Virus record (IMG/VR): IMGVR_UViG_3300044618_000096
Span: 1-35,050 of that record
DNA length: 35,050 bases
Direction: 5' to 3' (one strand)
Source: a virus
Shown: one piece after another, positions 1-35,050 of the stretch
How the letters are laid out: every line of letters begins with the position of its first letter
Position numbering within the stretch: position 1 is the stretch's first letter
The notes under the pieces: model-generated
The model's database searches: none
What the model was told of the DNA's origin: nothing
The model's input: only the letters and a program-made list of their open reading frames with translations
Made by a program: the position numbers and the translations under genes

Positions 1-63
1 GTCCTCAACAACGATGGTGTCATCGTCTTGGTTTTCTTCTCCTGATACTGCCTTTGTGTTCAT
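1..63 (-). CDS. Scaffolding protein, N-terminal fragment cut by window edge
   Basis: These are the first 21 codons of the scaffolding protein, starting at the ATG at 63 and running off the left edge of the window. The bases are identical to the 5' end of the complete gene at 32167-33060. It is the same gene met a second time because the sequence wraps round the circular genome, so it is not an independent truncated gene. Confidence 0.85.
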   Translation of the reverse strand, partial: MNTKAVSGEENQDDDTIVVED

Positions 64-127
64 CTTCTGACCCCATCAAACTCACCCATTAGAACGGCTG
101 GGTGGATGCCGTTTATCACATTCTCGC
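1..127. repeat. 127-bp exact repeat of 32998-33124 (wrap-around overlap)
   Basis: Bases 1-127 match 32998-33124 without a mismatch. The first difference is at 128 (g) against 33125 (t). After that the two copies stay aligned at a constant offset of 32997 to the end of the window but carry many scattered substitutions. This marks the point where the sequence closes on itself, giving a unit length near 32,997 bp. It is most likely an assembly overlap and not a biological terminal repeat. Confidence 0.9.
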
Positions 128-137
128 GCTTTTTCAT
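60..137 (-). CDS. 25-residue micro-ORF between portal and scaffold (copy 1)
   Basis: A 25-codon frame starts at an ATG directly after the portal stop (TGA-ATG junction) and ends in a TGA that overlaps the scaffold ATG as ATGA. It begins MKKRENVING. The second copy at 33057-33134 differs by one residue (Arg4 to Ser). The tight fit at both ends suggests translational coupling between portal and scaffold. I know of no function for the peptide, and the frame could be chance. Confidence 0.3.
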   Translation of the reverse strand: MKKRENVINGIHPAVLMGEFDGVRR

Positions 138-2198
138 TCATCTTACAACTGGCTGAACGATCTGGCCTTGCAAAATTTGTTGCACTGCCTCTGCATTTGT
201 GAGCGCCATGTTCTGCGCGGTCTCGTCGACCTTGCCCAAAGTCTCCAGCGTTTGAGCGCGTTTGAGTTCTGCGCTGGCCACGGTTTCGACGGTGTCGGCT
301 CTGGCTTTGGCTGCCTTGGCAGTTTCATTTTCAGCTGCGGCTTGCAGGTACATGGAGTTCGGGTCTTGCGGCTTGCCCTGCATCTCGGCCATGAGTTCTT
401 CGGCTTCCATGTCAGTTGGCTTGACCACGCCCATGCGCAGGAGCTTCTTGCGGAAGTAAGCATTTGCATCGCTGATGCCCTCGCCTTCCATGTTCATCAT
501 GGCCATTGCGGTCAGTACTTGCGCTGTCTCTGGGTCTTGAGTGATCTGGAGCATGCCGGTCAATGCGCGAACAGTTGCCTGGCGCTTGGTGCTGCTCGAT
601 GGGCCAACGTCTGCGATCACATCAAAGGTTGCGCTGCTCAGGTCGTTTTCCATGACCATCTCGCCAGTTTCCTGATCGATGTTTGGCTGCATCAGCTCGA
701 CCATTCCAGCTTCGCCAGTTGGTGCGATCGTCTTCATCTTGCGCTTGTCCTCGATGTAGATGTCCTTGGCCATCGACAACCAGATTTCACCGCAGCGCTT
801 CATGCCCTTGGCAAAGTTGCTCATGTAGATGAAGGCTTGGCCATCGACTCTGGCCTGAATCATCTCGACAGCCTTGCCTGAGATGTTGCTCACCATCTTG
901 TCGGCACCGGCTGGATTGCCCAAGATGTCCTGCATGTCAGTCTCGGTGATCTGCAAGAGTGCGGCCATTGCCGGTGGAATGGCTGCCGATCTGGTGTAGG
1001 CCACTGGGCCGCTGATTGCCTGGTTGCCGTTTTGATCGGTGATCGGATTGATCAGCAAGTATGGATAGTCCTTGAGGTTGTCCTCTGCCCACATGACTTG
1101 GTGGCCAGCGACTTGCTCAGGTGTGAGGATGGGCTTCTCGACCGAGGACAAGGCGCTGATCTCGCCCAGCTTGGAGAGCTGCATGTTCTTAAGGCGCTGG
1201 GCATCTTTGGCCAGGCGCACATGGCCCATGCATCGCTCGACGTTGTCGACGAACCAGCGCTTGCCGTAAACGACCACGATGGGGATGCACTTGCCTGCGA
1301 TGTAGCCTGCGTCCTCAAGGATTCTGCCTCCAGACATGATGTATTTGCGCACGCGCTTGGTCTTGATCTTGCGCTGGCGCACTTCAATCGTGCCAATGGC
1401 TGCCAGAGTTTCTTCCAGCATTTCGTCTTTGGCAAAGTCTGCTTGGGTGTAGCGTTCTTCCTCTCCTGTGATGGTCTGGAAGATGCGGATGGTCTCTGTC
1501 TTTTCCTCGATCTTGTAGTACTCGGCCACATAGACCACATCGGGAGTGCACCAGTCAAACTCGTACTGGTGGATGATCTTTGGCCAGCTTGCTGGGTCAT
1601 CGCCCCAAGTGTCTTTGTAGGCCTGCTGGGTCATCGATGTGACGACAAAGCAGAATCGGGCATCAGCCTTGTCTTGACGCTTGGCCTGCAAGTCAAAGAA
1701 CACCGAGCTGTCAGCATCGAAGATTGGCTCAATGCGGATGCGCTGGCGGTCGTCCTCTGGGTCTTCCTCGTTTTCGTAGACGGTGCGCAAGCGCCAGGCA
1801 CCAATGCCGCCACCGACCGCTTCTTCGAAGGCGTTATCGTAGGCTTCATCGGCCACGGATGCCTGCTCGTCTGATCGGTATAGGCCATCGCAGACCTCGG
1901 CCAGCTTGTCATTCTCCATGCCATCCTTGGACACAAAGTCGACCGTGATGCGGTTGTTTCGGTATTCGTTGACCACTCGAATCACGGCCAGCATGATCTT
2001 GTTGACCTCGAACTTTGGCTTGTTCTCGTACTGATCCCAGAGTGGGCCTTCCCACTGGCTGCCTGCCAGCGAGTAGAAGCGCCTGTCCTGAAGGCATTGC
2101 AGGCGCTCGTCGCGCAGTGCACTTTGCACATCGTCAAACTGCGCCAGCGCTTCGGTGTGCAGATTGGAAAGGCGTTGGTCGTTCGAGATTCGGGCCAT
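138..2198 (-). CDS. P22-like portal protein, complete copy
   Basis: This 686-residue protein resembles the P22 portal (gp1) family. Twelve copies form the ring at one capsid vertex that serves as the DNA channel and as the dock for terminase and tail. The acidic, Trp-rich N-terminal region (SQWEGPLWDQYENKP) and the conserved stretch around LGNPAGADKMVSNISGKAVE fit the family. The C-terminus is Ala/Gln-rich and helical, as expected for a barrel region. The frame is open further upstream to 2318, but the ATG at 2198 has an AGGA site seven bases before it and lies 28 bases after the terminase stop. A second allele occupies 33135 to the window end. Confidence 0.93.
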   Translation of the reverse strand: MARISNDQRLSNLHTEALAQFDDVQSALRDERLQCLQDRRFYSLAGSQWEGPLWDQYENKPKFEVNKIMLAVIRVVNEYRNNRITVDFVSKDGMENDKLAEVCDGLYRSDEQASVADEAYDNAFEEAVGGGIGAWRLRTVYENEEDPEDDRQRIRIEPIFDADSSVFFDLQAKRQDKADARFCFVVTSMTQQAYKDTWGDDPASWPKIIHQYEFDWCTPDVVYVAEYYKIEEKTETIRIFQTITGEEERYTQADFAKDEMLEETLAAIGTIEVRQRKIKTKRVRKYIMSGGRILEDAGYIAGKCIPIVVVYGKRWFVDNVERCMGHVRLAKDAQRLKNMQLSKLGEISALSSVEKPILTPEQVAGHQVMWAEDNLKDYPYLLINPITDQNGNQAISGPVAYTRSAAIPPAMAALLQITETDMQDILGNPAGADKMVSNISGKAVEMIQARVDGQAFIYMSNFAKGMKRCGEIWLSMAKDIYIEDKRKMKTIAPTGEAGMVELMQPNIDQETGEMVMENDLSSATFDVIADVGPSSSTKRQATVRALTGMLQITQDPETAQVLTAMAMMNMEGEGISDANAYFRKKLLRMGVVKPTDMEAEELMAEMQGKPQDPNSMYLQAAAENETAKAAKARADTVETVASAELKRAQTLETLGKVDETAQNMALTNAEAVQQILQGQIVQPVVR

Positions 2199-2226
2199 AG
2201 TTAAATCCTCATTTTGTGCGATTTTC

Positions 2227-3453
2227 TCACCATTTGTGCATCGTTGGCAATGGAGTGAATGTCGCTGGTTTTGTGACGGCTGCACGCCTGACACCTTCGC
2301 AGGCGTAACGCAGTGCATCGATTACGTGGTTTTTCTTGTCTTCCAGCACCGGCAAGATTCTGCCGGTCAGTGGGTCTTGCTTGTAACTGTACAGCGTCAG
2401 CTCGTCAATGGTGTGGATGCACCGAGGGTGCACCACGATGTCGTAGTTCTTTAGAAACTCAATGCCTTCCTCGACCGACTTCGGGCCTTTGACGGCTGTC
2501 ATGATCTTGGGGAAGCCATTGCGTTTCATGTGGCTGATGGTCTCTGGCCTGGCTGAGTCGGCCACGATTGGCCACTTCTCGGCCTCTGGCACCTGCATGA
2601 ACAGCTCGGGTGTGTTGACGATCTCGCAGCCGACCATGTAGGCCTCGTGGTCGATGTAGAGTGTGCGACCAATGATGTGGCAGCGCACCAGTGTAGTCGG
2701 ATCGACTGAGAATCCCCAGTCTGCACCGAGCCTGTGGATTGCGTCTGGCGGTGCCTCGAAGTCCTCGACGCGCCAGTTCTTGAACACTCTGGTGTTGCTG
2801 TTTGTGAGGTAACTGCCCATCCAGACATGCTGGTATTTGTCTGGGTCGCGCCTCTTGTCGTACTCCATTTCATCGCGCAGGACAGATGGAAACCAAGGGT
2901 TGTCGGTGAAGTTGACCTTGAGGACGGTCGCATCCTTTGGCGGTGTCGGGCCACGCAGTAGGAAGTCGACAGGGTCGTTCTGCTGGCGCGGGTTCCACGT
3001 GAACCATAGCTCGGACTCTGGCTTACGGATGGTTGGCCGCAGCAGGTCGAGGCTGGTCTGGCTCAGACTTTGGGCTTCCTCCACCCAGGCGCAGTCGTAG
3101 CCCTCCAGCGACTTGATCGAGTCTGCTGTGTGATTCTGCATGCCTTGGAAGATGATCGCGCCATCGGCCTTCTTGGACTTGATGACCACATCCTGAACCT
3201 CAAAGTAAGCGCCAGCGTTCATGTCCTGAATCTTGGTCTCCAGCAGGCGCTTGACCGACTGGTTGAGTGACTTCTGGATTTCACGGACGCAGACGCTTCT
3301 GCGCTTCTGATCCATGATGTGAGCCTCGATCATCAGCTCGGCAAACATGTGGGACTTGCCCGAGCCTCGGCCACCCCAAGCGCCTTTGTATCGGCTTGGC
3401 TCCAGCAATGGCAGCGCCCACTCTGGGGTTTGGAGTTGCAGAACTTTACCCAT
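2227..3453 (-). CDS. terL: Terminase large subunit (ATPase and nuclease)
   Basis: This 408-residue protein is the DNA-packaging motor, which translocates DNA into the prohead and cuts it. Walker A is GGRGSGKS at residues 27-34 and Walker B is WVEEAQ at about 123-128, including the catalytic Glu pair. The RNase H-like nuclease acids fall at about Asp245 (GADWG), Asp299 (VADSA) and Asp379 (VIDALRY). The pattern is closest to the Terminase_3/PBSX group, and the protein is shorter than P22 gp2. The start codon lies inside the end of the small-subunit gene with an 8-bp overlap, which suggests translational coupling. Confidence 0.95.
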   Translation of the reverse strand: MGKVLQLQTPEWALPLLEPSRYKGAWGGRGSGKSHMFAELMIEAHIMDQKRRSVCVREIQKSLNQSVKRLLETKIQDMNAGAYFEVQDVVIKSKKADGAIIFQGMQNHTADSIKSLEGYDCAWVEEAQSLSQTSLDLLRPTIRKPESELWFTWNPRQQNDPVDFLLRGPTPPKDATVLKVNFTDNPWFPSVLRDEMEYDKRRDPDKYQHVWMGSYLTNSNTRVFKNWRVEDFEAPPDAIHRLGADWGFSVDPTTLVRCHIIGRTLYIDHEAYMVGCEIVNTPELFMQVPEAEKWPIVADSARPETISHMKRNGFPKIMTAVKGPKSVEEGIEFLKNYDIVVHPRCIHTIDELTLYSYKQDPLTGRILPVLEDKKNHVIDALRYACEGVRRAAVTKPATFTPLPTMHKW

Positions 3454-3886
3454 TCTTGACGATCACTCGCTCGATCTTGGCAAACTCCAGAGGCGCACCA
3501 TCTGCACCAGTCAGTTCATGCTTTTGGGTTTCAGCCCAGCGCATTTGCGTCTTGCTCCACCAAATGGCTGCGGTCGTGTCGCCTGCCATGACCTTCTGGA
3601 ATAGGGTTTTCCCTACCTGTCCGTTGGCCTTGGCTTTTCCAGACACCAGCTCGGTTGCAAAGTGCTTGCGCAGGGTTTCAACATGGATTCCATCGCGCAC
3701 CAGGACTGCGATCTGATCGATCGGGAGGCCGTATCCGCTGAGGGCTTCGACCTGTTTTCGCTCGGCATCTGTCGGCTCGAACTCAGGTCGGCCAGCGCCT
3801 GGTTGAGCACCGCCAGTTCCTGGTCGAGCACCTCCATGCTTTTTTACGACAGGTTTTTCTTCAAGTTTCGGTTTTTTCGTTGCCAT
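3446..3886 (-). CDS. terS: Terminase small subunit
   Basis: This 146-residue protein is called as the DNA-recognition subunit of terminase, mainly because it abuts and overlaps the large subunit. The first 30 residues are basic and Gly/Pro-rich. A helix-turn-helix-like segment follows at roughly 55-75 (GLPIDQIAVLVRDGIHVETL), as is usual for these proteins. The gene overlaps the end of the methyltransferase gene by 26 bp, so the two are co-transcribed. The pac site is often within or near this gene, but I could not identify it. Confidence 0.85.
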   Translation of the reverse strand: MATKKPKLEEKPVVKKHGGARPGTGGAQPGAGRPEFEPTDAERKQVEALSGYGLPIDQIAVLVRDGIHVETLRKHFATELVSGKAKANGQVGKTLFQKVMAGDTTAAIWWSKTQMRWAETQKHELTGADGAPLEFAKIERVIVKNG

Positions 3887-5204
3887 TTTTTACCTCCGCG
3901 AAAGGTTTTCCGGTTTCTGCGTGTGTTGCGATTTTGCCAGTGAAGTCCTGCCATCGCTTGACTATCACATCGACGAACTTTGGGTCGAGTTCCATCAGGC
4001 GTGCTCGACGGTTTGCTTTTTGGCAGGCAATCATGGTGCTTCCGCTTCCACCAAACAGGTCTAGGACGATCCAGCCATCCATGCTTGACCACTCGATCAT
4101 GCGCTGCACCAGTCCAACTGGCTTCATGGTTGGGTGCAAATCGCTCTTGGTTGGCCTGTCGTGGCGCACGATGGTTGTTGGCATTTGCTCTTTAATCTGC
4201 TTGAGCATGGCCACCAGCTCGTCCTTTTTCATCTTGTCGATGTCCAGATCGTCATCGATCACCGTGGTCAGCGTGAAGTCACCACAGAAGTGGTGGCCTT
4301 TGCCTTCCTTCCATCCGTACAGGATTGGCTCGTGTTTCCAGTTGAAGTCTTGGCGCGAGAGCGTTCCGCTTTGTTTCACCCAGATTAGGACTTCGGAGAG
4401 TTTCAGGCCTGCTTCGACCAGGCAGTCTGAGAAGGCTGCGCGTTCGGATTCACCGTGGGCCACGTAGATCACTGCGCCTTCGCGCATGTTCTCGAAGTAC
4501 CTGGCATAGACCGCTTGCAAAAATTTCTTGAATTCTGACTTGCTCATGTCGTCGTTCATGATCTTGCCTGCTTTGCCATCGACCGCCACGTTGTAAGGTG
4601 GGTCTGTCCAGACGAGATCAGCTTTGTCGCCATCCATGAGCTTAGCCAGATCGTCGGCCTGCGTGCTGTCACCGCACATGAGTCGGTGTTCACCCAGCAG
4701 CCAGACATCACCGCGCTGGCTTTTCGGCTGCTCTGGGATGCTTGGGACTTCGTCTTCGTCTGTGTGTCCATCAGTCGGCTCTGGTGCCATGATGGATGCG
4801 AGTTCATCTTTGCTGAATCCTGTGAGCTCCAAGTCAAATCCAAGTCCTTGCAAATCTGCCAGTTCAAGTCCGAGCATTTGGTCGTTCCATCCAGCGTTCA
4901 GCGCCAGCTTGTTGTCTGCAATGACATAGGCCTTCTTTTGTGCATCGGTCAGGTAATCTAATCGGATGCATGGGACTGATTCAAGTTTCATGCTCTTTGC
5001 CGCCATGACTCGACCGTGTCCTGCAATGATCCCCCCCCCCCCATCAATAAGCACCGGATTGGTGAATCCGAATTCCTTGATTGATGCAGCGATCTGGGCC
5101 ACTTGCGCATCCGAGTGCGTTCGACTGTTGCGTGCATAAGGAACAAGTTTGTCGATCGAGACGTTCTCAATCTTAGTTTTTGAATCGTGGGTTTTTGTGG
5201 TCAT
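3861..5204 (-). CDS. ParB-like domain fused to DNA N4/N6 methyltransferase
   Basis: This 447-residue protein has two parts. Residues 10-100 are ParB/sulfiredoxin-like, with IIAGHGR at 59-65 and ADNKL at 96-100. Residues 165-430 are an amino-methyltransferase of beta order, with motif IV DPPY at 201-204 before the SAM-binding motif FGGSGST at 384-390. DPPY indicates methylation of the exocyclic amino group of adenine or cytosine. No restriction partner is visible, so it probably protects phage DNA or marks it for packaging or replication. Residues 55-58 are four glycines encoded by an uninterrupted run of 12 G, where relatives usually have mixed residues before the IIAGHGR strand. A change of one base in the run would truncate the protein. 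Confidence 0.93.
   Translation of the reverse strand: MTTKTHDSKTKIENVSIDKLVPYARNSRTHSDAQVAQIAASIKEFGFTNPVLIDGGGGIIAGHGRVMAAKSMKLESVPCIRLDYLTDAQKKAYVIADNKLALNAGWNDQMLGLELADLQGLGFDLELTGFSKDELASIMAPEPTDGHTDEDEVPSIPEQPKSQRGDVWLLGEHRLMCGDSTQADDLAKLMDGDKADLVWTDPPYNVAVDGKAGKIMNDDMSKSEFKKFLQAVYARYFENMREGAVIYVAHGESERAAFSDCLVEAGLKLSEVLIWVKQSGTLSRQDFNWKHEPILYGWKEGKGHHFCGDFTLTTVIDDDLDIDKMKKDELVAMLKQIKEQMPTTIVRHDRPTKSDLHPTMKPVGLVQRMIEWSSMDGWIVLDLFGGSGSTMIACQKANRRARLMELDPKFVDVIVKRWQDFTGKIATHAETGKPFAEVKNGNEKTET
5031..5042 (-). repeat. 12-base homopolymer (poly-G on coding strand) in methyltransferase gene
   Basis: Twelve consecutive C on the + strand encode Gly55-Gly58 of the methyltransferase. Twelve keeps the frame. 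By my translation, 11 G leads to a stop after 13 altered residues past the glycines, and 13 G to a stop after about 17. Tracts of this length are known slipped-strand hotspots in phase-variable genes. A sequencing-length error is also possible. Confidence 0.9.
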
Positions 5205-5383
5205 TGTGTATTGTCCTTCATGTTTTCGATTCGCGCCAGTTTCATGGCATCTTTTAAATCCATCCTGAGTTGCTCGTTTGCGGCCTGCTCATCTTGGAGT
5301 CTGATGTAGACCTCGGTTGCGAACTTGGCCAGCGTGTCATGTTGCCATGTTGCAAAGTTTGGGGTTTCTCTTTGTTTGGTCAT
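5201..5383 (-). CDS. Small hypothetical protein upstream of methyltransferase
   Basis: This is a 60-residue, charged, soluble and mostly helical protein (residues 20-50 are rich in Glu, Gln, Asp and Leu). I do not recognise a family. Its stop overlaps the methyltransferase start as ATGA, so the two are likely translated together. It is the first gene after the candidate origin region on the leftward transcript. The AGGA before the ATG is only about two bases away, closer than usual. Confidence 0.6.
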   Translation of the reverse strand: MTKQRETPNFATWQHDTLAKFATEVYIRLQDEQAANEQLRMDLKDAMKLARIENMKDNTQ

Positions 5384-5397
5384 TTTCCTGATCTGCC

Positions 5398-5406
5398 TGT
5401 GGATAA
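5398..5406 (-). promoter_or_regulatory. DnaA box
   Basis: The + strand reads TGTGGATAA, which is TTATCCACA on the - strand, an exact match to the strong DnaA-box consensus. It has the same orientation as the pair at 5577-5597. Confidence 0.7.
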
Positions 5407-5466
5407 CTTTTGACTAAGGGTTTTTACTAATACGGCATGGAATTGATCCGCATCGCAAGGGAACTG

Positions 5467-5492
5467 GGAACACACCTAAAGGTGTGTGTTCC
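5467..5492. repeat. Hairpin within candidate origin
   Basis: ACACACCT (5470-5477) and AGGTGTGT (5480-5487) form a perfect inverted repeat with a two-base gap. With a small bulge the stem extends to GGAA and TTCC at the outside. There is no T run after it on either strand, so it is not a typical intrinsic terminator. It could extrude as a cruciform or bind a replication protein. Confidence 0.6.
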
Positions 5493-5565
5493 GTTCCGTT
5501 CCCGTTTTGCGCTGTTTTGCCAAGGGAACTGCGTTCCGTTTTTTTCCGTTCCGTTCCGTTGTTCC
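5488..5565. repeat. GTTCC pentamer cluster (iteron-like)
   Basis: GTTCC occurs at 5488, 5493, 5498, 5533, 5548, 5553 and 5561, often in head-to-tail 5-bp register (ccgttccgttcc). Its reverse complement GGAAC occurs at 5460, 5467 and 5525. The density is far above chance for 110 bp and suggests repeated protein-binding sites or slippage growth. Confidence 0.7.
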
Positions 5566-5576
5566 AATTCTCAGCA

Positions 5577-5600
5577 TGTGGATAAGTCTGTGGATAAGTC
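5577..5600 (-). promoter_or_regulatory. Tandem pair of DnaA boxes
   Basis: The 12-mer tgtggataagtc is repeated head to tail at 5577-5588 and 5589-5600. Each copy contains a perfect DnaA box (5577-5585 and 5589-5597) in the same orientation. The pair lies directly after the primase-helicase stop codon. Closely spaced same-orientation boxes favour cooperative DnaA binding in known origins. Confidence 0.7.
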
Positions 5601-5602
5601 AT

Positions 5603-7618
5603 TCAGCGCTCTGACTTTCTGATCAGCATGACACTTGCTTGGGTGTCATCAATCACTGTCCAGCCATGCTCGAAGGCCTCGATTATTTCGGCCACCAGCA
5701 TGTCTGCGATAGGTTTTCCTATCGCGCTGGGCTTGATGTAGACCTTGGCCGATGCCTCGCTCACGTTCATTTTCTGCACCAGATAGTCCATCATGGCCGA
5801 CCTGCTGAGATAGGGTAAACCATTGCGTTCTTCGGCTCCTGATGACCACCAAGCGTTCTCGAAGGTCTTGCGGTGGCTGTCGATCTTGCTGTCTTTCTTG
5901 GTCACTGTTGGGGCTTGGGCTTGAACGATCACTGCACTTGTGACCTGCTGGTCGTCTTCATCGCGCCAGCCTGGGATGGCCACTTGTTGCAGCTCGACGT
6001 GGATGGTCTCGGCCAGCTCTGCATCTTTGGACTTGCGCTGCACGATCTGCATGGGCACGCCTTCCTTGCCTGGCACGATGCTGATCTCGATGTCCAGAGC
6101 GCCTCGCCATGCGCTTGAGCCACGCGCCCTGTGCTGGGCTTCCTCGGCCACGCCTGTGTGGTGCACCAAGATCACCGAGCAGTTGAATTCCATCATGAGT
6201 GCGTTGCAGGCATCCAGCATGGTCTTGGCATCTTGTGCACTGTTTTCGTCTCCAGCCAAGAATCTGTGCAGGGTGTCGACCACGATCACGCTGGGTCTGT
6301 CTTTCAGCATCCTGACCTGCTCGACCACTTTTAGGTAGCCGATCGGAGTGTTGAGGTCGCAGCCGTCTTTTGACAGCCACATAGCCAGCTTGCCTGCTTT
6401 GTGGTGGTGCTTCCATGCAGCGACCCTGCCGCGCAGACCGTGGTGGCCTTCACCGGCCAGATACACCACATTGCCCTGCCGGACTTTGTGGCCTGCCCAG
6501 TCTTCGGTTCCGCTGGCCATGCGCAGGCACCAGTCGAGCACCACGAATGTCTTGCCGCCACCGCTTGGGCCATGCACCATCACCAGTGCTTGGGATTGAA
6601 TCCAGCGCTTGACCAGCCAGCTGATGGGGCTTGGCTGTGCGCAGAAGTCGTCGGCTGGAATGAGCCAGTCGTCTTTGATGGGCATCAGCAATCCTGCCAG
6701 ATCGTGTCCAGCCTGTGCATAATCGTTAGCATCACCGAGTGTCGGAGGCATAACCATGCGTGCGCCATATTTGGCACTGGCCTGCTCTGCGTAGCGTTGG
6801 CCGACACCACTTTGGTCATGGTCTGCGACGATCACGATGTCTTGAGCTGCTCCATACATTTCCCTGAGTGTGCCAGTGACCGGCACCAGATTGCTGGCGC
6901 TGTAGGCCACCACGACCGGCCTGTTGGTGGTCTCATGGATGGTGGCTGCCGTTGCGAATCCCTCGGCCACGAACAGGGTGCCAGGCTCATCCAGTGAGCC
7001 TACCATCCAGAACTTGCCGCCTGTCTGACCGCCTGGGTGGTAGAGCTTGCCGCCTTCGTGGTCAATGTATTGCAGGGTGGCCAGAGTTCCATCTTGATCA
7101 TAGAGTGGCAGCACAAGCCTACCGTCTCCGGTGATTCGTGCACCATGTACGTCGATTCCCTTCTTGGCCAGATATGGGTGCTCTGAGCTGGCTGGGTTGG
7201 CCGTTGTCCAGATTTTCTCGACCGTCTCACTGGCCACTTGGTGCTGGCGCTCAAGTGCTGCATCTCGCAGGGCTTTGGCCTCGGCCAGTCGCTTGGCGTG
7301 TGACATTTCCTCGGTCTGCGTGAGTTTTCGTCCTACGTCTGCACGCCATGTCACTTCCATGCCTGCTCGCCAGCATCCAAAGCGCCCTGCTGGGATGCCG
7401 TCACCGAATACCAGATACCAGCCTGGCTTGTCACCGTGGCCAGGTGCGCCTTTGGTGCCTGACTTGAATCTGTGAATCTTGCCGTCGAAGTGGATTTCCT
7501 CTGGTGGCTCAAGGCCTGCTGCACGCATTGCATCAATGAGCTGGGCTTCTGGCGGTGCGACGAGTTTCTCGGGTGGTGGTGCCCAAGGGCCACCGAGCAC
7601 TTTGGATAGGTCAGCCAT
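5603..7618 (-). CDS. TOPRIM primase fused to RecA-fold helicase
   Basis: This 671-residue replication protein has two halves. In the first, residues 210-290 carry TOPRIM signatures (FVAEGFATAA, then ADHDQSG), the metal-binding fold of DnaG-type primases. In the second, Walker A HGPSGGGKT and a hydrophobic strand ending in VVDTLH (Walker B) mark a RepA/AAA_25-type hexameric helicase, followed by VILVHHTG. No clear zinc-binding Cys cluster is seen at the N-terminus. The gene overlaps the HTH regulator gene upstream by 8 bp and is followed by the candidate origin, which fits a self-contained initiation module that recruits host DnaA and polymerase. Confidence 0.9.
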   Translation of the reverse strand: MADLSKVLGGPWAPPPEKLVAPPEAQLIDAMRAAGLEPPEEIHFDGKIHRFKSGTKGAPGHGDKPGWYLVFGDGIPAGRFGCWRAGMEVTWRADVGRKLTQTEEMSHAKRLAEAKALRDAALERQHQVASETVEKIWTTANPASSEHPYLAKKGIDVHGARITGDGRLVLPLYDQDGTLATLQYIDHEGGKLYHPGGQTGGKFWMVGSLDEPGTLFVAEGFATAATIHETTNRPVVVAYSASNLVPVTGTLREMYGAAQDIVIVADHDQSGVGQRYAEQASAKYGARMVMPPTLGDANDYAQAGHDLAGLLMPIKDDWLIPADDFCAQPSPISWLVKRWIQSQALVMVHGPSGGGKTFVVLDWCLRMASGTEDWAGHKVRQGNVVYLAGEGHHGLRGRVAAWKHHHKAGKLAMWLSKDGCDLNTPIGYLKVVEQVRMLKDRPSVIVVDTLHRFLAGDENSAQDAKTMLDACNALMMEFNCSVILVHHTGVAEEAQHRARGSSAWRGALDIEISIVPGKEGVPMQIVQRKSKDAELAETIHVELQQVAIPGWRDEDDQQVTSAVIVQAQAPTVTKKDSKIDSHRKTFENAWWSSGAEERNGLPYLSRSAMMDYLVQKMNVSEASAKVYIKPSAIGKPIADMLVAEIIEAFEHGWTVIDDTQASVMLIRKSER

Positions 7619-7796
7619 TGACTGTCGCCTCCTGCCTGCTTAAGTAGTCGCTCAGTGCTTTGACCGTCTCATACAGTGGCTTGGATTCCTCCTGCATGAA
7701 CCGGTAGACCGTGGCTGGATGCACACCGGCATTCTCGGCAACCCTCTTGAGATTGGCATCTTCCAGCCGTTTTTTGATTTGCTCAACAGTCATCAT
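7611..7796 (-). CDS. Small HTH transcriptional regulator (Cro/CI-like)
   Basis: This 61-residue protein is essentially one helix-turn-helix domain: LKRVAENAGVHPATVYRFM at about residues 14-32 has the spacing of a Cro/CI or IS-element type HTH. The frame is open to 7865, but AGAGGT seven bases before the ATG at 7796 supports that start (MMTVEQ). It is the first gene of the leftward unit and overlaps the primase gene by 8 bp. The two palindromes in the adjacent divergent control region are its likely operators, so it may repress itself and the rightward operon. There is no C-terminal LexA-type cleavage domain. Confidence 0.8.
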   Translation of the reverse strand: MMTVEQIKKRLEDANLKRVAENAGVHPATVYRFMQEESKPLYETVKALSDYLSRQEATVNG

Positions 7797-7915
7797 AATT
7801 TGCACCTCTGTAAAAATATTTGCGGGAGTGCTTGCACTATACCCCATTTCTGGTTTAAGATGCAAGCACGCCTCGAACTGATTCCCAGACGGAGGCGCAA
7901 AAAAAGGAGAGCCAC
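7797..7915. promoter_or_regulatory. Divergent promoter/operator region
   Basis: Two related palindromes, GTGCTTGCAC (7828-7837) and TGCAAGCA (7861-7868), form an inverted repeat about 24 bp apart. For the - strand, TATAGT (7841-7836) is a good -10 with TTGCAT (7865-7860) as -35 at 18 bp. For the + strand, TTGCAC (7832-7837) and TTTAAG (7854-7859) are spaced 16 bp apart. Each palindrome therefore overlaps a -35 of one promoter and sits at or beside the -10 of the other, the usual layout for a repressor switching divergent operons. An A-rich leader with AAAGGAG precedes the + gene. Confidence 0.65.
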
Positions 7916-8593
7916 ATGGCTATCAATTTGAAATCGACCGGCAGCTTGTCTGCCAATGGAGTGAAGCTGCTGGTGTATGGGCAGGCTGGTGCAGGCAAGA
8001 CCACCTTGGTCAAGACACTGCCCAATGTGATCGTTCTCAGTGCCGAGGGTGGCCTGCTGTCCATTCAGGACGCTGACCTGCCTTACATCGAGATCGCCTC
8101 GATGGACGACTTGCGCGAGGCCTTCACATGGTGCCGCGACAGCAAGGAGGCTGCTGGGTTTGAATCGGTGGCGTTGGACTCAATCAGCGAAGTGGCTGAG
8201 GTGGTCTTGCACCACGAGATGAAGAAGTCCAAGGATGGCCGCGCAGCTTATGGTGAGATGAACAGCACCATGCAAGAGCTGATTCGCGCCTTCCGCGATC
8301 TGCCTGGCAAGCATGTCTTCATGTCGGCCAAGCTGGAGAAGTCAACCGATGAGATGGGCAAGATGCTCTACAACCCAGGCATGCCAGGCAAGAGCCTGAC
8401 TCAAGGACTGCCTTACTTCTTTGATGAAGTGCTGGCGCTGCGTGTTGAGCGTGATGCCGAGGGTGTGACTCAGCGTGCTTTGATGTGTGACTCGGATGGC
8501 CTTTGGTTGGCTAAGGATCGCTCTGGCAAGTTGGAGGCTTGGGAAGCGCCTGATCTGGGTGCAATCATTGCCAAGATCGGTGGCAAAGCATGA
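7916..8593 (+). CDS. Sak4-like RecA-family single-strand annealing ATPase
   Basis: This 225-residue protein matches the AAA_24/Sak4 pattern: a short RecA core with Walker A GQAGAGKT at residues 22-29 and Walker B VALDS ending near Asp88. There is no RecA N-terminal polymerisation domain or C-terminal domain. Sak4 proteins promote strand annealing and recombination in phages, often with an SSB partner. It is the first gene of the rightward operon, with a strong AAAGGAG site, and its stop overlaps the next start as ATGA. The next two genes and the nuclease and helicase downstream fit a recombination module. Confidence 0.85.
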   Translation: MAINLKSTGSLSANGVKLLVYGQAGAGKTTLVKTLPNVIVLSAEGGLLSIQDADLPYIEIASMDDLREAFTWCRDSKEAAGFESVALDSISEVAEVVLHHEMKKSKDGRAAYGEMNSTMQELIRAFRDLPGKHVFMSAKLEKSTDEMGKMLYNPGMPGKSLTQGLPYFFDEVLALRVERDAEGVTQRALMCDSDGLWLAKDRSGKLEAWEAPDLGAIIAKIGGKA

Positions 8594-8994
8594 CCACCAA
8601 GACTTTGCCCAATGACATGAACGAGCTGGCCAGCATGTGGTTGGCTTCAAAAAAGCAGGAAGAAGATGCGACAGCGGATCGACGCGATATTGAAGACCAC
8701 ATAAAGAAGCTGGCAACCATTGCCGAAAACCTTGAAGGAACCGAGACCGTCGAGCCTGGTCGATTCGAGATCAAGATCGTTGGCCGCATCGACCGCAAAG
8801 TCGACGGAGACAAAGTGCAAGAGCTTGCCGCTGAGTTCGGTCTGACCGATCACTTGGCCAAGCTGTTTCGCTGGAAGCCTGAGATCAACATGGCCATCTG
8901 GAAGGCAGCAGACGAGTCCATCACCAAGCCGCTTGCGGCTGCAATCACGGCCAAGCCTGGCCGACCATCTTTCAAAATCATCCCCAAGGAGTAA
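8590..8994 (+). CDS. Hypothetical protein in recombination operon
   Basis: This 134-residue protein is acidic and mostly helical for its first 50 residues, then turns to a mixed region (GRFEIKIVGRIDRKVDGDKV) and a Lys/Pro-rich tail. I do not recognise a named family, although proteins of this size between a Sak4 gene and a DUF669-like gene are common in phages. It overlaps the Sak4 gene by four bases and is followed four bases later by the next start. A partner of the annealase is a reasonable guess from position only. Confidence 0.8.
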   Translation: MTTKTLPNDMNELASMWLASKKQEEDATADRRDIEDHIKKLATIAENLEGTETVEPGRFEIKIVGRIDRKVDGDKVQELAAEFGLTDHLAKLFRWKPEINMAIWKAADESITKPLAAAITAKPGRPSFKIIPKE

Positions 8995-8997
8995 ATC

Positions 8998-9495
8998 ATG
9001 GCTTTTTTAAACGAAGAATTCAACGTCAACGAACTGCCGCAAGGCAATGGCAACTTTGAGCCGCTGCCTGCTGGCTGGTACACGGCCACCATCTCTCAGT
9101 CTGAGTTGAAGGACACCAAGGCTGGAAATGGCCAGTACATCAAGCTGCGCTATGACATCACTGGCCCAAGCCACCAAGGTCGTGTGGTATTTGGCAACTT
9201 GAACATCAAGAATGCTAACCCCAAGGCCGAGGAGATCGGTCGCCAGCAGCTGGGAGACATCATGCGTGCGATTGGCTTGGCCAAGGTCACCGACACCGAT
9301 CAGTTGATTGGTGGCCAGATTGCCATCAAGCTGGAGATTAAGGAGGACGCTCAATATGGTGCCAGCAACGAGGTCAAGGGCTTCAAATCTGTGTCCGGCA
9401 GTGCTGCGCCAGCTGCTGCATCAATCCCTGCTAAGACTGCTGCGCCAGCTCCGGCAGCGCCTGCCAAGGCCGCACCGCCTTGGGCCAAGAAGTAA
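8998..9495 (+). CDS. DUF669-like protein, probable ssDNA-binding role
   Basis: This 165-residue protein has a compact beta-rich domain at residues 1-130 (PAGWYTATISQSE, then KLRYDITGP, then VVFGNLNIKNANPKAEEIG), which matches the DUF669 pattern. It ends in an Ala/Pro-rich linker and a short basic tip, AAPPWAKK. DUF669 genes regularly neighbour Sak4 or Erf genes and are thought to act as SSB-like partners. SSBs also carry a disordered tail with a special tip, but this tip is basic, not acidic. A hairpin lies 10 bases after its stop. Confidence 0.8.
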   Translation: MAFLNEEFNVNELPQGNGNFEPLPAGWYTATISQSELKDTKAGNGQYIKLRYDITGPSHQGRVVFGNLNIKNANPKAEEIGRQQLGDIMRAIGLAKVTDTDQLIGGQIAIKLEIKEDAQYGASNEVKGFKSVSGSAAPAAASIPAKTAAPAPAAPAKAAPPWAKK

Positions 9496-9504
9496 GAAAA
9501 GAAA

Positions 9505-9536
9505 ATGCCCAGCCCTGATGGTCAGGAGCTGGGCAT
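9505..9536 (-). terminator. Strong hairpin, terminator-like on the - strand
   Basis: ATGCCCAGC (9505-9513) pairs with GCTGGGCAT (9528-9536), and CCTGA (9514-9518) with TCAGG (9522-9526), leaving a 3-base loop and one bulged A. On the - strand the stem is followed by TTTTCTTTTCTT, as in an intrinsic terminator. On the + strand it is followed by AAAAG, so rightward transcripts should pass. It would stop leftward antisense transcripts, or it may stabilise the upstream + mRNA. Confidence 0.6.
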
Positions 9537-9563
9537 AAAAGTGGCAACTACAAAGGAGAACCC

Positions 9564-10589
9564 ATGAAGATTCCCGAGTCAGAGCATAACATTCAGGCGT
9601 TGATTGACAAGCACCATGAGGCCATTGCCGAGGTGCCGCGCCCACACCTTGGAGCCAGTACGCTTGGCCATGTGTGCGATCGGTGGCTGTGGCTGTCGTT
9701 TCGCTGGGCTGTGCAGCCGACCTTCCCTGGTCGAATCCTGCGCCTGTTTCGTCGTGGCCACCAAGAGGAAGCCAATATCATCAGCGACCTGCGTGCCATT
9801 GGCATCGATGTGCGCAAGGTGTCTGCCCAGCACCGTGTGGACTTTGGCAGCCATGTGTCTGGATCGATCGATGCCATCATCGACAAGGGTGTGCCAGAAG
9901 CGCCCAAGTCCAAGCACATTGCCGAGTTCAAGACGGCATCAAAAAAAGCATTTGACGATCTGGAAAAGAATGGCGTGGAGAAGTCCAAGCCTGAGCACTT
10001 TGTGCAGATGCAGGTTTACATGGCTGGCACTGGCATCGATCGTGCGCTGTATTTGACCGTCTGCAAGGATGATGACCGCATCCACACCGAGCGTGTGAAG
10101 TTCGATAAGGATGTGGCAGGCAAGGCCATTGCTCGCGGCCAGCGCATTGCTTTGACCGACCGCATGCCTGAGCCGATCAGCTCAGATGCGAGCTGGTATC
10201 AGTGCAAGTTCTGCGATGCGCATGAGTTCTGCCATCAGTTTAAGACCACCAAGCATGTCAACTGCCGCACCTGCGCAATGGTTACACCGCTGTCGGACTC
10301 GACTTGGCACTGCGCCAAGTGGGACGATGTGATTCCTGTGGATGCCCAGCGCACTGGTTGCGAGTCGCATGTCCTGCATCCTGATTTGGTGCCTTGGCAG
10401 CGCAAGGATGGGCCAGACGAGTTCACTGCCGTGTATGAGATCAATGGCGTGAATCTGGCCAATGGCGATCCTGAGCAGGAAGGCGTGTTTGGCTCCAAGG
10501 AGTTGCTGGCCAATGCCAAAGCCTGCGCCAGTGGTGATCCATTCATTGCTGAGATGCGCAAGGACTTTGGTGGAAGGATTGTTGGATGA
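9564..10589 (+). CDS. Fe-S PD-(D/E)XK exonuclease (Cas4/RecB-like)
   Basis: This 341-residue protein carries the PD-(D/E)XK core: Asp103 (GSIDAI), Glu121 and Lys123 (AEFKTA), and the QxxxY motif at 148-152. Cys38 together with Cys214, Cys217 and Cys223 (CKFCDAHEFC) has the arrangement of the 4Fe-4S cluster that staples AddB and Cas4 nuclease domains. A second Cys set follows (Cys234, 237, 250, 266). It most likely resects DNA ends to feed the Sak4 annealing protein. The AAAGGAG site before the ATG is good, and its stop overlaps the helicase start as ATGA. Confidence 0.88.
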   Translation: MKIPESEHNIQALIDKHHEAIAEVPRPHLGASTLGHVCDRWLWLSFRWAVQPTFPGRILRLFRRGHQEEANIISDLRAIGIDVRKVSAQHRVDFGSHVSGSIDAIIDKGVPEAPKSKHIAEFKTASKKAFDDLEKNGVEKSKPEHFVQMQVYMAGTGIDRALYLTVCKDDDRIHTERVKFDKDVAGKAIARGQRIALTDRMPEPISSDASWYQCKFCDAHEFCHQFKTTKHVNCRTCAMVTPLSDSTWHCAKWDDVIPVDAQRTGCESHVLHPDLVPWQRKDGPDEFTAVYEINGVNLANGDPEQEGVFGSKELLANAKACASGDPFIAEMRKDFGGRIVG

Positions 10590-12193
10590 CCACCTTGCGT
10601 GACTACCAACAGCGCACCATCGACGAGCTGTACCGATGGTTTGAGGCTGGCAACCACGGCAACCCTTGCCTGGTGCTGCCGACAGGCTCAGGAAAGTCAC
10701 ACATCGTGGCTGCGCTGTGCAAGGATGCCCTGCAAAACTGGCCAGAGACTCGGGTGCTCATGCTGACTCATGTCAAGGAGCTGATTGAGCAGAATGCGGA
10801 GAAAATGCGCCAGCATTGGCCTGGTGCACCGCTTGGCATTTACAGCGCCAGCATTGGCCGCAAGGACTTGGGCGAGCCAATCACGTTTGCCGGTATCCAG
10901 TCTGTGCGCACCAAGGCTGGTGCGCTTGGCCATGTTGATCTGGTGATCATTGATGAGTGCCACTTGGTCAACCACAAAGACGAGGGTGGATATCGCAAGC
11001 TGCTTGGCGAGTTGAAGGCAATCAATCCAAGCCTGCGCGTCATTGGTTTGACTGCCACGCCTTACCGCCTTGGGCATGGTCTGATCACCGACAAGCCTGC
11101 GCTGTTTGATGATTTGCTGGAGCCGGTCAGCATTGAGGAGCTGGTGTTTAAGGGGTATCTGGCCACGCTGCGCTCCAAGGTCACCAAGGCCAAGCTGGAT
11201 GTGAGTGGCGTGAAGAAGCGTGGTGGCGAGTTTATTGAGTCTGAGTTGCAGGCCGCTGTGGATACGGACGACCAGAATCAGAAGGTAGTGCAGGAGATCG
11301 TCGGTCTGGTCGGTGATCGCAAGGCTTTGCTGGTGTTTTGCACTGGCGTGAAGCATGCCCAGCACGTTGCTGATGTTCTTTGCCAGCATGGTGTGGCTGC
11401 CGAATGCGTGACTGGTGAGACACCAAAAAAAGAACGCGAGCGCATGCTTGAGGATTTCAAGGCAGGCCGTCTGCGTGCGCTAACGAACGCAAATGTGCTG
11501 ACGACCGGATTTGATTATCCTGACATTGATGTGGTTGCCATGTTGCGGCCAACCATGAGCGCCAGCCTGTATGTGCAGATGGCAGGCCGTGGCATGAGGG
11601 TTAAAAGCCACATCGATCACTGCCTGGTGCTTGACTTTGCTGGTGTGGTGGCAAGTCATGGGCCGATCACCAATGTGCAGCCACCAAAAAAAGGAGGCGA
11701 TGGCAATGGCGAGGCACCAGTCAAGGTTTGCGACGAGTGTGGCGAGCTGGTGCACATCTCGGCAGCGATCTGTCCTGCCTGTGGTTCTATGTTTCCTGAG
11801 CCGGTTAAGAAGAAGCTAGAGCTTCGAGATGACGACATCATGGGTCTGGAAGGCAAAGAGCTTGATGTGTCGAGCTGGAACTGGCGCATCCATACCAGCA
11901 GGGCCAGTGGCAAGTTGATGCTGTCCTGCACCTATTACGGCAGTCTGTCGGACAAACCGATCACCGAGTACTTTCCAGTGCTCCACGATGGGTATGCAGG
12001 CCAGAGGGCCATGCAGCAGTTGTTCACCATGGCCAACAGTGCTGGTGCTGATTTGGCCCAGGTATCGCGCATGGAGGGCGAGGCAGGGCTGGACTACATT
12101 GGTGTCCAGATGAGCAATTCGACACCGCCAAGCGCCATCAAATACCGGCTGGATGGTAAATTTTTTAGAGTTATTAGAAGGAGTTGGAAATGA
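10586..12193 (+). CDS. SF2 DNA helicase with C-terminal zinc ribbon
   Basis: This 535-residue helicase has motif I LPTGSGKS (31-38), motif II DECH (123-126), motif III TAT (156-158) and motif VI QMAGRGMR near 330-337. It belongs to the DEAD/DEAH-like ResIII group that remodels DNA forks or recombination intermediates. Around residues 375-395 it carries a four-Cys zinc ribbon (CDECGE, then CPACGS), probably for DNA contact. The remaining C-terminal part is an uncharacterised domain. It overlaps genes on both sides by four bases, so it is in the middle of one polycistronic unit with the nuclease. Confidence 0.92.
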   Translation: MTTLRDYQQRTIDELYRWFEAGNHGNPCLVLPTGSGKSHIVAALCKDALQNWPETRVLMLTHVKELIEQNAEKMRQHWPGAPLGIYSASIGRKDLGEPITFAGIQSVRTKAGALGHVDLVIIDECHLVNHKDEGGYRKLLGELKAINPSLRVIGLTATPYRLGHGLITDKPALFDDLLEPVSIEELVFKGYLATLRSKVTKAKLDVSGVKKRGGEFIESELQAAVDTDDQNQKVVQEIVGLVGDRKALLVFCTGVKHAQHVADVLCQHGVAAECVTGETPKKERERMLEDFKAGRLRALTNANVLTTGFDYPDIDVVAMLRPTMSASLYVQMAGRGMRVKSHIDHCLVLDFAGVVASHGPITNVQPPKKGGDGNGEAPVKVCDECGELVHISAAICPACGSMFPEPVKKKLELRDDDIMGLEGKELDVSSWNWRIHTSRASGKLMLSCTYYGSLSDKPITEYFPVLHDGYAGQRAMQQLFTMANSAGADLAQVSRMEGEAGLDYIGVQMSNSTPPSAIKYRLDGKFFRVIRRSWK

Positions 12194-12387
12194 AAACAAG
12201 ACCACCAGAGCCACAATTTTTGATTGATTACCGTGAGTGGATCAAGGCTGGCCCACCCAAGTGTTGCCACACCTGCGAGATGTACGGTAATGATGGCCTG
12301 TGCACCGAGTTCTTCATGGAGCCGCCAGCAGACTTTGCGGCCACTGTGGATGCCTGCCCCAAGTGGGAATGGGAGCTGCCATTTTGA
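12190..12387 (+). CDS. Small Cys-rich protein
   Basis: This 65-residue protein has the cysteine pattern CxxC, then C eight residues later, and CPKW near the end, which suggests a small metal-binding fold. I do not recognise a named family. The ATG overlaps the helicase stop as ATGA and follows an AAGGAG site by six bases. Its position between a helicase and a VRR-NUC nuclease suggests a DNA-processing accessory. Confidence 0.75.
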   Translation: MKTRPPEPQFLIDYREWIKAGPPKCCHTCEMYGNDGLCTEFFMEPPADFAATVDACPKWEWELPF

Positions 12388-12743
12388 CCGCTGACCGCAT
12401 ACCAACAGAGCATGAGGAGCAGCGCGAGCTGGTGCGCTGGTTTCGCCAGACTTGGCCAGGCGTGCGCATCTTTGCCATTCCCAACGGTGGCGCTCGCAGT
12501 CCGGCCACCGCTGGCCGACTCAAGGCCGAGGGTGTGTCTTCTGGCGTGCCTGATCTGTTCATTCCTGCCTGGGGACTTTGGGTGGAGATGAAGCGCACTA
12601 AGGGTGGCAGCCTGAGTGCCGAACAGAAAGACTGGATTGCATATCTTGAAAGTGTGAGATTCTGGTGTATAGTGGGAAAAGGTGCTGATGATGCCAAGGG
12701 CAAACTTCAGGCATTTTTTAACCAACACAAGGAAATTTTATGA
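12384..12743 (+). CDS. VRR-NUC domain nuclease
   Basis: This small PD-(D/E)XK nuclease of the VRR-NUC family is 119 residues from the proposed start. Key features are IPNGGARS, then GVPDLFIP with the metal-binding Asp, VEMKR with the Glu-x-Lys pair, and SAEQKDW. Stand-alone viral VRR-NUC proteins are known to cut branched structures such as Holliday junctions. The start is uncertain: TTG at 12384 has GGGAG eight bases before it and overlaps the upstream stop, while ATG at 12369 adds five residues but has a poor ribosome site. Confidence 0.88.
   Translation: MTADRIPTEHEEQRELVRWFRQTWPGVRIFAIPNGGARSPATAGRLKAEGVSSGVPDLFIPAWGLWVEMKRTKGGSLSAEQKDWIAYLESVRFWCIVGKGADDAKGKLQAFFNQHKEIL
12646..12673 (+). 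promoter_or_regulatory. Sigma70-like promoter inside the VRR-NUC gene
   Basis: TTGAAA (12646-12651) and TATAGT (12668-12673) are separated by 16 bp, and each matches five of six consensus bases. It would start a transcript about 60 bp before the gene at 12740 and raise expression of the distal small genes of the operon. Confidence 0.6.
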
Positions 12744-12976
12744 GCACACGCATTTATGTGGTCACAGATGTAGAGACCAATCGCCACCGTTTGATTCGCG
12801 CTGGCAACCAAGCGCAGGCCATTCGCCATGCTGCCCAGACTCGATTCGACATCGAGGTCGCTGGCCAAGAGGACTTGGTCAACTTGCTGACCAATGGCGT
12901 GCCCATCGAGCTTGCTGGTGGCCCTGCCACTGCTGACATGTTTGAGGATGTGATTAAAGCTGGAGGGACTGATTGA
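12740..12976 (+). CDS. Small hypothetical protein
   Basis: This 78-residue protein begins with a beta strand (TRIYVVTDVE) followed by a helix with NRHRLIRAGNQAQAIRHAAQ, and has a helical C-terminal half. The 'R-x-x-x-A-x-N-x-A-Q-A' style is seen in many small phage proteins of unknown role. It overlaps the VRR-NUC stop by four bases and shares one base with the next start. The preceding sequence contains AAGGAAA as a ribosome site. Confidence 0.75.
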   Translation: MSTRIYVVTDVETNRHRLIRAGNQAQAIRHAAQTRFDIEVAGQEDLVNLLTNGVPIELAGGPATADMFEDVIKAGGTD

Positions 12977-13146
12977 TGGCCACCTCAAAAATCAAAGATC
13001 GCTATATGACGATTCGGCTGCCTGCTGACATTGAGCGTGAGCTGCGCAAGATGGCCGAGCGCAACACGCGCACTCTGGCTGCGCAGATTCTTCACTGCGT
13101 CAAAATGGAAATGGAGCGCCAGCAGGTGCAGGAGGCCAAGGCATGA
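12976..13146 (+). CDS. Arc-like ribbon-helix-helix protein
   Basis: This 56-residue protein fits the ribbon-helix-helix fold: strand YMTIRLP (residues 10-16), helix IERELRKMAERNT, then a second helix with TLAAQILHCVKMEME. Arc and MetJ relatives bind DNA as dimers through the paired strands. It probably represses a phage promoter, perhaps one of its own operon. It starts in TGATG overlap with the upstream stop and overlaps the following frame as ATGA. No toxin partner is recognised next to it. Confidence 0.78.
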   Translation: MATSKIKDRYMTIRLPADIERELRKMAERNTRTLAAQILHCVKMEMERQQVQEAKA

Positions 13147-13274
13147 AGAAGCAGATTCACATCAGCATTGAGACGCTGATGCACAAGTGGCCAGTGTTTG
13201 GAATTGGCTTTGCCAATGGCGAGTTTTTTTTGTCGCTGTGGCTTGTTGATGTGCGAATGTGGATAGGCTACTGA
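13143..13274 (+). CDS. 43-residue hypothetical protein
   Basis: This short frame starts in an ATGA overlap with the ribbon-helix-helix gene and ends in a TGATG overlap with the next gene, so it fits the operon exactly. The C-terminal half is hydrophobic and aromatic (FFLSLWLVDVRMWIGY) and could associate with the membrane. It resembles no family I know. Confidence 0.5.
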   Translation: MKKQIHISIETLMHKWPVFGIGFANGEFFLSLWLVDVRMWIGY

Positions 13275-13762
13275 TGCAAAAAAAGAAGCGCCAGCAGCGG
13301 CCAAAGCACTACACCATCATGGATGAGATGATGGCCAGTCCGACTGAGCCATTGCCTGCTGCGTACCGCACGCACCAGCTCACCAGAATGTACCAAGGAT
13401 TGCATTCGATGGAGACAGCGCTAGCGCCCACCACGGATGACTGGCGAGTCGTTAGCGATGCAGTCAACCTCATGGAGACGTTGGTGGCCGAGATGAAAAT
13501 CTGCGAGGACTCCAGCGGTTTGCTTATGGATGCAATTACTGGTCTGGCGCTCGCTGGCAAGCGAAACATGGCCGGTGGCTCCATACGTATGGATGGAGCT
13601 GGAATTAAGTCTGTACGAGCCATCCTGAGTGACTATGCCGACCTTCTGGATGTGCTGTCTGCACGCACCATGATTCGCTGCCATCGATTGACCGAGAAAC
13701 GGCTGCATGACTTGCTCGATGGCAAGCGCAGGCCGCATGATGTGGAAATCACATCGTTATAA
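13274..13762 (+). CDS. Hypothetical protein, mostly helical
   Basis: This 162-residue protein has a basic N-terminus (MQKKKRQQRPKH) and a helical core without membrane segments or recognised motifs. The ATG at 13274 is in TGATG overlap with the upstream stop and has AGG about seven bases before it. An upstream GTG at 13259 is less likely. It is the last large gene of the rightward unit. A late-gene regulator would be expected at such a position, but the sequence does not show it. Confidence 0.72.
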   Translation: MQKKKRQQRPKHYTIMDEMMASPTEPLPAAYRTHQLTRMYQGLHSMETALAPTTDDWRVVSDAVNLMETLVAEMKICEDSSGLLMDAITGLALAGKRNMAGGSIRMDGAGIKSVRAILSDYADLLDVLSARTMIRCHRLTEKRLHDLLDGKRRPHDVEITSL

Positions 13763-13798
13763 GGGTTTGTCCCTAGTTGCATTGATTGTGGGACTTCG

Positions 13799-13807
13799 TG
13801 GTATAGT
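13799..13807 (+). promoter_or_regulatory. Extended -10 promoter
   Basis: TGGTATAGT is a TGn-extended -10 element with TATAGT at 13802-13807. A TTGCAT lies 19 bp upstream as a weak -35. It sits in the only true intergenic gap of the distal early operon and precedes the GTG start at 13842 by 34 bases. Confidence 0.5.
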
Positions 13808-13841
13808 GTGACCACCTTAACCAACCAGCAAGGAGCTGATC

Positions 13842-14006
13842 GTGAAAAACTCAAACTTTCAAACCCCACGTAATTTTGCAGACTGCACATGGGTGCAGGG
13901 CTATGGCCGCAAGGAGCCGCTTTGGGAGCGCGTGGCTGGCTATGTGCTGGCTTTTGGCATTGGTGTTGGCTTGGCTGTCACTTTGGTGGCTTGGTGGTCA
14001 TCGTGA
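13842..14006 (+). CDS. 54-residue membrane protein
   Basis: The GTG start follows AAGGAG by six bases. The first 30 residues are soluble, then one hydrophobic helix (YVLAFGIGVGLAVTLVAWW) runs almost to the C-terminus, so it is a tail-anchored single-span protein. The stop overlaps the next GTG as GTGA. Small membrane proteins before the end of an early operon may act in lysis timing or superinfection immunity, but I cannot assign one. Confidence 0.6.
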   Translation: MKNSNFQTPRNFADCTWVQGYGRKEPLWERVAGYVLAFGIGVGLAVTLVAWWSS

Positions 14007-14188
14007 ACTGCTGCGACGATTACGGAAATTGCAATCAGGGCCGTGACTGCCCTGTGCGCATTGCTCGTGCTTCCAAGCCTTTGTTCTCAAAGCGCCTTTT
14101 TAGGCGCTTTTTTTATTGGGTAATGATCTCCATCCTCGGCCTGCTGTGGATGGCTTTTGTGGCGATTGTGGTGGCCAATTATGCGTAA
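14003..14188 (+). CDS. Cys-rich single-span membrane protein, contains a terminator
   Basis: From a GTG that overlaps the upstream stop, the frame encodes 61 residues: a Cys-rich N-terminus (CCDDYGNCNQGRDCPVR), a basic stretch (SKRLFRRFFY) and one membrane helix (VMISILGLLWMAFVAIVVA). The NCNQGRDCP pattern with a following membrane helix recurs in small phage proteins, so I think it is real. A strong intrinsic terminator (14089-14114) lies inside the frame and encodes the basic stretch. Full-length protein therefore needs read-through. The end overlaps the convergent endolysin gene by 10 bp. Confidence 0.6.
   Translation: MNCCDDYGNCNQGRDCPVRIARASKPLFSKRLFRRFFYWVMISILGLLWMAFVAIVVANYA
14089..14114 (+). 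terminator. Intrinsic terminator of the rightward operon
   Basis: AAAGCGCC (14089-14096) and GGCGCTTT (14103-14110) form a perfect 8-bp stem with a TTTTTA loop, followed by T to 14114. The T run is on the + strand only, so it ends rightward transcripts just before the convergent late unit. It lies inside the frame 14003-14188. Confidence 0.85.
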
Positions 14189-14616
14189 GGTCTGGTGCCA
14201 GCCTTATCGATGATCAGCGCCTGCTTGCGTGGGCTGGTGTCATCGCTGTTTGGCACGCTGATGTGCGTCCAACGATCAAACTCGCGGATGATCTGGTCGT
14301 AGCCAATGCCGCTGTCAACGATCTTGCGCACCACCTCGTCTGGTGTCATGCCTGGCACCTTGAAGTCGGCAGCACATCCAAGTCGGTGCTGGCTGGTGTC
14401 TTTGCTGCCCACCGCATCATTGACCAGCTTTGTGCGCAGGCCTGAGCTGATCATGATCGGCTTGCCACCCAGCACCACCTTCACCTGCTCCAGAAAGTCT
14501 GCCAGGCGCGTCAGATTGGCCAGCTCTGTGTCATTGGGGCTGTTGTCCCAACCGTTGCGTTCTGCGGTTTCTGAGGCTGTCAGTTCTTCGAGTGTAAAGT
14601 GTGGCGTGAGGTTCAT
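14179..14616 (-). CDS. Endolysin, M15-family peptidase
   Basis: This 145-residue protein is a peptidase M15_3 type endolysin that cuts peptidoglycan cross-links. Zinc-binding motifs are visible: SQHRLGCAADF gives His and Asp of the SxHxxGxAxD signature (residues about 75-85), and WTHIS near 117 gives the second His. The N-terminus has the usual family start (FTLEELTASETA). There is no signal peptide or SAR helix, so release depends on a holin. It is the last gene of the leftward unit and overlaps the holin gene as ATGA. Confidence 0.93.
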   Translation of the reverse strand: MNLTPHFTLEELTASETAERNGWDNSPNDTELANLTRLADFLEQVKVVLGGKPIMISSGLRTKLVNDAVGSKDTSQHRLGCAADFKVPGMTPDEVVRKIVDSGIGYDQIIREFDRWTHISVPNSDDTSPRKQALIIDKAGTRPYA

Positions 14617-15023
14617 TTTTTGCTCCGCATGTCTGCAAGTTTTTCAACGGTGCGGCCACCAAAATATGCCAAGAAGATGATCTGTCCCCACTGGCCGAGC
14701 AGCTGGACGTAGGACTCTTGTGCGTTGTAGCCGAAGGCCGACATCATGGTGAACACAAAGTAGGCCACGAAGATGGCTATCAGGGCCATAGGACGAATAT
14801 TTTTAGACAGCCAAGAGTCTGACCCCATGTCTGCTGTCCATCGGTCTGTGATGGCTGTCTGCTCCACCTCGAACAGTTTGGTCTCGTTGGCCATCTTTGC
14901 CAGCTCACCATCCTGCGCCATCTTTGCCAGGTCGAGCTGGGCCTTAGCCTTAGCCTCTGGGTCTGGAATGAGCTTGTCGATGAGCTTGCCGCCCACGTTG
15001 AGGAGTGCGTCAAGTCCAAACAT
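14613..15023 (-). CDS. Putative holin (GTA/3TM-like)
   Basis: This 136-residue protein has a long amphipathic N-terminal half followed by two hydrophobic segments (PMALIAIFVAYFVFTMM at about 78-94 and WGQIIFLAYFGG near 112-123) and a basic tail (KLADMRSKK). The layout matches phage holins of the 3TM superfamily, which form the lesion that releases the endolysin. It overlaps the endolysin gene by four bases and the upstream gene by one. Confidence 0.8.
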   Translation of the reverse strand: MFGLDALLNVGGKLIDKLIPDPEAKAKAQLDLAKMAQDGELAKMANETKLFEVEQTAITDRWTADMGSDSWLSKNIRPMALIAIFVAYFVFTMMSAFGYNAQESYVQLLGQWGQIIFLAYFGGRTVEKLADMRSKK

Positions 15024-15340
15024 TATCTTTTCTCCAGCTTGGTTTCAATGATGGCAATTTTCTGGCGGTTGTACTGAATGTCGTCGCGGTTCTTTTGAAT
15101 CTCAAGAGATAGGTCTTGGCGCAACCGTTCACGCGCCAACTCAGCGCCAGTGTTGGTGGCCTGTTTGTTGTCGCTGGTCACCACCAGACTGATTTTGCTG
15201 TTAAGGATTGTGACCTCGTGGGACAAGTTGGACAGCGCAGACATGAGGTACACCACGCAAGTAAAAAGCAGCGGAAGCACTGCAAACGTGAGCTTCTCGA
15301 TCAATGCGCCTTTTCCACCTTCTTTTGATTCATCAGCCAT
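15023..15340 (-). CDS. Small membrane/coiled-coil protein, possible inner spanin
   Basis: From the ATG at 15340 (AAGGA seven bases upstream; the frame is open to 15376) this 105-residue protein has one membrane helix (FAVLPLLFTCVVYLMSAL at about 22-40) and then a long helical, charged C-terminus predicted to coil. That is the layout of an Rz-type inner spanin. No lipoprotein partner (Rz1) was found embedded or adjacent, so a holin accessory is equally possible. Confidence 0.65.
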   Translation of the reverse strand: MADESKEGGKGALIEKLTFAVLPLLFTCVVYLMSALSNLSHEVTILNSKISLVVTSDNKQATNTGAELARERLRQDLSLEIQKNRDDIQYNRQKIAIIETKLEKR

Positions 15341-15341
15341 A

Positions 15342-15557
15342 TCATGATCCTTTCCAGTGACTGGCCAAGAAACCAACCAAAGCAGAAGCGCCTGAGACTA
15401 TGGTCATGCCAAACCAAAGACCTCCACGACCTTTGTTGGCCAGCGCAAGTAGTTCCTCGACATTGCGCTCCATCTTGTCGACTTTTTTGTCCATATCTTG
15501 GACTTTCTGCCAGAGCACGCCATATTTTACAAGGTCGATCTCGTTTCCTTCTGACAT
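15342..15557 (-). CDS. Small membrane protein of lysis region (holin-like)
   Basis: This 71-residue protein has an N-terminal coiled coil (YGVLWQKVQDMDKKVDKMERNVEELLAL) and a C-terminal membrane helix (FGMTIVSGASALVGFLAS). This type is common beside phage lysis genes and is often called holin-like. The ATG at 15557 has GGAG eight to nine bases upstream, and the frame also allows 15575. Its stop lies one base before the next start. Confidence 0.7.
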   Translation of the reverse strand: MSEGNEIDLVKYGVLWQKVQDMDKKVDKMERNVEELLALANKGRGGLWFGMTIVSGASALVGFLASHWKGS

Positions 15558-15574
15558 AACATTCGTCTCCAACA

Positions 15575-15928
15575 TTAGAGGCCTTGGCCTGGCGTGATGT
15601 AAACGGTGGCTCCTGCACTGGACAGGCCGCTGAAGAATGTGTCTTGGTTGAAGCGCAAGATTTCAACTGCACCAGGCACCAGCACGATGGCCGCTGATGG
15701 TGTGCCGGCCACAGGAGCCACAGCGTTGGCCGTTGCGTCTGTTGCGTTTGGGCCAGTGCCCAAGAACACGGTGGTCGTGCCTGCATTGATGAATCGGAAC
15801 TGACCTGCATTCTGTGGATCAAATTTGGCGTATACAGGTGCTTGAATGCCAGCAGGTGCTGATGCGGCTGCTGCCACCACGATGGTCTTGCCAAGTGGTG
15901 CAAATGCAATTTGTGAATTTGTGGACAT
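15575..15928 (-). CDS. Small beta-rich structural protein
   Basis: This 117-residue protein is rich in Ala, Gly, Val and Thr with alternating strands (KTIVVAAA, FRFINAG, TVFLGTG, AIVLVPGA, ATVYITPG), a pattern of small virion decoration or fibre-tip proteins. It resembles in style the pair at 25075-25756. It follows the fibre genes and precedes the lysis genes. The family is not recognised. Confidence 0.75.
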   Translation of the reverse strand: MSTNSQIAFAPLGKTIVVAAAASAPAGIQAPVYAKFDPQNAGQFRFINAGTTTVFLGTGPNATDATANAVAPVAGTPSAAIVLVPGAVEILRFNQDTFFSGLSSAGATVYITPGQGL

Positions 15929-15939
15929 CGTTGTTCCTT

Positions 15940-16245
15940 TTATGCTAAGAAGTTGTGTGTGGTTAATTCATTTTCATCGCTGAGGCAGCTTTCAATATCT
16001 GCAACCATGTCGCTGCGCAAAGATGTCAATGTGTCTTTCAACCATTGAATCACCATTTGCTCGGTGACCTGTTCAAGCGGTGTGAAATCTTGGCTTAGAT
16101 TGTCGACGTTAACGCAGGCAACACTTGTCCAAGGCTTCTTGCCTAGAGCCTTGCGGACTTCATAGTCGACCTTAAAAACAACGTTTGTTTTGCCTTGGTG
16201 TTCTGGCAAACATTCGACTTTAGTTACTGACCAAATTGAGCTCAT
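15940..16245 (-). CDS. Hypothetical protein after tail fibre gene
   Basis: This 101-residue protein has beta strands at the N-terminus (NVVFKVDYEV) and a C-terminal amphipathic helix (VTEQMVIQWLKDTLTSLRSD). The ATG overlaps the fibre stop as ATGA. Similar small proteins after phage fibre genes are often assembly helpers or minor tail components. That role is inferred from position only. Confidence 0.7.
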   Translation of the reverse strand: MSSIWSVTKVECLPEHQGKTNVVFKVDYEVRKALGKKPWTSVACVNVDNLSQDFTPLEQVTEQMVIQWLKDTLTSLRSDMVADIESCLSDENELTTHNFLA

Positions 16246-17066
16246 GGTGCGACTCCAATGAAACCGTAGATTGTGTATTCGTTACTGCTGCCAACTGCGA
16301 CCAATGGTGTGGCGTATGTCCCGCTTCGGTTGTAAGCGCCAAGACATCCACCAGCAGCGGCTGCACCAAATGCAGCGTTCCAATAGACCTGTGGAGTGTT
16401 GGTTCCGCCATCACCTTGGGTCTTGACCATTTTGATGTCGTAATTGAGTCCGCTATTTGCATCGAGTTGAAAGTTCAATGCTTTTGACAATCCGGTAACG
16501 TCAATGCTTGTACCGGTTGCAGCACCAATGTTTGGCGTTGTCAATGTTGGGCTTGTGGCCAACACGTTGTTGCCCGTGCCAGTGTTTGTAACGCTGACCA
16601 ATTTTTTGCTTGCGTCAGTGGCAACTGCTGCTGATGCAGTTAAATAACTGTGCGTGGTGTCTGTTGCAAAAGTTGGGCTTGTAATTGATGGGCTTGTGGC
16701 TAGAACATTGTTTCCTGTGCCTGTGTTGGTCACGCTCACCACGTTCTTGCTGGCATCCAGAGCCAGTGCTGTTGAGGCTGTGAGTCCTGAGAGAGTGCTG
16801 GTTCCTGATACGGAAAGATTGACACCGTTCAGGTCTGCACCGCCTTCGACGCGCTGCCACACGGAGCCGTTGTAGGTGGCCCAGTCACCGACACCCCAGT
16901 TGCTGATGCCGTCAAGAGTGGTGCTTCCAGCCACTGAGACTACGTAGTAGTCGCCCTTAGTTCCTGCGCCAGACGACAGCGCAGGGCTGTTTGTGCTGGC
17001 GTTCCAAGTGCCCTTGTAATTCAATGCACCTAGTGCATTGGTGATCGACGAGACTGTTTTTAACAT
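16242..17066 (-). CDS. Tail fibre protein with internal repeats
   Basis: This 274-residue fibre has three parts. Residues 12-75 form a module common in phage fibres (NYKGTWNAST, then TKGDYYVVSVAG, then GDWATYNGSVWQRVEGG). Residues 97-180 hold two copies of a 37-residue repeat about 47 residues apart (LVSVTNTGTGNNVLATSP is the shared core), likely trimeric beta structure. The rest ends in a globular tip with Gly/Ala-rich stretches that probably contacts the receptor or ligand. It lacks the P22 head-binding domain found in the tailspike, so it must attach another way. Confidence 0.82.
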   Translation of the reverse strand: MLKTVSSITNALGALNYKGTWNASTNSPALSSGAGTKGDYYVVSVAGSTTLDGISNWGVGDWATYNGSVWQRVEGGADLNGVNLSVSGTSTLSGLTASTALALDASKNVVSVTNTGTGNNVLATSPSITSPTFATDTTHSYLTASAAVATDASKKLVSVTNTGTGNNVLATSPTLTTPNIGAATGTSIDVTGLSKALNFQLDANSGLNYDIKMVKTQGDGGTNTPQVYWNAAFGAAAAGGCLGAYNRSGTYATPLVAVGSSNEYTIYGFIGVAP

Positions 17067-17079
17067 GGTGTGGCCTCAC

Positions 17080-17373
17080 TTAGCAGTTTTCAGCGCCAGC
17101 AAACTCAGGCAGCGTCTTGAGGTGCTCATAAACCTGCGCGATAAAGTTCGGGGAATCCGAGCTTACAGAGACAGGCACTTGGTACTGATTGAAGAAACTT
17201 TTGTCATCGGCTGTGAAACTCACCAGCGCATTGACTTGGTTTTTTGATCCGTTGATGGATTCGACTTTGATGTAAGTCAAGAGAGCAAGTGTTTTTTCAC
17301 CATCTTCAATGCTGCCCATTGAGGTTTGGATGGTGACTTTACCGCTGATATTGATGATTTTGCGCAATGCCAT
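17080..17373 (-). CDS. Hypothetical protein between tailspike and fibre
   Basis: From the ATG at 17373 (AAGGAG six bases upstream; the frame is open to 17436 inside the tailspike gene) this is a 97-residue protein with a beta-rich first half (KIINISGKVTIQTS, then LLTYIKVESING) and a helix near the end (FIAQVYEHLKTL). I do not recognise it. Its size, fold pattern and position beside a receptor-binding gene resemble the protein at 15940-16245. Confidence 0.7.
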   Translation of the reverse strand: MALRKIINISGKVTIQTSMGSIEDGEKTLALLTYIKVESINGSKNQVNALVSFTADDKSFFNQYQVPVSVSSDSPNFIAQVYEHLKTLPEFAGAENC

Positions 17374-17404
17374 TTGGAGCTCCTTTTGATTCGATTGATG
17401 AGGT

Positions 17405-19213
17405 TTAGTAACTTGGATACCACTTGACACCGTCATAGTGAAGTGTCATGGCTTGGCCAACAACAGCAGTTGATGCTTTGCCAATGTTTCCAGCAGTTGT
17501 CAATGTAAACGCACCATCTGGAATAATTGTCACAGTGCCACGGAATGAGGTCAATGGTGGTTCAATGATGTTGATTGCTGCCGTTCCAGATACGTGAAAA
17601 ATTTGACCCTTGGTTTCAATTCCAATAGTTGCAGCAGAGGCAACGGCACTAGTGGTTGCAGACGATGTGTTTTGCAATATAACGTCAAGCACTGTTGCAC
17701 CAGCACCATTCACGTTTGTTGATCTTGTATTCACGAACCGAACAATTGCATTGGTTACGTTTCCTGCACCAACCACAGATGCGTTGTCACTTGCAATTCT
17801 GTAGATTCCCCAGTTGCGTATTTGGCAATTTACAAAATTGAATGTGACAGGTATTGTGGAGCTGCCGATGATCATGCCGGTGCCAGAATAACTCCATACG
17901 TCATTACCACGCTGCGGGGTGCATGAGTCCAACGTGACCATCACACTGTCACCAGCGCCAGCGCCAGCATCAAGTGTGAATGCGGCTGCCGAATCTGAAG
18001 ACATGTAGAAGTTGCTGATGTCCTTCAATCTTAAGTCACCTTGGACAAGAAAGTTAGCACAGGCAATTTCGACTGTCGTTCCAATCATGTCAATGCCTCG
18101 GCCTTCAACACCGTAGCCAAGTTGTGTTGATGTCTTCAAAACCTCACCGCCAAGAATCACAACTTTACCGACTACGTTATGAATTGCTCGCGCTGCTGTT
18201 TGCCAAGTGGTGGCGTTGTAGCCTGGTTGCAGTGACCACTCATATGGGTTGCAATCTATTTGTGGCGAAACAAGGGTGATAAAGCCGTTTGACTGGTTTC
18301 CGACAAACGCCTTTTGAGCGCCACGACATTTGAAGCCGTAAATGGCATTTTCAGATTGCGCTGCATCCACGGATGGCGTTCCGATTTCTTGGCCAAATGT
18401 TAAGCCGTTGATGCAATAGGCAACGGACATTCCATAGACATTATTGAATTGTGCTGGCGCTGCATTGCTTACGCTGAACCAACGAATTGCTGCGGCGTAA
18501 TTTTTAAAATCAGCGTTAACAGCAACGTCGTAAAGTCTTAACTGACGTCCAGCAATTCCTAAAACGTATGCAGCTCCTATGCCTCCAGTTGGTCTTGTTC
18601 CAATAAGGCTGTAGCCATTGAAGTCAATAGATTGACCGACAGAGCTGATTGTCACTGAGTCAACGGAGTAGTTTTTTGAGAATTTGATTGGCTTTCCACT
18701 GTCAAAAGCGGCTTGTACTTTAAGCTGATCTGTTGCACCAGCAAAGTCCTCAACGTCCCAGAATTCGCGCAACTTGTCCTGCGCTGATCGTGCGACCACA
18801 CCAGAACCGCTTTGTACGAATCCAATCCAGTCTGATCCGTCATTGTCTGCAAGGTCTTGGACTGTACCGACTTGGCCTTTGAATCCAATGAATGGTTCCA
18901 AAACAACATCGCTGTAACGCTCTGTTGCAGTTGGTGCGCTGTACACCATGCTTCCATTGCGGTTCTGCACTCGGATGCTGTAGTCGCTGTTGACATACAA
19001 GCGAGCAGGCGTTCCGCTGCGTGATGGATAGCCAGCCAGTGTGCGGATTGGCTGCGTTGCTGGAATAGTCAGTGCCACATCCCAGTAGACGTTGATTGGA
19101 TTCGTCTGTGGATCGAGGTTTGCTGTTCCAATCCAGACGTAGCCATTCTCAAGCGGCTGGCCATCGATGTCAGTGAAGATCGGATATGTGGGTTGAATCG
19201 AGAGTGCGGACAT
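17405..19213 (-). CDS. Tailspike with P22-type head-binding domain
   Basis: This 602-residue protein begins with a domain like that of the P22 tailspike N-terminus (about residues 1-115: YPIFTDIDGQPLENGYVWIG, then NVYWDVALTIPATQPIRTLAGYPS, then LYVNSDYSIRVQNRNGSMVY), which docks the spike to gp4 and gp10. The remainder has the alternating short strands of a right-handed beta-helix, as in enzymes that bind or cut surface polysaccharide. I cannot place catalytic residues. It starts one base after the ejection-protein gene ends, with AGGAGAACC before the ATG. Confidence 0.9.
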   Translation of the reverse strand: MSALSIQPTYPIFTDIDGQPLENGYVWIGTANLDPQTNPINVYWDVALTIPATQPIRTLAGYPSRSGTPARLYVNSDYSIRVQNRNGSMVYSAPTATERYSDVVLEPFIGFKGQVGTVQDLADNDGSDWIGFVQSGSGVVARSAQDKLREFWDVEDFAGATDQLKVQAAFDSGKPIKFSKNYSVDSVTISSVGQSIDFNGYSLIGTRPTGGIGAAYVLGIAGRQLRLYDVAVNADFKNYAAAIRWFSVSNAAPAQFNNVYGMSVAYCINGLTFGQEIGTPSVDAAQSENAIYGFKCRGAQKAFVGNQSNGFITLVSPQIDCNPYEWSLQPGYNATTWQTAARAIHNVVGKVVILGGEVLKTSTQLGYGVEGRGIDMIGTTVEIACANFLVQGDLRLKDISNFYMSSDSAAAFTLDAGAGAGDSVMVTLDSCTPQRGNDVWSYSGTGMIIGSSTIPVTFNFVNCQIRNWGIYRIASDNASVVGAGNVTNAIVRFVNTRSTNVNGAGATVLDVILQNTSSATTSAVASAATIGIETKGQIFHVSGTAAINIIEPPLTSFRGTVTIIPDGAFTLTTAGNIGKASTAVVGQAMTLHYDGVKWYPSY

Positions 19214-22066
19214 TTATTGGTTCTCCTGGTCAAATTGGCGCTCGGCTTGGGTTGCTGTCTGCAACCATTGAATCCTTGCATCCAACGCTTTTGGCAGTTT
19301 GGCTGCGTCTGCGAATTTCTGGAAGGATTGTGACATGGCTGTGCGACGAATGCTAGCTGCGCTGGGTGTTCCCTTGGTCGCAGCTTCGATTGCAAGTTTC
19401 TGGAAACCTTCATCAGCGAACAGTTTTCCTGCTGCTTTGAGTGAATCCTTGTTGCCTTGGGTCATGGCTCCGGTGATTATCGATGTGGCTGCGGCTGCAA
19501 TAGGGCCACCCATTGCCGCAGCACCAGTCAATGCACCCTTTGACAAGGTGCTCTCCATGACCTTACCGATTAGGCTTTCAGCCTGCATGCCTTGCAGTAT
19601 TGCTTGGTTTGCTTTGCCGGTGGTCAGGACATTGGCTCTGGCCTCGGTGACGCGCTTGGAGACCTCGAACAGATCGCGCAGTACATCTGCCGAATCTTTT
19701 CCCAGCGTGTCCACGATGGTTTTGTAGACTGGTGGATTGGCTCTCAGTTTGGGATAGATGTCGGCAAACTCAGAGAAGCCAAAGCCACCCTTCTCAGCAC
19801 CTCTGGCCGAGCGCGTGACGGATGCCAGCGCAGTTGCCAGCGTCTCTTTGCGCAGGTCTTCTGGGACGGTCTTGAGAAGTCGGTTGAACTCGCCTGCATC
19901 GCCCTTGGCTGCGCCAGTGATGGCAGTGCGCATCTTGTTGGCCACGCTGCCCTCGATGTCTTGGCCAAACGCATTCACGATGCGCTTGCCCAAGGCACGC
20001 TCTTTTGCGTACAGCAGATTGGCCGCACGCAGTTGCTGGCGCAGTTCCTCACCACCGATGTTGCCAACGTTTGTCAGTTGGTCATCAGCGAGTGCCGCAT
20101 ACAGGCGCTTGAGGTCTGCTTCGGCCATGCTGCCATAGGGTGATTCCATCTTGTTGATGGCGTTTCCGATCAGGGTTTTCTCTCGCTTGAGTCGGCCATA
20201 GGTGATGTTGCCTTCCTCGATCATCTTGGCCAGATTGCGCTCGGCTGCTGACATGCCTTTCTCGCCCACCTCGGCCTTGACGGTGTCAAGGGTTTCTTTG
20301 AGCTTTGGCAGGTCAACCACCGATGTCTTTGGCACCACCTCATCGACTGCGTTGTAGACCTTGCCTGCCTGCGCATTGAGGTCTGAACGTGTCTTGGTCA
20401 GCGAATCCTTGATCTTTTGCGATACCACACCAGGTGCGACTGCGCCTTCGACGAATGTGGCATCGAATTGCTTGATCACATCGTCGGCCTTGTCCACGGC
20501 CTGCGTGACGGTGTTTCGCCATGTGGCCTCAGCTTCGCTGCCTGCGGCTGATCTGGTCAGGCCTGCGGCTGCTCGAACTTGTGGGTTATCGCTGAACACA
20601 TCGGCAGGCAGCTGGATGCCAAGCCGATCGGCTGCATCTTTAGCTGCCACATTGACCTGCGCAAGATCGGCCAACCGGTCACGAGCGCCAGCCGAGCCGA
20701 AGCCTGTTCCGGATGCCTTCTTGACCAGATTTCCAACTTCTTCCTCGGTAACTTCTGCCACGACTGGTGCAACTGCGGGTGCAGCTGGCGCTGCTGTGAC
20801 TGGGGCTGCCGGTGCTTTCGGTGCTGCAACTGGAGCGCCCTGCTTGATGGACTCCAAGTTAACGACCTTGCCAGTTCCTTTCCCGACTGGGACGAGCGCC
20901 TGGATATATTCGTCCTTGTTTAGGATTGCTGCTGCATGACGGTGGTTGCCATCGATGATTCGCATGTTTTCATCCAAGCGAATTGGAAGCACATCTTCGA
21001 CGCGATCAATTTCTTGGATGGTCTGTGCTTTGCCAATCTTTCGAGCAGTCTCTATCGATGATGCATTGAGATAGTCCTCACCGACTTGAGTTGGGACTGC
21101 GTCAGATGTTTTGATCGTTCTCAGCTCAAAATCAACGTCAGGCGCTGCCTGTGCTCGTCTGCTGATGGCGCTGAACACATCTTTTGTCTGTGGATCTTGA
21201 GTTCGGCTCTTTTGTATCCAGTCATCAAACAGGCTTACCGTCTTGCTTTGGCCCGTTGGGATTTCTGGGACGGTAGGAGCTGCCTCTGGCATTGCTGCGG
21301 CCACTGGAGCTGCTGGAGGCGCTTCTGGTGCCATTGCTGTGCCCATTGGAGCGCCTGGTGCACCAGCTACTGGAGCAGGTGCTGGTGCTTTGCCTGTGAC
21401 GCGCTGCACGCCCTTTTTGACCGCTTGGACGACCGGAGGTGCCACACGTTGCAGAATCTGCCCTGTTGGGCCTGTGACTGCGGCTGTGACCACCTCGCCA
21501 GTGTCGAACTTGCCACCAGTTGCCGCTTGGCTTGCTTCGATGGCCGCTTGAGTTGCTCCACTGGCCACAATTGCACCAGGGATGGTTGCGGCTCGTCCTG
21601 CTGGTGTGAATGCTGCAATGCCACCAAGCGCACGTGGGATATCACCAACGGTGAAGCCTGGCGTGATCGCATACTCTTTTTGATCAACCGATGATTTCAG
21701 TAAGTAATTTCCCTTGGCATCTTGGCGAACCTGAACACCAGGAAAGTTGGCCTGCAAGACCTGTACCGTTTCCTTGGGGCCACTGAGAAGCGTTCCAAGT
21801 GCTGTTTTGAATCCTGCCACACTCATTTGATTGAGTTCTGGCATGGTTACCCATTCAGGAAGTGCTTGAGTCTCAGGCGTAGCACGTGCGCGACCAGTTA
21901 CCTGCTCGGCCAGTCCTTCAAAAAAGCCCATTGGCTTTGGCTGTGATGCAGCCCATTGCTCAGGTGACATTGGAGCCGCAGCTGGTGCTGTGGCCGTAGG
22001 TGCAGGCGCAGGAGCTGCTGGCGCAGCCTGCTTAGTCTGGGATGCCAACCATTCTTCTGGACTCAT
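19214..22066 (-). CDS. Large ejection protein (gp16-like position) with ParB-like domain
   Basis: This 950-residue protein is at the place of the largest P22 ejection protein. It starts with two copies of a motif, MSPEEWLASQ (1-10) and MSPEQWAASQ (33-42), joined by an Ala/Pro linker. Ala/Pro linkers return at about 225-270 and 410-440. Between them, residues 325-400 look ParB/sulfiredoxin-like, with IDGNHRHAAA at 371-380. The C-terminal half is long and helical, with a hydrophobic stretch near ALTGAAAMGGPIAAAAT that could cross a membrane. Ejection proteins leave the capsid first and form the DNA passage through the cell envelope. Confidence 0.8.
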   Translation of the reverse strand: MSPEEWLASQTKQAAPAAPAPAPTATAPAAAPMSPEQWAASQPKPMGFFEGLAEQVTGRARATPETQALPEWVTMPELNQMSVAGFKTALGTLLSGPKETVQVLQANFPGVQVRQDAKGNYLLKSSVDQKEYAITPGFTVGDIPRALGGIAAFTPAGRAATIPGAIVASGATQAAIEASQAATGGKFDTGEVVTAAVTGPTGQILQRVAPPVVQAVKKGVQRVTGKAPAPAPVAGAPGAPMGTAMAPEAPPAAPVAAAMPEAAPTVPEIPTGQSKTVSLFDDWIQKSRTQDPQTKDVFSAISRRAQAAPDVDFELRTIKTSDAVPTQVGEDYLNASSIETARKIGKAQTIQEIDRVEDVLPIRLDENMRIIDGNHRHAAAILNKDEYIQALVPVGKGTGKVVNLESIKQGAPVAAPKAPAAPVTAAPAAPAVAPVVAEVTEEEVGNLVKKASGTGFGSAGARDRLADLAQVNVAAKDAADRLGIQLPADVFSDNPQVRAAAGLTRSAAGSEAEATWRNTVTQAVDKADDVIKQFDATFVEGAVAPGVVSQKIKDSLTKTRSDLNAQAGKVYNAVDEVVPKTSVVDLPKLKETLDTVKAEVGEKGMSAAERNLAKMIEEGNITYGRLKREKTLIGNAINKMESPYGSMAEADLKRLYAALADDQLTNVGNIGGEELRQQLRAANLLYAKERALGKRIVNAFGQDIEGSVANKMRTAITGAAKGDAGEFNRLLKTVPEDLRKETLATALASVTRSARGAEKGGFGFSEFADIYPKLRANPPVYKTIVDTLGKDSADVLRDLFEVSKRVTEARANVLTTGKANQAILQGMQAESLIGKVMESTLSKGALTGAAAMGGPIAAAATSIITGAMTQGNKDSLKAAGKLFADEGFQKLAIEAATKGTPSAASIRRTAMSQSFQKFADAAKLPKALDARIQWLQTATQAERQFDQENQ

Positions 22067-23397
22067 TTTGCCCCCACAGATTGCTTATATGCTGCCCACT
22101 GAGCATCATTGAAGTTTGCAGGACGAGTGTAAGTTTGACCACCAACTTTGACAGTGTTTCCTGCTGCCGAAGCTGGTGCGGGTCGTGAGTCCATTGGTTC
22201 TTGCTCGGTGGCCGAGTAGAAGATGTTGGAAGTGTTGAGGCCATATCCTTTGGAGATGCGCTCCAGTCCTGTGCGAACTGTTTTCTCGCCTTCTAGTGCG
22301 CTGCTGTACAGGCCTTTGGCCTGACCTTTGAACGAGTCGCGCTGAGATGGACTGAGGCGCTGACCAGTTGCGACTTTGTTGTAGATATTCATGATGCGCT
22401 CTGGCACACCAGCTGCGTTTTGCGCAGTGGCGAATTCACCCTCGCGCACCACAGAGCCTGGGTCAAGCATTTTCATGTATCCGAAGATCAGCGACAAGTC
22501 ACCAACTGCGGTGTCCTCAGACGAGAGCACGCGACCGTAGGCCGACTTTACTTCCTGATACGGCTTGGTCTGGTCGTTGTATTCCTTGCGCATCTTGCCT
22601 TCGAGCTCTGGGCGCTTTTCAGCTGGAACAACCCCGCTGAGAATTTGATTTGCCTCGGCTTGGGCGCGTTGAGCCTCTGCACCAGATTTGCGTGCAGCAG
22701 CGTCAGATGCACGACGAGCCGCTTGCGCTTGGCTGATCTGCTCTTTTGTCAGGTTCAAGTCAGTAAGGAATTTGTCAGGAGCAAATTTTGCTTCCTGTTC
22801 TTTAATGATGGCCTCGGAGCTGAGTTTGAGAATCTCAAATGGCTGCTTCTCTTTTGCCCTGCGTTCGCCTTCAAGTGCAATTGCACTGGTGATCACCTTG
22901 TCGCCACCAGGCATTTGTGAGATTGTGAAGCCAAAATAATCCTCAGTCGCCTTTGGATTTTCCTTAGCCACATCGCGCCATGTTTCCAAAAACTTTGCGC
23001 CTTCCTCATCGCCAGAGTTGCGTTTGCCTGCGATCTGTTGATCAAGCAGGCTGATGGCGATCTCTGGTTTTCCTGATTTAAATGCAGAAAAGACTTGGCC
23101 AGACTGTTGCAGTGCTGCATTCTGACGTTCGCCAGAAAGAAGGTTAAAACTCTCGCGCACAGACTTCGCCTGCGTCTCTGGCAGCATCATAGAAAGGTTG
23201 GCATAGTCGGCAGCAGTTGCACCAGGCTGGCGTAGCTTGGTGAATCCTTCTTGAATCAACTTCTGATTTGCCAGTTGTTGTTGCTGCTGTTCTTGTTTGA
23301 TCCTTGCCTCTTGGACGCTTGCTCCAGTTTGGAAAGCCCCCAAGAATGCTTGTGTCGGATCAGCGATTTGAACGCCATAGTCAATGGGTGCTGGCAT
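22063..23397 (-). CDS. Ejection protein (gp20-like position)
   Basis: This 444-residue protein is strongly helical, with a Gln-rich stretch near residues 32-45 (EQQQQQLANQ) and a long Ala/Arg/Gln coiled-coil region at about 215-260. The C-terminus has GGQTYTRPANF followed by NDAQWAAYKQ, resembling the motif that opens the next protein. Its place between the gp7-like and the large ejection gene fits the P22 trio. It overlaps the next gene as ATGA and the previous one by one base. Confidence 0.8.
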   Translation of the reverse strand: MPAPIDYGVQIADPTQAFLGAFQTGASVQEARIKQEQQQQQLANQKLIQEGFTKLRQPGATAADYANLSMMLPETQAKSVRESFNLLSGERQNAALQQSGQVFSAFKSGKPEIAISLLDQQIAGKRNSGDEEGAKFLETWRDVAKENPKATEDYFGFTISQMPGGDKVITSAIALEGERRAKEKQPFEILKLSSEAIIKEQEAKFAPDKFLTDLNLTKEQISQAQAARRASDAAARKSGAEAQRAQAEANQILSGVVPAEKRPELEGKMRKEYNDQTKPYQEVKSAYGRVLSSEDTAVGDLSLIFGYMKMLDPGSVVREGEFATAQNAAGVPERIMNIYNKVATGQRLSPSQRDSFKGQAKGLYSSALEGEKTVRTGLERISKGYGLNTSNIFYSATEQEPMDSRPAPASAAGNTVKVGGQTYTRPANFNDAQWAAYKQSVGAK

Positions 23398-24119
23398 CAG
23401 AATTTCCCTCCTAGGCCACTAAATAAACCAAGGCCACCAGAGATTGCTGATGGTATTGCAGCAAATGCTTTTCCTTGGGCGATCTCAGCGCCAGCTTGTG
23501 CTGCACCTTGTTGGCCAAGCAAGTTGGCCACGTTTGCTCCAGTTGTTTGTGCGGCTGCACCTGTACCAGCTGCGGAAGCCTGGCCAAGTCTGGCAAGGTT
23601 TCCTGTTGTTTCTACACCGAGTGCTGTCATGCCACCCAATCGACCATATTGCTGATCGATCAAACTGGATAGCAGTGCTGGCCTAAACTGGGCCAGTGCG
23701 CCTTGAATGTTGCCACCACGAAGGCCGCCAGTGGCCGATGCACGCTGTAGCAATGCTTCCTCGCCTTGACCAGCAAGCGCTTGAAATGTTTCTCCACCTC
23801 TGATGCGCTCGATGGCCGCACGCTCTGCCTCTGGCCCACGAAGACCAAGCAGTGCTTGCTGTTGTTCAAGTGCTGGCGCTCCTGCTGCTGCGAATGGAGA
23901 CAATCCTTGAATTGCAGTTTCTCCAGCCTTGGTGTAAGGACTGAGCAATTTTTGAACCGCATCAAATTGCCTGCGTTGCTCGTCAATGCCAGCTTGTGCA
24001 GAACCTGATTGTGCGGCTGCTGCGCTTGATGCAGCATCTGCTTGGGCCATGCCAGAGATAAGGGTGGCACCACCAACGGCAATGCCTGCAAGTGCTGCTC
24101 CTGATAATCCAAATGTCAT
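23397..24119 (-). CDS. DNA transfer/ejection protein (gp7-like position)
   Basis: This 240-residue protein starts with a hydrophobic Ala/Gly stretch (LSGAALAGIAVGGATLISG), followed by an Ala/Ser/Gln region and the motif QFDAVQKLLSPYTKAGETA at about 51-69, which recurs in DNA transfer proteins of many podoviruses. Most of it is Ala/Gly-rich helix that may insert in membranes. Its stop overlaps the next ejection gene by one base, and GAGG precedes the ATG. The N-terminus could be cleaved, as known for P22 gp7. Confidence 0.82.
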   Translation of the reverse strand: MTFGLSGAALAGIAVGGATLISGMAQADAASSAAAAQSGSAQAGIDEQRRQFDAVQKLLSPYTKAGETAIQGLSPFAAAGAPALEQQQALLGLRGPEAERAAIERIRGGETFQALAGQGEEALLQRASATGGLRGGNIQGALAQFRPALLSSLIDQQYGRLGGMTALGVETTGNLARLGQASAAGTGAAAQTTGANVANLLGQQGAAQAGAEIAQGKAFAAIPSAISGGLGLFSGLGGKF

Positions 24120-24574
24120 TTTGATTCCTCCAAGTGCGCTGTCTGTGCAGCTTCAAGAGCTATTGCTGGCGCTGGAATTGTGAACATATCCCACAGCGCC
24201 TGTGGTTTCTGCTCGTTGGTTGGGTTTGCGTGAAATGTGGTCACCTCGACATCGGTCAAGGCAATGCCAGCACGCTTGGTTCCGATCTTGGAGACACTCA
24301 TGTCGCCTGGTCTAAGGGTGCGTGGGCCATTGTCTGTGCTGACGATCAGCTCGCCTTTGCGCACCAAGAAAAACGATTCCTCTCGGTGGATTGCACCAGT
24401 CAGGATGGTGCCAGCAGGAATGTGCATTGTCCGAGCGTACAGGCCATTGCAGAAGTCGTGATCGACAGGCATGTCTACCTGAGGCAGCTTGAGCAGCTCG
24501 GCCTCTAGGTGATAGATTGGCAGGTGCTCGGCTGGCACGCCAGCTTTGACTTCCTGAACCGCGACATGACTCAT
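24116..24574 (-). CDS. Cupin-fold protein in virion cluster
   Basis: This 152-residue protein reads as a single cupin barrel: MHIPAGTILTGAIHREESFFLVRKGELIV gives the His/Glu pair of cupin motif 1 with the turn at KGEL, and LRPGDMSVSKIGTKRAG gives motif 2. It could bind a metal or sugar-like ligand. It sits between small head-tail genes and the ejection genes, with four-base overlaps on both sides, so it is produced with virion proteins. It may be structural or help folding. Enzyme activity cannot be judged. Confidence 0.82.
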   Translation of the reverse strand: MSHVAVQEVKAGVPAEHLPIYHLEAELLKLPQVDMPVDHDFCNGLYARTMHIPAGTILTGAIHREESFFLVRKGELIVSTDNGPRTLRPGDMSVSKIGTKRAGIALTDVEVTTFHANPTNEQKPQALWDMFTIPAPAIALEAAQTAHLEESK

Positions 24575-24654
24575 CGAGAACTCCTGTGCAGGGGCTTGTG
24601 AGCTACTGGCGGCTCGGACGGCTCAGTGATGGTTATTTTCCCACATTTCAGCAT
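24571..24654 (-). CDS. 27-residue micro-ORF before cupin gene
   Basis: The only space between the upstream gene and the cupin gene is filled by a frame with ATG at 24654, four bases after the upstream stop, ending in an ATGA overlap with the cupin start. It encodes MLKCGKITITEPSEPPVAHK plus seven residues. The fit suggests translational coupling, but the ribosome site is weak and no family is known. Confidence 0.35.
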   Translation of the reverse strand: MLKCGKITITEPSEPPVAHKPLHRSSR

Positions 24655-24658
24655 TTGG

Positions 24659-25060
24659 TCAATCTTCCATTTCAAATTCGCATTCTTCCCATGCTTGGCA
24701 GACGCGCAGATCATGGCAAATGAACTCGAATTTGTGGCAGTAACCACGGAAACCGGCATCGGTGTCCCAGTTGTTGCGCGGAATGCGCTCCATCTTGGCC
24801 TGCGTCATGGTGCTGTTGTCGTAGTATTCGCAGTTGGAGCAGCGACGACGACGAGACTCTTTTTCGTCAACTTGCATGGCATTGCCAACTGCGATCCAGT
24901 AGGTTTTGTTGGCCGTTGGCTCGTTGGATGGATTCTCAGGGCCAAGCATCCAGTCATCAATGACGATCTGGGTGTTCTTCTTGTTTTCGGCTGTGCTGAT
25001 GAATTCTTCCTCCATCGGCAGGCCCATAAAGCCCTTTGGCATCATCATAAATTTGTCCAT
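24659..25060 (-). CDS. Cys-rich conserved phage protein
   Basis: This 133-residue protein starts with a Met-rich segment (MDKFMMMPKGFMGLP) and ends with a cysteine-rich half: CSNCEYYDN, then GYCHKFEFICHD, then VCQAWEECEFE. Cysteine spacing of this kind suggests a bound Zn or Fe-S cluster, roughly like small high-potential iron-sulfur proteins, but I do not recognise a named family. AAGGAG six bases before the ATG supports the start. It lies among head-tail genes and may be a minor virion part or an assembly helper. Confidence 0.75.
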   Translation of the reverse strand: MDKFMMMPKGFMGLPMEEEFISTAENKKNTQIVIDDWMLGPENPSNEPTANKTYWIAVGNAMQVDEKESRRRRCSNCEYYDNSTMTQAKMERIPRNNWDTDAGFRGYCHKFEFICHDLRVCQAWEECEFEMED

Positions 25061-25074
25061 GCTGTTCTCCTTGA

Positions 25075-25410
25075 TTAAGTGATTTCGCGGCCAGATGCGC
25101 GGATGGTCAGTGATGTGGCTGCGCTGGCAATGGTGGAGATGAATCCACCAGACTCCAGCGCCTGTCCAACAAGCTCGGGGAATGTGTAGGTCTCATCGGG
25201 TGCAATGCTGCGAGTGTCCACGATCAAGTTTGATGCACTTGCTGTGCCGCCACTGATCACCAAGTTGACACTGATCGTCACATTTCCTGCCGTGGTGTTG
25301 GTGGCTGTGAACTTGTCGATCAGGGCTTTGCAATTGACTGCAATGTACTGCGTGGTCTGGGAATTTTCGGCCTGTTTTGCTGGAATCAGAACCTTGATTG
25401 ATACGGTCAT
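25075..25410 (-). CDS. Small beta-sandwich structural protein (paralogue B)
   Basis: From the ATG at 25410 (AAGGAG six bases upstream; the frame is open to 25437) this 111-residue protein is beta-rich and clearly related to its upstream neighbour at 25421-25756. Shared blocks include the FTxxNTTA segment, SGGxAxxSN, and a similar ending around LTIRASGRE. A capsid decoration or tail protein is likely. The pair probably arose by tandem duplication. Confidence 0.78.
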   Translation of the reverse strand: MTVSIKVLIPAKQAENSQTTQYIAVNCKALIDKFTATNTTAGNVTISVNLVISGGTASASNLIVDTRSIAPDETYTFPELVGQALESGGFISTIASAATSLTIRASGREIT

Positions 25411-25420
25411 TTCATTCTCC

Positions 25421-25756
25421 TTATGTGGCTTCTGCACCGCTGGCGGTGATTGTCAGGCCAACTGATGCCGCCTGAATTTGTACGGTGTCGCCTGCATTGA
25501 TGATTTGCACTCCATCGTATTGCAAAGCGTTATTTGCTGGAACTGGTATGTCGTAAATAAATGCGTTTGATGTTCCAGCAGAACCTCCAGATGGAACCAA
25601 AAACAAACGCACATTGATGGCCGCTGCCGTGGTGTTTGCAATGGTGAATTCTTTGAAGAATGTGCGAGTGCTGGCCGGTACGGTGTACAGCGTTGTCACG
25701 CCTGTCGTGATAGCCGCTTGGCCAAGTTTTGTGGGTGTGATTACATCGAAAGCCAT
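25421..25756 (-). CDS. Small beta-sandwich structural protein (paralogue A)
   Basis: This 111-residue protein has the run of strands typical of small virion proteins (TTLYTVPASTRTFFKEFTIA, then INVRLFLVPSGGSAG, then GDTVQIQAASVGLTITASG). Similar short proteins are called head decoration or tail components in many phages. It is the closest relative within this genome of the next gene (25075-25410), with the same length. Its ATG is 16 bp inside the end of the preceding gene. Confidence 0.8.
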   Translation of the reverse strand: MAFDVITPTKLGQAAITTGVTTLYTVPASTRTFFKEFTIANTTAAAINVRLFLVPSGGSAGTSNAFIYDIPVPANNALQYDGVQIINAGDTVQIQAASVGLTITASGAEAT

Positions 25757-26163
25757 GTGAGCACCTGATTTGATCGCACTGAGGCGGTTTGGTTTGCATA
25801 AGGCAAGATGCCATTCACATCGTGCGCCAGTTCGATATTGTTGCGCACAGGTGCCAGTGCAAGCAAGTCAAGTGCTTGGGCCAAGCGCGGGATGGCATCC
25901 AAAGCCTGTTGCACTTTTGCATTCAGCACAGCATCATCGACTGCGGTGTCTTGTGCCAGCACACTGATCTGAGCCAATGCCTCATTTGCTGTGGCTGCTG
26001 CCGTGTCTGCTTGGTACTCAAAGTCGGTTCCAATGATAACTTGAATCTGATCTACTGTAGAAAATAGCAATTCAAACTGCCTGATCTGTTGTTGGTCAGT
26101 CAGAAAAGTTGCGAGCTGGTCTCGCGTCAGGTTGAGCCTGCGGGATGTTGCTGCGGTTGCCAT
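25741..26163 (-). CDS. Hypothetical virion-cluster protein
   Basis: This 140-residue protein is helical with Ala/Leu/Gln-rich heptads (NEALAQISVLAQ, then VQQALDAIPRLAQALDLLAL), so coiled-coil association is likely. It follows the gp10 gene directly, where P22 has the needle gene 26. A trimeric needle would also be a coiled coil, but this protein is short and I see no needle tip, so I do not name it. It overlaps both neighbours. Confidence 0.7.
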   Translation of the reverse strand: MATAATSRRLNLTRDQLATFLTDQQQIRQFELLFSTVDQIQVIIGTDFEYQADTAAATANEALAQISVLAQDTAVDDAVLNAKVQQALDAIPRLAQALDLLALAPVRNNIELAHDVNGILPYANQTASVRSNQVLTWLSM

Positions 26164-27575
26164 CAGAATGCCAATGCCTCGATCTGGGCTTCAAGACGGA
26201 TGAACGACACATGGGCATCGCTGTCACCACGGAAGCGCTGGATGCGCCAGTTTCGCATGTGGCCTTGTTGGAACCATGCCAGACGCTTGACGCTATTTCC
26301 AGTCGTGCCAACTGTGATGCTGCGATCTTGGCTCCATGCTTTTCCATCCACACTGTAGCTGGTGCTGATCTGTGGGTTTTTGCCCAGAGCCACGCTGCCG
26401 GTCAAACTGACCAACTCCAGCTCATTGAAAATCGCACCATTGCTCTCGTTGTAAATGATCAGCGTGCCAAATTCCCATCGCACTTGCTGGCCCCAGTGAT
26501 GGCCAGTGCTTTGCACCAAGTATCCGATGGCGCTGGATTGTGGGTCGCCCACCAGCCATTTGTCGTAAATCCAAACCATGTTGCGTGCACGATATTGGGA
26601 AAATCCAACTATGGTGCTTGCCAGCGTAAACCAAACAGGCTCGCCCAATGCCTCAGATGCTGATGCGTCATAGACGATTGTGCGATCTGGCAGATGCACA
26701 TAGAGGTGCTGGTGATTCTTGTCGTTGCGTGCTTCAAATTGAACGCGCACCAGTTGAGCTTCTGTGTATTGCAACAGCAGATTGTCGATCTCTTGTGTGC
26801 TGAGTTTCTGGGTGGTGGCTGCTGCACCAATGTAAATGGATGGCGCTTCGTTGCGACCACCACCCAAGAATGCAATGCGTTCAAGATAAATGCAGCATGC
26901 ATGCGTTCCAAGCACGCCTTTTTGGACTTGTGCGCCATCGATGCGTGCGAATGGGAACAAGTCTCCACCAATGTTGTCGAACACCTCGATGGTGTTGCTG
27001 TTGAGCGCATAGACCTCGTTGCGCAACTTAATGAGTGCCACCACAGGGTCTGGATCAACTTCAGAGCTGCCGTACTTCAGCGGATTGACTGCCAGTGGAT
27101 TGGACAACTCTGTGACGACCAAATTGGAACCATCAGTCGTCATGAAGTATCCATCAACCCAGCAGAAGTCAAGAACCACACCAAGGTCTGGATCGGTGTT
27201 CTGTGTGAGTGTGCTGGCTGCTGGATTCCAGAAGTAAAGTCGCCCACCAGATGCAATCCCAAGCAGATCGAAGCTGTAGTCCATCGTCACCAGATCAGCA
27301 GTTGGCCCACCAACATCGCCCAAAATTGTCACTGTTCCATCGCTGGCCACAGACACCAGATTGGTTCCCATGACTCGGTAGCAGACACCGTTCCAGTTGA
27401 TGCCGCCACGATCAGTGCCTGGGCCTGTACCGTTGGGAATGATGCCATCGCCTGGTCGCAGGAATCCATTGCTGATGCCAGACTTCTTTGGCACTGGCAC
27501 CATGTTGACCGGATAGCTGGTGCGCAGCTCTGGCGTGTTGTCAGCGTAGATGCCGTTTAGGATTGGGATTTGCAT
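26163..27575 (-). CDS. P22 gp10-like tail hub / packaged DNA stabilisation protein
   Basis: This 470-residue protein matches the Phage_stabilise (P22 gp10) family, a hexameric hub that closes the portal and carries the tailspikes. The N-terminus is typical (IPILNGIYADNTPELRTSYP, then VNMVPVPKKSGISNGFLRPG, compare P22 'YLPVNMLATPKE...GYLRSFPG'). The middle is a beta-propeller-like series (DFCWVDGYFMTTDGSNLVVT, then LRNEVYALNSNTIEVFDN). The length is close to that of P22 gp10. It lies three bases after the preceding gene. Confidence 0.92.
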   Translation of the reverse strand: MQIPILNGIYADNTPELRTSYPVNMVPVPKKSGISNGFLRPGDGIIPNGTGPGTDRGGINWNGVCYRVMGTNLVSVASDGTVTILGDVGGPTADLVTMDYSFDLLGIASGGRLYFWNPAASTLTQNTDPDLGVVLDFCWVDGYFMTTDGSNLVVTELSNPLAVNPLKYGSSEVDPDPVVALIKLRNEVYALNSNTIEVFDNIGGDLFPFARIDGAQVQKGVLGTHACCIYLERIAFLGGGRNEAPSIYIGAAATTQKLSTQEIDNLLLQYTEAQLVRVQFEARNDKNHQHLYVHLPDRTIVYDASASEALGEPVWFTLASTIVGFSQYRARNMVWIYDKWLVGDPQSSAIGYLVQSTGHHWGQQVRWEFGTLIIYNESNGAIFNELELVSLTGSVALGKNPQISTSYSVDGKAWSQDRSITVGTTGNSVKRLAWFQQGHMRNWRIQRFRGDSDAHVSFIRLEAQIEALAF

Positions 27576-27578
27576 GGC

Positions 27579-27863
27579 TTACCACTTGACCTTGTTGGCC
27601 CAGTACGCTGCGCTCATCTTGCCCTTGGCAATGTTCTCAGCGTGTCTGGCCTTGAATGATTCTCGACGAGCCTCGGATGCCTTCGACTCGCCTTCCTTCT
27701 TTGGAGACCCAGACACGTCCTGCTGACCGAAGCGAATGGTTTTTACTTGGTCGCCTTCCTTGGCCACGACAACGTGGCTTTTTGTCGGGTGCGATGGAGT
27801 GCGTTTTGGCTTGTTGTAGCCATCGACCCCAATGCGAGCAAGGCGAGTGTCTTTGGTGGCCAT
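27579..27863 (-). CDS. Small basic conserved phage protein
   Basis: This 94-residue protein is very basic and lacks hydrophobic core stretches. Residues 14-30 (GYNKPKRTPSHPTKSHV) and the C-terminus (FKARHAENIAKGKMSAAYWANKVKW) are typical of a small protein found next to structural genes in many phages. Function is not known. Its charge suggests contact with packaged DNA or a capsid partner. The ribosome site is weak, and it starts two bases after the preceding stop, so it may be coupled. Confidence 0.78.
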   Translation of the reverse strand: MATKDTRLARIGVDGYNKPKRTPSHPTKSHVVVAKEGDQVKTIRFGQQDVSGSPKKEGESKASEARRESFKARHAENIAKGKMSAAYWANKVKW

Positions 27864-27865
27864 GA

Positions 27866-29059
27866 TCAGAACAGAATATGCATGTTGTAGTATTCCAACT
27901 GAACCAACTCGTTTGCAGTGGTTGGTTGAGCAGTGATTGCAAATGTCTGATCCACATTAGTGTTAACACTTAGAGTCACGACAGCACCTGTTGATGCTCC
28001 GTGGCCAGTTGCAGCAACTGCATTTGAGACAATTTGCGAGCCGCCACGATTAACGATGTTCTTCTGAACCGAAACGCTTGCAACGTTGGCTGAGGCCAGT
28101 GTAAAGATTGCGCTTCCACCCAAAGTCATGTTCAGGTTTTTGGCATTAGCACTGTTGGTCAAGCTAAAAAGTGCATCGATCTCGATCTCTCCACCTGTAC
28201 CGACTGACCAGCCTGGAACAGTGACAGATGCCAGCGTGACTGCGGTGTTGGCCACAGCGACCACTGCTGTACCGTACCAGACCAAGGCTGTTTGCACGCC
28301 ACTTTGAGTTCCGCTTGTGGTGATGGCTGCACCGCCTGCTGATGCCGACACGGTGAATGTGTTTGGAGACAACACGGTTTTGACATAGTAAGTCGTATTG
28401 ATGGCCAAGCCAGTTGGCAGTGCGCCAGTGGTAGTGAAGCGAATCGTGCTGTTGGCAGACAGGCCATGATCTGTCCATGTCACCACACCAGGGGCTGCAA
28501 TGGTGATCGTGGCGGTGGCGCTTTTGTAAGCCAGATCGATGGTGACTGCTGTTCCGGTAGTGTCAGTGTCCAATGCTGTGACTGGGTACAAGCCGGTCAC
28601 GCCAGTGCCACCACTCCATGTCACATAGACATTTTCACCAACTGCCACGGCTGCTGTGAGGCCGTGAGCTCCAGCACTGTTCAAACGAACTTTGCCTGCG
28701 TTGTTGTTGTAGGTCAGGGTCACAAATGTGCCAGCAGGCTCAACCAATCCAATTGGGCCTTTGTTCTCAAGCACCAATGCTGGGAAGCTGCGAAGTTGAG
28801 GCTGTGCACCGATGCTGTATTCGACAGTCGCATTGCGGTTGTCAATGCGGATTGTGCGGTCTTCGGTATAAGGGCCAAATGTCTGCGCAGTGTTGAATAG
28901 CGTGCCAATGGTGGAATAGTTCCAATACTGTGCGCTTGTTGCAACGGATTGCAACAGTACAGTGGTGGCTTCGTTTCCGGTGTTGCCGATGCTGATGTAC
29001 TCGCCAACAGGCAGGATCACATCGACTTGGTTTTGAGTCAGGCTTGGTTGAATAAACAT
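27866..29059 (-). CDS. Beta-rich virion protein, probable head fibre or decoration
   Basis: This 397-residue protein is Thr/Val/Ala-rich with many short beta strands, suggesting stacked Ig-like domains. Residues about 190-255 contain a recognisable module (VTWTDHGLSANSTIRFTTTG, then LPTGLAINTTYYVKTVLSPN, then TFTVSASAGG) of a type repeated in phage structural proteins. It is placed between gp4-like and gp10-like genes and is not part of the P22 core set, so it is probably an added decoration or appendage. AGGAGCC before the ATG supports the start. Confidence 0.8.
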   Translation of the reverse strand: MFIQPSLTQNQVDVILPVGEYISIGNTGNEATTVLLQSVATSAQYWNYSTIGTLFNTAQTFGPYTEDRTIRIDNRNATVEYSIGAQPQLRSFPALVLENKGPIGLVEPAGTFVTLTYNNNAGKVRLNSAGAHGLTAAVAVGENVYVTWSGGTGVTGLYPVTALDTDTTGTAVTIDLAYKSATATITIAAPGVVTWTDHGLSANSTIRFTTTGALPTGLAINTTYYVKTVLSPNTFTVSASAGGAAITTSGTQSGVQTALVWYGTAVVAVANTAVTLASVTVPGWSVGTGGEIEIDALFSLTNSANAKNLNMTLGGSAIFTLASANVASVSVQKNIVNRGGSQIVSNAVAATGHGASTGAVVTLSVNTNVDQTFAITAQPTTANELVQLEYYNMHILF

Positions 29060-29077
29060 GATGATGGCTCCTAAAAG

Positions 29078-29533
29078 TTAAGCGATGCGATACCACGAAT
29101 TTGTGGCTTGATAAAAGCGCATACGGAAGAAGTCCTGCGCTGAGAGTGTGCTGGGTGCGCCATAGCCATTGGCAGCGCCATTGAGCGCCAGCGTGAAGGC
29201 TGTGATCTGCTGTGTGGTGGTGACCAAGACTTCGGTGCCGTCAGGCGTTCCGGTGTTCAGTGGCAAAGTGACTGTTCCACTGGCCAGTGTGCCAGCAGGC
29301 TGAATGATCATCCATTGCTGTTCACTGACTGGCGTTGGCACTGCCACGTTGAAGCCAGTGCCTGGCGTGAACAAGTTGGTCGCCACGGTCGGGGCTGCAA
29401 ATGTTGCTTGAAAGTATTGCAGCAATGCGCTGATCGACATCTTTCGAGCATCACCATTGTTTGTGTTGTAGACCGGAATTTGGTCTGCACCAGAGACTTG
29501 GCTGATGCTTGAGAGTTGATTGATGGTTGGCAT
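29078..29533 (-). CDS. Small virion protein with fibre-adaptor-like N-terminus
   Basis: This 151-residue protein opens with MPTINQLSSISQVSGADQIP, then VYNTNNGDARKMSISALLQYF, a style of N-terminal segment found in several podoviral fibre and appendage proteins. The remainder is beta-rich (GTVTLPLNTGTPDGTEVLVT) and ends in FYQATNSWYRIA, a typical tip ending. Together with the next gene it may form an extra appendage near the portal vertex. That is inferred. Confidence 0.75.
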   Translation of the reverse strand: MPTINQLSSISQVSGADQIPVYNTNNGDARKMSISALLQYFQATFAAPTVATNLFTPGTGFNVAVPTPVSEQQWMIIQPAGTLASGTVTLPLNTGTPDGTEVLVTTTQQITAFTLALNGAANGYGAPSTLSAQDFFRMRFYQATNSWYRIA

Positions 29534-29545
29534 TTTGTGGGTTCC

Positions 29546-30028
29546 TCAGTTGTATTCGAGTGGGCCGTCTTGACCGGCCAAGACTGGATCATAGGGGCGC
29601 TGCAAGAATGGGTCGTCGTAGACGCGCCAGGGCTTGTTGCCTGCACCGCTGGGCATGGTTCCTGGCATCTGTTGCTCCATTGGCATGGCCGCACGCGACA
29701 GCAGGGTGTTGTAAGACTCTTTGGCCGTGGTCTTGGTGTCAGGCATGACCTGCTTGCCATAGCTTGGAGCAAGTTTGATGGCCAGATTGGTGTAGATTGC
29801 CTCGTTCGAGCTGTCTGGCACATTTGTCTGCTCGTCCAGATTGCTGTCTTGAGGACTGGATGGCAGTGGATAGGCCAAGCGAATGCCAAGGGCATTCCAT
29901 GCGGCCATCATGGTGTCAAGCCTGCGCAGGGCAGACTGCAACTGCTCAGGGGTCAGATCAAAGACGTAGGAGGCCAGGCCAATTTCCTCGAAGGCCTGTG
30001 TGACGAATTGGCGCTTTGTCCATCCCAT
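29546..30028 (-). CDS. P22 gp4-like tail accessory factor (portal-tail adaptor)
   Basis: This 160-residue protein matches P22 tail accessory factor gp4. The helical core has AFEEIGLASYVFDLTPEQLQ, then ALRRLDTMMAAWNALGIRL, followed by the loop with SSNEAIYTNLAIKLAPSYGK. In P22, twelve copies bind the portal ring after packaging and receive gp10 and the tailspikes. The family also has reported muramidase activity in P22, which cannot be judged here. AGGAGAATG before the ATG supports the start. The length is close to the 166 residues of P22 gp4. Confidence 0.92.
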   Translation of the reverse strand: MGWTKRQFVTQAFEEIGLASYVFDLTPEQLQSALRRLDTMMAAWNALGIRLAYPLPSSPQDSNLDEQTNVPDSSNEAIYTNLAIKLAPSYGKQVMPDTKTTAKESYNTLLSRAAMPMEQQMPGTMPSGAGNKPWRVYDDPFLQRPYDPVLAGQDGPLEYN

Positions 30029-30029
30029 G

Positions 30030-30470
30030 TCATTCTCCTGTGTTCTCAGACAATCTGTCTTGGATCAATTGTCCCAGTTTTTTGTCTTTTGTGCGACCAT
30101 CAAAGCGAATTCCAAGTTCTGTGGCCTTGGCCTCAAGTTCTTCTCGGGTTGGCTCTGCATCTTCGCTGATCAGCTCAGGCTCAGGCTCGGGAGTTGGCGC
30201 TGCCTTGACTGCCTCACGCCAGTCCAGTGGCTTGGCTGCCTTTTTCTTCTTGATTGGCTTGATGGCCCACTTTGGCTTTGGCTTTTTGAAGCCACCAGCG
30301 TTGTCGCCTGCGGACTCAATAGCCTCGGCAGACGATTCAAACCAGCCTGCGGCCAGCTTTGCGTCGAGTTCTTCTTGGGTCTGGACGCTGTCGAAGTTGT
30401 ATGTGCCACCACCAGGCTTGCGTTGCTGGCCTGGGCTGCGGTAGATCATTGCTGGAAATGATGCGCTCAT
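30030..30470 (-). CDS. Hypothetical head-region protein with HeH/LEM-like end
   Basis: This 146-residue protein has an N-terminal segment with PGGGTYNFDSVQTQEELDAK, a Lys-rich middle (KKPKPKWAIKPIKKKKAAK), an acidic Pro/Glu stretch, and a C-terminal helix-extended-loop-helix (TREELEAKATELGIRFDGRT), a fold that often binds DNA. A role in joining packaged DNA and head is possible. The start overlaps the preceding small gene as ATGA. Confidence 0.78.
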   Translation of the reverse strand: MSASFPAMIYRSPGQQRKPGGGTYNFDSVQTQEELDAKLAAGWFESSAEAIESAGDNAGGFKKPKPKWAIKPIKKKKAAKPLDWREAVKAAPTPEPEPELISEDAEPTREELEAKATELGIRFDGRTKDKKLGQLIQDRLSENTGE

Positions 30471-30640
30471 TTTTTAGCCTTCATGGGCTTGGCTGTCTTG
30501 GCTGCTGCTTTGAAGTCTGCGCTGGTGGGTGCGCCTTTTGAGCCGACTTTGCGCATGCGCTCTGGAGTCTTGCCTGCTGCTTTTTGTGCTGCGATGCGGT
30601 CACGTTTGGCGTTGATGTTGGCGTAGAGTCCGGCTTTCAT
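30467..30640 (-). CDS. Small Lys/Ala-rich basic protein 2
   Basis: This 57-residue protein (MKAGLYANINAKRDRIAAQK, and so on to PMKAKK) is highly basic. Proteins with the AGLYANI(N/H)AKRxRIAAG start recur in podovirus head regions and in some environmental phages. It overlaps the genes on both sides with ATGA junctions, which fix both boundaries. It may neutralise packaged DNA. No function is proven. Confidence 0.75.
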   Translation of the reverse strand: MKAGLYANINAKRDRIAAQKAAGKTPERMRKVGSKGAPTSADFKAAAKTAKPMKAKK

Positions 30641-30807
30641 TTCATGGCCTTCTTTGGTGCTTTGCTGGGCTTGCCTGCGGCCTTGGCTGCTTTGGTCGCC
30701 ACGTTCAATGCGATGGCCACGGACTGCTTTTGAGGCTTTCCGGACTTCATCTCTTTGGCAATATTCTTGCCGATGGACTTGCTTGAGTAACCTTTTGTCA
30801 ATGGCAT
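30637..30807 (-). CDS. Small Lys/Ala-rich basic protein 1
   Basis: This 56-residue protein begins MPLTKGYSSKSIGKNIAKEM and ends in a Lys/Ala/Pro-rich tail. The start segment (P-L-x-x-G-x-S-x-x-x-I-x-x-N-I) is common in small proteins of tailed phages. AAGGAG lies six bases before the ATG at 30807, and the gene is the first after the coat gene and its hairpin. With the next gene it forms a pair of very basic, head-cluster proteins of unknown role. Confidence 0.78.
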   Translation of the reverse strand: MPLTKGYSSKSIGKNIAKEMKSGKPQKQSVAIALNVATKAAKAAGKPSKAPKKAMK

Positions 30808-30834
30808 GGTGCGCTCCTTGGAATGAAGAAAGAA

Positions 30835-30854
30835 GAAGGGGCCGAAGCCCCTTC
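30835..30854 (-). terminator. UUCG-capped hairpin after coat gene
   Basis: On the - strand GAAGGGGC and GCCCCTTC form an 8-bp stem around a TTCG tetraloop, followed by TTCTTTCTTC. It starts 13 bases after the coat stop. The T tail is interrupted, so it may be a weak terminator that sets the coat level above that of the downstream genes, or an mRNA end-stabiliser. Confidence 0.65.
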
Positions 30855-30866
30855 CCCTAGATCAGC

Positions 30867-32141
30867 TTAGGGCTGATTGAACAACAAGATGCCGGACATT
30901 TCAGGCTGCTTGTTGACCACACCAAAGAGTGTGTCCAAGCGATACTTGATCGTCATGCTGTCGATGTCGTAGAACTTCTGCATCACCAGCTCCACGCCCT
31001 GATCGGTGGTGGCACGCATCACTGCGGTGCCAGCATCGGATGGGACTGCGTAGCGGCCAGGCAAGATTTCCAACGAGTCACGCTGCCAGAACACGTTGAT
31101 GTTCGAGGCTGCGGTGTTGAGCCAGTTGATGGGTGCAGCAGCAGCAGGAGTAACGATAACGTTCTTGTACTGTGCAGATGCATCGCTTGCAACTTGGTTG
31201 GAAATAATGCCAGGGCTGATCACCATTTGGGTGCCGTTGGTGATGCTGATGACACGGAATGTCTTCAGTTGACCAGTGGACTGCTTGGTGATGTGGTGCA
31301 CAGCAACCACGCCATCGATCGTGAAGCAATCGCCAACAGCCACGCCAACTGTGTTGGACACAGTGACGGTCTGGTAACGGTTGTCGACGTTGATCTGGCC
31401 GCCCACGGATGTGGAGGTGGCCTGTGGCACGAGGTAGTTGCCAGCAGCGTTCTGCGTGTCGATGGTGGTGACACCACCAGCTGCCGCAGCGATGCGGTTG
31501 GCGTAGTCGAACTTGTAGGTGTCGAAGCCTGCGACCATGCCGACGAAGTTGCGTTCGTAGGCTTTGTCCGACTTGGCGTTACCGAATGAACGGCTTGCCT
31601 GTGACAAGTTGCCAGCCAGACCGTTGTAGTCACGGCTTGCAAGACCCATGAAGCGATCGTAGTCAGGCACGCCTTGCTCGTTCATGATGCTGTCGCACAA
31701 GGCCACATCATCATAATCACCGGCAGCAGTGGAAACTGGAACGACCAAAGTGCCTTGGGCAGCTGCGGTGTTCATGATCGCCACGTTGATGTCGGATGCG
31801 AGTTTTTGCTTGGCTGACTCGCCCAGACGACCTTCTTGCAACGCATCGCGCAGATCGAGGGTAGTCATAGTCCAAGGCACAGTCTTGCTGAAACCAATGG
31901 TGGATGGCACAGACAACTGAGTCATGTTCTGGTAAGAACCAGCGATGGTCGTGCCAGGAGTGCTGTTGATGGATTGCGCCATGTAAGGCATTGGGCGCCA
32001 GATGACGTTGTTGGTGCGTGCCATCATTGTCTGGTCTGTGTTGTAGACCGAAACGTGACGAGACAGAACCAGCAAGTCCTGGAAACCTTCGAGGATGTCT
32101 TCAAACGCTACGCGTTCTTCTTTGGAAAAGCTATTGGCCAT
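30867..32141 (-). CDS. Major coat protein (P22-like, with inserted domain)
   Basis: This 424-residue protein has the layout of the P22 coat: an N-terminal helix region, then VIWRPMPYMAQS (compare P22 'NTIWMPVEQES'), LDLRDALQEGRLGESAKQKL (compare '[23 protein letters not shown]'), and a beta-rich insertion at about 225-320 (QINVDNRYQTVTVSNTVG, then GDCFTIDGV, then FRVISITNGTQMVISPG) that corresponds to the P22 I-domain. It forms the HK97-fold capsid shell. P22 coat has 430 residues. AGGAG six bases before the ATG and the hairpin after the gene fit high expression. Confidence 0.93.
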   Translation of the reverse strand: MANSFSKEERVAFEDILEGFQDLLVLSRHVSVYNTDQTMMARTNNVIWRPMPYMAQSINSTPGTTIAGSYQNMTQLSVPSTIGFSKTVPWTMTTLDLRDALQEGRLGESAKQKLASDINVAIMNTAAAQGTLVVPVSTAAGDYDDVALCDSIMNEQGVPDYDRFMGLASRDYNGLAGNLSQASRSFGNAKSDKAYERNFVGMVAGFDTYKFDYANRIAAAAGGVTTIDTQNAAGNYLVPQATSTSVGGQINVDNRYQTVTVSNTVGVAVGDCFTIDGVVAVHHITKQSTGQLKTFRVISITNGTQMVISPGIISNQVASDASAQYKNVIVTPAAAAPINWLNTAASNINVFWQRDSLEILPGRYAVPSDAGTAVMRATTDQGVELVMQKFYDIDSMTIKYRLDTLFGVVNKQPEMSGILLFNQP

Positions 32142-32166
32142 GATGGGCTCCTAAATTAAAAAACTG

Positions 32167-33060
32167 TCATTTGGAAGCTGCTCGCTTCTGCTGCTTGTAC
32201 TGGATGACTTTCGTCATGTTGCCAGTACGAGCCGCTTCTTCTCGCAGCCGTTCAAGGGTTGAGTCCACCGCCCCAGATACTCGGCCAGTTCCTGACACGA
32301 TTCTCTCGGGTGGCGGGGCTGCCCTGCGGTTGGTAACTTTCAATTCTTTCTCCAGTTTCGCTACCGCAAAGGCAAACTTTACGGGGTCTTTGATATCGGA
32401 CAGCTCCTTTGCCTTTTTCGGGTTCTTGCCGAGCGCGTAGATGACGAGCGCAGGATTATCTGCACCTTGGAGCACCACGCCTTGCTGGGTGATGTTGAAC
32501 AACTCTTGGGCCACGGCCTCAGCGTCTTCAAAATCTTTGACTCTCAGCTCGGCTTTCGCCTTGCCATAGCCATCCAGTTTGGCTTGCCATGCCTTCTGTT
32601 GATTCATAACTTCAACTTCTTGCTTGGCATTTGACTCATCGGCTTGTCGCTTGCGCTCAAACCAATCAGCCAGTGCTGCCTCGAATTTATCAGCGTCATA
32701 GTCATGTTCTTCAAGGCTTGGCTTCTTGCCCAGCAAGACCGGCTTGGTCTCAGTCTGTGCGGTGCTTTGCAGCTTACCTTGCAGTTCACGGTTTTGCCGT
32801 TGCAATTCTCTGTTCGTCTTACGCAGCTCGCGTACCCATTCAGGCGCATGAGTCTGTTCTTCGGGAGGTGGCGCTTCCTCACCAATGGATACGATCACTT
32901 CATCGTTGTCGCCTTCGTTGTCTTCGGTGCTCTGGTCATCGTCCTGGTCGCCAGTGGATTGGTACTCGCTGGTGGTTTGCTCAGTGCTTTGGCCTTCGTC
33001 CTCAACAACGATGGTGTCATCGTCTTGGTTTTCTTCTCCTGATACTGCCTTTGTGTTCAT
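32167..33060 (-). CDS. Scaffolding protein (gp8-like)
   Basis: This 297-residue protein lies between portal and coat, as does P22 gp8. The first 65 residues are acidic (runs such as QDDDTIVVEDE and DNEGDNDEV) and are followed by a coiled coil (VRELRKTNRELQRQNRELQG) and a helical middle. The C-terminal 35 residues are basic (STLERLREEAARTGN, then YKQQKRAASK), as expected for the coat-binding end of scaffolding proteins. It guides procapsid assembly and then leaves. The ATG follows GGGG by seven bases. Confidence 0.85.
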   Translation of the reverse strand: MNTKAVSGEENQDDDTIVVEDEGQSTEQTTSEYQSTGDQDDDQSTEDNEGDNDEVIVSIGEEAPPPEEQTHAPEWVRELRKTNRELQRQNRELQGKLQSTAQTETKPVLLGKKPSLEEHDYDADKFEAALADWFERKRQADESNAKQEVEVMNQQKAWQAKLDGYGKAKAELRVKDFEDAEAVAQELFNITQQGVVLQGADNPALVIYALGKNPKKAKELSDIKDPVKFAFAVAKLEKELKVTNRRAAPPPERIVSGTGRVSGAVDSTLERLREEAARTGNMTKVIQYKQQKRAASK

Positions 33061-33134
33061 CTTCTGACCCCATCAAACTCACCCATTAGAACGGCTGGGT
33101 GGATGCCGTTTATCACATTCTCGCTCTTTTTCAT
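33057..33134 (-). CDS. 25-residue micro-ORF between portal and scaffold (copy 2)
   Basis: The same frame as at 60-137, starting in the TGA-ATG junction after the portal stop and ending in the ATGA overlap with the scaffold start. It begins MKKSENVING, with Ser4 in place of Arg. It lies in the portal-scaffold junction that is nearly identical in both passes. Function is unknown. Confidence 0.3.
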   Translation of the reverse strand: MKKSENVINGIHPAVLMGEFDGVRR

Positions 33135-35050
33135 TCACCTTACAACTGGTTGAATGATCTGGCCTTGCAAAATTTGTTGCACTGCCTCTGCATTTGTGAG
33201 CGCCATGTTCTGTGCAGTCTCGTCAACCTTGCCCAAAGTCTCCAGCGTTTGAGCGCGTTTTAGTTCTGCGCTGGCCACGGTTTCGACGGTGTCGGCTCTG
33301 GCTTTGGCTGCCTTGGCAGTTGCTTCCTCAGCTGCGGCTTGCAGGTACATGGCATTCGGGTCTTGCGGCTGGCCTTGCATTTCGGCCATGAGTTCTTCGG
33401 CTTCGTTGTCGGTTGGCTTGACCACGCCCATGCGCAGGAGCTTCTTGCGGAAGTAGGCATTGGCATCGCTGATTCCCTCGCCTTCCATGTTCATCATGGC
33501 CATTGCCGTGATCACTTGAGCTGTCTCTGGGTCTTGGGTGATCTGGAGCATTCCGGTCAGGGCGCGAACGGTTGCCTGGCGCTTGGTGCTGCTTGATGGT
33601 CCAACGTCTGCGATCACATCGAATGTGGCACTGGTCAGGTCGTTGGCCATGACCACTTCGCCAGTTTCCTGATCGATCGTTGGCTGCATCAACTCGACCA
33701 TGCCAGCCTCGCCAGTTGGCGCGATGGTCTTCATCTTGCGCTTGTCTTCGGTGTAGATGTCCTTGGCCATCGACAGCCAGATTTCACCGCATCGCTTCAT
33801 GCCTTTGGCAAAGTTGCTCATGTAGATGAAGGCTTGGCCATCGACTCGGGCTTGAATCATCTCGACGGCCTTGCCTGAGATGTTGCTGACCATCTTGTCT
33901 GCGCCAGCTGGATTGCCCAAGATGTCCTGCATGTCGGTTTCGGTGATCTGCAAGAGCGCGGCCATTGCCGGTGGGATGGCTGCCGATCTGGTGTAGGCCA
34001 CAGGACCGCTGACAGCCTGGTTGCCGTTCTGGTCTGTGATCGGGTTGATCAGCAGGTACGGATAGTCCTTGAGGTTGTCCTCGGCCCACATAACTTGGTG
34101 GCCAGCGACCTGCTCAGGCGTGAGGATTGGCTTCTCGACTGAGGACAAGGCGCTGATCTCGCCCAGCTTGGACAGCTGCATGTTCTTGAGACGCTGGGCA
34201 TCCTTGGCCAGACGCACATGGCCCATGCATCGCTCGACGTTGTCGACAAACCAGCGTTTGCCGTAGACGACCACGATTGGGATGCACTTGCCTGCGATGT
34301 AACCTGCGTCTTCAAGCACCTTGCCACCGGACATGATGTACTTGCGAACGCGCTTGGTCTTGATCCTGCGCTGGCGCACCTCAACTGTGCCGATGGCTGC
34401 CAGAGTTTCTTCCAGCATTTCGTCTTTGGCAAAGTCGGCTTGGGTGTAGCGCTCTTCCTCGCCTGTGATGGTTTGGAAGATGCGGATGGTCTCGGTTTTT
34501 TCCTCGATCTTGTAGTACTCGGCCACATAGACCACATCGGGAGTGCACCAGTCGAACTCGTACTGGTGGATGATCTTTGGCCAGTCGGTCGGGTCATCGC
34601 CCCATGTGTCTTTGTATGCCTGGCGCGTCATCGATGTGACGACAAAGCAGAACTTGGCATCGGACTTGTCTTGGCGTTTGGCACCGAGGTCAAAGAACAC
34701 CGAGCTGTCAGCGTCAAAGATTGGCTCAATGCGGATGCGTTGGCGGTCGTCCTCTGGGTCTTCCTCGTCTTCGTAGACTGTGCGCAAGCGCCAAGCACCA
34801 ATGCCGCCACCGACCGCTTCCTCGAAGGCGTTGTCGTAGGCTTCATCGGCCACCGATGCCTGCTCGTCGGCTCGGTAGAGGCCATCGCAGACCTCGGCCA
34901 GCTTGTCATTCTCAGTGCCATCTTTGGAGACGAAGTCCACCGTGATGCGATTGTTTCGGTATTCGTTGACCACTCGGATCACGGCCAGCATGATCTTGTT
35001 GACCTCGAACTTGGGTTTGTTCTCGTACTGGTCCCAGAGTGGGCCTTCCC
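33135..35050 (-). CDS. P22-like portal protein, second allele, cut by window edge
   Basis: This is the same gene as at 138-2198, met a second time, with its 5' end beyond the window (the first 48 codons and part of the next are missing). Over the shared 618 residues from MLAVIRVV onward I count about 26 amino-acid differences (about 96% identity) and no indel. Nucleotide changes are more frequent and mostly at third codon positions. Such a pattern reflects two functional alleles of diverged strains and not sequencing noise. A true duplication within one genome is less likely because both copies keep the same neighbour and junction. Confidence 0.9.
   Translation of the reverse strand, partial: EGPLWDQYENKPKFEVNKIMLAVIRVVNEYRNNRITVDFVSKDGTENDKLAEVCDGLYRADEQASVADEAYDNAFEEAVGGGIGAWRLRTVYEDEEDPEDDRQRIRIEPIFDADSSVFFDLGAKRQDKSDAKFCFVVTSMTRQAYKDTWGDDPTDWPKIIHQYEFDWCTPDVVYVAEYYKIEEKTETIRIFQTITGEEERYTQADFAKDEMLEETLAAIGTVEVRQRRIKTKRVRKYIMSGGKVLEDAGYIAGKCIPIVVVYGKRWFVDNVERCMGHVRLAKDAQRLKNMQLSKLGEISALSSVEKPILTPEQVAGHQVMWAEDNLKDYPYLLINPITDQNGNQAVSGPVAYTRSAAIPPAMAALLQITETDMQDILGNPAGADKMVSNISGKAVEMIQARVDGQAFIYMSNFAKGMKRCGEIWLSMAKDIYTEDKRKMKTIAPTGEAGMVELMQPTIDQETGEVVMANDLTSATFDVIADVGPSSSTKRQATVRALTGMLQITQDPETAQVITAMAMMNMEGEGISDANAYFRKKLLRMGVVKPTDNEAEELMAEMQGQPQDPNAMYLQAAAEEATAKAAKARADTVETVASAELKRAQTLETLGKVDETAQNMALTNAEAVQQILQGQIIQPVVR

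Follow-up and report, generated by a model that had tools for sequence, protein, structure and literature searches.

A 12-G tract as a putative on/off switch in a phage orphan DNA methyltransferase gene

A run of 12 G inside a phage orphan DNA methyltransferase gene is, in our assessment, highly likely to be a simple-sequence contingency switch, with bet-hedging as its most likely benefit. Random on/off switching is well known in bacteria and hardly described for phage enzymes, and phase variation is mostly viewed as a bacterial strategy. Judging from the sequence comparisons reported here, phage DNA methylation is very probably governed by this locus as a hypermutable contingency locus, with in-frame (ON) and frameshifted (OFF) states, and the tract is no assembly fluke; the variation between these states among near-identical relatives strongly suggests a random switch for the marking of viral DNA. 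If this is true, one burst would hold virions of differing modification, chance would partly decide which restricting strains a phage can infect, and a consensus phage genome or methylome would leave out either the OFF or the ON fraction.

The tract and the gene that carries it

The window, i.e. the whole stretch of DNA that was analysed (35,050 bases), is the viral metagenome record IMGVR_UViG_3300044618_000096 of a tailed phage. Profiled genes include those for the portal, the large and small terminase subunits, the ParB-methyltransferase and a primase/helicase, and further genes encode a Sak4-like annealing protein, a Cas4-domain exonuclease, a helicase, an endolysin, a DNA transfer protein, and head and connector proteins. 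Positions 1-2053 and 32998-35050 represent the same region (the portal gene), 92.3% identical in a gapless alignment. The contig apparently wraps around a genome of ~33.0 kb, circular or permuted, and joins two strain variants, which would make the window record a population composite. The features of the locus are listed here, from the tract outwards.

5031..5042, minus strand: G12 tract (C12 on the plus strand), codons 55-58, four glycines; 12 G is the ON length; putative slippage switch
3861..5204, minus strand: gene for a ParB-N / N6-N4 DNA methyltransferase fusion, 447 aa, PHROG 498 (Pfam N6_N4_Mtase 1.7e-29; phrog_498 2.7e-171)
4956..5174, minus strand: ParB-N-like domain, residues 11-83 (Pfam ParB_N and AlphaFold model)
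5010..5021, minus strand: GHGR motif, residues 62-65, directly 3' of the tract (alignment A1)
3960..4619, minus strand: beta-class methyltransferase domain, residues 196-415, missing from frameshifted alleles
4593..4604, minus strand: catalytic motif IV DPPY, residues 201-204, invariant in alignment A1
4623..4637, minus strand: loop MDGDK, residues 190-194, tract-free here and a second poly-G switch position in many relatives
3446..3886, minus strand: terminase small subunit, next gene downstream (phrog_309 9e-13)
2227..3453, minus strand: terminase large subunit (PHROG profile match)

As the original prediction had stated, the homopolymer at 5031-5042 is an uninterrupted run of 12 G, in frame with the 447-aa ORF, that encodes Gly55-58, and the sequence IIAGHGR comes straight after it. 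Elsewhere in the window, G or C runs reach 5 bases at most. GGG accounts for 3.2% of the glycine codons in the genes of the window, and four in a row would be expected by chance at ~1e-6 per Gly4 site. Among relatives chosen by protein similarity, not by tract, G or C runs of 9 or more bases were counted 16 times within 97.8 kb of methyltransferase gene vs once in 328 kb outside it, a large contrast whose p value (~8e-10) is optimistic, as the 16 runs include some from near-identical relatives.

Tract length sets the frame of the 447-aa ORF, as in a contingency locus. The further claim that a one-base change leads to an early stop was borne out by computed translations, in which losing two or one G, or gaining one or two, leaves products of 73, 71, 74 and 72 aa, respectively; the stop lies 13-16 codons past the tract and the methyltransferase domain is wholly lost. 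The only sites for internal re-initiation after the tract are weak and AGGA-like, including one upstream of Met67, and OFF alleles could give some product via transcriptional or ribosomal slippage or via re-initiation at Met67.

The C-terminal half of the protein matches PF01555 (N6_N4_Mtase, 1.7e-29), carries an FGGSG motif (FxGxG is conserved in alignment A1), and has a fold like those of the beta-class enzymes M.BceJIV, CcrM and M1.HpyAVI. The N-terminal half has strong matches to PHROG ParB families and matches ParB 4umk at 3e-4, with a PF02195 (ParB_N) score of 24.5 bits, just under the 26.3 cut-off. In an AlphaFold model of the 447-aa protein (mean pLDDT 81), Gly55-58 form a hairpin turn of the ParB-like domain, between its strands 51-53 and 58-61, and both poly-G sites, i.e. 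the tract and the loop before motif IV, map to loops. In the family alignment, four variable residues make up the turn, with five glycines in one relative (L043), so the protein tolerates glycines at the tract site.

The gene is flanked by a primase/helicase gene upstream and the terminase genes downstream, and no cognate restriction gene was recognized beside it among the neighbors profiled, intervening small ORFs aside. The terminase genes follow it immediately in the window, MW202867 and Streptococcus phage Javan213 alike, and we know of no role for the ParB-N half in modification. Both points favor a reading in which the switch is real and its main purpose is an effect of the ParB-methyltransferase on packaging, phage gene timing or host expression. 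This alternative, to which we assign a minor though appreciable probability, overlaps with the contingency switch proposed here and differs in the benefit only; it is countered by the general view of orphan phage methyltransferases as anti-restriction devices, at least as PMC7468147 relates it from the works that it cites.

Length variation at the tract site

A scan for runs of at least 8 G just upstream of ATHATYGCNGGNCAYGG returned 47 viral contigs. When these were pooled with the relatives collected earlier, the tract site (site 1) showed 24 ON and 18 OFF alleles with lengths of G8-G14, counted over distinct contigs that are not fully independent, every state being that of a metagenome consensus. 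Most alleles are of the types GAY-Gn-ATC (n = 10-13), GAY-Gn-A-ATC (n = 10, 11, 14) and GACGC-Gn-C-ATC (n = 8-10). Beyond the tract, the methyltransferase frame stays open in OFF alleles, a second lesion is almost never present, and the intact downstream frame leaves these alleles restorable, as in a contingency locus. Frame breaks at site 1 were found in none of 166 tract-free alleles (Fisher p ~9e-15 vs tract-bearing alleles), made up of 51 protein-selected relatives, with two 50-bp-repeat alleles set aside, and 115 loci retrieved with a tract-blind DNA pattern. In the tract-blind sample, the tract was absent from 115 of 117 loci, and throughout the fetched family repeat devices account for almost all frame breaks. 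The fetched isolate phages had been chosen for split or unannotated methyltransferases, and several that were considered as OFF alleles (Javan476, Javan492, SL25, Bphi-R1888, Pmp13 and others) were rejected as their methyltransferase genes have no G tract; L107, which matched the scan pattern, was dropped because its gene is not a methyltransferase.

At site 1, ON alleles are more frequent than the one third that neutral drift would give (p = 0.0016), which fits a gene whose OFF state is tolerated and whose ON state is selected at times. Under neutral decay, the methyltransferase would be dispensable, the tract a drifting accident and the OFF alleles pseudogenes; the number of OFF alleles would be in keeping with this, as would the missing tract in the nearest relatives. 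The excess of ON alleles argues against it, however, as do the open frames downstream of OFF tracts with hardly any second lesion, the presence of three length-changing devices in one gene, and the rarity of G runs outside it, and we give this explanation very little credence.

The idea of a switch at the tract is supported by lengths that vary at the exact site between close relatives, by the frequency of off-frame alleles and by the open frame downstream. The check named in the original prediction, a comparison of the tract across related phages, thus favors it. A condition listed there as contrary evidence does also hold for the nearest relatives (L002-L005; protein 94-97% identical), which have no tract and carry interrupted Gly codons, e.g. 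GGT GAT GGT GGA. This absence shows that the presumed switch is gained and lost, and tract-bearing phages may still switch. The G-tract pattern found no site 1 tract in 84,980 prokaryote species genomes, so the site 1 device looks phage-borne. L123, which is closely related to the window phage, has a second G11 run elsewhere (L123:12291-12301), possibly another switch.

Other devices in the gene family and near-identical pairs

In a sister lineage (~70% identical), the site of the tract is occupied by a 50-bp unit between direct repeats of 21-25 nt. One and the same sequence of 21-25 nt encodes GHGR and, 50 bp further downstream and in another frame, SLPVMVA; a coding repeat that gives both IIAGHGR and SLPVMVA in this manner is itself unusual. 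Because 50 is not a multiple of 3, tandem duplication of the unit turns the gene OFF, and the distinct alleles comprised 24 two-copy ON and 6 three-copy OFF forms. Direct-repeat identity is bimodal, at 18-28 nt in the device lineage and at most 7 nt in relatives with a similar protein; MW202867 (Manatee Spring) carries a repeat of 22 nt, and further example loci are L015:2535-2650, L024:3177-3302 and L025:1191-1314. The near-complete phage contig 3300032322_000681 both opens (start of L145) and closes (end of L147) at this 50-bp device, as though the assembly had been unable to settle on a repeat copy number.

A second poly-G position (site 2) lies just before motif IV (e.g. LMGGGLAD..TDPPYN) in at least 120 viral stretches; examples are L020:3537, L060:3561 and L215:4541. 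Among the matches listed, site 2 tracts of G8-G15 occur in very diverse phages and about one third are off frame, with 71 ON and 32 OFF of 110 distinct loci, a few of these frame calls resting on weak upstream matches. Here too, the ON share among the matches listed is above the neutral expectation of 1/3 (p = 2e-13). Streptococcus phage Javan213 of S. equinus Sb05 (L311) has an ON tract of G8 at site 2, and a Methylobacillus MAG has an OFF tract of G10. A Nitrosomonadales MAG contig (L189:4984-4993) has a third poly-G position in its methyltransferase gene, with G10 in frame.

A FastTree phylogeny built from the methyltransferase half requires a minimum of 44 changes of device state, a rough count given the short domain, repeat-selected sampling and recombination; by this tree, the devices do not look like the product of a single origin. 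We lean slightly towards the reading that lineages independently built mechanically different switches (a G tract in the ParB hairpin, another ahead of motif IV, and the 50-bp repeat unit), with the family being selected for switchability and for bet-hedging methylation against opposite restriction regimes. A gene family with several kinds of device would be a natural setting in which to test for selection on switchability itself, which is an open question in the field.

Length differences were also observed directly between near-identical genomes. Seven contig pairs, aligned over 4-10 kb at 98-99.9% identity, differ at the switch, five of the seven without any other indel; over their ~53 kb in total, seven indels fall at the switch and four elsewhere. 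The tract is the only indel between L112 (G11, OFF) and L124 (G12, ON; 6,871 bp at 99.7%) and between L248 (G10, ON) and L314 (G11, OFF; 10,036 bp at 99.0%), and the 50-bp unit is the only one between L137 (OFF) and L149 (ON; 8,932 bp at 99.4%). L298 and L358 form another OFF/ON pair. The pairs L116/L123 (site 1), L268/L310 and L348/L351 (both site 2) are OFF/OFF, with lengths two apart that flank the ON length, hinting that OFF may be favored in some populations. L134 and L139, from the same sample, had been considered as ON/OFF sisters and were dropped, being merely 71-90% identical.

These data bear on two further explanations. If all true tracts were in frame, the off-frame lengths would be miscounted homopolymers from sequencing or assembly; runs of 11-14 G are error-prone in short-read assembly, and some contigs do break at the tract, with L103 ending in G19 (this contig end and that of L109 were left unscored) and L109 and L007 starting there. 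OFF alleles are, however, also found at only G8, where short reads are reliable (L089 and L118 at site 1, and seven at site 2 among the matches listed), a 50-bp duplication is impossible as a homopolymer error, and the switch is the single indel in pairs of 7-10 kb. This objection carries much less weight for the G8 alleles and the 50-bp unit, and we regard error as a very improbable source of the variation. The start of L007 (L007:1-23) is a chimeric break at the homopolymer; its gene is 100% identical to that of the window, and unrelated sequence begins exactly at the G tract.

Long G runs can also cause slippage during expression, and slippage by RNA polymerase or the ribosome would let every genome make a steady mix of full-length and truncated protein, with DNA length changes being secondary. 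Such slippage would explain the persistence of OFF genomes, but length polymorphism is present in the DNA itself and the 50-bp repeat device cannot work by homopolymer slippage, which makes this account improbable.

Proposed mechanism and known systems

Returning to the contingency switch, we infer that Gs are gained and lost when strands slip as the phage DNA is replicated, slipped-strand mispairing being the simplest account for poly-G, while the 50-bp unit would change by slippage or by recombination between its direct repeats. Tracts of 12 or 12+3n G would keep the ParB-methyltransferase in frame (ON), and other lengths would give a product of ~71-74 aa (OFF); with the downstream coding sequence intact, a later slip could restore ON. 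A phage population would in this way come to hold a mix of methylating and non-methylating genomes, in which ON genomes would be shielded from restriction of unmodified DNA, and OFF genomes may be kept through escape from modification-dependent (type IV) restriction or from the cost of the enzyme. Mixed methylation of virions and an anti-restriction benefit, as originally proposed, are plausible.

No description of poly-G phase variation in a phage methyltransferase was found in the literature searched. A 2026 review of prokaryotic methyltransferases mentions phage-encoded ones and, in the passages located, names no phase-variable case among them (PMC13076061), and a 2025 review treats phase variation in Campylobacter phages as exceptional (PMC11959909). 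In a 2020 study of cryoconite phages, orphan methyltransferases ranked first in frequency among the genes with a known function in variable islands (PMC7468147).

The window gene shares its family, its motifs and its terminase-adjacent position with the phage orphan methyltransferases of PHROG 498, most of which, unlike the window, have no tract at site 1, as the tract-blind sample indicates. Members of PHROG 498 are, to our knowledge, not known as phase-variable. Frame-changing simple repeats inside a DNA methyltransferase gene are also a feature of bacterial phase-variable methyltransferases (type III mod genes, phasevarions), a poly-G type III methyltransferase of H. pylori being one example (PMC12003011). 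Those genes belong to chromosomal restriction-modification systems of bacteria, whereas the gene described here encodes a ParB-methyltransferase fusion, is an orphan carried by a phage and has no recognized nuclease gene next to it.

The closest parallel in phages comes from Campylobacter Fletchervirus, whose receptor-binding proteins vary in phase through poly-G tracts (Sorensen et al. 2021, Cell Rep 35:109214, as cited in PMC11868660 and PMC11959909). In both cases a hypermutable coding poly-G would toggle a protein ON or OFF and diversify the phage population; in Fletchervirus the genes are those of receptor-binding proteins and switching was demonstrated experimentally, whereas here the gene encodes a DNA methyltransferase and the switch is known from sequence. 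Unlike Fletchervirus, relatives of the methyltransferase have two further devices, poly-G at site 2 and the 50-bp repeat unit. The abstract of the Fletchervirus study reportedly places poly-G tracts in more than 100 phage genera, and methyltransferases may be among the genes concerned.
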